From contig OX638133.1 of the NCBI GenBank assembly GCA_951804985.1, forward strand, positions 77,072,367 through 77,136,366: a stretch of DNA of 64,000 nucleotides. Direction: 5' to 3'. Made by a program: the position numbers and the translations under genes. Position 1 is the stretch's first letter; each line of letters starts with the position of its first letter. Source of the stretch: Dryomyza anilis (lineage: Eukaryota; Arthropoda; Insecta; Diptera; Dryomyzidae). This document shows, piece by piece, positions 1-64,000 of the stretch. Below the pieces are notes generated by a model, which searched no databases, was not told the DNA's origin, and saw only the letters and a program-made list of their open reading frames with translations.

Positions 1-235
1 AATTTTAAATATAGACTTGGTACGCCCACTTTTATTTTCAAATTTTTTTTTATTAGTTATTTTATTTCTGATATGTGCTGAGGGTGATGGGGTTCAGTAT
101 AATTAAGAACTTATAAATTAAGGTATACAATTAAAAATCCCACTTTAATATCTCCACCAAAGGTGTAGGGTATTCCAAAGTCGGGCCCAACCGACTATAA
201 AAGTCCGTCCCATTTGACCTAACTTTCCCAACTCG
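1..235 (+). mobile_element. DINE-1-like element, family A, 3' part
   Basis: This matches the last ~240 bp of the complete family-A copy at 35110-35957. It has the same CGCCCACTTTT segment, the 'GTGTAGGGTATTCC' block, a degenerate hairpin around AGTCGGGCCCAACCGACTAT, and the terminal CCCAACTCG followed by T's. The 5' part lies outside the window. Such elements are non-autonomous rolling-circle (Helentron) derivatives and encode no protein. Assignment rests on remembered similarity to Drosophila INE-1 and on the copies in this window. Confidence 0.8.
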
Positions 236-373
236 TTTTTCTTAACTATGGCTCCCTTTCTGCAAATATTGCCACTTATATAATACGTTGGAATATTTAA
301 CAGCAATGATTTTATATTTAACAAAAAAAGGAAACAAATATAAAGGTTTTAGGAAAACGGACAGCTGCTTCTT

Positions 374-493
374 TCACAATTTCTTCTTCCGCTTTTCGTC
401 CGTCTGTTTCTTGGCATTATAGTAATCTTCATCCTCTTCTTGTACCTTATCCTTCTATTTTCCTTTTGGTCGTCCTTTTGCATAATCACATTC
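374..493 (-). pseudogene. Possible AT-hook-like coding remnant
   Basis: On the minus strand this ~120-bp purine-rich stretch reads as a basic segment containing a GRPKGK core, as in AT-hook DNA-binding motifs. One in-frame stop follows, then an acidic/basic run with EEDEDYY and a lysine-rich end before a second stop. The mixed-charge composition differs from the surrounding AT-rich sequence. It could equally be chance in a purine-rich strand. No parent gene was identified. Confidence 0.18.
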
Positions 494-494
494 T

Positions 495-720
495 TAACCA
501 CTAAGTTGTTGCCAGTTGCCAGCACCTGAGCTCGTTTTCATTCATTTACAGGTACTGATCCTAATAATAAAATTACAGCGGCAATAACAAAATGTTCACT
601 TGCATGACGGATGCAAATAATATGGCAACGTGGTACAGTTGCGCCACAGCGTTGCCTGATGCCGCAACATTCGGAGTACAAGCAGCCAACAGCAAACTAA
701 CAACAAGAACTAATGTCAGC
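495..720. other. GTTGCC/GGCAAC-rich island
   Basis: A short stretch of higher GC with several GTTGCC or GGCAAC hexamers (GTTGCCAGTTGCCAGC near 508-523, GGCAACG near 623, CGTTGCC near 650). Comparable islands recur near 9270-9350 and 19026-19190. Nothing coding was recognised here. The flanks 236-494 and 721-939 hold no other feature I can support. Confidence 0.3.
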
Positions 721-939
721 AACATAGTGTGAAATTCTTATTTGTTCACCAGCGTGCGACAGTAGAGCATTCTGCAAGGCAACAAAGCAAAAGTTTCGAG
801 TGTAATATTTATTTAAATAATACATGTGTTCTGGTGGCAACCATGTTTATTTTAGTTGGGTTTTCTCAATTGTTTTAGTCAAGAATTAATTTGAGGAATT
901 GATGTAGATTATTCAAAATGAGACTAACATATTTTGGAA

Positions 940-1145
940 TATCGGTTCCAATTCCATTGCAAATCAAAAAAAAAAATAATATGCGTTTCGATTCTGATTT
1001 CGGTTTCACATGTTTTTATTACCAGTTCCGATTTCGGTTCCAACAAAAAAAAAAAAATCTGGGTTTTGATTCCGGTTCCATACATTTTTATGAACAGTTT
1101 TGATTCCAGTTCCGAAACGTTTCTAATTCTGTTTTTTTGCGGAAT
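940..1145. repeat. GGTTCC-type degenerate repeat (family J), copy 1
   Basis: About three imperfect units of a GGTTCC(A/G)ATTCC block followed by a poly-A run. It aligns in the same orientation with 9618-9795: TTTGGAATA(T/A)CGGTTCC is shared, followed by a similar TTGCAA(A/C)C block and an A-run. This suggests one dispersed family. The reading frames across it come from the repeats and are not genes. Confidence 0.5.
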
Positions 1146-1300
1146 TTGAGAGGGACAAAAATATCGGTTACGGTCCAATTTCTAATAGAAAAATAACTCA
1201 AACATAAAATTCAAATTGGGCAATGTCAACGTCCAAAATATGAAGAAAAAAAGGAGAATTGAAATTTTTTACAACTACAAATTTTTATAACTAAAATCTA

Positions 1301-1788
1301 CACTGAGGAAACAATGTGTTTAAATTAAATGCAATTGTGTTAAAATAAAACATAACCAAAAATAAAAAAAACACCTGAAAACAATTTCATTTAAATTTAA
1401 AAGAATTGTTTACAACACATAATTTATAAGAACTTTTTTTAAATTTGAAACAATTGTTATTTATTTTTTTTTATTTTGGTTAAAAAAATAAAAAAAATAT
1501 ATTTTTTTTATTTTTTAAATTATATGTTTTATTGTTTATTTGTATTTAATTGTTTATTTATACTTTATTGTTATTTATTATTACAATATTATTACAATAT
1601 TATTATGTAGATGTATGTTCTATGCATTTCACACAGTAAATGTTGCATACATTAAGGGACATGTCATGAAATCTCGTTTTTAAAACCAATGTGATTAAAT
1701 TGAAAACAATTTAGTGTGTTTGAAAAATAGTATTTAAATTCACTTTTAAACATTTGTTTTTAATTTTAAAGCTTGTTTTTTCTCAGTG
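1301..1788. mobile_element. MITE with CACTGAG termini
   Basis: The left end CACTGAGGAAACAA (after TA) is inverted at the right as TTGTTTTTTCTCAGTG. The interior is AT-only filler with TTTAAATTT tracts and no coding. The right flank is AA, not TA, so the target duplication has decayed or the call is off by a few bases. Ends resemble family G at 30263-30852. Confidence 0.4.
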
Positions 1789-3524
1789 AACGTAATAACT
1801 CAAAAAATGTAGGATTTTTCAAAAACTGAATCGAAATATTTAATCGCAATTTAAACCTTATAATTTCAATAGTTATTGTAGCAATATTAATAACAAACAA
1901 AATTAATTTTAAATTAGGAATAGAGAGCATATGTTGAAAAATACTAAAACTTAAAAAAATTAAATCGATATTTAAAACTTTTTCATTCCTGTATAACAGT
2001 ATGCTTAATATTATTATTTTTTACTGACAACCATAAAAAACTCTGAAAGACAAATAGAATACTTGGTTCATTGTAATTGCTGTCAATTAAAAAGTTTTTA
2101 ACATGTGCTAACACAATTTATAATCCCATATTTTACCAGCATATGTGACCATATTAGCTGCCATATTAATAAGATATATGAATCGGATAATGGGTTCAAA
2201 ATTAAGCAAATCATTTTAAGAGATTTTAAAATGGCATAGTTTTATCATTATACAATTTAAAGATTGAATTCAGAAAGAAGCAGTTTGGGGTCACATTATA
2301 AGAGATTATTAGAAATTAAATACAATTCAAGTTAAATAAATGTAATGAAAAATTGAATTCGGACTAGTCAAAATTAATTTATAATAGGTAATATTAAAAT
2401 CGACATCACATAATTAAAACCAGATTGATTTTAAAATTAAGAAAATCGATTTAAGATAATTAAAATACAAATTTTTAGCAAATATAATTGTTGAAACTGC
2501 ACCAACTATTAATTTGTTGCATTTACCTACAAATAATCATATTAGCAAACAGAGTTGCTGATTTAATGAAGATTAGAAAATGTTTTCATAAAACTACTGA
2601 ATTTCATAGCTAATTAATGAATGCAAATAATTTCGGTTGCTACATATACGTCGATTATTTTTTTCTGTGAATGAAATTTCAGACCAAAAAACAACAAAAC
2701 TTTTCATATCCAAATAGATAATTCTGAAATCAAATAAATCTTCAGAAAATTAAAAATTGAATTTAGATAGACCTAAATTCAACGCAATGCTGTTCAATTA
2801 ATTTTAAATTGTTTTCAGAGTGAGGTAAATTCATTCAATATAATCAAATAATATTTAAAATAAATTATGTAAAATTAGGCTTCCAAAACGTCCATTGAAA
2901 TTTCGATTGTTTTCAGAATTCCATTTATTCCGAATAATCAATTTAAATTTTCAAATTATAAAATTGTCAAATCGACACAAACATCTTTTGCTTACCAAAT
3001 AATTTAGTTTGAAATAAAATAACAACATAGTAAGGACTTATTTATGAACTTCATTTACGTATTTATGAATTCAATTTTCCTATAAAGTATAGAATGAGCA
3101 CCTTTGAATGAAATTAATGTATTTATTAATAAATTTGTTTATTTTCTTAATTTTACATTTTAAATAAATTTGATCATATAAGTACTTACACGGATAGAAA
3201 AGATTTGTTTAAATATGTTTGAATGTAATTAAAAAGTAAAAGAAAATTACCATACATGTATTAGGAATGAAGTGTAATTAAATTATAATCGAAATTGAAT
3301 TTGTTTTTGTTCACGTGTAAACATTATTATATTGTCCAGCAGAATCTGTCAAATTTACCATAAATATGTTACAATACCAACATAAAATTTTAATTGTATT
3401 TGAATAAACTGTTTCTTGGCAATTTACTTGGTTAAAACTATGTTCTAAACACAGAAAATGCTAATCAAATCTAAATACAACGTATGTTCGCAACGCTCGT
3501 CTTAATTCGATAATTTATCGACTG
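1789..3524. other. AT-rich stretch without recognisable gene
   Basis: Very AT-rich sequence with short ATTTAAA and AATTGAATT runs. I see no open frame of interest, no clear element boundary and no tandem structure beyond low complexity. Confidence 0.5.
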
Positions 3525-4180
3525 ACGAAGTTGGCAACGTTATGCAGCATTTTCTATCTACACCATCTTTTGCCATCGTTTGAACATATTGATGTTTAAA
3601 AACAAACAAAAAAAGGAATTGATTTTAAATAAATTTATTCTTCCAACATTCTTCTTGTATACGAAGTTGGCACTTGTTGAGCAGAATTTTCTACCTACGT
3701 CTCTTTTGTCGTCGTTTGAAGTATGTATAGGGTCATTTTAAACATACTGATGTTCGAAAAGTAGACGCGGAAGCTCAGTGGTTAGTGCGCTGGACTGCGA
3801 GCCGAAAGGTCCCCGGTTCAAGCCTGAACTGGGGCTAACAACATCTTTTCATAGAAACATTTTTCTAATCCGCGCTACCTCTCGGCAGTAAATGGCAAAC
3901 CTACGAGAGTAAAACATTGCCTATGAAAAGCTTTCACCCGCCGTTCGGATTCGGCAATAAACTGTAGGTCCCACCAATTTGAGTACAAATATAACACGCA
4001 CACCTCAAAATGGTGAGAGAGCTCGGCCGAAGTTCTAAACAGGACAGCAGCGCCAAACTATTATTATTATGATGTTCGAAAAGAAACAAAAAATGAATTC
4101 TTGTATATAAAGTTGACACTCGTTGATCGGAATTTTCTGCGTACGTGTCTTCTGTTGTTCGTTGAGAAAACGTGTTCGCG
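3525..4180. repeat. Three tandem units of ~140 bp, split by a SINE
   Basis: The block 'ACGAAGTTGGCA...GCAGAATTTTCTA...GTCGTTTGAA' occurs three times: from about 3525, from about 3656 and, after the SINE, from about 4097. Units are diverged, so the duplication is old. The SINE at 3762-4069 inserted within this array and duplicated 14 bases of it. Confidence 0.55.
3762..4069 (+). mobile_element. tRNA-derived SINE, apparently full length
   Basis: The 5' head looks like tRNA, with box A-like AGCTCAGTGGTTAG and box B-like GGTTCAAGCCT about 40 bp apart. A ~230-bp body follows, then a (TTA)n tail. The 14-bp duplication TGATGTTCGAAAG with one extra A (3748-3761 and 4070-4083) flanks it exactly, the mark of LINE-mediated retroposition. 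Relatives lie at 13643-13824 (minus), 47169-47255 and 49492-49605. The tRNA head does not fold as a canonical tRNA, so it is not a tRNA gene. Confidence 0.8.
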
Positions 4181-4183
4181 TCG

Positions 4184-5094
4184 GTAATAATTTTGTTATT
4201 TGTAAATTAAATAAATATATAAATTGTGTTATAAAAAATACTAATAGTAACAGAGAATAATATAGTTCAGTGTATAATTTTTGAAACTAATGTGAAAAAC
4301 CACAAATAAAAATCTGTGTTTCAATTTTCAAACAGAATTTGGAATGTTTTTTTACAAAAGCCTTCATGAATTTCTTGTTTACGCTATGTGCTGTACTGAG
4401 ATCAACCGTAACTGTACCAATTATAAAGCGAGCCTGGATCGTCTGGTTTAGCATCTGCTGCTGGTGCAATTGTGCATTCATTGATGCTGTCACTTGTATT
4501 TGCAGTTTTAAACCAATTATTTATTTATGGATTTAAAAATTTGTATATGAATTCTATTATTATAATTTCCACTGTGCATGTTTAAAGATTTTTAATAAAA
4601 ATAAATAAAAAAAAAAACAACATTATATTTTTATTTTATTTTCAGGATTTCTTTCCAAAAATACTTAAATATGTTTCTATGCAAACATACTACTTTTTGT
4701 ACTGAAACAACTTATATGTTTCACTGGAAACATATTTATATTCAGGTCGTTCAAAATCAATTTTTAATTTGAACATAATTATGTTTCGGTTTAAATATTT
4801 ATTTTGTTTGGAAGTAGTAATTATTATGTTTCCATTAGAACATACACCATTTTAAAGGGCAATATTAAAATGTTCCCGTGATTTTATAATGTAAGTCAGA
4901 GCTCATTACAAGTCTCAATACAACCCTGTCAATTATATATTATGTTTACATAAAATTCCAAACATACATGTTAATGCCTGCATAATTATGTTTGGGAGAG
5001 CCCTTTTTTTGAAGCTTGTACATATCGAAAATAAACAATTAAATATATATTGACGGTTCGCATTGCTGTCAACACGAAAACATCACATATGGGC
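4184..5094. other. AT-rich stretch; scattered ATGTTTC/GAAACAT words
   Basis: No gene or bounded element was recognised. ATGTTTC or its complement recurs several times in 4670-4990, which may reflect a degraded repeat. The small frames near 4290-4540 on both strands have no coding character I would trust. Confidence 0.4.
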
Positions 5095-5440
5095 ATTTAA
5101 TGGGGTTTCGGACGGGACATTCGTTCGCTTAAAACTTTAATATCTCGAAGGAAATTTAATGAATGGACTAAACATCTGAAAAAAACATTAGAGAATTCTA
5201 TACGATAGATCAAAAGATATAAATGAAATAGTTGGCGTTCCGGACGGGACAAAAATGGAAATCATATGGAAATACCAAAAAGTCAGCATGTTTATATATA
5301 TTTAAAAAAAATGGAAATCATGTGCTTTCTTCATTTATTTACATTTTGTTCTTCGAGTTTGTAGTTTTTTTTTTATAACAAATCACAGAATAATTCCGGA
5401 CGGTACATTCCCGAAGGGACAAAAAATTACGAATAGAAAT
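5095..5440. repeat. Degenerate element with repeated CGGACGGGACA motif
   Basis: TTCGGACGGGACATTCG (~5107), TTCCGGACGGGACAAAA (~5233) and TCCGGACGGTACATTCCCGAAGGGACAAAA (~5396) are spaced through AT-rich sequence. Iteration of one GC-rich word resembles the families at 6982-8175, 15952-17621 and 62537-63845. I could not define its ends. 5441-6479 shows nothing further. Confidence 0.35.
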
Positions 5441-6481
5441 TATCAGTAAGATTTTTATTCTAAAAATACTTTTTGCGTACAATATATTTTTTTGATATAT
5501 TTCGGAATATAACTAAGATATTTTACAGATTTCAATTCGCTGTTCAAAATTTTCTAGAATTACTAGGAAATCGATAAAAATGAAAATGCCGAGAAAATTA
5601 CTTCGAAAACCCTTATACAAAAATCAAAATTTTACCGTTATTTTAATTTGGATCATTATTTTTAAGCTTTAGAAATAATTTTTAATTTTAATTAAGAAAA
5701 AACATAAAATAATATTTTGTATGTATTTACAGTTAATTAATTTAGTTACTCAAAGTACGTGAAATATTGGTATATTTACAAGTTGTGTAGTAACGTAACT
5801 TTATGAGTATTTTTTTATACGTTACCTTTAACGGAGTAGAATTTTCTTTTCAGATTTTTAGATTCACATATTTATTTCAAATATTTGAGCATTTTGAATT
5901 TTTCGGTCGTGGTTGACGTTTTTCTGGAAATGCGCATATGTCATTTTGACATTTGCAAATTCCACGTCGTGACATGACACCATGTTGGAACAATGCTGCC
6001 ACATTGTGGAATAAATCTTCTTATGCCGAAAATTCGTGTTTGTGTCTTAACATTAACATCTTTGCAATTACCATTAAATGATAATTGTCTATTAAGGTAC
6101 CAAAAAAATTCATCATTATAATTTTATTATACTTTATTTGATTTGCCTGGCAGCATATGATGGAATTACTTGAGTAATGAAAAAAGAAGGATTTTTATAA
6201 TATTTCTATTCATAGGCAATTTAAAACAAAAGTTTTTTTGACAATATAATTGATATACTCAACACACATAAAAAAGTTTGTTTTGTTATATAAATTAGTT
6301 TTAAAATTGGCAAAACAAAAATTTGTCTCATATATAAATTTAAAATTATTTGAAGTCACCTAAATCATTCTCACCTGTGTCATATAAAGTTACAGTAAAT
6401 TTTGTTATGTTTTTTATTTTAATTATTATTTTAATAAATTACCCATTTCAAAAACACATTCACAAATATATGGTTTTTGTA

Positions 6482-6698
6482 CACCCAGAAAAAAATTCCT
6501 CAAATCCCATTAAAATTAGTCAATAGGACCATTATTAATACAAATATACAAAAAATAAATATTTTCATATAAACTCAATGACAATGTCATGGTATTTTCT
6601 AGTATTTAATGGTATTTTCCGATTAAAATAATAATTTATCCTATTGACTATTTTTAATAGTAAAAAATTATTATCTATATAGTATTTTTTTCTGGGTG
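6482..6698. mobile_element. MITE family C, complete (217 bp)
   Basis: Terminal inverted repeats CACCCAGAAAAAAAT (left) and ATTTTTTTCTGGGTG (right) are flanked by TA on both sides (6480-6481, 6699-6700). The interior holds the inverted CAATAGGA/TCCTATTG words typical of all copies. There is no coding. TA duplication fits a Tc1/mariner-type transposase acting in trans (inference). Other copies: 15730-15949, 31191-31406, and a longer relative at 11663-12540. Confidence 0.75.
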
Positions 6699-6981
6699 TA
6701 CCACAATGTGTAACGCGTAGACTTTGTACGCTATTTAATTATAAAATAATGTAAAATTACAAAATCACATATGGGTTCATGTTGCAAAATGTTGTATTCT
6801 ATGCGTGCGCGTGTAAATTAATTACCTACTCAGAAAAAGTTTTTCATTTGTACGCTTCATTTACACTCAATGGTTAGTATATATATATTTTGTTTTTGCA
6901 AAAACTTTACAGACGTAATATATATTTTTTTTATAAATTACAATTTGAAATACGAGTATTTTCAATTATATAAAGAAGATA

Positions 6982-8175
6982 TCGTCACTATCATGCCAAA
7001 GGGGCGAATGTGCAATTTTTGACATTTGCGTTTTTTTACATTTTTGAATGTAGTTTTTCTTCAAGTATACTGTGCTAAAATCGCGTGTCGTTTTGTTGGA
7101 TATATCTAGCCACAAAAGTCAAAACCAAAAGGGCGAATTTGAAAAATTAAAAATCTTGTCATGCCAAAAGGGCGAATCTTTCCTTTTTCGCCATAACTAT
7201 TTATTGGTACGAGATAAAATAGTAGTGCGAAGGCATTTATTGTTTGTTTTTAAAGTACCTATCGATCTGCATCATTAATTAAAAATATTTTGTCAAACAT
7301 TAATTTGCCATTTGTTATTTGCAGGAAAAAAAGTTTGGAAAAAATATTTTTAAATAATGATGCAGTTCGATAGGTGCTTTAAAAACAAACAATAAATGCC
7401 TTCACACTACTATTTTATCTCGTACCAATAAATAGTTATGGCGAAAAAGGAAAGATTCGCCCTTTTGGCATGACAAGATTTTCAATTTTTCGAATTTTTG
7501 TTATTTGCAAGAACATATTTTTAAGTAATGATGCAGATCGATAGGTGCTTTAGAAACAAACTATAAATGCCTTCACACTACTATTTTATCTCGTACCAAT
7601 AAATAGTTATGGCGAAAAAGGAATGATTCGCCCTTTTGGTATGACAAGATTTTCAATTTTTCCAATTTATTCGTTTTTTTGCTATAGCTTTTTATTCGTG
7701 CAAGATGAAATAGTAGTTTAAAGGTATTAGTTGTCTGTTTTTAAAGCACCTATCGATTGGCATCAGTATTTAAATTTGCCAAAAAAATGTTCCTTCAAAT
7801 AACAAATGGCAAATTAATGTTTGGCAAAATATTTTTAAATAATGATGCCAATAGATAGGTGCTTTAAAAACAAACAATTAATTCCTTTACATAACTATTT
7901 TATTTTGAGCTAATAAAAAGTTATAGCATAAAAAACAAAAATATTTGCATTTTGGTCAGGATATAGCCTCACAAAATTCGTATATATAATTCAGTAAATT
8001 GTCCGAATCCGAAGATATTTATATACGTTATAATAATTCATGAATAAACCAAAATAACAAAAAAAATTGAAAAAAAAATCAATTTTTCTAATTTTTAAAG
8101 CACTTCAAACTTTAAAATTTGATTTCCAAACATTTTTAAAAATGAACATTCGACCCTTTGGCATGACAGTGACGA
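6982..8175. mobile_element. Palindromic foldback-type element (1.19 kb, TA-flanked)
   Basis: Ends are inverted: TCGTCACTATCATGCC at the left and GGCATGACAGTGACGA at the right, each flanked by TA. Inside, a module of roughly 125 bp carrying CATGCCAAAAGGGCGAATC alternates in orientation: forward ~7159-7290, inverted ~7340-7475, inverted again ~7515-7645, then two diverged pieces to ~7940. The motif or its complement occurs about six times. There is no transposase frame; the 68-codon frame at 7072-7278 lies inside the repeat module. Confidence 0.7.
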
Positions 8176-9617
8176 TATGTCCTTCGAAATTGAATTTAAA
8201 ACACTCAGAAAAATTGTTTTAATATTTGTTGGAATTGTGGCATAAAATACAGTTCAAAACTTAATTTAAACAACCGTTTTGAAATTTTAGAATTTACTTC
8301 AAACTTAAAATTGTGTTCAATCTTAATGGTTAATATGTGTCAAAATGTTCAATAACTGATTAATTTTGATAATTCAAGAATCTCTATCGAAATCTGTTTC
8401 GAAATAGCAGTGCGAGATCGAGATATTTAACTTACCCCTACAGCACGAATATTGCTGGAATACTGCTGCAATGTTGCAGCAATATTACTTTAAAACGAGA
8501 TCTCAACGGGGTTGCTGGCTTTTCTCGTTCAGGAGATATTTAAATATGAACAAAACTGAAGGCATTTCTGACATGAAAAAATAAAAAAAATTGTTGAAAT
8601 TACATTTTTTTTAATTACTTTTGTTACTGAACTTTTAAAAACTTTTTTAAACTAATGTTATTGAAAACAAAGTTTTGAATGTCTGCAAAGTTTATGACAC
8701 CTCTGTAAAAAGTAATTAATATAAGAATCAATTCATGATGAAAATTATGTACGTTATTTCGAATTAAATTTACGCTTGTGTTATATTTAAAAATAAATTA
8801 TGTCATTCTTTTATCGATAAATAGCCAAATATGAAAAACATTTTAACAATTATTATATGAGTAATATATAAGAAAAAATAATGAGAATAAATATTGTTAC
8901 TCTCTAAAAGTTCTGAGAAAAACGTTAATATAAATAAAAAAAAATTAAATCTAGTCGAGTTCAAATCAAACACTTTGCAATTTAAAGAAATTGCACCAAT
9001 TGGCCTAAAATCGTATTAAAATAAATTTCAGCCAAGAACTGTGAATAGTAATGCAATCAAAAACCACATTTAAATCAATAAATTTAGATTACAACAATTA
9101 ATGGTCTTCATTAATAAGAAGAAACTGCCAAACAACAAAACAACTACTATAGAAAATACAAATTTATATGCAACAAAGCAAACAACATGGTATTTTAAAT
9201 GATAGTGCAAACATTAAACCCTCTTCAAAGTCCCGCTTAATCTACGAAATATCTTATAGACTTTTAGTCGAAGGATGCTGCTGCACGTTGCCGTTACAGT
9301 TCAGTTGCACGATTGCAATTTCCAACTGCGGTTGCCAGTGCCAGAATACATTATAGCGCTCTAAAACTTAATGTGAAATTAACTACTATATAGCGTAAAG
9401 CGTTGTGCATAAACATATACTGTGAGGGCGTTCAAATTGGGAATTAAGCAAATAGTGTGATACTTTTATAAATTAGGCAAGAGCATGGAAGATTAATAGT
9501 TGACTAAGAGCACTTTGGCGATATTAAAAATTTAAAAAGAAGTTAACGTGGACCAATATAAGAAATTCACGAAATTCATCAAGAAACCACGAATAATAAA
9601 ATCATGGACTAAAACTC
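8176..9617. other. No gene recognised; short palindromes near 8440-8530
   Basis: Mostly AT-rich. Around 8447-8487 GAATATTGCTGG...CTGCTGCAATGTTGCAGCAATATT forms a short palindrome. A GC-richer patch near 9270-9350 holds GTTGCC words. The short frame at 9168-9356 spans that patch but is not convincing as a gene. Confidence 0.35.
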
Positions 9618-9795
9618 TTTGGAATAACGGTTCCGGTTCTGGTTGCAACCAAAAAAAAAATGGGTTCCGCCAATTTTTTAATAACGGTTTCAAAACTCGA
9701 AACGATTCCACACATTTTTTAATATCGAATCCGATTCCGGTTCCAAAAATTGTAACGATTCCGAATACTAGTATGGTTCTTTGCAGTTCTTGAAT
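9618..9795. repeat. GGTTCC-type degenerate repeat (family J), copy 2
   Basis: Second copy of the block at 940-1145, in the same orientation, with GGTTCCGGTTCTGGTTGC, a poly-A run, and further GATTCC/GGTTCC words to about 9780. The open frame across it is a by-product of the repeats. Confidence 0.45.
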
Positions 9796-10038
9796 AAAAT
9801 TAATTAAACCTCAAACCTTCGATACGACATTTGTTTCTTATTTTAATTTATAATTAATGTAAGTATTAACCGTTATGTTACGACATAAAATTTTTACCAG
9901 ACGGTGCAACGCCCTCTGATATTTGGGCATTTGTATGATAGAAATCATATCATATAAATATGGATAGGCATTACTAACACTACAGAGTAACCATTGTAGG
10001 CAGCATATTAAAATGATTCCCTGATTCTGCAAATTAAA

Positions 10039-10128
10039 ATATTTTCTATGGATACGTTTACGAGATATCGGAAAAAGAAGTTTTTACATAATTTCAAAAT
10101 GGTGGTCACATATCACATATATAAAGAA
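10039..10128. repeat. Dispersed repeat fragment (pair with 22066-22158)
   Basis: CTATGGATACGTTTACGAGAT...TGGTGGTCACATAT resembles CTTTGGATAGGTTTACAAAAC...GGTGGTCACATAT at 22066-22158. The shared order of words suggests a common old repeat, which also explains the short frame at 22028-22210. The rest of 9796-10247 shows nothing I can name. Confidence 0.3.
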
Positions 10129-10337
10129 ATTGAGCTAGGATCATGATCTGGAAATGAATTTTTTATAATTTCCATATCATAGCCCGCCCTGTTATATGAG
10201 AAACATGATCTGATCATACTAACGTCAACCCTAATAGGGTAAAATTCTACACACAGAATAGGGATATATTGCGTCAACCAACTCTTTACCAAACCAACAT
10301 ATTCGGTTCTCTCAATCGCTTAGGCGGTTGTAATTGT

Positions 10338-10714
10338 AACCAGTTGGGAAGGTTAGATCACATGGGAAATTTAAAGTAGGTGTTATTAGATAGTTAGGAT
10401 TATCAAAATTATATTCGGTCTAAGCCGACTATAAATACCCTACACATATGTGTGGTTACCATTCAAAGTGATATATAGGTCACCAGGGTATACGAATCCT
10501 GAAAATAACTACAAACATTCAATCGCTGAACAATTTCCATTCATTTTATACCCATATTTACAAATGGGTAGGTGTACCGAATTTCGATTTTTTTTTTGTG
10601 AACCACAAGACTTTTCGCCGGAAAACATCGCACATACAGCGTAGGTATATTAGTAATCTAAGTTATAAGTTTCATTTATCTAGCTCTTCAATTTTAAAAG
10701 TAGTAGGGATTTCA

Positions 10715-10753
<39 letters not shown>

Positions 10754-10786
10754 TACATACATACATACATACATACATACATACAG

Positions 10787-10832
<46 letters not shown>

Positions 10833-10989
10833 GGACAGACAGACGGACATCGCTAAATCGACTCAGGAGGTCATGCTGATCAATATATTCTTGATCAGCA
10901 TGACCTTCCATACCGGAGATGCTTCCTTCTGGGTGTTACAAACGGCGTACCAAACTGAATATACCCTTTCACTCTTAGTGTAGGGTATA
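10338..10989 (-). mobile_element. DINE-1-like element, family B, inserted in family D
   Basis: Reads on the minus strand from TATACCCTACACTAAGAG through GGTACGCCGTTTGTAACACC, the GATCAGCATGACC block and an expanded GTCT/ATGT core, to TTCCCAACTGGTT. The part between core and 3' end is shorter than in the copy at 16006-16700. Non-coding; the frames at 10598-10911 on both strands are translations of the microsatellite core. Confidence 0.8.
10719..10845. repeat. (GACA)n(CATA)n(GACA)n compound microsatellite
   Basis: A tetranucleotide run of GACA, then CATA, then GACA again with GGAC interruptions. It lies where DINE elements carry their GTCY core and is far longer here than in the other copies. 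Slippage expansion is the simplest explanation. Confidence 0.9.
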
Positions 10990-11355
10990 CAAATTAAAAG
11001 AGCTGTAGTTTGGACTACAACCAATTTTCAACTGTTTTAAAATAATTTAGTACAGATTTAGAACTACTGGATATATGTATATTCTAATATTTCAAGCGCC
11101 AACCGAATATGGCATTTCCGCAAACAAATTAGTAGACAATTCGATTTAACAGAATGAAGTTAGTTGTACAACTAACATTTTCGTTCTTCTAACCTCAGGC
11201 AAAAAGAGGATTTCTCTGTGTGTACTAACGATACTAGCGAATTTCTCGCGTTTCATATCACCAAAATGATATTTAAAAATTATACAACGTTTAAATTATA
11301 TAATAAATATTTCTAGAATGGAGAATTGGAAAATATAATTTTTTCGACAAAAAAG

Positions 11356-11651
11356 TAAAGATTAGTTGCTCTAACGAACTCTTTGCCAAAAAAACTTATT
11401 CGGTACTCTCAACCACTTAGTCGGTTGTTATTGTCAAAATAAAAAACTTGTAGTTTGTTCTGCAACCAACTTCAAACGGGTTTAAAACAATATAGTACAC
11501 ATTTAGAACCATTAGGAGTGTGTATAGACTAATATTTCATGAGTATAGGCTAATATGGCAGTTCCGCCAGCAAACTTGTAGACCATTCGATTTAACTGAG
11601 TTTAACTGAGTTCTTCCAACCTCATGCCAAAAGAGGATTTTTATGTGTGTA
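11356..11651. mobile_element. Family D element, copy 2
   Basis: Shares GATTAGTTGC, TTATTCGGTACTCTCAACC, GGTTGTTATTGTCAAAA, GGAGTGTGTATAGACTAATATTTCA and the end ATTTTTATGTGTGT with copies 1, 3 and 4. The left terminus is diverged or lost. It lies about 130 bp from copy 1 in the same orientation. Confidence 0.6.
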
Positions 11652-11662
11652 TATAACTAATA

Positions 11663-12540
11663 CACTCAGAAGAAAATGTACCATTAAGTACTTTATGGTA
11701 CGACCATTGATCTTATGGTACATGTATTAATAGTTTTTTCTTTTTAAATCAAAAGTTTTCTAATTAATTCAATAGTATTTGAATAATTCAGTACCATAAA
11801 TTTAAATATTTCAATATTTTTATTTTAAATAGAATAAATAATGTAGTTTTAATGGTTTCCTCCTATAATAATAAACGTGGTGTAAAAAAACATAAAACGA
11901 ATACAAACATGTTCGTTTTGTACGTCATTCTGCGTGTTTGCTCAAAATGGTGGCATGTATTTTTTTGGAATAATCCACATTATTAAACCCGACATTGGTA
12001 AGGACTCAATGTATTTAATGTAAATAAATTATATTTATATATTTATTTATATTTTTATTTATTACAGAACTTAAATAATTCATCGAACTTCTATTATGGC
12101 AACGGACTCAAAAATAACTGCAGACTCAAGTACTACAATCAATTATTGCAAACCAAAGCAAACATTAAATGTGTTATAACCTTTTGCAGCAAGAATGGTA
12201 TTTTTATGTGTGTGTTGTAAAATGAATATCAATTTCGACATTTAAATAAAATAATATATACAATAAATTAACTGAAATACATTTTTGTTTTAATAAATTA
12301 TTAGGAAAATGTAATACGACTATACCATAAAATTAATAATACGTATCATTAAATTTGTATAGGTCTTTCTTATTGTAATTAAAATATCACATTATAAAAT
12401 TTATGGTACAACCACACATTGTATTAACAGTTTCAATATTACTGAACAAATGGGACGCATCCTATTGACCAATATTAATGGTATAAATTATTGTTTTTCT
12501 ATTGAAATACTATCAATTTACCATGATTTTTTTCTGGGTG
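11663..12540. mobile_element. Long relative of MITE family C
   Basis: CACTCAGAAGAAAATGTACC at the left and a right end ATTTTTTTCTGGGTG, with TA at both flanks (11661-11662, 12541-12542). The right ~80 bp share TCCTATTGACCAATATTAATGG with family C. The 878-bp interior includes repeated GTACCAT-type words but no transposase frame. It may be closer to the parent of family C, or a separate family with related ends. Confidence 0.6.
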
Positions 12541-12542
12541 TA

Positions 12543-12913
12543 TAATTAACTACTACAAAGTTAATTATAAAGGATCAATAAAGGGCACCAGAAAATTGCG
12601 ACCACAATATTTGCATAAGCAAATGCTGTCACAGAAACCACATCGTACCAATTGGCAAATGCTTGGAAACGCCTTAAGTTCATACCACATGACCGCACAC
12701 GTATAGTAAAGCCCTAGATTAATATTTTGAATTTATGCAAAACCAGACAAAGTCCATCAATTAGTGATTTTAATTAATTATCTAAATTCACACAAATTTA
12801 CTGAAAATGTAAATTAATGCATCATTATTTACGACTAATTTAATATAAATTGCAATTTGATAGAATAATTTTAATATTTTTTTAATATTTATATTTAAGA
12901 TATGCTTAAAGTA
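12543..12913. other. No gene recognised
   Basis: A slightly GC-richer patch at 12585-12720 includes the near-palindrome ATTTGCATAAGCAAAT; otherwise AT-rich. Nothing coding was seen. Confidence 0.4.
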
Positions 12914-12915
12914 TA

Positions 12916-13217
12916 CACACAGAGTTGAAATTTGTTGCGCCAACCAACTTATTCGGTTCTCTCAACCGCTTAGACGGTTGTTATTGTCAAAACTAGAATT
13001 GTTGTAGTTTGTAGTGCAACCAATTACGAACTGTTTTAGAACAATTTAGTACAGAACCATTTGGAGTATGTATAGACTAATATTTCAAGTATATAGGCTA
13101 ATATGGCAGATCCGCCAACAAATTTATAGAGAATTAGAATTAACCGAATTAAGTTATTTGGTGCAACTAGCTTATTCGTTCTTCCAACCTTATGTCCAAA
13201 GATGATTTTTCTGTGTG
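12916..13217. mobile_element. Family D element, copy 3, uninterrupted
   Basis: The reference copy for family D: TA, CACACAGAG, CAACCAACTTATTCGG, CTTAGACGGTTGTTATTGTC, ATATGGCAGATCCGCC, TTCGTTCTTCCAACC, then CTGTGTG and TA. About 302 bp, no coding. The short frame at 13192-13377 starts inside it and is not credible as a gene. Confidence 0.7.
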
Positions 13218-13642
13218 TAGATATAAAAAAATTACTAATCCGTTAAAAAAAATAACACATCACATATTAAATAATTTGCCTGAAATAAATGAATCACATT
13301 CTGCACTGCTGCAACTAATTAATGAACCAGCAAACCAGAAAATTTACCGAAAATTGGGTGTAGAATATTTAACTTGACAAGCGCGAATATTGTTCGTCTG
13401 TCTGTGTCGCATGAATGTGGCAGAAATATTGCCTGACAGCCGACAATCAATTGATTTATTTATTGATGCTTGTGGCGTAGTTTGCACTGACTAAAACAGT
13501 TGTGGCCTAAGTTTAAAGTAAATCAATTTAAAGTGTTCAATACATGGCATATCAAATTAGGGACAGTGCACATAATAAAAATAATATGTTTTGAGTACAC
13601 AATTTGAGCAGTGCGTAATATTGTTATATTTGTACTTAAAAT

Positions 13643-13824
13643 AGTGGGACCTACAGTTTAATGCCTAATTCGAACGATGGGTGAGAGCTTTTCATATACA
13701 CTGTTTACTCTCGTATTTTTGCCATTGATTGCCGAGAGGTAGAGCGGTATAGAAAAATGTTTTCTATGAAAATATGTTGTTAGCGTTGTGGGGACTTTTC
13801 GACTCGCAGTCCATCTCGCAGTCC
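13643..13824 (-). mobile_element. SINE fragment, reverse orientation
   Basis: On the minus strand it reads GGACTGCGAGTCGAAAAGTCCCC, AACAACAT, TCATAGAAAACATTTTTCTA, CTACCTCTCGGCA, ACGAGAGTAAA and GTAGGTCCCAC, in the order of the SINE at 3762-4069. It lacks the tRNA-like start and the tail and is clearly older (many substitutions). Confidence 0.65.
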
Positions 13825-14159
13825 AATAAATGTTATTTTTTAGAAGCGAATAACAAACTGGATACTGGTCCCCTCTGGACAGATCGAAGACTGGTATCTA
13901 TGAGGTATCAATTCGTCACCTTCTATTACAAAGCCATGTAAAACTGATCGGAAACTGAAACTTTTCATAACTCAACCAATTACTAGACAAACATTATCTG
14001 GCCACGATCATATTTTCTCTAATAACGTCACCCACATTTTAATCAATATCTATCTTCAAATCAAGTTTAATTGAGTTTTTTCATTACATAAGACATAATT
14101 TTAGAAAAACACTTAGTCTATTAACATTCAAAGACCACTTAATATTCCTCATAAAAACT

Positions 14160-14637
14160 GACCCAAATAATTACAAACTTTCAATCGCTGACGAATTTCC
14201 ATTCATTTGATACCCATATTTACAAATGGGTAGGTGTACTGAATTTCGATTTTTTTGGGAACCACAAGTCGTATCGGCGGAAAACATTATTTTCGTGTAT
14301 TTGAGCATGATTTCAAATATATTTTACCAAAAAAGTTTACCTAAGCACGTATACATTAAAATTGATCTGTAGATGTACATTTAATATGAGGTATTTGAAT
14401 ATAAATGGTCAGATCACAGTTCATAATACAGCGTATGTATATAATTAATCTAAATTATGACTTTCATTTATCTAACTCTTCAATTGTTTAAGTAGTAGGC
14501 TAAATCGACTCAGGAGGTCATGCTGATCAAAAATATATATACTTTTCCATACCGGAGATGCTTCCTTCTGGGTGTTACAAACGGCGTACCAAACTGAATA
14601 TACCCTTTCACTCTTAGTGTAGGGTATAAAAATACTA
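14160..14637 (-). mobile_element. DINE-1-like element, family B, truncated
   Basis: The minus strand begins TATACCCTACACTAAGAGTG and includes GGTACGCCGTTTGTAACACC and CATGACCTCCTGAGTCGATTT, but the GTCT core is gone. It continues to GGTACACCTACCCATTTG-like sequence and ends before the terminal hairpin. The frame at 14472-14666 is repeat-derived. Confidence 0.75.
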
Positions 14638-15472
14638 CGCTGTTTAAATGTCCAGTGTAAACACATGCGAAAATCGTAGTGTTATTGTGGAAAAACTAAT
14701 AGTATTTGACATTTACGATTGTCCCCACATAAACATTATACTGTTTGTCGTATTGCAGAAGCAACAGAAAAACTAAAACATCAATGGGAAAACAAATTAA
14801 AATGCTATTATCATCAGTTTTTATTTTAGAACTTCAAATTGACCGTTTATTTTTGAACCAACTATAAAAGTGTTTCACACGCAGAAAACTTGCACAAGTA
14901 TACTGGGTTGGGTTGGGTTGACAAAGTGTATGGGTGACATCAATTCAGAGACTAGCAATAATAATAGAAATGTCAATGCAGCAATTGAAAACAGAAAAAA
15001 ATACTTTGAGTTGTCTTAAAATTTTGAACTTTTGAAAACATTTGAAATTTGGCTATTAAATAAATGTATTTTTAACTACTAACTAAATAATAATTAAATG
15101 TTACATTCGTGGAATTTGAATATATGTAAATTTTAATTTTTATGACAAGAAAATTCTGAGTGCATTTAAAAATTAATGACACAAACACATATTGTATTTA
15201 CTGTTTTAATAGTATTGAACTAATGGTATGTATCCTATTGAGCAATTTTATTAATAAAAATAATTGTTTTACTTTTGAAATCCTATTAATTTTGCAGGTT
15301 TTGTTTCTGGGAGTAGCAGACATTTTCATTTGAACGCAATATTTGTACAGTGATTTTTTTAATGTCTGGATTTTTTTTTTAATTTCGGGATTTTTTTTAT
15401 TTTAATCTAATGCTACTTTTGAAGAATACCTTGTAAATAAATAAATATTACGAGTAAGATCATATGCCTCTA
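14638..15472. other. Unassigned, with a family C fragment at 15165-15316
   Basis: Most of it is AT-rich and unassigned, with GGGTTGGGTTGGGTTGAC near 14908. From about 15165 to 15316 the words ACACATATTGTATTTACTG, TCCTATTGAGCAATTTTA and TTTCTGGGAG match the right side of the long family C relative, so an old truncated copy is likely. Confidence 0.4.
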
Positions 15473-15727
15473 CACTCAGAATAGAGATTAGTTGCGACAA
15501 CCAACTAATTGCCCAACCAACATATTCGGTTCTTTCAACCGCTTAGTCGGTTGTTATTGTCAAAACTAGAAGAGTTTCAGTTTGTACTGGAACCAAGCTC
15601 GAAGCTTGAGAACAATTTAATAAAGATTTAGAACCATTGGGAGTGTGTAAAGGCTAATATTTCAAGTGTCTAGGATAATATGGCAAAGTTGCCAATAAAT
15701 GTGTAGACAAATAGAATAGTACATATG
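15473..15727. mobile_element. Family D element, copy 4, 3' truncated
   Basis: TA then CACTCAGAATAGAGATTAGTTGC, the CAACCAACTAATTGCC and CAACCGCTTAGTCGG blocks and a diverged ATATGGCA segment, then abrupt replacement by the family C copy at 15730. The usual CTGTGTG terminus is missing. Confidence 0.6.
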
Positions 15728-15729
15728 TA

Positions 15730-15949
15730 CACCCTGGAAAAAATACTATATAAATAATAGTTTTTTACTATTAAAAATATTCAATAGGATAAATTATTAT
15801 TTTAATCGGAAAATACCATTAAATACTAGAAAATACCATGACATTGCCATTGAGTTTATATGAAATTTTTTATTTTTTGAATACTATTAAATCAATAATA
15901 GTCCTATTGACCAATTTTAATGGGATTTGAGGGAATTTTTTTCTGGGTG
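15730..15949. mobile_element. MITE family C, complete
   Basis: CACCCTGGAAAAAATACT at the left and AATTTTTTTCTGGGTG at the right, flanked by TA at 15728-15729 and 15950-15951. In reverse orientation relative to 6482-6698, it carries the same CAATAGGATAAATTATTATTT interior. Its right TA also serves as the left target site of the next element. Confidence 0.75.
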
Positions 15950-15951
15950 TA

Positions 15952-17621
15952 GGGGAAAGGTCCGTAGGTTGGGCCGATCCGTAGGCTGGGCCACCGCTAT
16001 ATTTGTATACCCTACACTAAGAGTGAAAGGGTATATTCAGTTTGGTACGCCGTTTGTAACACCCAGAAGGAAGCATCTCCGGTATGATCAGCATGACCTC
16101 CTGAGTCGATTTAGCGATGTCCGTCTGTCTGTCCGTCTGTCTGTCTGTCTGTCTGTCTGTTGAAATCCCTACTACTTTTAAAATTGAAGAGCTAGATAAA
16201 TGAAACTTATAACTTAGATTACTAATATACCTACGCTGTATGTGCGAAAAAATTGGCGAGATCGGTTCATTGTGACCTATGATCCGACCACTTATGTTCA
16301 AATACCTCATATAAAATGTACATATAAAGATCAATTTTTATGTATACGTGCTTAGGTAAACTTTTTTGGTCAAATATATATTGACATCATGCTCAAGTAC
16401 GTGATAATAATGTTATTCGTCGAATAGACCTGTGGTTCATTAAAAAAAAAATCGAAATTCGGTACACCTACCCATTTGTAAATATGGGTATCAAATGAAT
16501 GGAAATTCTTCAGCGATTGAATGTTTGTAGTTATTTTCAGGATTCGTATACCCTGGTGACCTATATATCACTTTGAATGGTAACCACACATATGTGTAGG
16601 GTATTTATAGTCGGCTTAGCCGACTATAATTTTGATAATCCTAACTATCATAATTACACCTACTTTAAAATTTCCCATGTGATCTAACCTTCCCAACTGG
16701 TTGTTTGTTTACACTGGCGACTTACAAATTTGAATGATACATCTCAAGTAATATTGCACTCCAACTTTTCGCGGAACTTTGAAGTGAAATGGCCTGTTGC
16801 TTTTTACTCATCCAGAAGAATACTAAAATGTACTCAAAAAACGTTTTTTGTTTACTTTTTCAGTGTTGATCTAGTGGTCCATTTTCATTTTAAAATCAAA
16901 GTTAAATGCATTCAAATGTCGTTCATGAATACCTTTTTATAATGTAAACAAGTTTTCTATCTAAATATGATGCAAAAAAAATATGTAGAATTTTTATCAA
17001 AATTTGATAAAAACGTAGGTTGGCCCAACCTAAGTGAAGAGACTTAGGTTGGGCCACCCATTTTCTCATTATTAGAAGCACTCACAAAGATTTTCCTAGC
17101 AAGTATCATAATGATTTTTTCAAATGCAAGTGTCATAATGATTTTTTTAATATAGAGTGTCTGTTTAAAACATTTGTAGTTATTTTTGAATGATTTTTCA
17201 AATTAGGGTTTTCGGTTCACATTTACGTATAAAATATCATAATGAATAACCATCACTAGTTTATGATTTTGTAAGTTCCATTAAATGAAAAATAATATTT
17301 TTTTTTTTAAAACGAGTAAATAATTAAAATAATTCATTTTCTATCTTTTTGAAAGGTATTTAACAATTTTTCGTGTTGGCCCAACCAACGGACTAATTTT
17401 TTTTTGCATTTTTTATATTCTTCAGAAAGTAGGCTGTATTTTTTTTAATTTGTCAGTAATCACAAAAGTCTCTTCTATAAAAGATAGCCCATTAAATTGG
17501 TATATATATATATATTATATATATTATTATATATATAATATATATTATTCGTCTAACTTCTTTGTACATAAAATGTTATAGTCAAAATACAAAACTATGT
17601 CCAACATACGGACCTTTCCCC
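15952..17621. mobile_element. Family E DNA transposon with iterated GTAGGTTGGGCC
   Basis: The inverted ends GGGGAAAGGTCCGTA and TACGGACCTTTCCCC are flanked by TA. The word GTAGGTTGGGCC or its complement recurs inside (about 15966, 15981, 17013, 17041, 17376). A DINE-B (16006-16700) is nested within, leaving ~975 bp of own sequence. A (TA)n tract lies near 17502-17549. The hydrophobic frame at 16730-16942 does not resemble a transposase I recognise. Confidence 0.65.
16006..16700 (+). mobile_element. DINE-1-like element, family B, complete
   Basis: The best complete B copy: TATACCCTACACTAAGAGTG, GGTACGCCGTTTGTAACACC, AGGAAGCATCTCCGGTATG, TGACCTCCTGAGTCGATTTA, a GTCT/GTCC core, the TGTGACCTATGATCCGACCAC region, the hairpin TAGTCGGCTTAGCCGACTA, and CCTTCCCAACTGG at the end. 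The stretch between GGTATG and GATCAGCATG is shortened by a small deletion. Non-coding. Confidence 0.85.
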
Positions 17622-17671
17622 TATTTTTTTAAAAGGGTAATTAGTTCATCGATGTCAATAATTAAAACATA

Positions 17672-18597
17672 AGAAAATGTCTTAAAGAAAACGTCTTATT
17701 TTGCACCCAGTATTGAATAGAAGAATTCATGGGTTTTCGAAGATATCATATACAATTGGAAAGGTAATTTTTATACCCTACACTAAGAGTGAAAGGGTAT
17801 ATTCAGTTTGGTACGCCGTTTGTAACACTCAGAAGGAAGCATCTCCGGTATGGAAAAGTATATATATTCTTGACCAGCATGATCTCCTGAGTCGATTTAG
17901 CGATGCCGTCCGTCCGTCTGTCCGTCTGTCTTTCTGTCCCTCTGTCTGTCTGTTGAAATCACAATTACAGTAGAAGAGCTAGAGCAATGAAACTGCTGTC
18001 TGAACAAGAAAATTGGCATGATCGGTCTATTGTGACCTGAGAACCGACCACTTATCTTCAAATACCTCATATAAAATGTATATCTACAGATCAATTTTAC
18101 TGTATACGTGCTTAGGTAAACTTTTTTTGATTAAATGTATATTGACTCATGCTCAAATACATGAAAATAATAGTTTCCGGCGAAACGACTTGTGGTTCAA
18201 CAAAAAAAATCGAAATTCGGTACACCTACCCATTAGTAAATATGGGTATCAAATGAATGGACATACTTCAGCGATTGAAAGTTTGTAGTTTCGGGATTCG
18301 TATATCCTGGTGACCTATATACCTCTTTTAATGGTAACCAATCACATATATGTAGGGTATTTTTAGTCGGCTTAGACCGACTATAATTTTGCTAATCCTA
18401 ACTATCATAATAACACCTACTTTAAAATTTCCCATGTGATCTAACCTTTCCAACTGTTTTTTTTAAACATGAATTAAAATTTGATATTTATCAACATTTT
18501 CTACTTTATTACAAATTTTCTTGACTACGTTATGTCAGTAATATGTATCTCTGAAACACCCTGTATCTTAAACTGGGTGCAAAATTATACATTTTCT
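17672..18597. mobile_element. Family F element split by DINE-B
   Basis: AGAAAATGT...TTTTGCACCCAGT at the left is mirrored by ACTGGGTGCAAAA...ACATTTTCT at the right, each with TA outside. The two halves are separated by the DINE-B at 17772-18458; without it the element is ~240 bp. The left half has ~18 extra bases between the outer and inner inverted words. Confidence 0.55.
17772..18458 (+). mobile_element. DINE-1-like element, family B, inserted in family F
   Basis: Same order of blocks as 16006-16700, with the full GGTATGGAAAAGTATATATATTC segment retained, a GTCC/GTCT core, a small deletion near 17960-18000, the hairpin TAGTCGGCTTAGACCGACTA and CCTTTCCAACTG at the end. Frames at 17701-18288 run through it and are not genes. 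Confidence 0.8.
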
Positions 18598-18600
18598 TAT

Positions 18601-19583
18601 CTTTTTGAGTCATTCAATGACCCTCTGATTTATTGACTTCGATGAACCAAATATCCTGTAATATAAAATCAACCAACTATAACTACAAAAATCCATCAAA
18701 GTCATACTTAAAATACAAAATAATGTACAATAAACTAACAGACAACGAAAAAATATGATCACAAATTTGCAATACAACATCGTAATCAACAAACTTTCGA
18801 CAAAAGATTAGAATAGAAATTGTAAAATAATAATAATAAAATCCTGATGAAATGGTTGACTCAACAAAGTGAAGGCACAAAGCGAACCAAAAAATTAAAA
18901 AAACAAAAAAAGAAAAATAAATAAATAATATTTGCTAAGAAATATTAAAACAGAAACACTGCAATATGCAAAAATATCTGAAAAATAAAACATGCTCTGT
19001 GAACAACAATGAAATATGATACAACTCTAAAATAGTTGGCAACGCCGGAAGCAGCTAGCAAGCCAGCTACTGATATGGCCATATTGCTGCATGGCGTTGC
19101 CAGTACAATTGATTGATGACGATTGTTGTTTGGAAAGTGTGTGGGCTCACAAATGCGCACAGTGCTGCACAAAATTTTATTGTTTTATTTTAAATGCTAC
19201 AGAATAGCATTGCCACATAGTTGATAGTTTAGTGCAAGACTGTTCGGTTATGGATTTTATGTTATAAGTCACGATTTGCAAATAATTTTCCTGCATGAGA
19301 AAGAATTGTTTCCGGTAAAATGCAATGTTCGAAGAAGTGTAGATAAGTCATTTTTTCACATATAAATATTTGAGTACTTTTATGTTTGTTCTGAGCACGT
19401 TTTGGCATAAAACAAATCAACGATTGAAAGTAAAGCGAAAAGTATTGTTACTTTTTATATATTTATCTAAATACATTCAAATTTTAATCGAAATTAGTAT
19501 TTATTTAAACAAATTTTTATTAAATTTATTTGATTTTTACTTATAATAAAAATGTTTACTAGTTATGAGCAAATGCAAGAACA
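18601..19583. other. Unassigned; GGCAACGCC...GGCGTTGCC island at 19026-19190
   Basis: Mostly AT-rich. At 19030-19105 the 9-mer GGCAACGCC and its exact complement GGCGTTGCC flank a ~48-bp GC-richer segment with ATATGGCCATAT. The minus frame across this island (18945-19172) has a varied composition, but no start or homology supports a gene. Confidence 0.35.
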
Positions 19584-20369
19584 ACGAGTTGGGAAAGTTA
19601 GGTCACATGGGTAAGTTCGGTCACATGGGGCGGATTTTTATAGTCGGTCGGGCCCGACTATGGAATACCCTACACCTTTGGTGGGGATATTAACCCTCAG
19701 AATATTATTCATATATCAGAAATTTACGTCTTACATCCCCATAAATTAAAAAAATTATATAAAGTATAAAAAACAAAAAAAAAAAAATTAGAAAAATATA
19801 ATTGGGCGGACCACGCCTATATTTAAAATTTTGTAAGGCTAATATTTAATAGAATTGATTTTAATAATTAACGGATCAAATTTCCACTATTAAAAACCGG
19901 GAAATTATGAAAAAAAAATGTGGGCGGATCACGCCCATTTTTGGACCACACATTTTTAGGTGAATTATAACAATATTTTTTAAATTTTACAACTATATCT
20001 TGAATACTTTTCGAGTTATTAGTTCCCAAAGATTTATATAAAAGTGACTTAAATGGGAGGTGGGCGTGTCTGTTGACCGATTTGGCTCATTTTCAAACTC
20101 AGTTCCTACTTTTGGCTAAAATATATTGTGACGAAATTTCATCGTATTCTGATCAGTATTTCTCAAGATTTTCTGTATTCGGACAGCAAGACAGCAAGAC
20201 AGCAAGACGGACAGACAGACAGACAGACAGACGGACATGGCTAAACGGACTCGGGTATTGATGCTGATCAAGAATATATATACTTTTCCATACCGGACAC
20301 GCCTCCTAAGGGGCGTTACAATATATGCACAAAGTTAATATACCCTGTACCTCATAGGTGTAGGGTATA
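19584..20369 (-). mobile_element. DINE-1-like element, family A, near complete
   Basis: On the minus strand: TATACCCTACACCTATGAGG, TGTAACGCCCCTTAGGAGGC, TATATATTCTTGATCAGCAT, a GTCT/GTCC core and CTTGCTGTC repeats, CCAAATCGGTCAACAGAC, GGGCGTGATCCGCCCAC, the GGGCCCGACCGACTAT hairpin and TTCCCAACTCG. Non-coding. The GGACCACG octamer in it is the site duplicated in the split copy at 50608-61786. Confidence 0.85.
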
Positions 20370-20699
20370 AACATCAACATTTCATTGCGAAATTCACTAA
20401 AACTTAAATTTTGCATAAACAAAGAAAATTAAATATAAATTTCTAAAGCTTTCGTATAATCATTCTTAAATTATCACATATGTATATTCAAAATGTTATT
20501 GAAGCCACCTCATTAAATATAGTTTCACTTCTTCAATACGGCATTATCTTGCGCTGTCTCATTACAACACCTTTTACATGTACCGCACGTCAAAATACAA
20601 TTTCCGGTTTTAACACAATTTGTATTATGTACAAAAGAACACAAATAAAAAATTCAATAAAACCATCATAAATCGCATTTAAATACGAATATCGGCTCA

Positions 20700-21190
20700 A
20701 GAATAAGGCACCAAAGTGGCTGGTTGGCGGAACGATTACCAACTGTCAAAGGAATATGATATGTTTGACAGTTATCGGCATGAACTAAGTGCGCAAGAAA
20801 GAGGTAAAGTGAGCTCTTCATGCATCCTCTACTTTTGGTGTCGTATTTGTCTGCTCTTGGATGACAAGCACCTTCATTCCCAATGAATGCCAAAAAGTGT
20901 CGCCACACATTTTGACAGTTCACACATTTAGTGAAAGATGTAGAGATCGCCGAAAAAACACAGTAGTGTAGCGTCTACTGTTTGTTTGCAATTTGCAATC
21001 GATAGCACATATCGATAATAATTTGCGGTGTGTTTTCTTTTTCATTTATTTTTAGACTGTTACCTTTAAATTAACGCATAAATTTGTATTTATATTTGTA
21101 GGCTAATTATGCAAATTGACAGCTGTCAAATGAGTTTAATGGAGGTGCGCGAAGTGCTTTAAAGTGTAGTAATTGCGAAAAAATGCTGTT
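20700..21190. promoter_or_regulatory. Candidate regulatory/promoter-like region rich in TTTGACAG
   Basis: GC content rises here. TTTGACAGTT or its complement occurs near 20740, 20763 and 20911, and the palindrome TTGACAGCTGTCAA near 21116. A DRE-like ATATCGATAA (near 21010) and a nearby AATCGATAG are present; DREF sites occur in many fly housekeeping promoters. A minus frame of 85 codons (20666-20923) covers part of the region but begins at GTG and matches nothing I know. No transcript start can be assigned. 20370-20699 shows nothing. Confidence 0.28.
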
Positions 21191-21240
21191 CAGATTTAAA
21201 CGGGTTCAAAATATCATATACTCAGAAATAATAACATTAA

Positions 21241-21554
21241 CAAGTTGGGAAGGTTAGATCACATGGGAAATTTAAAGTAGGTTTTATTATGATAGTTAGT
21301 CAGTTATCAAAATTATAATCGGTCTAAACCGACTATAATTACCCTACACATGTGTGGTTACCATTTAAAGTGGAATATAGGTCACCAGGGTATACGAATC
21401 CTGAAAATAACTACAAACTTTCCATCGCTGAAAAATTGCCTTTCATTTGATACCCATATTTACAAATGGGTAGGTGTACCGAATTTCGATTTTTTTCAGG
21501 GTGTTACAAACGGCGTACCAAACTGAATATACCCTTTCACTAGTGTAGGGTATA
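21241..21554 (-). mobile_element. DINE-1-like element, family B, large internal deletion
   Basis: Both termini are present (AAGTTGGGAAGG at the left, GTGTAGGGTATA at the right), and the ACCGACTATAATTACCCTACAC hairpin region is kept. The sequence then jumps from CCGAATTTCGATTTTTTTC straight to AGGGTGTTACAAACGGCG, removing the core and ~350 bp. Confidence 0.8.
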
Positions 21555-22065
21555 AAAACGACCACACATGTTGGAGTTTACTTATTTTGTTTTCAATAAT
21601 AAAAGTTCTTGTTTGTAAACAAATCTGTGACAATATGAAATAAGACTTTAACTCGAGATATGCTCAAATTGAGCTAATAACACCATTGTTAACAAACGAA
21701 TTCATTTTTTGTAAAATTTTGATACTGATCCTTCCCATAGTTGCTGAGATACAAGCATAAAAACGTAACAGCATATTTGCTTGTTATTATATATTTATTA
21801 AATATTTATCTTATTAAAAAAAATCTAAAAGAAAACATTTTGCAGACATTTATCTTTTTTTTTTTTTAATTTGCCAAAACAATTTTTAAAATTTTTTTTT
21901 AAGATAATGTTCTCCTAAAAAGTTCAAAAAATAGACTTGTTCTTTTAGTTCATATTGCAACAGAAATGTTTGCTAATTACACTACACAACAGCTATTCTG
22001 CGCAGCAGTCAAGGTTATTTTTGTATTATGAAAAATGACGCCTTTATTCCGAAAATATGGTTTAA

Positions 22066-22158
22066 TAATGTTTCTTTGGATAGGTTTACAAAACATGGGC
22101 CAATAACTTTTGGACCGAGCTTTCATAAGGGTGGTCACATATATTTGCAAATATTTCG
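22066..22158. repeat. Dispersed repeat fragment (pair with 10039-10128)
   Basis: Shares the TGGATA(C/G)GTTTAC and GGTGGTCACATAT words, in order, with 10039-10128. A 60-codon ATG frame (22028-22210) overlaps it and is best read as repeat sequence. The rest of 21555-22324 is AT-rich and featureless. Confidence 0.3.
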
Positions 22159-22324
22159 CGTTCTATATAACACATATGATCAAATGTTATATCGAATGAA
22201 ACCTAATTGAATATCGAATAAACATTTATTAGAACATTTTTAAATTCGTTCATTAGTTTAAGAGAACTCGAAAGGAGAACTTGAAAAAAAATTAAACTAA
22301 AATTAAAGAAAAAACTCATTTAAA

Positions 22325-22638
22325 ACGAGTTGGGAAAGTTTGGTCACATGGGTAAGTTCGGTCACATGGGGCGGATTTTTATAGTCGGTCGGGCCCGACT
22401 ATGGAATACCCTACACCTTTGGTGGGGATATTAATGTGGGATATTTAATTGCATACCTTAGTTTTAAAGTTTTTAATTATGCTGAACCTCCCCACCGTCA
22501 GAATATTTTTCATAAATCAGAAATTTACGTCTTATATCCCCATATATTAAAAAATGTATATAAAAGTAGGAACAACTAAAAAAAAAAATTGAAAAATATA
22601 ATAGGGCGGACCACGCCTATATTTAAAATTTTGAAAGG
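22325..22638 (-). mobile_element. DINE-1-like element, family A, 3' portion of an interrupted copy
   Basis: Runs from CGAGTTGGGAAAG through the GGTCGGGCCCGACTAT hairpin, CACATTAATATCC and the GGGCGGACCACGCC block, then stops at TTTTGAAAGG. The 5' portion of the same copy resumes at 24085. About 240 bp of the middle is missing, so this is a replacement, not a simple insertion. Confidence 0.8.
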
Positions 22639-24084
22639 TGTTACGAGCCTGCAAGTTCAATTTAGTCCCGGCTAAGGATGGGTTCTTGAACAGGTTCATA
22701 AGCAAATTTTTCTGTTTTCCAATTCATTTTCATAAACATTAATTACACAAAAAACCAAACAAAACTTTCACACTGTCATTCTGTCATGAGGTACCTTGAT
22801 GTTATTAGATACCCCTGGTCCTAGCCCACTCCATTCAAACAAGTCTGACCATGGTTATTGCTTGACCATATACGCAATAACCCCTAATGTGAATTACAAT
22901 TATAAATATCTGTGCTAACCTGTCTTCATTTTGTTTAGTTCCCTCCTCCTCTAAAAATAAATTTAATCACTCATTTCTAATTTCGTTTCAATTTTCATTT
23001 CATACATGAAAAATTCATAATTATTCAAATAATAAACTAAACATTAATGACAAATTGAACAAACTTAGTAAATTATATATAGATTTAGATATTTACATAA
23101 TTAAGTTAAATATTTATTAATATAAGCAAAATTGAAGTTTATGATTAAGAAAAATTTAATTTAACGAAAAAAATTAGCAAAGAAAAAAAAATGGTGTCAA
23201 TTCACACTGTTATTAGTTAAATATCATTTTATTGTAATGACTAAAATTTACTTATCCATTCTTAGGTTCTTTTATTTTGCACAATAAAACATAATTTAGA
23301 AACAAAGAGAAAACTTACTTATTTTGATCCATTTAAGGATGTCCGCATCTATAAAATTTAAATAGCATCGTCCATTTATGTCCGTTGAGCGCTCAATGAC
23401 TTGATGTGACTTGCCAATGCGAAAATTTCATTTTGTTCTAAAAGATTGTAGAAATATGGATTAATAAATTATAATTAATATTTAAAGAAACTAAAATAAA
23501 TACTTTGCTAAATTTTATATACTAATTAAGTCACATTACATTAATTAAATATCAAATAGTATTTAAAAAAAATTAATTAAGTAATGAGAATAAAAACAAA
23601 TAATTTATAATACAAATATTAGCAATTTATATGATGAAGAAGTCACGTCCATGATGATAACTGCATGAAAATCCGCTGCCTACATTGGGCTGGTGTAGTG
23701 GTGGTGTGCGATAATTTCACCTAGACGTATGTTTGATTTGGTGACGTCATGTGCTCGTGGTCAATAATGAAAATTATCTGCGTTTAGTGGCGGTATACGT
23801 GCAATGCGAATTATTAAAAAATGAGAACTTCCAACTTCCACTATGATATTATTTGCAACAATTTGATGACGTCATAGAATTCGTGAACGCAACAAGATGT
23901 GCACGGAAAACTGCTGGATATTAGATGCGTTAGTGCAAATGCTTGATTTTGAAGAATTTGCACTTTCGACGCAATGCACCTTCAACGCACTGCACTTCCA
24001 CGCACTGTACCTTCAATGCACTGCACTTCCAACAAACTACCAGCGCTGTTAGTTAGTTAGATGCACTCTTAGTTAGATGCACAA
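22639..24084. other. 1.45-kb foreign segment inside a DINE-A
   Basis: Begins TGTTACGAGCCTGCAAG, which could be an LTR start, and ends TTAGTTAGATGCACA. It includes an AT-rich middle (22900-23640), a GC-richer block (23640-23930) with two GACGTCA words, and a degenerate ~20-bp tandem around CTTCAACGCACTGCA at 23970-24035. I see no matching second LTR, no primer-binding site and no coding frame. Confidence 0.35.
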
Positions 24085-24364
24085 TGACCGATTTGGCTCA
24101 TTTTCAAACTCAGTTCCTACTTTTGGCTAAAATATATTGAGACGAAATTTCATCGCTTTCTGATCAGTATTTCTCAAGTTATTTTGTATTCGGACAGCAA
24201 GACAGCAAGACGGACAGACAGACAGACGGACATGGCTAAACGGACTCGGGTAGTGATGCTGATCAAGAATATATATACTTTTCCATACCGGACACGCCTC
24301 CTAATGGTCGTTACAATATATGCACAAAGTTAATATACCGTGTACCTCATAGGTGTAGGGTATA
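24085..24364 (-). mobile_element. DINE-1-like element, family A, 5' portion of the interrupted copy
   Basis: From TGACCGATTTGGCTCATTTTC to GGTGTAGGGTATA: the 5' end of family A on the minus strand, with a short GTCT/GTCC core. It completes the copy whose 3' part is 22325-22638. Confidence 0.8.
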
Positions 24365-25520
24365 AAAATTTCGGAAAAAACAGACGAATGGAGAGTGTTC
24401 AACAAACATATCATGCGACTGAAGAACGAATTTTCTATGTAATGCGTGGTTATGTTGAGAGCCGTGCTTAGTTCATTGCTTCGCACGACCTGTATATCCC
24501 ATTCATTAATTCTATATAATTCGATGATTTTGACTGCATAAGGTAAAACACCACAACTCCACCCTAGTATTCAATTTCGGAAGTAAATCTTAAATGTTAA
24601 AATAATATAAAAATTTTATATCTTAAAAAAAAATTGGAATATAAGTGATTTTGTAGTGTTTAATGAAGCACTAATTCTTGCTTAAGATAGATTTTTTTAA
24701 TTTTTTTAAACCTTGAGAACACAGTTTTTAGACTCACTCGTTTTTGTTTTTTTTAAGGGTTCCAAGGGTGAGAGCGACATAAATTGATTAAATTTATATC
24801 TTTTATGTAAAGGAGAGTCATTTTTTTGTAAGGTAGCCGGTAAACTGCAGTTCAAATCATTTTTGTGTTGTTACTCAATGTTTTGACAGTTCTGAAAATA
24901 TGTCTCAATATTTTTTATATTAAGTATGTAAAATAAAAACACTTAAATTCTGTAAAATTAAAATTGGGCTATATCTCGTGAACTTAATCCAAATTAACAG
25001 AAGTGAAGATATTATCGAACTTTATAACATTGTCTTCTATTTCAATATGAAACTCCACCATAAACGTAAAAATTATGCAGCACTTAATCAAATACCAAAA
25101 ACTTTGAATGTTAATTCATATGAAATAACATCCAAATTCTATGAAATATTTTGGGGTTAATTCGATTTTAATCTTAGAGGTAGTTTTTTTATTTGATAGC
25201 ATTTTATTGATTAAGTTATTACAAAGAGATCACAAACCATATGGATTACAATAAGGACGTCAGCAAATACTCGACCGGTCAAACATACGAATAAAAATGT
25301 TTTTTTCTTTATTTCCTTGAGTAGCTTTTGTGAAACGAATACGAGGAAAAACAGTTAAAGTCAATGAAACGTTCAAAACACAAAAGGCAATACAAAGTTT
25401 TTGAAGAGAACATATTCGAAGCAAATTTTTAGCGAACATTTTTGGCGAACATTTTTAGATAACTTTATTCAATTCTTCCTCTTTTTGTTTTGTCTAAAAT
25501 ATAAGCACAACGTTTGCAGT
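24365..25520. other. No gene recognised
   Basis: AT-rich. A 60-codon frame at 24978-25160 has a fairly protein-like composition, but its start is TTG and nothing flanking supports it. GCGAACATTTTT is duplicated in tandem near 25430-25455. Confidence 0.35.
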
Positions 25521-25637
25521 ATGTGTCACGTGAATGAAAAATCAGTGTTGGAATTGAATTCCGAAAACTTTGGCTGCACTCTCGGTGTTATTGCATTTGC
25601 TTCAAAGGATTTCCGTATGCGTGTTCACGCTTTATAG
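25521..25637 (+). CDS. Unidentified coding-like segment (38 codons)
   Basis: From ATG at 25521 to TAG at 25635 the frame is cysteine-containing and mixed in composition (starts MCHVNEKSV, ends RMRVHAL). GC is clearly above the flanks. It may be a piece of an exon; the frame stays open upstream to about 25401 across AT-rich sequence. GTAGTTGG, a possible splice donor, follows the stop. I recognise no family, and a chance frame is quite possible. Confidence 0.22.
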   Translation: MCHVNEKSVLELNSENFGCTLGVIAFASKDFRMRVHAL

Positions 25638-25732
25638 GTAGTTGGTACTCGTAGCATGAAAGATTTTGCTGGTTCGTAACTGTTTTTTTTTTGTTTTATT
25701 TTCTTTTCTTTTTTGTATCTTTTGTCGTTTTT

Positions 25733-25879
25733 ATGCAAAGTGTACAAAAGTATTTCAACGTGGATTTTAGAGGTAACAGAGGATTTTGCAACGCACAAGT
25801 TACGCGTGACAACTTACGTGCTAAACCAAATTGCAGTCCGGCCCCATCGAATGGGTCCTTTCTTCGGGCGAAAACTTAA
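25733..25879 (+). CDS. Unidentified coding-like segment (48 codons) after a pyrimidine tract
   Basis: ATG at 25733 opens 48 codons to TAA, starting MQSVQKYFNVDF and ending SNGSFLRAKT, polar and basic with two cysteines. GC is close to half in its 3' portion, against under a third nearby. A ~55-bp T/C-rich tract lies directly upstream (25681-25735) and could be the pyrimidine tract of a splice acceptor ending ...GCAAAG. Together with 25521-25637 it might be two exons of one gene. No family was recognised; 5' leader or chance are alternatives. Confidence 0.25.
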   Translation: MQSVQKYFNVDFRGNRGFCNAQVTRDNLRAKPNCSPAPSNGSFLRAKT

Positions 25880-26795
25880 AATTTAATTTGTGATTTTTTT
25901 TTTTTTTTCATGTGAATACATTAAATATGCTCAGTTTTCGAGTTCTATAGGGCGCTTAACACGGTGTTGAAAGCAATATTATAAACGTTTGTCTCATGCT
26001 GCGTGTTTTTTTTTATATTTTTAATGTGAGCTGGTGTCAGTATCAGCGACAATATAAGTTTATATGCTATAAAGGATTCCGAGCATTATTTATGGCCTGA
26101 TGTTTAAATTTAAAATTTTTAAATTTTTTTAGAAAGTTCTTTCTGAGTGCATGAATGCAATGGTATAGTAATTTTAAAGGTGTGATGTTATTTGGGGTTT
26201 GAAAAATCGAAATTGTAATTATTTCGACTCTTCTTACGAAAACCCAAACGTTTTAATTGCCTTACGAAAAATGTCACATTAAAAAATGTTTCATTAAAAA
26301 AGCATACGTTTATTTTATCCACGAAAATAAGCATTAAATTATTAAGCCATATTTCCGACGAATATAATCACATTTATATTTAATCTACTAACAAAAGCAC
26401 ATTTTTAATTTCACCATGAATAAAAGCATATATGTATTTTCGATGAAGATATCCCAATAGACAGCTTTGTGGATAAGCAATCACAAAATGTTGATGAGGG
26501 AGGTGTAGTGTATTAATCCTGGATTTTTATTTTTATATCACTATAGTAAATAATAAAAATATTAATTAAATTTTGAAATATTACTAATTAGTTTGAAATA
26601 TTAGTCGCATATGTAAGAAATTAAATTATCTTTGAAGTAAATCATATCTATTTTTGTTCTCTGTACTATTAAATTTATTTCCCCTTACTATAATTATCTC
26701 AATTATAATCAATCACTTTCTGTAATAAGATTCTCTTTAGTATGGAATTTAAAACATCTGTCTGTCAAAGTGTAAATTAGGAGTCAAGGTAAAAA

Positions 26796-26984
26796 ATGTT
26801 GAAAAAGACTTCGAAACTTTACATCAATACGTCAGACGCCTGTATCAATACGCCTGTTCAAAGAAATGTCAGCTTCAATCAAGAAGTGACACAAACTAGT
26901 TGTACTAACAACCCAATCAAAATCACTGCAGACAGTGCTCTTAAATTAACACACTTAAATATACTCAAAGTGCTTTTGTATTGA
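26796..26984 (+). CDS. Small unidentified open frame (62 codons)
   Basis: ATG at 26796 begins MLKKTSKLYINTSDAC and ends NILKVLLY before TGA. It is polar, with two CINT/CTNN-type cysteines, and is less AT-biased than its flanks. There is no signal peptide or known motif. A DINE remnant starts 12 bp downstream. Reported because it has an ATG and a balanced composition; a chance frame is just as likely. Confidence 0.2.
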   Translation: MLKKTSKLYINTSDACINTPVQRNVSFNQEVTQTSCTNNPIKITADSALKLTHLNILKVLLY

Positions 26985-26996
26985 ATATATGATCAT

Positions 26997-27030
26997 TATA
27001 CCCTACACCTGTAAGGTACAGGGTATATAA
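26997..27030 (+). mobile_element. DINE-1-like family A, 5' tip only
   Basis: TATACCCTACACCTGTAAGG and ACAGGGTATATAAACTTT match the first ~35 bp of family A, with nothing of the rest. A foldback element starts 26 bp further on. Confidence 0.55.
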
Positions 27031-27056
27031 ACTTTTTTTTATTAAGGGTTATATAT

Positions 27057-27608
27057 GGGCCATTCCACACCAAATCGACCAAAAAAAGTCAAATTTGAGA
27101 TTTTACCTTTTCGATCTTAACAATCTTTTGGCAACTGATAAAGGGTATCGAGACATGCACTAAACAATTTTTTTTTATTTTTTCCGACCACTACTTCCAG
27201 AGATACAGTGGCTCAAAGTCACTTTTGTACTGTTGTTCATATTTAAATATCTCTTGAACTAGAAATGCTAGAAACTCCGTTAATGGCTCATTTTAAAGCT
27301 AATAGAACAAGCTTTTAGAAAAATTAAGTTGTAATTTCCAAACGGTAACATGTGGCGGTAACATGAACATTTAAAATAAATTGACGAAAACTTAGGATTT
27401 TTTTCAGAATTTTAAAAAGGGCCCTTTATAAGGACATCAATTTTGAAGTGCAAGGATAATGACCACGGGCCACATGTTACCGTTTGGATATTACAACTTA
27501 ATTTTTCTGTTTAGTGCATGTCTCGATACCCTTTATCAGTTGCCAAAATTTCATTGAAATCGAAGAAGGTGAGTTCCAACCGCTGGTCGATTTGGTGTGG
27601 AATGGCCC
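27057..27608. mobile_element. Foldback-type element, 552 bp, 4-bp target duplication
   Basis: GGGCCATTCCACACCAAATC at the left is exactly inverted at the right, with ATAT on both sides (27053-27056, 27609-27612). A second inverted block reads GGCAACTGATAAAGGGTATC and continues to GACATGCACTAAAC. A third (AAAAATTAAGTTGTAAT to AACGGTAACATGTGGC) is also inverted, so almost the whole right half mirrors the left, with ~150 bp absent from the right arm. No coding. The end word GGG(N)CATTCCA is shared with 62537-63845. Confidence 0.75.
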
Positions 27609-27612
27609 ATAT

Positions 27613-28268
27613 AGGGTAATGTTAAAAACACAATTTTGTGAGTGACAGTTGTGGCGTTTATATAATATATGTACCTTTTCAGTCTATATTAAGTCGAAAA
27701 ATTGAATTGAAAAAGAAATTATTATTTTGCTGTACGACACAATTATGCTAACAATCAGATGGCATAAAAAAAGGTCAAATTAAGTAAATTTTATTTAATT
27801 TTGAATTTGGTAAATATTATAAAACGAAATAAAATGAAAATAAAAAATATCACTCAACGACCTAAATGTGAAAAATAACAAAAAATCTTTTTCATATCAC
27901 AAATATTTAACCTAATTCTAAATGCCAGCTTTGATGTAAGATACGTCCTAGCAAAAAGCATCTTGATTTATAATGCAAATGTGAAAAACTTTTGAAAACT
28001 GTCACAATTTTAAGACATTACTTACACTTTGCTCTTTAGCATAACTCAATTGCAATAATGAAGTGAAGCTGTAATGAAATAAAAGCCTGAAAAACTTCTG
28101 CTTTATTTTTATTTAAATTAGTTTCGTTTTTTTTTTAATAAATGACAGAATACTTTGGAATACAATTTGATTTAGTTAGAAAAATATTTAATGTTTTAAT
28201 GCGTATTCAAAATATAAAATAAACAATCGACCAACAATTCGAAAGATTGAGAAGGTCAATATAGCAAT
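27613..28268. other. No gene recognised
   Basis: AT-rich, with no open frame, inverted end pair or tandem repeat that I can support. Confidence 0.5.
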
Positions 28269-28686
28269 CCCTAGTAGAAATTTGCCCGATGCGCCATCGG
28301 GAAATGATCGGGTTTTCGTTGGGTAAGCCCTATTAGAGAAAATATGATCAATGCCTTTGCATGCCCTTATCATGCTTACCATAGCAGGGTTTACATTATC
28401 TTAACAGTCAATGTTCCCGATCATAGCTACATTATTTGTTCTTCATAACGAAATTAGTATCAGGCAATGATCGAGATTAATGAGAATGCTCGGGCTCAGA
28501 CAAGGCAATTGTCGGGTAAATATTAAAATGGGGATTTGCCCGATCAGTACATGATCATGGCCTGAGGTCAATACATGATCAGGACACTGCGTTACAAGGA
28601 CATTATGGGCCTCGTCATATCCCGATCACCTCAAATAATGACATGATCACTTCATGACCATGACCCTACCAAAATTTCTACTAGGG
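28269..28686. mobile_element. Inverted-repeat element rich in CATGATC/CCCGATC
   Basis: The inverted ends CCCTAGTAGAAATTT and AAATTTCTACTAGGG bound a 418-bp element flanked by AAT (28266-28268, 28687-28689). Inside, GATC occurs at least nine times, mostly as CATGATC, TGATCGGG or CCCGATC. A 3-bp duplication would suit PIF/Harbinger-type transposases, but AAT is not their usual target, so the superfamily is unassigned. The minus frame at 28188-28382 is not convincing. Confidence 0.65.
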
Positions 28687-28689
28687 AAT

Positions 28690-29526
28690 ATTCACAGAAG
28701 ACCATTCATGATTATAAAAAAAACATTTTGATTATTTATATTTATTTAATTATTATAATAATAAAAATTTAACAATTCACACTATCAGAGTTACTTACAA
28801 ACATACTTACAAACATATTTTGAATAGTTATGCATCTGTTGAAAGAGAAGAACAGAACGACTGTATCAATAATAAAATGATTCCTGCGACTATTTAATTA
28901 GCATGGCAATGCTTGTAATTCTGTTAATCAAGTCAATAATCGAAAAATGTCAGCACAATTAGCTTCCATATTGAGATTTGTTTCAGTTTATTTAACTTGC
29001 ATTATCAAATATGTTGTTACAATCATGATGTACGTTTGGCACAATAATGAAATTGATATTCTTTGACTTTTAAATTATTTATTATTTTTATTTTATGTAT
29101 TTTTCGAGTAGTATGATTCTAGTTAAAGTAAATTGATATTATTCAATTAGCATGTGATTGCTAGTCACTTCTGTTTCATGTGATTTATCAGAAAATTCAG
29201 AAATATGTAAATCTAAGACTGCACACTGAAGGCAAAATTCATAAAATCCTAAAGGAATCATGAAATATACGGAGTGATTCTGAATTTTAAGAAACAAATT
29301 CACTTAGTTGTCAAACAAATAACTACGAGTAATTATTCTTGATAATGCAGATGATAATATCTTAGGTATCAGAAATGTTGTTGCTGTTTTGTTTGTAAAA
29401 TTAAAAGAACACTGTTCACATAATATTACGTGTGTTACCCATAAGTATTGAATACTGTATTATTGATAACAATGATATGAAATTAATTTAATATTTATGC
29501 GCGTTTTTATCAACAACAAAAAGTAA
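28690..29526. other. Unassigned, with a family G-like fragment at 29225-29420
   Basis: From about 29225, CACTGAAGGC, TTAAGAAACAAATTCACTTAGTTGTC, GATAATGCAGAT and TTAGGTATCA match the fragment at 49640-49935 in order. These are pieces of family G. The rest is AT-rich without recognisable features. Confidence 0.35.
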
Positions 29527-30152
29527 TTGCAAGCTGAAACTATACCAATCACTGATGATAAGTTCGATACAATTGTACTGTTTTCAGTACATTTGTTTCC
29601 CAAAAGTACGTTCCTACTACGGAGACATTTTCGGTACAATTTAATGTACGAAAATGACTCAGAGCAACTCCTAAACTACTATTCAGATTATAAAAACTGC
29701 AGTGTAAACCTATGGGAAAATATTATGAATTGGTTCTAGTTCTGTCCCTTTATATGAAACCAACCGGAAACTTTACCATATCACTGAACTGATTTTCAAC
29801 GTCATGCAGACCTTTAGACCTATCACTGAACTGATCTTAAATTGAAGAATTTGATTCTGTTTAAAATTCTCCAATTGAAGATCAGTTCAGTGATAGGTCT
29901 TCATTCAACTCTTCCTCTGACAATGCCATGTTGTACCTACATTTGACACATATTTCATCAAAATTGAAATGGACCAGCATTATTGCATTTTTATTTGAAA
30001 GCTTGACAAAATCTCTACAAATATACAATTTTTTATATTTTCACAATAACTACAAAACTAATGAACATTTATTGAAAACTGATATTAATGATATTTTGAA
30101 AAGTCGTCGGAAGGAAGAAAGAATCAGAAAGAAATTCCACAAATCCCATTAA
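29527..30152 (+). pseudogene. Decayed protein-coding remnant, family not recognised
   Basis: Three successive frames carry protein-like sequence: 29527-29739, about 29732-29845 (with KLYHITELIFNVMQTF) and 29865-30152 (ending RKEERIRKKFHKSH, then TAA). The frame changes near 29732 and between 29845 and 29865. No intron of plausible size explains the first change, so I favour a broken gene or retrocopy. The last part is hydrophobic then strongly basic. The second change falls in the hairpin at 29816-29900. Real exons joined by unrecognised splicing remain possible. Confidence 0.35.
29816..29900. repeat. Near-perfect hairpin (37-bp arms, 11-bp loop)
   Basis: AGACCTATCACTGAACTGAT at the left is mirrored by ATCAGTTCAGTGATAGGTCT at the right, extending to arms of 37 nt with about two mismatches around a short T-rich loop. 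A third, direct copy (ATATCACTGAACTGATTTTC) lies upstream at 29778-29797. Its size suits a miRNA-like precursor or a snap-back inverted duplication inside the coding remnant. Confidence 0.7.
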
Positions 30153-30262
30153 AATATGTGTAAATTACATAATCTAGTAATTTAATATATTCAGTACATT
30201 TTATTTCAATTTGATACTATTTTTCATTAATTTAGTACTAATTATAAAAACATAAATATCTA

Positions 30263-30852
30263 CACTGATACCAATATTCGTAGACAATGTCGTGTTTTTT
30301 TATACATAAACATGAACACTCATACATATACGGATGCTGTCTTACATGTCTGTGCTTTGATGTTCTATTCGTGAAAGTATATCATGCCGTTTTTTTGATA
30401 CCAAAGAAAAAAATACTCTGCATATCAAGAATTATTGCACTTACTTACATTTTTGATACCTAAGAACAAAATCTCTGCATATCTAGAATAATTGATTTTA
30501 GTTACTTTCAACAGAGAGACGGGCACACTGTCAAACAGATGATGCGACAGACAAACATCGCAAAACAATGCATACGAGTGAATATTACAGACAAAGCTAT
30601 ATCTATGAAAACAACAACAGATACATGAACACGTGTTCTTTTTGCGAAGATAATTTTGCATGTTCTTTTTTGTTTTTAATAGTCAATAAATTAACTTTTC
30701 AAAATTCAGGAGAATACATCTTTGTTTACTTTAATGATAACTAAGCAATTTTTTCAGTATATTCAAATAATACTTTCTTGCATTTTAATAGTATTCTATT
30801 TTTCATTCGAGCCAAATTCCTCTCCGGTTTTAGCAATTTATTTCACTCAGTG
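30263..30852. mobile_element. Family G element, TA-flanked
   Basis: CACTGATACC at the left and CACTCAGTG at the right are flanked by TA. Interior blocks (CCAATATTCGTAGA, ATGCTGTCTTACATGTCTGTGC, CCGTTTTTTGATACC, AGTTACTTTCAACAGA, ACAGATACATGAACACGTGTTCTTTTTGCGAA in order) recur at 61795-62406 and, reversed, at 49640-49935. No transposase; the minus frame at 30425-30661 is part of the repeat. Confidence 0.6.
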
Positions 30853-31190
30853 TAATTTTATTAAATAATTTATCTCCCACTCTCATATATATTGCTTTAA
30901 TCAAGTTACACATTTGAGATAATCATAAAATTTAATTCTTCATAAATTTAATTTTTTGAACAATTTTATGTATTTCATCGTCTTATTTCTTTCAAATCTA
31001 ATTGAATATCATAAGAAACCTACAAAGGTAGCAAACAGTAACACGTTTTCGATAAAGTTGATATGGTTTTATATTTCCAAATGTTGTTGATGTAAATAAA
31101 TATCAATTTCATTAACAGAGGCATTAATTGTTCGGTGCTCAGAAAGCATAACTTATTACTTCCTCTTTATGCAAAATCGAACGATTAATA

Positions 31191-31406
31191 CACCCAGAAA
31201 AAAATTCCCTCAAATCCCATTAAAATCAATAGGACAATTATTGATTTAATAGTATACAAAAATTAAATCTTTTCATATAAACTCAATGGCAATGTCATAG
31301 TATTTTCTAGTATTTAATGGTATTTTCCGATTAAAATAAGAATTTATCCTATTGACTATTTTTAATAGCAAAAAACTATTATTTATATAGTATTTTATTC
31401 TGGGTG
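31191..31406. mobile_element. MITE family C, complete
   Basis: CACCCAGAAAAAAATTCCC at the left and TTATTCTGGGTG at the right, with TA on each side (31189-31190, 31407-31408). Nearly the same sequence and orientation as 6482-6698, and the inverse of 15730-15949. Confidence 0.78.
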
Positions 31407-31698
31407 TAGATACCGATAGGGAAAGTACACATTTTAGCTAATATAATCATCAATATATATTCACGTATATATTATAAAATGCGATATACTTTATGAACAA
31501 TTTTTGTGATGTAGTTGACTTATGGACTTCTGAAAAACTAAAGAATTCGATTTTTAAAAACTTTTGGTAGGGCTAGAATCAAAGAAATGAATATGTTTAA
31601 AATTCAAATATAATACTTGAGAAAATTTATGAAATGACAACTGTTTTTAGAACGATTGTCGAAATTATAACAGCTTTAGTTTAGCATTACTTTAATGA

Positions 31699-31954
31699 AT
31701 GGATCAATTCGAAATCACGGAACGTCAAAGAATTTTAAATATCAGACATTTATGCAAAATGATTGATGACAATAATTATATGTTTAAGTTCATTAAATGC
31801 AACTATGATGTTAACAAACCTCTGTCTATAAACGTTGCAACCGTTAATTTTGAGAAATTTTGAAACAGCTGTTGTAAATAATTACGGTGCTGATGATGAG
31901 GCGAATCACTTTGATGAGAAGGACCACAACGAATGTCACAAAACGTTTGATTGA
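31699..31954 (+). pseudogene. Frameshifted coding remnant, family not recognised
   Basis: ATG at 31699 opens 54 codons (starting MDQFEITERQRILNIRHLC) to TGA at 31861. Protein-like sequence then continues in another frame through ETAVVNNYGADDEANHF to TGA at 31952. The polar, acidic composition and the near-seamless switch suggest one former gene with a small indel. The whole piece is under 90 codons. No motif identifies it. Confidence 0.3.
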
Positions 31955-32334
31955 CAGTTCAATGATTTAATGAGAGTTAAATGAAAAGCGTATAACAAAG
32001 AAATTGTATTATGTATGAAGAGTGGTATAAATCGTCATAGCAGTTGATGATGGAAAAATGATTGGAATGCATTAGAGGTAACCAATTTTTTTTATGAAAA
32101 GTAAAATATATGGAATAGAATGTGAATATTTTTAATAAATATGATTTACTAATCGAATGATATTGGAAGTAACAGCAATTTTGTATTTTATTTTTTTTTA
32201 TACGAATTTGAAATATTGTCTACCAAAGATATGGATCTCTTTAAATTAGCGTCACTGAAAATTATGTGTGTGACCACGCATTTCTGTCACTTGACGAGGT
32301 AAAAAATTACTTTTTGTTTTGTTGTTCACGATTT

Positions 32335-32425
32335 AAGTAATGGGGTTATAGAAGAGGTTATAGACGAGGTTAAAGATGAGTTTATAGATGATGCTAAGGT
32401 GATGTTAACGATGATGTTCGAAATG
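32335..32425. repeat. Short imperfect tandem repeat (GAGGTTATAGACGATG-like)
   Basis: GAAGAGGTTATAGACGAGG, AAAGATGAG, TTTATAGATGATGC and similar units follow in near-tandem, giving an acidic periodic frame on the plus strand. 31960-32334 and 32426-33297 otherwise contain no feature I can support. Confidence 0.4.
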
Positions 32426-33297
32426 ATATTACATAGTGATAATATGTGAAAATCAAACAATCAAATAAAAAGAAACATATTTTATATTCTTTTTAAACCA
32501 AAAAAAAAGTTAAAATATTCAATTTTTTTGGTATAATTTATGCAATTTCATTGAAGCGTGTTGAAAACATTAGTAAAATTTTCAAACAATTCAAATATGA
32601 TTTATCAGGTTTCAACACAAGCTTTATTTGGAGTTTGAGCAACTTTTGAGCATTTACTGTGTGCTATGTTCTACCTTATTTCCCAACAATTTATGGACTC
32701 TTACCACCTACTCGCACAGCCCGTGTGATCTAAATCGAATGTTCAAAGTGTGACACAGTTCTCATAGTTAAAGTAATAACTATTTTTGTTAAAAGTTCCA
32801 AAGAATTTATTTTAACAGAAGAAGCCCTTTAAAACAAATGAAAACTAGCAATTATTATGCATAATTTATACAAAAATAAATCTTTAAAAAAAAAAACGTA
32901 TTAAAAATGTCTTGAGTACTCCAAAACAACATAAATAACTCTAGAGTAAGAAGTAAAAAGTTCAAGTTATTTTAATTGATTTATGAGTTTTAATAAAAAT
33001 ACATATTTTAAATTAGTTTTAAAAGATTTAACAAACAAGCACTTTAAATTGATCGTAATTATGGCAAGAGAAAAAATGGGAAACTACCTGTAATGATGAG
33101 AAAACACGTTAAACACTGGCATATCATAAAGTATTTTGTAGACAACGTACCGACGGAAGATTGTGTACAAAAATGAGAAGGAAGTTTTCCTTTGTCTGTC
33201 GAAATTGATCTTTCGGTTCAACACAGCCTAGACTGCTACGAATCCATGACTTGTCTATGAAGGCGATCAGTGTATCTTGAAAGACCATACATAAATT

Positions 33298-33471
33298 ATG
33301 ACACTCTTGAAGATTTTGCTAATTTTTACAACACTGCTGACTGTCGAGGCGGTTCGTAGTGCCGCAAGCTTTGGAAGTATGCACAGAAGTCTGGGGCGGA
33401 ACATTGCTGAAGCCTTCTTCTTCTGCGAATACGGCGCAATAAAATTATTATTTATGTTCGTTGCACAATAA
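33298..33471 (+). CDS. Candidate small secreted peptide (57 aa)
   Basis: ATG at 33298 opens 57 codons to TAA at 33469. The N-terminus has a textbook signal-peptide layout: MTLLK, a hydrophobic run ILLIFTTLLT, then VEA before VRSAASFG, which fits cleavage after residue 18 and a ~39-residue mature peptide with a single cysteine (FFFCEYG). GC is higher than in the flanks. AATAAA occurs at 33438 and 33468 (overlapping the stop) and again near 33494. A TCAGT initiator-like word lies at 33267. I recognise no family. An overlapping minus frame (33267-33587) and chance are alternatives. Confidence 0.4.
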   Translation: MTLLKILLIFTTLLTVEAVRSAASFGSMHRSLGRNIAEAFFFCEYGAIKLLFMFVAQ

Positions 33472-33587
33472 AATGGAGCAGCAAAGACTACACAATAAAC
33501 ACAAAAGAAAGTGTATTGTATAAATAGACTAGAGTACATGCAGAGAAATAAATGATTGCCTCCATTAAAAATAATGATTGCAATCAT

Positions 33588-34845
33588 ATGAATTGACCAA
33601 TAAACTGAACTAATAGTAATAAAAGTATAGTTTTTAGATGTACTTGCATTTGTTTCAAAATTTTATTCAAAAATGCTAAAAATGAATTAAATAATTGACA
33701 CAATTATTCAAACGATTAAGAAAATAACCTCTCATATTGCGTAGTATCGATCCAAGCAGATGCTTTAAATGTTTCAAATTTAGCTAATAATAATTACTAT
33801 GATTGGCCGAACAATTGTTTTGCTTCAGAACATACATTTTAATAAAAGAATGCACTTGTCGTAATCATGCAAATGGTTCGTAAATATATATTTGAAATAT
33901 GTTTTAAATGATTGATTAAAGAGCTCGGATATAAGTAAGAGGAATTGTAGAATTATGGATTTAGTTTCGCGTATAATATATAATTTTATTGAATTATGGA
34001 AACTAAATATGTTATGCACTAAAGAATAGGTACGACTTAAGATTTGAATATTTTGCGTTTGACTGGTCATAACTTTGGTTAGATCCATCCAAAATTCATT
34101 ATGTTTATTTCAAAATATTGGTTGGAGTATTGTCAATAAAATATAGAAGAAAACAGAAAAAGTTAAAGTTCAAAATATGTAGAAAAATTGCTTTATGTAA
34201 TAACACAAAAACTTGAGGCAATCTCAAAAAACTGAGTACGTGGTCTTAATTACAATTTTGTTGTCCATCCTATAATCATCCTTAGATCGTGGATAATTTT
34301 TTTTTTTGTTGTGCCGTGTAATAATTAAATTGGGATAATAAATTCAATTGATTTAAGTTTGTGATAAACATTATTATAATTAAAACATTTATTGTACACT
34401 ATTACAAATATTGTTTATAAATATTACAAATACTTTGTATATGGTTTGAGAACCATATTTTTATGTTTTACACTATTGTTTTAATTGTTATATGTAATAC
34501 AATGTTGATGGCATAATTAATGATTATATTTGACTGACCTTCTTATAATTAAGACAAATATTCGTGTTGTTGACATTTAACTCCAATTGGCACAATCAAT
34601 CAGATGAAATAGACAAACATGCAATATTTTTAAATGAATTGTAATATTTATTAAGTAGTACCAATATTCTAGTTGTTATCATAACTTGTTTTGTGCGCAA
34701 TCAGTCAGATAATTGAGACAAACATATAATATGTTTAAATGACTTGAAATATTTTGTTAATCATAATAGCTATAGAATTCAAATACTTCATATGTTTTAT
34801 CAATAATTTTTTTCAATTTTTATTTTTTTTTGTGTATTTTTACAC
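33588..34845. other. No gene recognised
   Basis: AT-rich, with no bounded element found. The minus frame at 33825-34088 is composed almost entirely of residues expected from AT-rich random sequence. Confidence 0.45.
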
Positions 34846-35103
34846 ACCAAGTGGCTGTGCTGCGCATGCGCCTTTGCGTTCAATTGGTTTTATCTCTGGC
34901 GGAACGATCTGAGGCCACTGAGTTTTTTGCGCCTTGTTGCGCCATCGACTCGCTACAATATCAACGAAACCCAACAAATCGATCCATCGTTATGATCAAC
35001 ATAATAATCAGCAGCATCATTTTGAAGTCATCGTCACCAACGTGACGGAGACGCGTGAACGTCACACACATGTTGCTATCGTGCATTTGACTTTTTCAAC
35101 GAT
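34846..35103 (+). other. GC-richer, coding-like island cut by a DINE
   Basis: A ~250-bp island with mixed composition (CTGCGCATGCGCCTTTGCG, CGTGACGGAGACGCGTGAACG) follows a T-rich tract. Two plus-strand frames are open: one to 35045 and one from 34922 running through a His/Gln/Asn-rich stretch (YDQHNNQQHHFEVIVTN) into the DINE at 35110. It could be a host exon, a conserved regulatory block, or neither. The insertion removes the evidence to its right. Confidence 0.25.
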
Positions 35104-35109
35104 ACTCTT

Positions 35110-35246
35110 TATACCCTACACCTATGAGGTACAGGGTATATTAACTTTGTGCATATATTGTAACGCCCCTTAGGAGGCGTGTCCGGTATGGAAAAGTATA
35201 TATATTCTTGATCAGCATCACTACCCGAGTCCGTTTAGCCATGTCC

Positions 35247-35282
<36 letters not shown>

Positions 35283-35957
35283 TGCTGTCTTGCTGTCTTG
35301 CTGTCTTGCTGTCCGAATACAGAATAACTTGAGAAATAGTGATCAGAATGCGATGAAATTTCGTCTCATTATATTTTAGCCAAAAGTAGGAACTAAGTTT
35401 GAAAATGAGCCAAATCGGTCAACGGACACGCCCACCTCCCATACAAGTCTTTTTTATATAACTCTTTCGGAACTAATAACTCGAAAAGTATTCAAGGTAT
35501 AGTTATAATATTTAAAACGTATTGTTAGAATTCACCTTAAAATATGTGGTCCAAAAATGGGCGTGATCCGCCCACTTTTTTTTTTCATTATTTCCGGGGT
35601 TTTCGTAGTGGAAATTTGAACCGTAAATTATTAAAATCAAATCTATGAAATATTATCCTTACAAAATTTTTGAATATAGGAGTGGTCCGCCCATTTACAT
35701 TTTTCTAATTTTTTGTATTCGTTTTTTATACTTTTATATCAATTTTAAAAATAATGGGGATATAAGATGAAAATTTCTGATATGTGAATAATATTCTGAG
35801 AGTGGGGAGGTTCAGTATAATTAAAAACTTTAAAATTAAGATATACAATTAAATATCCCACCAATGGTGTAGGGTATTCCATAGTCGGGCCCGACCGACT
35901 ATAATAGTCCGCCCCACATGACCGAACTTACCCATGTGACCTAACTTTCCCAACTCG
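35110..35957 (+). mobile_element. DINE-1-like element, family A, complete reference copy
   Basis: Blocks in order: TATACCCTACACCTATGAGG, TGTAACGCCCCTTAGGAGGC, TATATATTCTTGATCAGCAT, CCATGTCCGTCTGTCTG with a GTCT core and four CTTGCTGT repeats, AAATCGGTCAACGGACACG, GGGCGTGATCCGCCCAC, GTGGTCCGCCC, GTGTAGGGTATTCC, the GGGCCCGACCGACTAT hairpin and TTCCCAACTCG followed by T's. 848 bp, no coding. The minus-strand frame at its 3' end (35849-36043) is mostly DINE sequence. Confidence 0.88.
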
Positions 35958-36900
35958 TTTTTTGTATGTATTTTGACTTGAATTAAAATGATTTCCAAGA
36001 ATTTGCGCACCCTCAGACGGCAAAACCACTGTAGCAGCTTCATCTTTAGAAATTATTATTTATTTGTTCAACTCCGAAGACTCACAATGTATAATTTATT
36101 TATCAGGCTGTAAGAGTTGCTAATATGAAGATCGAAGACAGAGTACTGAAAATTTTGAAGAATTTTTTTTGTTTTACTAAAGTATTTATAAAAGTAAATA
36201 AAGTATTTATAAAATGTATAATATAAACACTGAACATTTTAGTATTCATTGCAATTTTTAATTTGTTTTTAGTATATTAAATATAAAAATTATTTCAAGA
36301 ACGAGGGTATTGTAGTGACTGTCTACTATAACCAAAAAATACATGATTAGACTACGCTTCAAAATCCCCAAAAATGTTGGTATTTCATATGCAATAACTT
36401 AAAAAAAATGAAATAAACTAAATGAATAATGCCCAAATTTATCACACAAATTGTTGTTAATGCAATATCCCTCAAACAAAATGAAATAACCTCCAAAATA
36501 AATTAAAAAACACCCAGAATACAAAAATAAATAGTGGATAATTAATTTTAAAATAAAATGTTAAATGATATTTTATGATATGTATTTTAGATATAGTTGT
36601 CTTCTACAGAATAATTGAACTTCCTAGCAAACCAAACGATATTTAAACTATATCGAAGCGATATATTATAGGCTCAAGTTATTGTTTTCTATAATATAGA
36701 ATGATACGAGAACGCTAGGGTTTTCAATAAAAACGAATCTATCAAGATTGATATTGTTGTTTTTATTACTATAGATACCGACATGATATCGTAAATGGTT
36801 TTATTTTCGATAAATAAAATTTATTTGTTTGGAAAAAATATTTTTTTTTAAAAAATTCTAAAGTACACACAATTCAATTATCAATAATTTAAGTTTTATA
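35958..36900. other. Unassigned; short coding-like patch at 35995-36050
   Basis: The minus strand of 35985-36050 reads as a mixed-composition peptide (KDEAATVVLPSEGAQILG) without a start, perhaps a lost exon. The rest is AT-rich. CCTAGC near 36625 and GCTAGGG near 36713 might bound a small element, but only six bases match. Confidence 0.3.
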
Positions 36901-36901
36901 A

Positions 36902-37566
36902 GGGGCATTACACTGGCGTTACATTCGTACGATTAAAAACCTTCTCATTTGTTAAATAAAAAAGGATAGATATATTTTTTAAATGCAGAGAATAGATCTT
37001 ATGGTCCTTTATGCATGTATAAAAAACTTTTGCAATTGGTCCTATATCTTTCTACAAATTTGAAGTTAAATGCTGTGACGGGCGTTACACTTACTTTTTC
37101 AAAAAACAGAGTTTACTCCACAAAGTATTAAATTTTAGCTAAATATCTCAAATACTTCATTAATAATGGGAGTTCTCTCCTCTATAACAAAATTCAGTAA
37201 TGGTTACTTTGATCACTACTTATAAAGTATCAAAACTTGTGACAGGTGTTACACATTTTGTGACGGGCGTTACCTGTACGAATTCTATACAAATATACAT
37301 GAAAATTCAAATTATGAATTTAAATTTTTTGATGAAAAAGAGCAAAATTTTGTGGTAGGAATGGTAAACCTTTATTTTAAGGCACACCGTCGACATATAA
37401 TTTAAGTGGAAAGGTAAACAATTCGTTTTAAAAACAATATGTATTATATTACCATTCTTTGAAAATAATTACTCTGTCTACATCATTTGTAGTCCGTTTC
37501 CTTCGCAAGCTAGATAAATATTTTTCGCATTTCGAAAATAACGTTTTTTTTTTGGGATTTTTTATG
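36902..37566. mobile_element. Family H element, copy 1, right end lost
   Basis: Starts GGGGCATTACACTGGCGTTAC and follows copy 2 (62537-63845) closely. Shared words include TACGATTAAAAACCTTCTC, TTCAAAAAACAGAGTTTACT, GTGACAGGTGTTACAC and GTGACGGGCGTTACCTG, up to GGGATTTTTTATGTTT. There a DINE-A fragment begins. The right half present in copy 2 is absent. Confidence 0.65.
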
Positions 37567-37568
37567 TT

Positions 37569-37730
37569 TATACCCTACACCTATGAGGTATAGGGTATAT
37601 TAACTTTGTGCATATATTGTAACGCCCCTTAGGAGGCGTGTCCGGTATGGAAAAGTATATATATTCTTGATCAGCATCACAATCCGAGTCCATTTAGCCA
37701 TGTCCGTCTGTCTGTGTGTCCGTCTTGCTC
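37569..37730 (+). mobile_element. DINE-1-like family A, 5' fragment
   Basis: TATACCCTACACCTATGAGG to CCATGTCCGTCTGTCTGTG, then TCCGTCTTGCTC and an abrupt change to unrelated sequence. Only the first ~160 bp are present, truncating the family H copy next to it. 37731-38140 shows no feature I can name. Confidence 0.75.
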
Positions 37731-38140
37731 AAGACTATAGACCACTTGGGAAATGTATTTGCCATTGGTAGCCATATGCTTCGTCACCACCAACACTTGA
37801 CAATGTGCAACGTGGTGGCGTTGGCAACCATCTCGTTAGTCCAGTCAACTGGTATCTAGTTGTCTGAATCTCTAGAAAGTGGTAGTTACTACACATGGAA
37901 TTCGAAGTTATTGTACATCAGACCACCAGTCAGTTCATTTGTCTTGATATTTCGGGGAAGCATTTGTTTTACAACAAGTGGATTTTGAAGTGTTTCGTAC
38001 AACCAACACTGGAGTGACAATAACGAAAATAACTACAAAACTTATATTGCAGACAGTAACTATATTTCTGGCATAACAGTATTACTTCATATGAAAAATA
38101 TATCAAAATTGTATTAGACAGAAACAGAAACATATACTAT

Positions 38141-38216
38141 ACTGGCCTTCAGAGGTAGCGCGCTGGACTTGCATTCTTAAGTTCTCGGGTTCGAATCCCG
38201 GCTTGGGCATGGGCGC
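38141..38216 (+). repeat. tRNA-like head (SINE or tRNA pseudogene)
   Basis: GGTAGCGCGCTGGACTTGCA is followed by TTCTCGGGTTCGAATCCCGG, which holds a perfect box B (GGTTCGAATCC) in a T-arm-like stem. The 5' half does not pair with GCTTGGGCA, so it is not a functional tRNA. The sequence differs from the SINE at 3762. It may be the head of another SINE family extending into 38217-38300. Confidence 0.5.
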
Positions 38217-39713
38217 TCGTGGTGATATTAACTACAAAATCGTAGGGAATAGATTTCACAGTACAGTATACTCGAATTAAATAAACCCTTTCGCATTTAA
38301 TGTATGTTTTAATTAATTTGCGGGCGAAAAAATGTGTGGAGATGAATGATCCTGGGAAAATATGTGAAAGGTATAAATTGTCTAGGTCAGAATTCTTTTA
38401 CAGAAGCATTTCCTGTATCCCGATTTCTATATACGCAAATTCTTCAAATATTTTAACAAATGAAACCACATTATAATTGTACACTAAATAAGGTATTTTT
38501 CATTTCAAACTTTATTGGTACTACAAACTTCATTGGTTTTTAAAAATTCATGATTATTTAACTTTTTACATAATAAGCTCTTAATCTACAGAGTAAAAAT
38601 GAATTACCCAAAAAAAAAACTAAATCTTTTAGCTAACAAACTTTTTGGCCTTCGTCAAGATGTTTCTATAGTAACATACTTTATACAGATCTATTTTATG
38701 GACCGTCGGGTTATCCAGTAAGTGACCTCCCTCACAAAATTGCTGCTCATTTTCCGATAACTACATGCATGCATGACTGAGACTAATAGCTGAACTTTGA
38801 GTGACATTTCATTTGGAAATCGGGGCAATCAAAAAATGTTTCTCTAATTTGTCAAATGTCAACTGTTGCACTTGGTCGAACATGACCCAAATAAAACAAG
38901 ACATTTATTCGTTCGTTCTATCTATCGTATGGTCCCACACAAATGTTCATACATTTGCAATAAAGGACTTAGTTTTTAGAATCTACGATAGTAAGAATCT
39001 ACTACGATGAGCATAAGATATATCAATGGGATTTTATTAGATTATCACTGAACCTTTAAAAGCTAAATATATCTATTTTATTGTGACATCATGACACTTT
39101 CATTATATTTACCATTATGTGTGTTAGTTTGATATACAGAATTTAATAGCAATTCTAATAATACTTAAACCCAAGTGGACATATTTTGAGTATCTAATAT
39201 TTCGTAACCAAGATTTTTTAATTAAGTTTTTAGCATTTAGAATATTACATATTTAATACAAATAACGATAACTTGTGTTGATATTCATTGGGTTTATTTT
39301 ATAAATATTTGAGTATTTAGTCATTCCTTTTGGATCAGCTCTCGTTAAAGCAACATTTTAAAATGTGGACATTGAGTTCGCTTGTTTTGTGTTCTTTTCT
39401 GCTTTATAATTTTGAGATAATATGAACTTCAATGGACATTTTCTAAATTCCATATAAAAAATTATAAATTTCAATTGATATTTTCTGAATTTAAACTGAA
39501 AGAATTGATATATTCTAAAATGTACGTCTATTGAATTTAAAATAACATTTTTTAATTTCAACTTTTTTTAATATGAATTGAATATTTTTAAATAACAGTT
39601 TGAAATGATGTAGAAATAATTTATGATTCAATTTCAAAACTAATTTTTATAATCTATTCATTTATATAAAACGCATCGTCCGTCTGTCTGTCGGACTAAG
39701 AAGATGAAACCAG
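38217..39713. other. No gene recognised
   Basis: AT-rich. A 69-codon frame at 38801-39010 has a fairly balanced composition but starts at GTG and matches nothing. GAATTTAAA/GGACATTTTCT words repeat loosely in 39420-39560. Confidence 0.4.
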
Positions 39714-40500
39714 GAACTCAAATACAAAAAAAAAAACAAAAGCAAAAACAAAAAACAACAAAAAAAAAAGCAAACACAAAATCAAACTCAAAAGCAAAAA
39801 CAACTACAAAATTAAAAAACAAAAACATAATCACAAAAACAAAGAGGCAAACAGGACAGCAAAAATACAAACACAACAGCAAAAACACAAAAAGAAAATA
39901 ATAAAAAATAGAAGAAACAAAATCAAAAGCAAAAACACAAAAGCACAAAAACAATAAACCAAATCAAAAGCAGACACACAAGAACAAAAGAAAACACATA
40001 AAGAAAAACAAAAACAGCAACAAAAAAAACACGTACAAATAAAAGCAAAAACAACAAAACCAAATCCACAAAAACAAAACCAAAAACACATATAAAAGCA
40101 AAACACAAAATCGAAAGAAAAAACAAAGCAAAACAAAAAAATTTAACCAAAAACAAGAGGAAAAACACAAGAATAAAAACATTAATCATATACACAAATA
40201 CAAAAGCAAAACACAAAAAACAAAATCAAAAACACAAACTCGAAAGAAAAAAAAGCAAAAAAAGAAAAACGCAAAAGCAAAACACCACAACAAAAGCAAA
40301 AATACAAAATCAGAGAAAAAACACAAAATAATAATCAAAAGCAAAAACAAAGTCAAAAGCAAAAACACAAGAACAAATGCAAATAACCAAAACAAAAATG
40401 AAAACATAAAGAACACAACAAAAGAAACGAAAAATCACAATAAGACACAAAAATTTAAAAACAAAAGTAAAAAATACAAAATCAAAAACTTATTAAAATC
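39714..40500. repeat. A/C-rich low-complexity block (CAAAAGCAAAAA)n
   Basis: Nearly 800 bp built from CAAAA, GCAAAA and ACACAAAA units, with very few T or G on this strand. The long lysine/asparagine/threonine-rich plus frame and several phenylalanine/valine/cysteine-rich minus frames across it are composition artefacts. Confidence 0.85.
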
Positions 40501-40716
40501 AAAAATTTAAAAGTGCAAAAATAAATATAAACACATTTGCTTAAAAAATGGTTTACAAAACACAAAAAATAACTAGAGTAAACTAGTTCTTTTATAAAAT
40601 ATTTATTTATAATGCATTCTCCTAATTCATGTTTTTAACTAATGTTTCGTAACTCATATTTGAATTTAACTAATTTATATGACTCATTTTCATAATATAT
40701 TTCCATAGTAAACCAT

Positions 40717-40904
40717 ACAAAAACCAAGCAGTTATTACGAAATTTTGTATTCACTCTCACTGCTAGTTATATGACTAAAAATACGTAAATGAAAAGAGGA
40801 ATCTTCATTTGGATGTAGATTCCTCTTTTCATTTACGTATTTTTAGTCATATAACTAGCAGTGAGAGTGAATATAAAATTTCGTATTAACTGCTTGGTTT
40901 TTGT
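40717..40904. repeat. 188-bp near-perfect hairpin
   Basis: The left arm (40717-40803) from ACAAAAACCAAGCAGTTA to GAAAAGAGGAATC is the reverse complement of the right arm (40818-40904), with about two mismatches in 87 nt and a 14-bp loop. No terminal motif, target duplication or repeat-family similarity is visible. Long arms of such identity imply recent origin or selection for the structure. Confidence 0.9.
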
Positions 40905-42313
40905 CGAACACCTCACTTGTCGAGGGTCTTTTTTAAATGTTCTGTGGAAAATTTCCCACCACATACGTACAACAATTCGCTACAATTTGAAAATTCAAAA
41001 CAGCAAAATTTGTAAAACTGTTTTTATTTCTTTTAAATATTTATTATTTGAGTGTTTTTGGTTGACAGAAGGTTCTTGTGTGTCTTTTACCCACAGTTTA
41101 TTTTAAGCGACTTATTCGTTTTCGTTTGCAGCTTTCTTCATTTTTTTCCATTGACAAAAAATTGCAGAAACAAATATAAAGTACCTAGTACTCTCGCTGA
41201 AACTGACTGCACGTTACGAGGGTAATGCGACATATTCATAAATCTTTATTTGTTTATTGTTTTAAATGTATTTTTATTTGCTTATATTTTTTTTATTTTT
41301 GTGTGTGTTTTTTCTCATCCAGTATAACACACTTTGGGTTTTTCTTTTGTTTTGCTGTTATGACTCATTTGAAGAGCTTACTTCAAATTTTGCTTATTTG
41401 TTTTACGGTTTTATATCCTTGTCTTTATTTTGGTAAAGTCACAAATTTCTTTACACAGTTTTATTACTTTTTCAGTAGTTGTTTTTTCATTTTGTTGTCG
41501 CATAATCAAAAAAATAACTCAAGCATCCTCAAGTAGTTGCTGCCTCCCTTTGTTGGAATTTCCTATAATTAACTGCGAACATGAGTTTCATATTGCATTT
41601 TTGAAGTACTTGGTGTCATTCTTCATCACCGACACCAACAGTTATTATTTTTTTTTGATAATTAATAATTGTTGTAATAATAATACAAAATGTCTATGAT
41701 TTTGAGTTAGGATACGTCTAAAATTTCGTCTACGTTTAAGATTTTGTCTGTGTTTTGTATTTAGAAGATGTCGGATACGTTTTCATTTAAAATTACGTAT
41801 ATAATTTCATTCAAGTACGTGTCAGACATAAGTGTGTTTAAAAATTATCTACGTTACACTTAATTAAAACTGTATCCTCTTTAAGCATATGTTATCCAAA
41901 AGATAACATATATTAAATTAATGGCAACATAAATTAATGGCAACATGTCCTATAAACACGCTTTACTTTACCCACAATTCGCCATAATTTTCATACAATT
42001 AAAGCGAAGGTCAAGGCTGAATATACAACATTGCATTACTTGCATTTACCATGTATTTTACGTGATTTTTCGCCATTTCCTAAAATTATTTCATGTGGCA
42101 AATGTCATGTACAGCAGGTAGTTATTGAGATTTTGTTTGTAATGCACATTAAAAACAAAGAAGCACCTTCTATATAGCGTGTTTTCAAATATGAACCACC
42201 CACAAAAAGATATAAAGGTATTTCTAAATGTTTTTGAAATGTTATTCTGTCTGATTGATTAGTACACTCGTAGAAATTTACCCTATGTATTAGGGTAGAT
42301 ATGACCATGGCCA
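40905..42313. other. No gene recognised
   Basis: T-rich to AT-rich. The frame at 41225-41536 starts with ATG but is a run of Phe/Cys/Tyr/Leu codons expected from a T-rich strand. The frame at 40861-41106 overlaps the hairpin. I would annotate neither. Confidence 0.4.
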
Positions 42314-42975
42314 GTTCACCACACTAAAGCTCACCACAATTAAATTCTCCACACTAAAATTAACCACACTAAAATTCACCACACTCAAACTCACCACAAT
42401 AAAATTCACAACACTAAAATTCACCACACTCAAACTCACCACAATAAAATTCACCACTATAAAGTTCACCACAATAAAATTAACCACACTAAAATTCACC
42501 ACACTCAAACTCACCACAATAAAATTCACCACTATAAAGTTCACCACAATAAAATTCAGCACACTAAAACTCACCACAATAAAATAAACAACACTAAAAA
42601 ACACCACACTAAAATTCACCATAATAAAATTCACCACACTAAAATTCTATACACTAAAACTAACTAAAACACACCAAACTAAAACTCACCACACTAAAAT
42701 TCACCACACTTAAACTCACCACACTAAAATTCACCACACTAAAACTCACCACAATAAAATTCACCACACTCAAATTCACCACACTAAAATTCACCACACT
42801 CAAACTAACCACAATAAAATTCACAACACTAAAATTCACCACACTAAAACCCACCACAATAAAATTAGTCACAATTAACCACCACACTAAAACTCACCAT
42901 TATAAAATTCACCAGACTAAAACTCACCACACTAAAATTCACCACAATAAAATTCACTACACTAAAATTTTAAAC
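42314..42975. repeat. Minisatellite, ~15-bp unit TTCACCACACTAAAA
   Basis: About 44 near-tandem units of (A/T)TCACCACA(C/A)TAAAA with variants. As 15 is divisible by three, the minus strand stays open and gives Val/Asn/Phe/Ser repeat frames (42290-42637, 42660-42887) that are not genes. The array resumes at 44015 after a LINE insertion. Confidence 0.9.
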
Positions 42976-42996
42976 ACTTACTTACTTACTTACTTA
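42976..42996 (-). repeat. Tetranucleotide 3' tail of the LINE
   Basis: (ACTT)n on the plus strand, which is (AAGT)n directly after the LINE 3' end on the minus strand. Short microsatellite tails of this kind are typical of RTE-clade LINEs, which supports the orientation and a genuine 3' end. Confidence 0.7.
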
Positions 42997-43004
42997 AATG
43001 GCCC

Positions 43005-44014
43005 TTACAACCGTGGGTCGGTTTTGGCCGCTGAGATGAAGCCGCGCCAGTCGGATCTGCTTTGCGCGCGCTGACGCCAGTTAGAAATACCAAGCGTTGC
43101 CAGGTTGTCCTCAACTTGGTCTTTCCAACGCAGATTTGGACGCCCTCTTCTACGCTGTCCACCTTCGAGTTTCGATTCAAGCACCTTCTTGGCTGGAGTG
43201 TTTTCATCCATTCGTTCGACATGACCTAGCCAGCGAAGCCGCTGGATCTTGATGCGCTTGACTATGTCAATGTCGTCGAATAACTCATATAGCTCGTGGT
43301 TCATCCTGATTCGATACTCGTTAGCAAAGCAGATAGGGCCAAAGATTTTACGGAGAATCTTTCTCTCGAACGCTCCCAGTACTCTCTCATCGGTGGTGGC
43401 CAGCGTCCATGTTTCTGCACCATAAAGTAGGACGGGCATGATGAGTGACTTGTAGAGCGTTATTTTTGTCCGGCGAGAGAGGGCTCTGCTTCTCAATTGC
43501 CTACTGAGCCCAAAGTAGCACCTGTTGGCAAGAGTTATTCTCCGTTTGATCTCCAGGCTGACGTCGTTGTTGCTGTTTACGCTGGATCCCAGATAGACGA
43601 AGTCCTTCACAATGTCGAACTTGTGGGTGTCAAAATCAGCTTTTTGTCCAAGACGCACGGACTCTTTTTTGCTTGTTGACACAAGGAACTTCGTCTTGTC
43701 CTCGTTCACCGCTAGACCCATTCGACGCGACTCTTTCTCCAATCTGTAGAATGCTGCGCTGACTGCTCGTGTGCTCCTGCCAATGATATCAATATCGTCG
43801 GCATATGCGAGCAGCATGACACTTTTCTTGAGGATAGTGCCGCTTTGACGGAGTTCGGCAGCTCGAACTATTTTCTCCATCAATAAGTTAAAAAAGTCGC
43901 ACGATAGGGAGTCACCCTGTCTGAAACCTCGTTCGGTATGAAATGGCTCGGAGAGGTCTTTTCCTATTCTCACTGAGCAACGTGTGTTGCTCAGGGTCAT
44001 CCTGCAAAGCCTTA
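43005..44014 (-). CDS. 5'-truncated RTE-like LINE reverse transcriptase
   Basis: The minus frame ends at TAA (43005-43007) and encodes ~335 residues of a non-LTR retrotransposon polyprotein. In order: the RT motif RQGDSLS, the catalytic YADD in LLAYADDIDIIG, a YLGSSV block, LYKSLIMPVLLYGAETW, then the C-terminal RLRWLGHVERMDE and RRGRPNLRW segments typical of LINEs that end soon after the RT. The endonuclease and the start of RT are missing through 5' truncation. The frame is open with no stop, so the insertion is fairly young. It sits inside a minisatellite, and the first ~47 codons of the open frame (to 44153) are translated repeat. The RTE clade is inferred from the C-terminal blocks and tail; related CR1- or Jockey-like clades are less likely. 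Confidence 0.85.
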
Positions 44015-44206
44015 CACTAAAACACACCACACTAAAATTCACTACACTAAAATTCACCACACTTAAACTCACCACACTAAAATTCACCACACTTAAATTC
44101 ACCACAATAAAACTCACTACACTAAAATTCATCACACTTAAAATCACCAACAAAAATTCACCACACCTAAACTCACAATACCAAAATTCACCACACTAAA
44201 ACTTCT
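44015..44206. repeat. Minisatellite TTCACCACACTAAAA, continuation
   Basis: Same ~15-bp unit as 42314-42975, interrupted by the LINE. The last units pass through ACTTCTACTGGGAAAAACTC into the GAATTC minisatellite. Confidence 0.88.
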
Positions 44207-44221
44207 ACTGGGAAAAACTCT

Positions 44222-44430
44222 ATGTGGAAGAATTCTACGGGAAGAATTCTACCGGGAAGAATTCTACCGGGAAGAATTCTACGGGATGAATTCTACCGGG
44301 AAGAATTCTACGGGAAGAATTCTACCGGGAAGAATTCTACGGGAAAGCGTTCTATGGGGAAGAAATTTACGAGAAGATTTCTACTGGGAAGAATTTTACT
44401 GCGAAATATTCTACGGGGAAGCACAGTCTG
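44222..44430. repeat. Minisatellite, ~15-16-bp unit GGGAAGAATTCTACC
   Basis: About a dozen units of GGGAAGAATTCTAC(C/G), decaying to the right into GAAATATTCTACGGGG. It is always preceded by the TTCACCACACTAAAA array: the same pair, with the same junction, occurs in reverse orientation at 49985-50210. Confidence 0.88.
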
Positions 44431-45250
44431 AGAAAGAATTGTCTTTGAGAAAAGTTGTTTTGGCGGAGAAATATTTTTGTGTTGGTCACTACCTTTACAA
44501 AACCAATAAAAAACACAGCCTGATATAAATAATTAATATATTTGTTATATTATCAAAATTTCTCAATATCCTCGCATTCACAAAATCTTTGCACGACTCG
44601 TGCACGGGTCCAGTTAGTTCTTAAATATTTCAATAAAATGTCTTTACAAATAACGTCAATCATATTTTCATTACAAACAACCATCCAAAAAAAAAAAATA
44701 AAAAATATGCCCTTTTCACACTCAGCAAAGCAGCGCATTAAATACTTTTGCTTTTTGCTGCAGCAATATGGAAATTAACCCTTTGAACTTTGATATCGTG
44801 ATTTACATTTGACCTATTTTATTTACATTTGTGACATTTCTATAATTTAAAAAGATTTTTTTTTTGTTATTTACTAAAAAATAATGTAGTTCGATTACAT
44901 CAATTTATGACTACTAATTAAAAACAAAGTGCTACAATTGACGCATTTCTATATAGTATTCGTATTGCATTGTATTACATTTCTCCCATCTGTGTCATGT
45001 CACAGAATATTTGATAAATTTTTTTGTCACTTAATTTATAGCGTGAAATCAATTAAGATTTCAGTGCACTTTAGCTTTTATTGTTATTTAATGTCATGCG
45101 CTATTTTGATTTTTCATTTATTATTGTTATGTAGGTGTGAGCTTTTGACAAATTCATGACATTTGCATGTTTACTTTTAATAGAACGTCATAAAGTTGAA
45201 AGAATATGCATTAAACACATATAGTGTCTAAAACAAAATAGATATTATCG
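44431..45250. other. No gene recognised
   Basis: AT-rich, with no open frame of interest and no clear repeat boundary. Confidence 0.45.
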
Positions 45251-45360
45251 TGCAACCGACTCTACTTTAATAATATTATTATTCTGTATTAAATCATGTT
45301 CACTTTGAAATTATGAAATATTTCTTTCAAATTTTATACAATAAAATTTCATTCAAAGCT
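45251..45360 (+). mobile_element. 5' LTR of a decayed Ty3/gypsy-like element
   Basis: TGCAACCGACTCTACTTTAA to CAATAAAATTTCATTCAAAGCT closely matches 46729-46838. It contains a likely AATAAA polyadenylation signal. AACGCCCAACG follows directly (45361-45371), resembling the GGCGCCCAACG primer-binding site complementary to tRNA-Lys with the two leading bases changed. The 5' edge may extend ~15 bp further left (GATATTATCG). Confidence 0.7.
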
Positions 45361-45453
45361 AACGCCCAACGTTAATTTTAAAAATAATGTTCAAATATTT
45401 TTTGTCAACTCATATTAAAATCATATTAAAAAAAAAAAAATCTTCAACACATA

Positions 45454-45811
45454 ATGCCACGTCTTCGATCCCGATTATCTAACTTGCGGACATCAACTGG
45501 CGACGGCATACCACCATCAGAAGGGATTCCAACCAGGGAACAGCCTGAGCAGTTTCCATCTGTGGTGTTGTCTGATGCGCAGCTACGAATGTTGCTCTAC
45601 GACAAAACCGTTTCGCATGAAACCCTTAGTGGGTTTGCAGAACGCTTCAATGGATGTACAAAATTTTGAGATTTTTCTGACAAATCTGCAAATATACAAA
45701 TCCGTTAAAGGAGTTCCATATAAGATTGCGCTCACTGAACTGCCGCTTCTACTGGGTGGTTATGCTGCCTTGTGGTATACAGGAGTCCGTTTCCCATATA
45801 TTGGCAATTGA
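45454..45811 (+). pseudogene. Gag remnant of the gypsy-like element
   Basis: Two overlapping frames, 45454-45669 (from ATG) and 45575-45811, join by a frameshift near 45660. The second contains a VYK/IYK...ALTELPLLLGGYAALWY-type block that matches capsid domains of Ty3/gypsy elements. The capsid is incomplete and no zinc knuckle is seen. It cannot make a functional Gag. Protease, reverse transcriptase and RNase H, expected next, are absent. Confidence 0.6.
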
Positions 45812-45838
45812 CCTGTTTGAACCTCTTCCACCAAGTGA

Positions 45839-46680
45839 TGGATTTTAGTATATTTTTATAATAGAAGACACGGCAACTCGTTGGGTTGAAGTTTTTTCTT
45901 TGAAAGAAGCTACAGCAAAAATTTGTGCAAGCACTCTTCTTAATGTAGTTTTTCTCCGTTTTGGCTTACCACGACGAGTTATTAGCGATAAAGGACCGCA
46001 GTTTATATCAACAGTTATGTAGTATTTAGTACGTTCCTTGGGAATCCAACAGAAATTAATTCCACTATATCATCCTCAAGTGAACATGGTGGAACGTAAA
46101 AATTTGGATTTACAAGTACGATTATCCATATTAGTTGAAGAAAAGCACAATTCATGGAGCAAATACCTGCTTGCCGTACGATTCGCTATAAATACTGTTG
46201 TTTGCAGAAATACTGGATACACAGCGGCTTACTTAAATTTCGGTTGAGTATTAAGAACACCAGTAGAAATCTCGCATGATCTATCTAGAATCGTATACAA
46301 TCGAAATTTTGAAGAAGAAATTATACCACAATTAAAGATATTTTCCGAAATATTAAAAGAATCAGAAGATCATAATATTTACAAGAAAAGCACTGACAAT
46401 TTATAAAGTAGGTGATTTAGTTTGGGTAACAACCATGTACTCAGCAATGCATCAAAGCAAGTATTATCGAAGTTTGTTCCACGACGTGATGGACCGTATA
46501 TTATTTTAAAAGAACTTAGCAGAAACACTTCTTAAGTTGGCAGATCATCAGATGTTAACTCAACAGTTGGAGTTTTGCACACATCAGCTTTAACACCAGT
46601 TATTCGTAATGAACAACAGGCAACAAATCCAATATTTCCAATTTGAAGAAGAGGTCGGCCTAGAAGAATTGCATAAAGCA
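45839..46680 (+). pseudogene. Integrase remnant of the gypsy-like element
   Basis: Directly after the gag piece come integrase-core signatures in broken frames: an Asp in EDTATRW, SDKGPQF with the second Asp, and the catalytic Glu in NMVERKN, followed by a typical NSWSKYL...N.....TGYT block (open at 46038-46247). In-frame stops lie near 46020 and 46244. A degraded C-terminal part with RRGRPRR runs to ~46670. The order gag-integrase with RT missing indicates an internal deletion of several kilobases. Confidence 0.7.
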
Positions 46681-46703
46681 AACCGAGACGATTATCACTT
46701 TAT

Positions 46704-46838
46704 GAGGGGGAGTATTTCGTGAAGCACTTGCAACCGACTCTACTTTAATTATTTTATTATTCTGTATTAAATCATGTTCACTTTAAAATTATGAAGTATT
46801 CCTTTCAAATTTCATACAATAAAATTTCATTCAAAGCT
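46704..46838 (+). mobile_element. Polypurine tract and 3' LTR of the gypsy-like element
   Basis: GAGGGGGAG (46704-46712) is a plausible polypurine tract. The LTR copy then starts near TATTTCGTGAAGCACTTGC and ends CATTCAAAGCT at 46838. A few substitutions separate it from the 5' copy, so the insertion is not very recent. No clear target duplication was found. Confidence 0.65.
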
Positions 46839-46952
46839 AGACTTTCTTGATTATATCTTATATATTATATATTTTACTTTACGATGATGCGTAATGGGGA
46901 AACATATTGGCGCCATGTATCATGTAATATTAGAGCACATAGTTCATACATA

Positions 46953-47102
46953 CACTAAAATAAAAAGTGCAAAATTACTAACAAAATTGTAAATTTACGC
47001 AACAAATTATTTACAAAATGAGACTTCATGAGAATAATTTAATAAATAATTGATAATAAGTTCTGCGTAAATTTGATTTACATATGTACTTTTATTTCAT
47101 GT
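46953..47102. mobile_element. Small inverted-repeat element (possible MITE)
   Basis: CACTAAAATAAAAAGTGCAA at the left and TACTTTTATTTCATGTG at the right are loosely inverted, and AAATTTACGCA/TGCGTAAATTT form a matching internal pair. ~150 bp. TA precedes it but is not repeated after it. Confidence 0.35.
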
Positions 47103-47168
47103 GATTACGAATATACTTACGTATGTTTGATAGTATACTTTCGTATATTTATAAATATGCTTTCGTAT

Positions 47169-47255
47169 AGCCGCCGTAGCTCAGTGGTTAGTGCGTTGGA
47201 CTGCGAGCCAAAAGGTCCCCGGTACAAAATTTCTAACCACTGAGCTACCGCGGCT
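47169..47255. repeat. Head-to-head SINE fragments
   Basis: GCCGCCGTAGCTCAGTGGTTAG...GGACTGCGAGCC...GGTCCCCGGT (47170-47223) is the tRNA-like head of the SINE at 3762. It is followed at 47233-47255 by the exact complement of the first part (CTAACCACTGAGCTACCGCGGCT). The result is a 22-bp stem with a ~40-bp loop. Confidence 0.75.
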
Positions 47256-47518
47256 AAATTTAATAATATATAATTATGGGTATAATACACATATACTTCA
47301 GTAAATACACGGTTTATGAAAGCACATTAGTATCTTTACTCATACACATTTTACTTAATATATTTAGCAAATTTCGATTACTCTAAAATATAGTTAATTT
47401 TATGTAAAATGTATAATAGATGAATAATTCGTACAATTCATGAAAGAAAGTGTATCATATGCATCAGAAATATCCTTCGTATATATACGAATAATGTTTT
47501 GCATATTTACAAAATATA

Positions 47519-47997
47519 TTAGGGTAGACTGGGGTTCTGCCTTCAAAAAAAAAAATTTAAATATTTTGTAAAATTCTTTTGATGGGTTTATTACATGGAG
47601 TGGTTCGTGATCTAACGATTTGTATTAACAAAATAAAATGTATCTGTATTTTATTTGTTTTTTGATTAAAAGATACATGACTTAGTATCATTTAATCTAC
47701 GTCTATTTATTTGCCTTACTCCATTTGTATTTTTAAAGATATGCAATAATTAATTGAAAACGTCCAAATTGCACACTTTTTAATAGCAAATAACACCACT
47801 CTAGACATTTTTTAATGCATTTTTGTCACTTGTTCTAGAAAAGCAATAAGATTAAAATCATGTATGAACAAATGGATGCCATATTAAGAAACACTTGTGA
47901 GTAGTTTTTTTTTTTGTCTAGAAATGAATTAACTTATTAAAAAAATTACAACATCCCACATTACCCCATTTCCCACATTACCTCAGGCGCCCCTAAA
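47519..47997. mobile_element. Putative DNA element with GGGTAGACTGGGGT end
   Basis: TTAGGGTAGACTGGGGTTCTG at the left and CCCACATTACCTCAGGCGCCCCTAA at the right are imperfect inverted repeats. CCCACATTACCCC is iterated just inside the right end. The interior is AT-rich without coding. Ends are inferred, as the match has several substitutions. Confidence 0.45.
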
Positions 47998-48242
47998 TAA
48001 AAATTGTGTAAGATGGAAAGTCTTTTTTTTGCACAAATTGTTAATTTTGCTGATAATTCGAACACATTTTATAAATTAACGAAACCTAATTGGTGTAGGT
48101 GGTATTTTACGATAACATCTCTTGATTTTTCACTGAGTAAATTTCAAATTTTATATTTGGTTAACATTTGTTATGATTTTATAATACTTTCTAACCAAAC
48201 TACACACCCCTGACAACACGCGTATCTAAATTGCATTTATAA

Positions 48243-48416
48243 GTTATCCAAACATCCTTTATCGACAGTTTCGACATGATCCGATCTCGAGTGCAAAGGT
48301 CACGTACGTCTAACGATCGCGCCATGACACCAACGCATTTCTATTACGCCCTACAAATCAACCCTACTGCGCATAAACTACCCCGAGACCAAGCTGCGCA
48401 GGTGGCATTATGTTGA
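48243..48416 (+). other. Coding-like segment, unidentified
   Basis: A 57-codon open stretch without AT bias, with ATG at 48276 (MIRSRVQRSRTSNDRAMT) and ending RDQAAQVALC before TGA. The arginine/serine-rich start and GC near half stand out in this AT-rich region. GCAG|GTGGCA at 48398-48407 could be a splice donor. It could be a single exon, a 5' leader or a regulatory patch. Confidence 0.27.
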
Positions 48417-49491
48417 GTTAAAACTTCGATAAGAAAAAATTAAATCACTGAAATAACAACATTTTCTAAACGACACACGATCGTATATAAATTATACAAA
48501 CACACAACCCATAGTTAGATGCTGGTTGTGATTTATTCATTGTTTATCATTTCTTGCTCTTGTTATGTTTTATTGTGGTCACAACGTAGGGTTGAATCGG
48601 ACCGAGCTAAACGATATTCGATAGTCCTTTAAACATTAATTACACTGGCACAGTTTGAGTTTCTCATTTGAAGCGCGCATATAAATTCCTTTTATAGTCT
48701 TTAATCGGTGAATAACACCATCCTGTGTGTTTTTTTACTGTTGCATATTTGAAAACGCACAAACTACAAGGAGTGTTTTGCGTGTTGAAAACGTTTTAAA
48801 GGTTCTCGAAATCTGACGACAGCGCGGTTACACATTTTTATGTCCAGCTGATTTTTGGGTCCAGTTGATTTGATTGTTCACTTTTGTAAAATCATTTGGT
48901 CTATTTTGTTGCCTACACAAATAATTGACACGTATTTGTTAAAATATAGTTTGTCATTGAAATATTTTCATTGTGTCATTTGTTATCTAACGAATGCGTT
49001 ATTGGTTTCGATTCGATATTCGATCGTAGCAAGGCACAAGTAGTATGAATGATTGTTTTATATTTTATTTGTAGTAATTTATGTTTATTTGAATTTCTCA
49101 CGAATTTGCAAAAATTTTGAATTTGAGAAAAAGAACATTCATAAAGGAAGGTCAGATGAAATGGGAAACCACAAGTTACTTTGTTGTATATTACCATAAA
49201 GTGAAAGGATTTTTTTAATATACAAGGTATATTTGCAAAGGAAGATGGATCGCAGATCACAATTAACTGATAACATTCATTTTTAATACCCTAGGTTGAT
49301 TGTCAGTTGGTTTTTCTGTAAGCCTAGTTGGTTTTCCATTAAACGTAATTGCTAAATTGACTCAGAAGTTGACAGTTAGCAGAAGTTGATAATGAGCAGT
49401 CAGTTGTTTAGTAATTTAGACAAGAAGCCGAAAAGTCTACAGTCTTTATTCAAATTTGTGCGAGGGAATTTCACCATCTAAAAAACCTCTG
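48417..49491. other. No gene recognised
   Basis: Mixed AT-rich sequence. GC-richer patches near 48590-48680 and 48780-48830 have no open frame worth reporting. The minus frame at 48976-49260 is not supported by composition. Confidence 0.4.
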
Positions 49492-49605
49492 AGAGTAAAA
49501 ATTGCATTGAAATAGCCTATTACCCAGCCTTTCGGAGACCGTTCGGACTCATTCGGACTACCATTTAACTGCAGGTCCCGACAATTAATGGTAAGAGAGC
49601 GCTAC
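49492..49605 (+). mobile_element. SINE body fragment, old
   Basis: GAGAGTAAAAATTGC, AGCCTTTCGGAGACCGTTCGGA, AACTGCAGGTCCCGAC and AATGGTAAGAGAGCGC follow the order of the body of the SINE at 3762-4069 (from about 3905), with many substitutions. Head and tail are absent. Confidence 0.5.
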
Positions 49606-49639
49606 GTCAATACGGAGGGAGAAAATTCTAAAATCCAGT

Positions 49640-49935
49640 AGTAATATACGGAAAAACCGAAAATTCTTAATTTTAAGAAACAAATCTACTTAATTGTCAA
49701 AAAAAGTATCTAAGTGAAATTATTTTTATTATAAATAATTAATTTCTTAGGTATCAAAAAAGTAACTACTTAATTAGAATAATTTTCGATAATGCAGATT
49801 AGTTGTTGTTTTTTCGATCTTGCTGTGTCTGTGATATTCGTTACTGTGCATTGTTTTTCGTAGTCCGTTGTCTGTTTGTTCGTGTGTCTGTCTGTCGATA
49901 TGTTGAAAGTAACTAAAAGCAATTCTTTCGAAGCT
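49640..49935 (-). mobile_element. Family G fragment, reverse orientation
   Basis: TTAAGAAACAAATCTACTTA, TTAGGTATCAAAAAAGTAACTAC, GTAGTCCGTTGTCTGTTTG and TGTTGAAAGTAACT are the complements, in order, of blocks in 61795-62406 and 30263-30852. The right part is cut near the minisatellite that begins at 49985. Confidence 0.5.
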
Positions 49936-49984
49936 AGCATAAATATAAAATAAATTACCTTAAATTATTTTTAATTACGACTTG

Positions 49985-50210
49985 TGCCCGTAGAATACTT
50001 CCCGGTAGATTTCTTCTCCGTATGACGCTTTCCCGTAGAATTCTTCCCCGTAGTGTTTTTCCAGGAGAAGTTTTAGTGTGGTGACTTTTAGTGTGGTGGG
50101 TTTTAGTGTGATGAATTTAGTGTGGTGAATTTAGTGTGCTGAGTTTTAGTGTGGTGAGTTTTAGTGTGTTGAGTTGGGTGTGGTGAATTTTGAGTGGTGA
50201 GATAAATTAA
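49985..50210. repeat. Two-part minisatellite, second locus, reverse orientation
   Basis: CCCGTAGAATTCTTCCCCGTAG units (49985-50060) pass through TGTTTTTCCAGGAGAAGTTTTAG into TTTTAGTGTGGTGA(A/G) units (50075-50205). This is the complement of 42314-44430, with the same junction, but much shorter and with no LINE. Confidence 0.85.
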
Positions 50211-50607
50211 GATGAGTAACATCCAATTTTAAAGTTTAGTTGAAATCGATATCATTAGGGCTGACATATAGCGTACTGAATTTTTGGGTTCTATGGGAGG
50301 TGCCACTCCACTTTGCCCAATATAGTTTATATATGGTTTAGGATACTCAATTGACTTTATAGCAAAGTAATGCAAATTGTCAGAAAAATACATTCAGTGG
50401 TTTGAATATGGTTGAATATTTTATTGTAATTTTATATGTATATTTATAATTTTTTATTAATCTTATTTTACTTTGATTTTTATTTAATTATTAATATTCT
50501 GAAACCGTTTACTTAGTTATACACTTTCTTCTCTTCTGCTGCCTCCACTGTTGGTCGATGTATAAACCTTTTGTATGTTTGCTACTTATGCGCGATCTCA
50601 TCAAAAA
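50211..50607. other. No gene recognised
   Basis: AT-rich sequence between the minisatellite and the split DINE-A; nothing to report. Confidence 0.5.
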
Positions 50608-50896
50608 ACGAGTTGTGAAAGTTAGGTCACATGGGTAAGTTCGGTCACATGGGGCGGATTTTTATAGTCGGTCGGGCCCGACTATGGAATACCCTACACC
50701 TTTGGTGGGGATATTAATGTGGGATATTTAATTGCATACCTTAATTTTAAAGTTTTTAATTATGATTTACCACCCCACCCTCAGAATATTATTCATAAAT
50801 CAGAAATTTACGTCTTATATCCCCATAAATTAAAAAAATTATATAAAAGTATAAACAACTAAAAAAAATTTGAAAAATATAATTGGGCGGACCACG
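50608..50896 (-). mobile_element. DINE-1-like family A, 3' half of the copy split by the giant element
   Basis: CGAGTTGTGAAAG, the GGTCGGGCCCGACTAT hairpin and GGTGGGGATATTAATGTGGG up to GGGCGGACCACG, where the 10.3-kb element begins. GGACCACG (50889-50896) is the left copy of the target duplication. The other half resumes at 61207. Confidence 0.85.
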
Positions 50897-51816
50897 ACTG
50901 GTGTGAAGATAGCCCACGAGGCGAATTGGAAGATAGCCCACAATTTGAATTCGCCGCAAATTTTTTTTTTTTTGCTTAAAAGTACAAAATATCATTGTTT
51001 TATAGATAAATTCCATTATTTATGCAATTAAATGATCATTAATGCAGTTAAAATACCAAAAACTATACATTTTTGACGAATTAGCTGAGTTTCAGTGCAC
51101 TTCACGTGGCCATAGTATTTCAATGCAGATTGTGTTGCAATACTAAATTTTCGCATCCTAAAATAACTTAATAGTATAACAAAGGCATTAGAAGATATTT
51201 TTGGGGTCGGTCCACCTCAGAATTAGGTGAAAACCTATATAAAACCGGTGCAAAATCACAAAAACACGTATTTTTCATAAGGTACTCATATTGAAATCAA
51301 TTTTCCGAGACTTTAAGAAAAAACCTCATCGGGATTTTTTTTTTTATAGAAAGCTAATAGTATAAGGAAACATCTGCTATATTCGATATATATGATTTCA
51401 GGGGACATCGCATCGAAATCGAGCACTGAATTTGAAATATTAGTTTTATGATACAAAATATAGGGTGTTCTATTTAAATGCACATTTTAAAAGTTATGAA
51501 TATTTTCTCACCGTGTATTTTTTTTTATAAATACCCAATACCAATACAAAACTTTTCTGAAACCAACATATATCCGATTTAGATCATATAGATCATATAG
51601 AAATCGGGCGTTGAACATAACATGTGGTTATTACACTTATTATTCATTTTTTTTTTAAACCACATATTTGAAGATGAAAAAAATATAGAAAGCGTAGACA
51701 GATTTTCAATATTTTTGATTCTAATGAAAGATTGCTTAATTATCTTACTTTAATTTTTTAAAAAGTACCAGCCCACAATTTATTTTGAGTCCTTCATGGT
51801 TAAAATTGATGTTAAA
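50897..51816 (+). repeat. Left terminal inverted repeat of the giant element
   Basis: Matches the complement of 60286-61206 with few differences. The outer ~370 bp are found only in the arms. The inner ~550 bp (from TCATATTGAAATCAATTTTCC near 51285) are part of the 1.44-kb monomer. GAAGATAGCCCAC occurs twice near the tip (50905, 50929), and GGCGAATT/AATTCGCC form a small inverted pair there. Confidence 0.9.
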
Positions 51817-54800
51817 AAAAAGTCTAATTTTTTTTTTTTTTACAAAATTAACACCAATATTGATGAAGTATTTTTGTACTTTAAATGATTTTTTCACAAT
51901 GTATTTAATTTTAAACAATCGACAATGGTATTCTACAAATTTTATGGAGTCGGTGTACCACCACTTTAGGGGACATAACTGCTAAATCTTGTCATTAACA
52001 TAAAAAAAAGCATATTGTACATGAAGTTTTTATAGCAATTTACAGATTTTGAGCCAATAAGAATCTTTCTCGCAGTGTATTTTTTTATGAAATTGCTAAT
52101 GATATTTGTAAACAGTTTTGAATTCGTTTAACGTTTGATTTAGCAGAAATACATAGAAAAAAAATAATAATAACAACAAAATATGTGAATTTGTCATATG
52201 ATACTCATATTGAAATCGATTTTCCGAGACTTTAAGAAAAAACCTCATCGGGAATTTTTTTTTATGGAAAGCCAATAGTATAAGGAAACATATTCTATAT
52301 TCGACATATACGATTTCAGGGGACATCGCACCGAAATCGAGCACTGAATATGAAATATTAGTTTTATCATACAAAATATAGGGTGTTTCATTTGTGTTTT
52401 TATACCTTAAATGATTTTTTCACTGTGTATTTAATTTTAAACAATCGACCATGGTATTCTACAACTTTTGTAGAGACGGTATACCACCAGTACTGGGGTC
52501 ATAACTTCAAAATCTGGCCATAAACATGAGAAAAGTATATATTATATGCAGTATTTAGACAAATTTACAGATTTTGAGCCAGTAAGAAACTTTCTCAACG
52601 TGTATTTTTTTTTTAAGTATCTGATAGTATTTGTAAACAGTTCTAAATTTGTTTTACCTCAGATTTAGGAGAAATACATAGAAAAAAAAGTAGTAATAAC
52701 TGCAAAATATGTGAATTGGTCATATGGACTCGTATTGAAATCGATTTTCCGAGACTTTAAGAAAAAACCTCATCGGGAATTTTTTTTTATGGAAAGCCAA
52801 TAGTATAAAGAAACATATTCTATATTCGATATATATGATTTCAGGGGACATCGCACCGAAATCGGGCACTGAATTTGAAATATTAGTTTTATGATACAAA
52901 ACATAGGGTGTTATAATTGAATGAATATTTCAAGAGTTATGAATATTTTCTCACCGTGTATTTTTTTTTTGTAAATACCCAATACTAATACAAAACTTTT
53001 CTGTAACCAACATATATCCGATTTATGGGGAGATCATATAGAAATCGGACGTTGAACATAGCATGTGGTTATTACACTTATTATTATTTTTTTTTTAAAC
53101 AACATATTTGAAGATGAAAAAGTATAGAAAACTTAAACGGATTTTCAATATTTTTGATTCTAATGAAAGATTGCTTAATTATCTTACTTTAATTTTTTTA
53201 AAAGTACCAGCCCACAATTTATTTTGACTCCTTCATAGTTAAATTTGATGTTAAAAAAAGTCTAAATTTTTTTTATTTTTCACAAAATTAACACCAATAT
53301 TGATGTACTATTTTTGTATTTTAAATGATTTTTTCACTGTGTATTTAATTTTATACTATCGAACATGGTATTCTACAACTTTTATGGAGTCGGTGTACCA
53401 TCAGTTTATGGGACATAACTTCTAAATCTTGTCATTAACATAAAAAAAGTATATTTTACATGAAGGTTTTATACGAATTTACAGATTTTGAGCCAGTATG
53501 AGTCTTTCTCGCAGTGTATTTTTTTAAGAAATTGCTAATGACATTTGTAAACAGTTTTGAATTCGTTTAACGTCTGATTTAGCAGAAATACATAGAAAAA
53601 AAATAATAATAACTACAAAATATGTGAATTTGTCATATGGTACTCATATTGAAATCGATTTTCCGAGACTTTAAGAAAAAACCTCATCGGGAATTTTTTT
53701 TTATGGAAAGCCAATAGTATAAGGAAACATATTCTATATTCGACATATACGATTTCAGGGGACATCGCACCGAAATCGAGCACTGAATATGAAATATTAG
53801 TTTTATCATACAAAATATAGGGTGTTTCATTTGTGTTTTTATACCTTAAATGATTTTTTCACTGTGTATTTAATTTTAAACAATCGACCATGGTATTCTA
53901 CAACTTTTGTAGAGACGGTATACCACCAGTACTGGGGTCATAACTTCAAAATCTGGCCATAAACATGAGAAAAGTATATATTATATGCAGTATTTAGACA
54001 AATTTACAGATTTTGAGCCAGTAAGAAACTTTCTCAACGTGTATTTTTTTTTTTAAGTATCTGATAGTATTTGTAAACAGTTCTAAATTTGTTTTACCTC
54101 AGATTTAGGAGAAATACATAGAAAAAAAAGTAGTAATAACTGCAAAATATGTGAATTGGTCATATGGTACTCGATTTTCCGAGACTTTAAGAAAAAACCT
54201 CATCGGGAATTTTTTTTTATGGAAAGCCAATAGTATAAGGAAACATATTCTATATTCGATATATATGATTTCAGGGGACATCACACCGAAATCGGGCACT
54301 GAATTTGAAATATTAGTTTTATGATACAAAACATAGGGTGTTATATTTGAATGAATATTTCAAGAGTTATGAATATTTTCTCACCGTGTATTTTTTTTTT
54401 GTAAATACCCAATACTAATACAAAACTTTTCTGTAACCAACATATATCCGATTTATGGGGAGATCATATAGAAATCGGACGTTGAACATAGCATGTGGTT
54501 ATTACACTTATTATTATTTTTCTTTTTAAACAACATATTTGAAGATGAAAAAAGTATAGAAAACTTAAACGGATTTTCAATATTTTTGATTCTTATGAAA
54601 GATTGCTTAATTATCTTACTTTAATTTTTTAAAAAGTACCAGCCCACAATTTATTTTGACTCCTTCATAGTTAAATTTGATGTTAAAAAAAGTCTAAATT
54701 TTTTTTATTTTTCACAAAATTAACACCAATATTGATGTACTATTTTTGTATTTTAAATGATTTTTTCACTGTGTATTTAATTTTATACTATCGAACATGG

Positions 54801-57800
54801 TATTCTACAACTTTTATGGAGTCGGTGTACCATCAGTTTATGGGACATAACTTCTAAATCTTGTCATTAACATAAAAAAAGTATATTTTACATGAAGGTT
54901 TTATACGAATTTACAGATTTTGAGCCAGTAAGAATCTTTCTCGCAGTGTATTTTTTTATGAAATTGCTAATGACATTTGTAAACAGTTTTGAATTTGTTT
55001 AACGTCTGATTTAGCAGAAATACATAGAAAAAAAATAATAATAACTACAAAATATGTGAATTTGTCATATGGTACTCATATTGAAATCGATTTTCCGAGA
55101 CTTTAAGAAAAAACCTCATCGGGAATTTTTTTTTATGGAAAGCCAATAGTATAAGGAAACATATTCTATATTCGGCATATACGATTTCAGGGGACATCGC
55201 ACCGAAATCGAGCACTGAATATGAAATATTAGTTTTATCATACAAAATATAGGGTGTTTCATTTGTGTTTTTATACCTTAAATGATTTTTTCACTGTGTA
55301 TTTAATTTTAAACAATCGACCATGGTATTCTACAACTTTTGTAGAGACGGTATACCACCAGTACTGGGGTCATAACTTCAAAATCTGGCCATAAACATGA
55401 GAAAAGTATATATTATATGCAGTATTTACACAAATTTACAGATTTTGAGCCAGTAAGAAACTTTTTCACCGTGTATTTTTTCTTTTTTAATTTCTGATAA
55501 CATTTTTAAACAGTTCTAAATTTGTTTTACTTCAGATTTAGGATAAATACATAGAAAAAAATAGTAATAACTGCAAAATATGTGAAATGGTAGTATGTTA
55601 CTCATATTGAAATCGATTTTCCGAGACTTTAAGAAAAAACCTCATCAGGAATTTTTTTTTATAGAAAGCTAATAGTATAAGGAAACATATTCTATATTCG
55701 ATATATATGATTTCAGGGGACATCGCATCGAAATCGAGCACTGAATTTGAAATATTAGTTTTATGATACAAAATATAGGGAGTTATATTTGAATGAATAT
55801 TTTAAGAGTTATGAATATTTTCTCACCGTGTATTTTTTTTTGTAAATACCCATCACTAATACAAAACTTTTCTGTAACCAACATATTCCGATTTATTGGG
55901 AGATCATATAGAAATCGGGCGTTGAACATAACATTTGGTTATTACACTTATTATTCATTTTTTTTTAAACCACATATTTGAAGATGAAAAAAGTATAGAA
56001 AGCGTAGACAGATTTTCAATATTTTTGATTCTAATGAAAGATTGCTTAATTATCTTACTTTAATTTTTTAAAAAGTACCAGCCCACAATTTATTTTGAGT
56101 CCTTCATGGTTAAAATTGATGTTAAAAAAAAGTCTAATTTTTTTTTTTTTTACAAAATTAACACCAATATTGATGAAGTATTTTTGTACTTTAAATGATT
56201 TTTTCACAATGTATTTAATTTTAAACAATCGACAATGGTATTCTACAAATTTTATGGAGTCGGTGTACCACCACTTTAGGGGACATAACTGCTAAATCTT
56301 GTCATTAACATAAAAAAAAGCATATTGTACATGAAGTTTTTATAGCAATTTACAGATTTTGAGCCAATAAGAATCTTTCTCGCAGTGTATTTTTTTATGA
56401 AATTGCTAATGATATTTGTAAACAGTTTTGAATTCGTTTAACGTTTGATTTAGCAGAAATACATAGAAAAAAAATAATAATAACAACAAAATATGTGAAT
56501 TTGTCATATGATACTCATATTGAAATCGATTTTCCGAGACTTTAAGAAAAAACCTCATCGGGAATTTTTTTTTATGGAAAGCCAATAGTATAAGGAAACA
56601 TATTCTATATTCGACATATACGATTTCAGGGGACATCGCACCGAAATCGAGCACTGAATATGAAATATTAGTTTTATCATACAAAATATAGGGTGTTTCA
56701 TTTGTGTTTTTATACCTTAAATGATTTTTTCACTGTGTATTTAATTTTAAACAATCGACCATGGTATTCTACAACTTTTGTAGAGACGGTATACCACCAG
56801 TACTGGGGTCATAACTTCAAAATCTGGCCATAAACATGAGAAAAGTATATATTATATGCAGTATTTAGACAAATTTACAGATTTTGAGCCAGTAAGAAAC
56901 TTTCTCAACGTGTATTTTTTTTTTTAAGTATCTGATAGTATTTGTAAACAGTTCTAAATTTGTTTTACCTCAGATTTAGGAGAAATACATAGAAAAAAAA
57001 GTAGTAATAACTGCAAAATATGTGAATTGGTCATATGGTACTCGTATTCAAATCGATTTTCCGAGACTTTAAGAAAAAACCTCATCGGGAATTTTTTTTT
57101 ATGGAAAGCCAATAGTATAAGGAAACATATTCTATATTCGATATATATGATTTCAGGGGACATCACACCGAAATCGGGCACTGAATTTGAAATATTAGTT
57201 TTATGATACAAAACATAGGGTGTTATATTTGAATGAATATTTCAAGAGTTATGAATATTTTCTCACCGTGTATTTTTTTTTTGTAAATACCCAATACTAA
57301 TACAAAACTTTTCTGTAACCAACATATATCCGATTTATTGGGAGATCATATAGAAATCGGACGTTGAACATAGCATGTGGTTATTACACTTATTATTATT
57401 TTTCTTTTTAAACAACATATTTGAAGATGAAAAAAGTATAGAAAACTTAAACGGATTTTCAATATTTTTGATTCTTATGAAAGATTGCTTAATTATCTTA
57501 CTTTAATTTTTTAAAAAGTACCAGCCCACAATTTATTTTGACTCCTTCATAGTTAAATTTGATGTTAAAAAAAGTCTAAATTTTTTTTATTTTTCACAAA
57601 ATTAACACCAATATTGATGTACTATTTTTGTATTTTAAATGATTTTTTCACTGTGTATTTAATTTTATACTATCGAACATGGTATTTTACAACTTTTATG
57701 GAGTCGGTGTACCATCAGTTTATGGGACATAACTTCTAAATCTTATCATTAACATAAAAAAAGTATATTTTACATGAAGGTTTTATACGAATTTACAGAT

Positions 57801-59553
57801 TTTGAGCCAGTAAGAATCTTTCTCGCAGTGTATTTTTTTATGAAATTGCTAATGACATTTGTAAACAGTTTTGAATTCGTTTAACGTTTGATTTAGCAGA
57901 AATACATAGAAAAAAAATAATAATAACAACAAAATATGTGAATTTGTCATATGGTATTCATATTGAAATCGATTTTCCGAGACTTTAAGAAAAAACCTCA
58001 TCGGGAATTTTTTTTTATGGAAAGCCAATAGTATAAGGAAACATATTCTATATTCGACATATACGATTTCAGGGGACATCGCACCGAAATCGAGCACTGA
58101 ATATGAAATATTAGTTTTATCATACAAAATATAGGGTGTTTCATTTGTGTTTTTATACCTTAAATGATTTTTTCACTGTGTATTTAATTTTAAACAATCG
58201 ACCATGGTATTCTACAACTTTTGTAGAGACGGTATACCACCAGTACTGGGGTCATAACTTCAAAATCTGGCCATAAACATGAGAAAAGTATATATTATAT
58301 GCAGTATTTAGACAAATTTACAGATTTTGAGCCAGTAAGAAACTTTCTCAACGTGTATTTTTTTTTTAAGTATCTGATAGTATTTGTAAACAGTTCTAAA
58401 TTTGTTTTACCTCAGATTTAGGAGAAATACATAGAAAAAAAAGTAGTAATAACTGCAAAATATGTGAATTGGTCATATGGACTCGTATTGAAATCGATTT
58501 TCCGTGACTTTAAGAAAAAACCTCATCGGGAATTTTTTTTTATGGAAAGCCAATAGTATAAAGAAACATATTCTATATTCGATATATATGATTTCAGGGG
58601 ACATCGCACCGAAATCGGGCACTGAATTTGAAATATTAGTTTTATGATACAAAACATAGGGTGTTATATTTGAATGAATATTTCAAGAGTTATGAATATT
58701 TTCTCACCGTGTATTTTTTTTTTGTAAATACCCAATACTAATACAAAACTTTTCTGTAACCAACATATATCCGATTTATGGGGAGATCATATAGAAATCG
58801 GACGTTGAACATAGCATGTGGTTATTACACTTATTATTATTTTTTTTTTTAAACAACATATTTGAAGATGAAAAAGTATAGAAAACTTAAACGGATTTTC
58901 AATATTTTTGATTCTAATGAAAGATTGCTTAATTATCTTACTTTAATTTTTTAAAAAGTACCAGCCCACAATTTATTTTGAGTCCTTCATGGTTAAAATT
59001 GATGTTAAAAAAAAGTCTAATTTTTTTTTTTTTTACAAAATTAACACCAATATTGATGAAGTATTTTTGTACTTTAAATGATTTTTTCACAATGTATTTA
59101 ATTTTAAACAATCGACAATGGTATTCTACAAATTTTATGGAGTCGGTGTACCACCACTTTAGGGGACATAACTGCTAAATCTTGTCATTAACATAAAAAA
59201 AAGCATATTGTACATGAAGTTTTTATAGCAATTTACAGATTTTGAGCCAATAAGAATCTTTCTCGCAGTGTATTTTTTTATGAAATTGCTAATGATATTT
59301 GTAAACAGTTTTGAATTCGTTTAACGTTTGATTTAGCAGAAATACATAGAAAAAAAATAATAATAACAACAAAATATGTGAATTTGTCATATGATACTCA
59401 TATTGAAATCGATTTTCCGAGACTTTAAGAAAAAACCTCATCGGAAATTTTTTTTTATGGAAAGCCAATAGTATAAGGAAACATATTCTATATTCGACAT
59501 ATACGATTTCAGGGGACATCGCACCGAAATCGAGCACTGAATATGAAATATTA

Positions 59554-59558
<5 letters not shown>
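51285..59558 (+). repeat. Tandem array of 1.44-kb monomers
   Basis: The landmark CCAGCCCACAATTTATTTTGA recurs at 51768, 53207, 54639, 56078, 57521 and 58961, at spacings of 1439, 1432, 1439, 1443 and 1440. Each monomer holds two related halves: TTTTCCGAGACTTTAAG recurs at alternating ~912 and ~526 bp. Two monomer types alternate as A B B A B A, judged by GAGTCCTTCATGGTT versus GACTCCTTCATAGTT. Copies of the same type look almost identical over hundreds of bases. Translated frames are short and end inside the repeats. Confidence 0.9.

Positions 59559-59584
<26 letters not shown>
59559..59584. repeat. (AT)13 dinucleotide run ending the array
   Basis: The last monomer breaks off at TTAGTTTTAT and passes directly into a pure AT run, after which the unique core starts. 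Confidence 0.9.
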
Positions 59585-60285
59585 TTAATTTATTTATGGT
59601 GATGTTTTAGGATTTTTAAAATAAATATATCTATATAACACACGACAAGTGACACCCGCATGATCACACACACACTGCCTATATGTATTCTAGTACAGCC
59701 ATCCAGTTGGCAACATCAACTTCTTGTACAAGCACACCAACGTTTTTTTTTTCGTACACAAAACTTCCCGCAAAAAATTCTATCCCAAGCTTGTGTGCTT
59801 GTGTTCTTCCATTCTCATATGTTTCTTGTTGCGTCAACGAAAAGTATGCAGCGAAAACAACAGAAGAAAAGTATTGTAGCAGCACTAACCATAGCAACAC
59901 ATATATCATAGGTATTATTAGTGTGTATGAAGCATAATAAGTACAGTCGTACTATTGTTAATTCAATATAAACTATGAAATAATAAATTATTAATTTTTT
60001 ATTTGCAAAAAAATCCACATTCACTCCCAAAAGTGCCATCTATCGTTTTTTTCGAAAAGGTTCGTTTTTTCGAAATGGTTCGTTTTTTCGAAATGGTTCT
60101 GACATTTGATATAATCCAATTTTTCCTGCGCACTGTATGCACCAAATACACGAACAAAACAGCGCTCCACAGGGAGTGAATATCACACAGCTTAATGCAC
60201 AAAAAACACAGGGTGGGTATATCTAGAATAAATCCGTAATAATGCAAAATATTTGAAATTATATAAATTGAAATTTGTGGACCTA
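59585..60285. other. Unique core of the giant element
   Basis: The only part not explained by arms or monomers. 59650-59930 is GC-richer and open in several frames (plus 59660-59911 and 59683-59937, both from ATG; minus 59679-59909). None resembles a transposase or any family I know. GGTTCGTTTTTTCGAAA(T/A) is repeated at 60045-60095. It may be the remnant of an autonomous element's interior or a captured fragment. Confidence 0.5.
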
Positions 60286-61206
60286 TTTTTAACATCAATT
60301 TTAACAATGAAGGACTCAAAATAAATTGTGGGCTGGTACTTTTTAAAAAATTAAAGTAAGATAATTAAGCAGTCTTTCATTAGAATCAAAAATATTGAAA
60401 ATCCGTTTACGTTTTCTATACTTTTTTCTTCTTCAAATATGTTGTTTAAAAAAAAAATGAATAATAAGTGTAATAACCACATGTTATGTTCAACGTCCGA
60501 TTTCTATATGATCTATATGATCTAAATCGGATATATGTTGGTTTCAGAAAAGTTTTGTATTGGTATTGGGTATTTATAAAAAAAATACACGGTGAGAAAA
60601 TATTCATAACTTTTAAAATGTGCATTTAAATAGAACACCCTATATTTTGTATCATAAAACTAATATTTCAAATTCAGTGCTCGATTTCGATGCGATGTCC
60701 CCTGAAATCATATATATCGAATATAGCAGATGTTTCCTTATACTATTAGCTTTCTATAAAAAAAAAAATCCCGATGAGGTTTTTTCTTAAAGTCTCGGAA
60801 AATTGATTTCAATATGAGTACCTTATGAAAAATACGTGTTTTTGTGATTTTGCACCGGTTTTATATAGGTTTTCACCTAATTCTGAGGTGGACCGACCCC
60901 AAAAATATCTTCTAATGCCTTTGTTATACTATTAAGTTATTTTAGGATGCGAAAATTTAGTATTGCAACACAATCTGCATTGAAATACTATGGCCACGTG
61001 AAGTGCACTGAAACTCAGCTAATTCGTCAAAAATGTATAGTTTTTGGTATTTTAACTGCATTAATGATCATTTCATTGCATAAATAATGGAATTTATCTA
61101 TAAAACAATGATATTTTATATTTTTAAGCAAAAAAAAAAAAATTTGCGGCGAATTCAAATTGTGGGCTATCTTCCAATTCGCCTCGTGGGCTATCTTCAC
61201 ACCAGT
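60286..61206 (-). repeat. Right terminal inverted repeat of the giant element
   Basis: Complement of 50897-51816, including the inner ~550 bp of monomer sequence in inverted orientation (landmark complement ending at 60335) and the double GTGGGCTATCTTC at the tip. Confidence 0.9.
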
Positions 61207-61598
61207 GGACCACGCGTATATTTAAAATTTTGAAAGGCTAATATTTCATAGATTTGATTTTAATAATTTACGGATCAAATTTCCACTATGAAAACCCGGG
61301 AAATAATGAAAAAAAAGTGGGCGGATCACGCCCATTTTTGGACCAAATATTTATAGGTGAATTATAACAATACCTTTTAAATTTTATAACTATTCCTTGA
61401 ATACTTTTCGAGTTATTAGTTCCGAAAGAGTTATATGAAAGTGACTTGTATGGGAGGTGGGCGTGTCCGTTGACCGATTTGGCTCATTTTCAAACTCAGT
61501 TCCTACTTTTGGCTAAAATATATTGAGTCGAAATTTCATCGCATTCCGATCAGTATTTCTGAAGTTATTCTGTATTCGGGCAGCAAGACAGCAAGACG

Positions 61599-61649
<51 letters not shown>

Positions 61650-61786
61650 GGACATGGCTAAACAGACTCGGGTAGTGATGCTGATCAAGAATATATATAC
61701 TTTTCCATACCGGACACGCCTCCTAAGGGACGTTACAATATATGCGCAAAGTTAATATACCCTGTACCTCATAGGTGTAGGGTATA
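61207..61786 (-). mobile_element. DINE-1-like family A, 5' half of the split copy
   Basis: Starts with the second GGACCACG, then CGTATATTTAAAATTTTGAAAGG, GTGGGCGGATCACGCCC, TGACCGATTTGGCTC, a long GACA core, ATGCTGATCAAGAATATATA and GGTGTAGGGTATA. With 50608-50896 it makes an otherwise intact family-A copy of ~860 bp. Confidence 0.88.
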
Positions 61787-61794
61787 AAAAGTTT

Positions 61795-62406
61795 ACGAAC
61801 TGAAACCATACCAGTATTCGTAGGAAAAGTGTTTGTCTATATTTATACGATGAATATTTATACGTTCACAGACGCTGTCTTGTCTGGCTCTGCTTTGTTG
61901 TTCTATTTGTAAAAACACACATGCGTAATGAATATTATTCCGTTTTTTGATACCTAAGGAAAAACCTCTGCATAACCAGACAAGTTACTTTTTTGAAACC
62001 TAAGAACACAATGTCTGAATATCTAGAAAATTGGTCCTAGTTACTTTCAACAGACAGACAGGCGGCGACATCGCAACATAAAGCATACGAACGAATATTA
62101 CAGACAAAGAAAGATCGATTAAAACAAATACAACAGATACATGAACACGTGTTCTTTTTGCGAAGAATACAGCAACTATATTGAGTGTTATTTTTGGTTT
62201 TTAATAGTCAATTAATTAACTTCTCAAAATCTAGTAGAATACAGATTGTTTACTTTTTTGATGGCTAAGTAAATTTGATTTCTTAATATTCAGAAAATAA
62301 ATTCTAGAATTTTAGTAGATTTTGATTGCTATTAGTCAAATTCTACAATTTTTTCATTCGAACCGAATTTTTCTCGAGATTTAGAATTTTATTTCCCTCC
62401 ATGTAG
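61795..62406. mobile_element. Family G element, copy 2
   Basis: Aligns with 30263-30852 in the same orientation: CCAGTATTCGTAGG, ACAGACGCTGTCTTG, CCGTTTTTTGATACC, AGTTACTTTCAACAGACAG and ATGAACACGTGTTCTTTTTGCGAA in order. The CACTGA and TCAGTG termini are diverged. It abuts the DINE-A end at 61786. Confidence 0.55.
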
Positions 62407-62536
62407 GTTCTGGAGAGTTAATGTGCCAAACAATTATTATTCATTTAATTATTGTTATTATTTATGTTATTAATTTTTAGGTGATGTTCCATTAACTACG
62501 AAATTACACTGAAAAAAATAAGAAAATTTGATTAGA

Positions 62537-63845
62537 GGGACATTCCATTGTGACGGGCGTTACATTCGTACGATTAAAACCTTCTCATTTGTTAAATGAA
62601 AAAGGATAGATGTATTTTTTAAATACAGAGGATAGATATTATGGTCATCTATGCATGTATAAAAAAACTTTTGCAATAGGCCCCATATCTTTCTACAAAT
62701 TTGAAGTTAAATGCTATGACGGGCGTTACACGTACTTTTTCAAAAAACAGAGTTTACTCCACAAAGTAATAAATTTTAGCTAAACTAATCGGACTATGGA
62801 GATGAAGTATATCTCAAATAATTCATTAATAATGGGAGTTCTCTCCTCTATAACAAAATTCAGTAATGGTTACTTTGATCACTACTTATAAAGTATCAAA
62901 ACTTGTGACGGGTGTTACACATTTTGTGACGGGCGTTACCTGTACGAATTCCATACAAATTTACATGAAAATTCAAATTATGAATTGCAAAAGGAGCAAA
63001 TTTTAGTGGTAAGAATGGTAAATCGTTATTTTAAGGCACACCCGTCGACATACAAATTATGTGGAAAACTAAACATTTCGTTTTGAAAAAAATATGTATT
63101 ATATTACCATTCTTTTATATAACTACTCTGTCTGCATCATTTGTAATCCGTTTCCATCGCAGCTTACATAAATATTTTTTGCATTTCGAAAATAACGTTT
63201 TTTTTTTTGGGATTTTTTATGTTTTTTTTTTTTTAAGGTTTGGAATTTCCCTTTTTTATCTTTGCTTATTGAATATATTGGGTTATTACTACTTTTTGCG
63301 ACGATTGTTATTTGTGACGGGCGTTACAATATTTTGGATGGATATAGCAACCATCTGGAATATCTATGAGATCAAAGACTATAATAAATGAATAAATACG
63401 ACAAAAATCTTTACTTTTACAAAGTTTCCCAGTTGTAGGTTTGCAAAATAGTTCACAAAATAACTTTTACTATTTTTTTTTTGTGACGGGCGTTACAACT
63501 CAAAAAAGTAAAACTGTTTGTTTAATTGTCAGTACTTTGAACCACTTATCACCAATGCAATGTGCGGCATATTTTAGCAGACAAATAACCTTTCAAATTG
63601 TACTATTCAATTTTCTTTCGGATTTAAAACAACGAAACTAAAGTGTTTCATATATTGCCTCAATTTTCTACTATAATAAATTTGAAATAATATTTGACTT
63701 TAATTGAGAAAAAACACATTTGCCACGAATTTTGATAAATTCTGATCACAGAATAAATATTTCTTATTCTAAAAATCATTAAACGGAATCAATAGGTTTT
63801 ACTTAAATATATCACACCTTGGTAACGTTTTCTATGGAATGCCCC
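62537..63845. mobile_element. Family H element, complete (1.31 kb)
   Basis: The inverted ends GGGACATTCCA and TGGAATGCCCC are flanked by TAGA (62533-62536, 63846-63849). GTGACGGG(C/T)GTTAC recurs about six times (62551, 62717, 62906, 62926, 63313, 63482). The frames at 63059-63391 and 63441-63641 overlap these repeats and show no transposase motif. The 4-bp duplication and shared GGG(N)CATTCCA end link it to the foldback at 27057-27608. Sola- or Chapaev-type transposases make 4-bp duplications, but I cannot assign either. Confidence 0.65.
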
Positions 63846-63849
63846 TAGA

Positions 63850-64000
63850 GCTAATTTAATTTCAAGTTTATGTTGGGTGTTATTTTATACAATTAAGAAT
63901 ACTATTTATATGCCCTTTGATTGGTTTTGGACCGATTTTACAAAACAGTGTAATTATAGTCATGGGGATATAAGCGTACATTTTTGGTAATTGAATAATG
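63850..64000. other. No feature
   Basis: Short AT-rich end of the window. Confidence 0.5.

What the first reader, a model, noticed from the sequence alone, without database searches (positions are those of the whole stretch)
50889..61214. A 10.3-kb foldback-like mobile element whose interior is a satellite array
Exact 8-bp duplications (GGACCACG) in an otherwise intact DINE-A copy prove insertion as one unit. The unit has ~920-bp inverted arms and six direct 1.44-kb monomers. Foldback elements with internal tandem repeats have been proposed as satellite DNA sources in Drosophila (Tetris in D. virilis). This looks like an independent and much larger case, caught between transposon and satellite.
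Basis: partly seen in the sequence, partly recalled or inferred. Interest (0 to 1): 0.88.

Follow-up and report, generated by a model that had tools for sequence, protein, structure and literature searches.

The report
Giant foldback transposon family carrying envelope genes
The 10-kb element is a shortened copy of a family of very large jumping genes in a fly genome, whose ends are made of satellite-like repeats and whose one near-complete copy also carries virus-type envelope genes, a combination that could link DNA transposons, satellite DNA and spread between hosts.

Summary
In detail: a 10,310-bp insertion (50897-61206) with an exact 8-bp duplication, 928-bp inverted arms (98.4%) and six 1.44-kb units; the empty site is seen in other DINE copies. 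But it is a deletion derivative. In the host assembly (656.6 Mb) the same ends form 16 convergent pairs among the 40 ends scored. In the 10 other copies read end to end (9.4-16.7 kb) both arms carry unit sequence and an inner block, giving arms of 1.6-8.3 kb round a 0.15-4.5-kb middle; 11 of 12 insertions tested have perfect 8-9-bp duplications. The missing autonomous relative exists: a 25.3-kb copy with a 1521-aa frame joining a MULE-like transposase, a Ulp1-type protease and a weak PHD match, and, divergently, two envelope-type genes. Envelope genes also lie divergently beside the transposase in 4 of 4 well-preserved sister loci, from another envelope lineage, but at 0 of 31 distant MULE loci. 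I read this as a Rehavkus/NOF-like foldback MULE lineage with satellite-like arms that gained envelope genes. No monomer-only satellite array was seen in the places listed. Whether the envelope genes act is untested.

The parts
50889..50896 (.). left target-site duplication GGACCACG
61207..61214 (.). right target-site duplication GGACCACG
50897..51213 (+). left outer end (block T, 317 bp); begins ACTGGTGTGAAGATAGCCCAC, same ends in the genomic family
60890..61206 (-). right outer end (block T; inner limit taken by symmetry)
50897..51824 (+). left member of the 928-bp inverted arm pair (98.4% to 60280-61206)
60280..61206 (-). right member of the 928-bp inverted arm pair
51214..59573 (+). left-arm array: six X-bearing units of ~1.44 kb (halves a and b, 87% alike, plus block X)
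51683..54668 (+). first member of a recent three-unit (~4.31-kb offset) tandem duplication; 24 mismatches over about 3.0 kb to 55993-58990, with six 200-bp blocks free of mismatches
55993..58990 (+). second member of the three-unit duplication
59558..59584 (.). (TA)n at the internal-deletion junction: left-array unit joined to an AT tract like the one at the inner edge of the right-arm U block
59591..60258 (+). right-arm inner block U (668 bp); the left-arm partner is missing here but present, whole or in part, in the 10 other copies read
60259..60889 (-). right-arm array collapsed to one X block and a partial half unit

Best explanation
The element is a non-autonomous, internally deleted member of a recently active family of giant foldback Mutator-like (MULE) cut-and-paste transposons. 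Each complete arm is an outer end (T), a variable number of 1.44-kb tandem units and an inner block (U); the two arms are inverted around a middle. The fullest copy (C1:6829138-6854422, 25.3 kb) has in the middle one 1521-aa frame joining a MULE-like DDE transposase, a Ulp1-type (C48) protease and a PHD-like end, and, transcribed away from it, two envelope-type genes (513 and 473 aa). Shown: ends, arrays, duplications, open frames, domain matches. Inferred: the transposase recognises the T ends and inserts copies with 8-9-bp staggered cuts; arrays change length by unequal exchange in register; the window copy arose by an internal deletion ending in the (TA)n tract plus contraction of the right array, and was moved in trans. 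The envelope genes are an integral part of this branch of the lineage rather than a chance neighbour; their role (perhaps spread between cells, or only cargo) is not known.
For: Of 40 near-full matches to the 204-bp end (241 candidates, 40 scored), 32 form 16 convergent pairs, 1 is an extra end and 7 are unpaired. Perfect 8-9-bp duplications in 11 of 12 insertions. Block order T, partial half, X, b, (a X b)n, X, U on both sides in the 10 non-window copies, with truncated, rearranged or missing blocks in several. Transposase frame open for 1534 codons; MULE match E=2e-4 below cut-off; D620 in 8 of 8 aligned proteins, D692 in 7 of 7 and E939 in 7 of 7 with letters there. C48 E=2e-4, just above cut-off, on the C-terminal 508 aa of this copy, with H1349, D1366 and C1423 in place. 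513-aa gene: Gypsy PF07253 E=3e-10 and Baculo_F E=5e-7, both above cut-off; 473-aa gene a 26% paralogue. Five derivatives keep most of the 473-aa gene; a decayed copy has it divergent to the transposase. Of 6 loci with a transposase match over 300 residues at 61% or more, 5 have an envelope gene divergently within 12 kb; sister envelope Baculo_F E=1.3e-24.
Against: The MULE and PHD matches are below Pfam cut-offs, and the C48 match is not listed when the whole 1521-aa protein is scanned. Only one copy has all frames open, and its arms were read only in part. It has an extra arm at its right end, so the ends used are not the simplest ones. One of 12 insertions (C6:32624158) has no perfect duplication. 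No envelope match is listed within 12 kb at 36 of 42 transposase loci: the N-truncated C5:24393819 copy, 4 fragment loci of 60% or more, and all 31 distant loci (env searches scored 84 of 766 and 72 of 755 candidates). The 59% relative of the 513-aa gene (C4:42254370) has no transposase or arms within 8 kb and no Pfam match. Structure prediction of a homologue failed (pLDDT 45). No expression or movement data.
Confidence: 0.83

Rival explanations
1. One reading: a compact foldback element with ~920-bp arms whose interior is a satellite array, on the way to becoming a satellite.
For: The window copy taken alone looks like this; C3:34475411 also has one arm down to a single X; a recent three-unit duplication shows array growth.
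Against: In the 10 other copies read unit sequence lies in both arms and an inner block follows it. No cluster above 8 among the 100 listed of 326 tag matches.
Confidence: 0.08
2. The envelope genes are remnants of LTR retroviruses that happened to insert in a copy and were then multiplied, not a working part of the element.
For: Envelope-type genes of these kinds are common in this genome (91 and 84 matches) and most lie away from the transposase loci; one close relative is outside any such element; the 473-aa gene drifts at dN/dS 0.7-0.9 against a decayed copy; no LTR or pol search was run.
Against: Same divergent place beside the transposase in the 25-kb copy, a decayed copy and 4 of 4 well-preserved sister loci, with two different envelope lineages; open frames in the 25-kb copy and the sister loci; dN/dS 0.38 for the 513-aa gene against its 59% relative, one comparison only, and that relative is not in such an element.
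Confidence: 0.27
3. Assembly artefact or one segmental duplication copied to several places.
For: Palindromes and tandem arrays are classic sources of misassembly; only one assembly was seen.
Against: Different 8-9-bp duplications at 11 of 12 sites, empty site present at the window.
Confidence: 0.03

Closest known systems
Rehavkus elements, in particular Rehavkus-1_TC of Tribolium (PMC6446971: section 8 and passages with part of Table 1; PMC10218199: passages)
   Same: MULE-like transposase with PHD finger, 9-bp duplications, tandem repeats in the inverted ends (164-bp TCsat23, mostly five and eight units, in the 9.5-kb Rehavkus-1_TC)
   Different: Units of 1.44 kb, arms to 8.3 kb (Rehavkus ends 26-400 bp in that table), element to 25.3 kb, envelope-type genes; no Rehavkus sequence was available to compare
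Tetris of D. virilis (PMC4079207, parts 1-3 of 6 read)
   Same: Foldback with repeats in the arms, 8-10-bp duplications, suggested Mutator membership
   Different: Arms to 1,735 bp, ~220-bp units, no transposase-bearing copy found; 39 repeat-only contigs there (though fibre-FISH saw no repeat-only array), none seen here in the listed places
FB/NOF of D. melanogaster (mostly recalled; one FB4 passage in PMC8277862)
   Same: Foldback, 9-10-bp duplications, likely MULE
   Different: Ends of ~700 bp; short repeat units and lack of an envelope gene are recalled
Phantom MULEs and Tm1 (PMC3169594 and PMC6446971, passages)
   Same: MULE transposase; Tm1 has composite inverted ends; 8-10-bp duplications
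   Different: Tm1 has ~14-bp motifs; Phantom has no, FLYWCH or SWIM fingers; no protease or envelope gene in the passages seen
Arthropod MULE survey (PMC13359780, abstract and passages)
   Same: Same superfamily in arthropods
   Different: 322 elements of 1.4-10.0 kb, ends 13-1193 bp; complete ones with a single frame; Rehavkus used only as outgroup there
Gypsy errantivirus Env / baculovirus F proteins
   Same: Pfam PF07253 and PF12259; furin-like site and fusion-peptide-like motif in the 513-aa and 614-aa proteins (motif recalled)
   Different: Here beside a DNA transposase, between foldback arms
MULEs with tandem ends in plants (PMC3310237, abstract and Discussion read)
   Same: Extra end copies outside the normal end, as at C5:24388327 and C1:6854422
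   Different: Plant elements
Teratorn and Polinton/Maverick (PMC6431247, passages)
   Same: DNA transposons joined with viral genes
   Different: Not MULEs and not gypsy-type Env

Membership tests
MULE (Mutator superfamily) | 8-11-bp target-site duplications | tested here: met
   11 of 12 insertions perfect, 4 of 8 bp and 7 of 9 bp
MULE (Mutator superfamily) | MULE DDE transposase domain | tested here: inconclusive
   PF10551 E=2e-4, 22.1 bits against cut-off 27.6; D, D and E conserved wherever the 8 aligned proteins have letters; that these are the catalytic residues is recalled
Rehavkus / MULE-NOF | PHD finger in the transposase | tested here: inconclusive
   PF00628 E=0.008 on the C-terminal 508 aa and 0.83 on the whole protein, both below cut-off; homologue P0008 has PHD at 4.5e-6 above cut-off
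Rehavkus / MULE-NOF | tandem repeats in or near the inverted ends | tested here: met
Rehavkus / MULE-NOF | transposase groups with Rehavkus or NOF sequences | not testable with these tools
   no named Rehavkus or NOF sequence came up; distant homologues P0007 (C48) and P0008 (PHD) are unnamed
Foldback element (structural class) | long, internally repetitive inverted arms | tested here: met
   arms 1.6-8.3 kb in the 10 non-window copies read; C2:83249490 has a self-inverted match of 99.1% over 7304 bp
Tetris | sequence relation of ends and 220-bp units | not tested
   Tetris letters not held; unit length differs
Galileo / P superfamily | THAP-domain P-type transposase | tested here: not met
   no P or THAP family listed; the frame matches MULE, C48 and PHD
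Satellite DNA | long monomer-only arrays apart from the transposon | tested here: inconclusive
   none among the 100 listed of 326 tag matches; unassembled arrays not visible
LTR errantivirus | LTRs and pol around env | tested here: inconclusive
   no pol-like frame noticed by eye among the frames listed for L054, L052, L055 and L057, and the element ends are T blocks; no pol or LTR search was run

The most novel reading that the evidence does not exclude
A lineage of MULE DNA transposons that has more than once acquired retrovirus-type envelope genes, kept them open in a fixed divergent arrangement with the transposase, and uses or used them to pass between cells or hosts: an envelope-bearing cut-and-paste transposon, with satellite-like arrays in its arms.
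Probability: 0.3. Interest if true: 0.95.

Novelty: new variant of a known kind. Interest (0 to 1): 0.85.

Why it matters
Foldback elements are a suspected source of satellite DNA, but autonomous copies are rarely found (none for Tetris, PMC4079207). Here a family with a near-complete 25-kb copy, many recent insertions and countable arrays makes the birth, growth and loss of transposon-borne tandem repeats measurable. The envelope genes raise the question whether a cut-and-paste DNA transposon can gain a retroviral route of spread, which would bear on how such elements cross species.

Tried and rejected
Arm-to-arm homogenisation: same-position X blocks looked closest between the two arms of one element (2.3%, 27 pairs, against 3.3%, 268 pairs; permutation P 0.019 on 10 elements, window not among them). 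But copies lie in both orientations and one copy (C6:12663121) stands apart from the rest. Among the five envelope-type derivatives the outermost X of matching sides differs by 0-0.8%, while the two arms of one element differ by 1.3-2.5% (matrix), so I drop that claim and read the arrays as inherited through transposition.

Fresh capture of the envelope gene by the 2.4-2.6-kb middles: rejected once the 25-kb copy showed the same gene beside the transposase. Virus carriage of the transposase: of 26 pattern-matched stretches in IMG/VR none encodes a relative. Structure of homologue P0003: pLDDT 45, unusable, no fold search run. Solved structures related to the 513-aa protein: none up to E=1. The third middle type (L033, L046, L050; 2.55 kb with its own ~700-bp inverted repeats) has no Pfam match above cut-off in the two frames tested, and its source was not found because the search machine did not answer. 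Own-genome searches with the U block and the 473-aa gene never ran. The host species was not identified.

A 12-mer (AGCCCACAATTT) shared by the end and the unit (1% of 2000 Markov controls) might be a transposase site; suggestive only.
Full report
Observation. The element is at 50897-61206 (10,310 bp) between exact 8-bp copies of GGACCACG. Three other DINE copies in the window align through the joined flanks. Arms are 928 bp at 98.4%, and six units recur at ~1.44 kb. A unit has two ~516-bp halves (a, b; 87% alike) and a ~398-bp block X. The longest stop-to-stop frame in the element is 121 aa, so this copy codes for nothing evident.

The family. The window is C4:77072367-77136366 of a 656.6-Mb assembly. 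A search with the 204-bp end gave 41 matches, 40 of them nearly full length; 40 of 241 candidates were scored, so copy number is a lower bound. The 40 make 16 convergent pairs, one extra end at C1:6851815, and 7 unpaired ends. I read 20 stretches, giving 10 copies end to end besides the window's, of 9,356 to 16,711 bp (the last without its extra 104-bp end). Left out of these counts: C7:19147701, read on one side; C1:27935872, of which 326 bp of the end were seen in L047; and C2:89539970, of which 5 kb were read (L051). Duplications were tested at 12 insertions: 4 perfect at 8 bp, 7 perfect at 9 bp, and C6:32624158 imperfect. For two copies (C5:24388327 and C1:6829138) the perfect duplication appears only when the outermost of two tandem ends is used; the inner choice gave none.

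Anatomy. An arm reads T, partial half, X, b, (a X b)n, X, U. U is present on both sides in the 10 copies, in part only on one side in four of them (C5_243, C3_344, C2_301, C1_2789); C3:34475411 has one arm with a single X, and C6:12663121 is rearranged. Arms run from the outer end to the inner edge of U at 4.4-8.3 kb on the left of the assembly and 1.6-7.8 kb on the right, round a middle of 154-4,506 bp. The window copy lacks the left U and the whole middle, its left array meeting a (TA)n tract at the right U, and its right array is down to one X. Its left array holds a recent three-unit duplication. Units cluster largely by position in the arm rather than by element (71 X blocks from 11 copies, matches covering under about 350 bp dropped).

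The near-complete copy. C1:6829138-6854422 (25,285 bp) was read at 6834900-6847600 and 6850400-6854700 and at its ends. After the left U (C1:6835323-6835987) come the 473-aa gene (6836206-6837624, minus) and the 513-aa gene (6837658-6839196, minus), a 2.1-kb gap, then the 1521-aa frame (6841282-6845844, plus) and the right U. Lengths of the two minus-strand genes are stop to stop. The long frame has MULE-like D, D and E, a C48 match with H, D and C in place, and a Cys-rich end with a weak PHD match; C48 is not listed when the whole protein is scanned. C5:24393819 has a similar frame, frame-shifted and lacking the N-terminus. Relatives: 48% and 58% to Glossina proteins over 62% and 28% of the 428-aa query, and 54% over 96% of residues 420-1010 to an unnamed 1421-aa protein.

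Envelope genes. The 513-aa protein matches Gypsy (PF07253) and Baculo_F above cut-off; the 473-aa protein is a 26% paralogue with no envelope family matched. Five derivatives keep most of the 473-aa gene, interrupted by a stop, and a tail of the transposase frame. A decayed copy at C6:18041000-18048500 has the 473-aa gene (95-97% in three pieces) divergent to a 77% transposase, with U and X. In sister loci a different envelope (614 aa, Baculo_F E=1.3e-24; best match to the first two genes E=0.37) lies divergently upstream.

How often they go together. One search gave 63 transposase matches, which group into 42 loci. Six loci have a single match over 300 residues, all at 61% identity or more: 5 of these 6 have an envelope gene divergent within 12 kb (C1:6843064; C6:51544924, 51554545, 51564988; C6:33930671, where the gap is 7.6 kb), and C5:24393819 does not. 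Of 5 fragment loci at 60% or more, 1 has one (C6:18045234) and 4 do not (C1:23.21, C1:23.23, C6:15.16, C6:56.19 Mb). Of 31 distant loci (under 50%), 0 have one. So the association belongs to this branch of MULEs, not to MULEs at large. Limits: the envelope searches scored 84 of 766 and 72 of 755 candidates. The three loci at C6:51.54-51.57 lie within 30 kb and are 100% identical in the aligned envelope part, so they may be one event copied; independent families are two or three. Against: many related envelope genes lie elsewhere, and the 59% relative at C4:42254370 is not in such an element. dN/dS was 0.38 for the 513-aa gene against that relative and 0.7-0.9 for the 473-aa gene against the decayed copy.

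Satellite question. A 29-base tag of the unit matches 326 places with up to 2 mismatches, against 0 for the reversed control; 100 places, all exact, were listed. Of these 88 lie in 16 paired-end elements and 12 elsewhere (my count), in clusters of at most 8. Four of the 12 lie within 6 kb of an envelope match, as expected of decayed copies. The monomer search gave 88 matches, with 23 of 298 candidates scored, mostly in the same elements. Free satellite is thus not shown.

Known relatives. Rehavkus is described as MULE-like with a PHD finger and a minisatellite before the 3' end (PMC6446971), and Rehavkus-1_TC carries satellite units in its inverted ends (PMC10218199). This is the nearest known kind. 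Membership by transposase tree could not be tested. The arthropod MULE survey gives 1.4-10.0 kb and ends up to 1193 bp (PMC13359780). Library searches that touched on this showed no envelope gene in a MULE or foldback transposon in the titles and abstract starts listed; most subscription papers are not held and the Phantom paper was not available, so I do not claim it is absent from print.

Verdict. Foldback MULE family with satellite-like arms: well supported. Envelope genes as a lasting part of this branch: likely. Envelope-driven spread: open.

Noticed in passing
C6:58534928-58553636 (G000): Five envelope-gene matches at spacings 4465, 4467, 4468 and 4463 bp, about 2 kb from a unit match at C6:58555402: a tandem array of envelope-containing units, perhaps derived from this family.
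   Followed up: no
L055:5445-7501 (C6:18.046 Mb): A tandem repeat of about 164 bp beside a decayed copy of the element; the same unit length as TCsat23 in Rehavkus-1_TC, which may be chance.
   Followed up: no
C7:9426391 and C7:9434808 (G000): An unpaired end of the focal family lies 8.4 kb from a 94% match to the sister family's envelope gene: perhaps a mixed element.
   Followed up: no
window 42315-44421 and 49987-50217: 15-bp minisatellites (TTCACCACACTAAAA and TTCTACGGGAAGAA types) flank a reverse-transcriptase-like 382-aa frame (43005-44153, minus; similarity by eye) and recur in inverse orientation about 6 kb away, just left of the element.
   Followed up: no
window 7344-7668: 171-bp unit in 1.9 copies at 95%.
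   Followed up: no
C4:42254370-42255857 (L056): Open 505-aa envelope-like frame, 59% to the 513-aa gene, with no transposase or arms within 8 kb and no Pfam match; possibly a solitary or host-retained gene.
   Followed up: partly
L053 (C1:6850400-6854700) and L035:228-709: Extra end copies outside a complete end in two elements, the outermost pair carrying the duplication: stepwise lengthening of ends.
   Followed up: partly
L057:2994-4036: A 1.04-kb palindromic stretch (78%) between envelope gene and transposase in a sister family.
   Followed up: no
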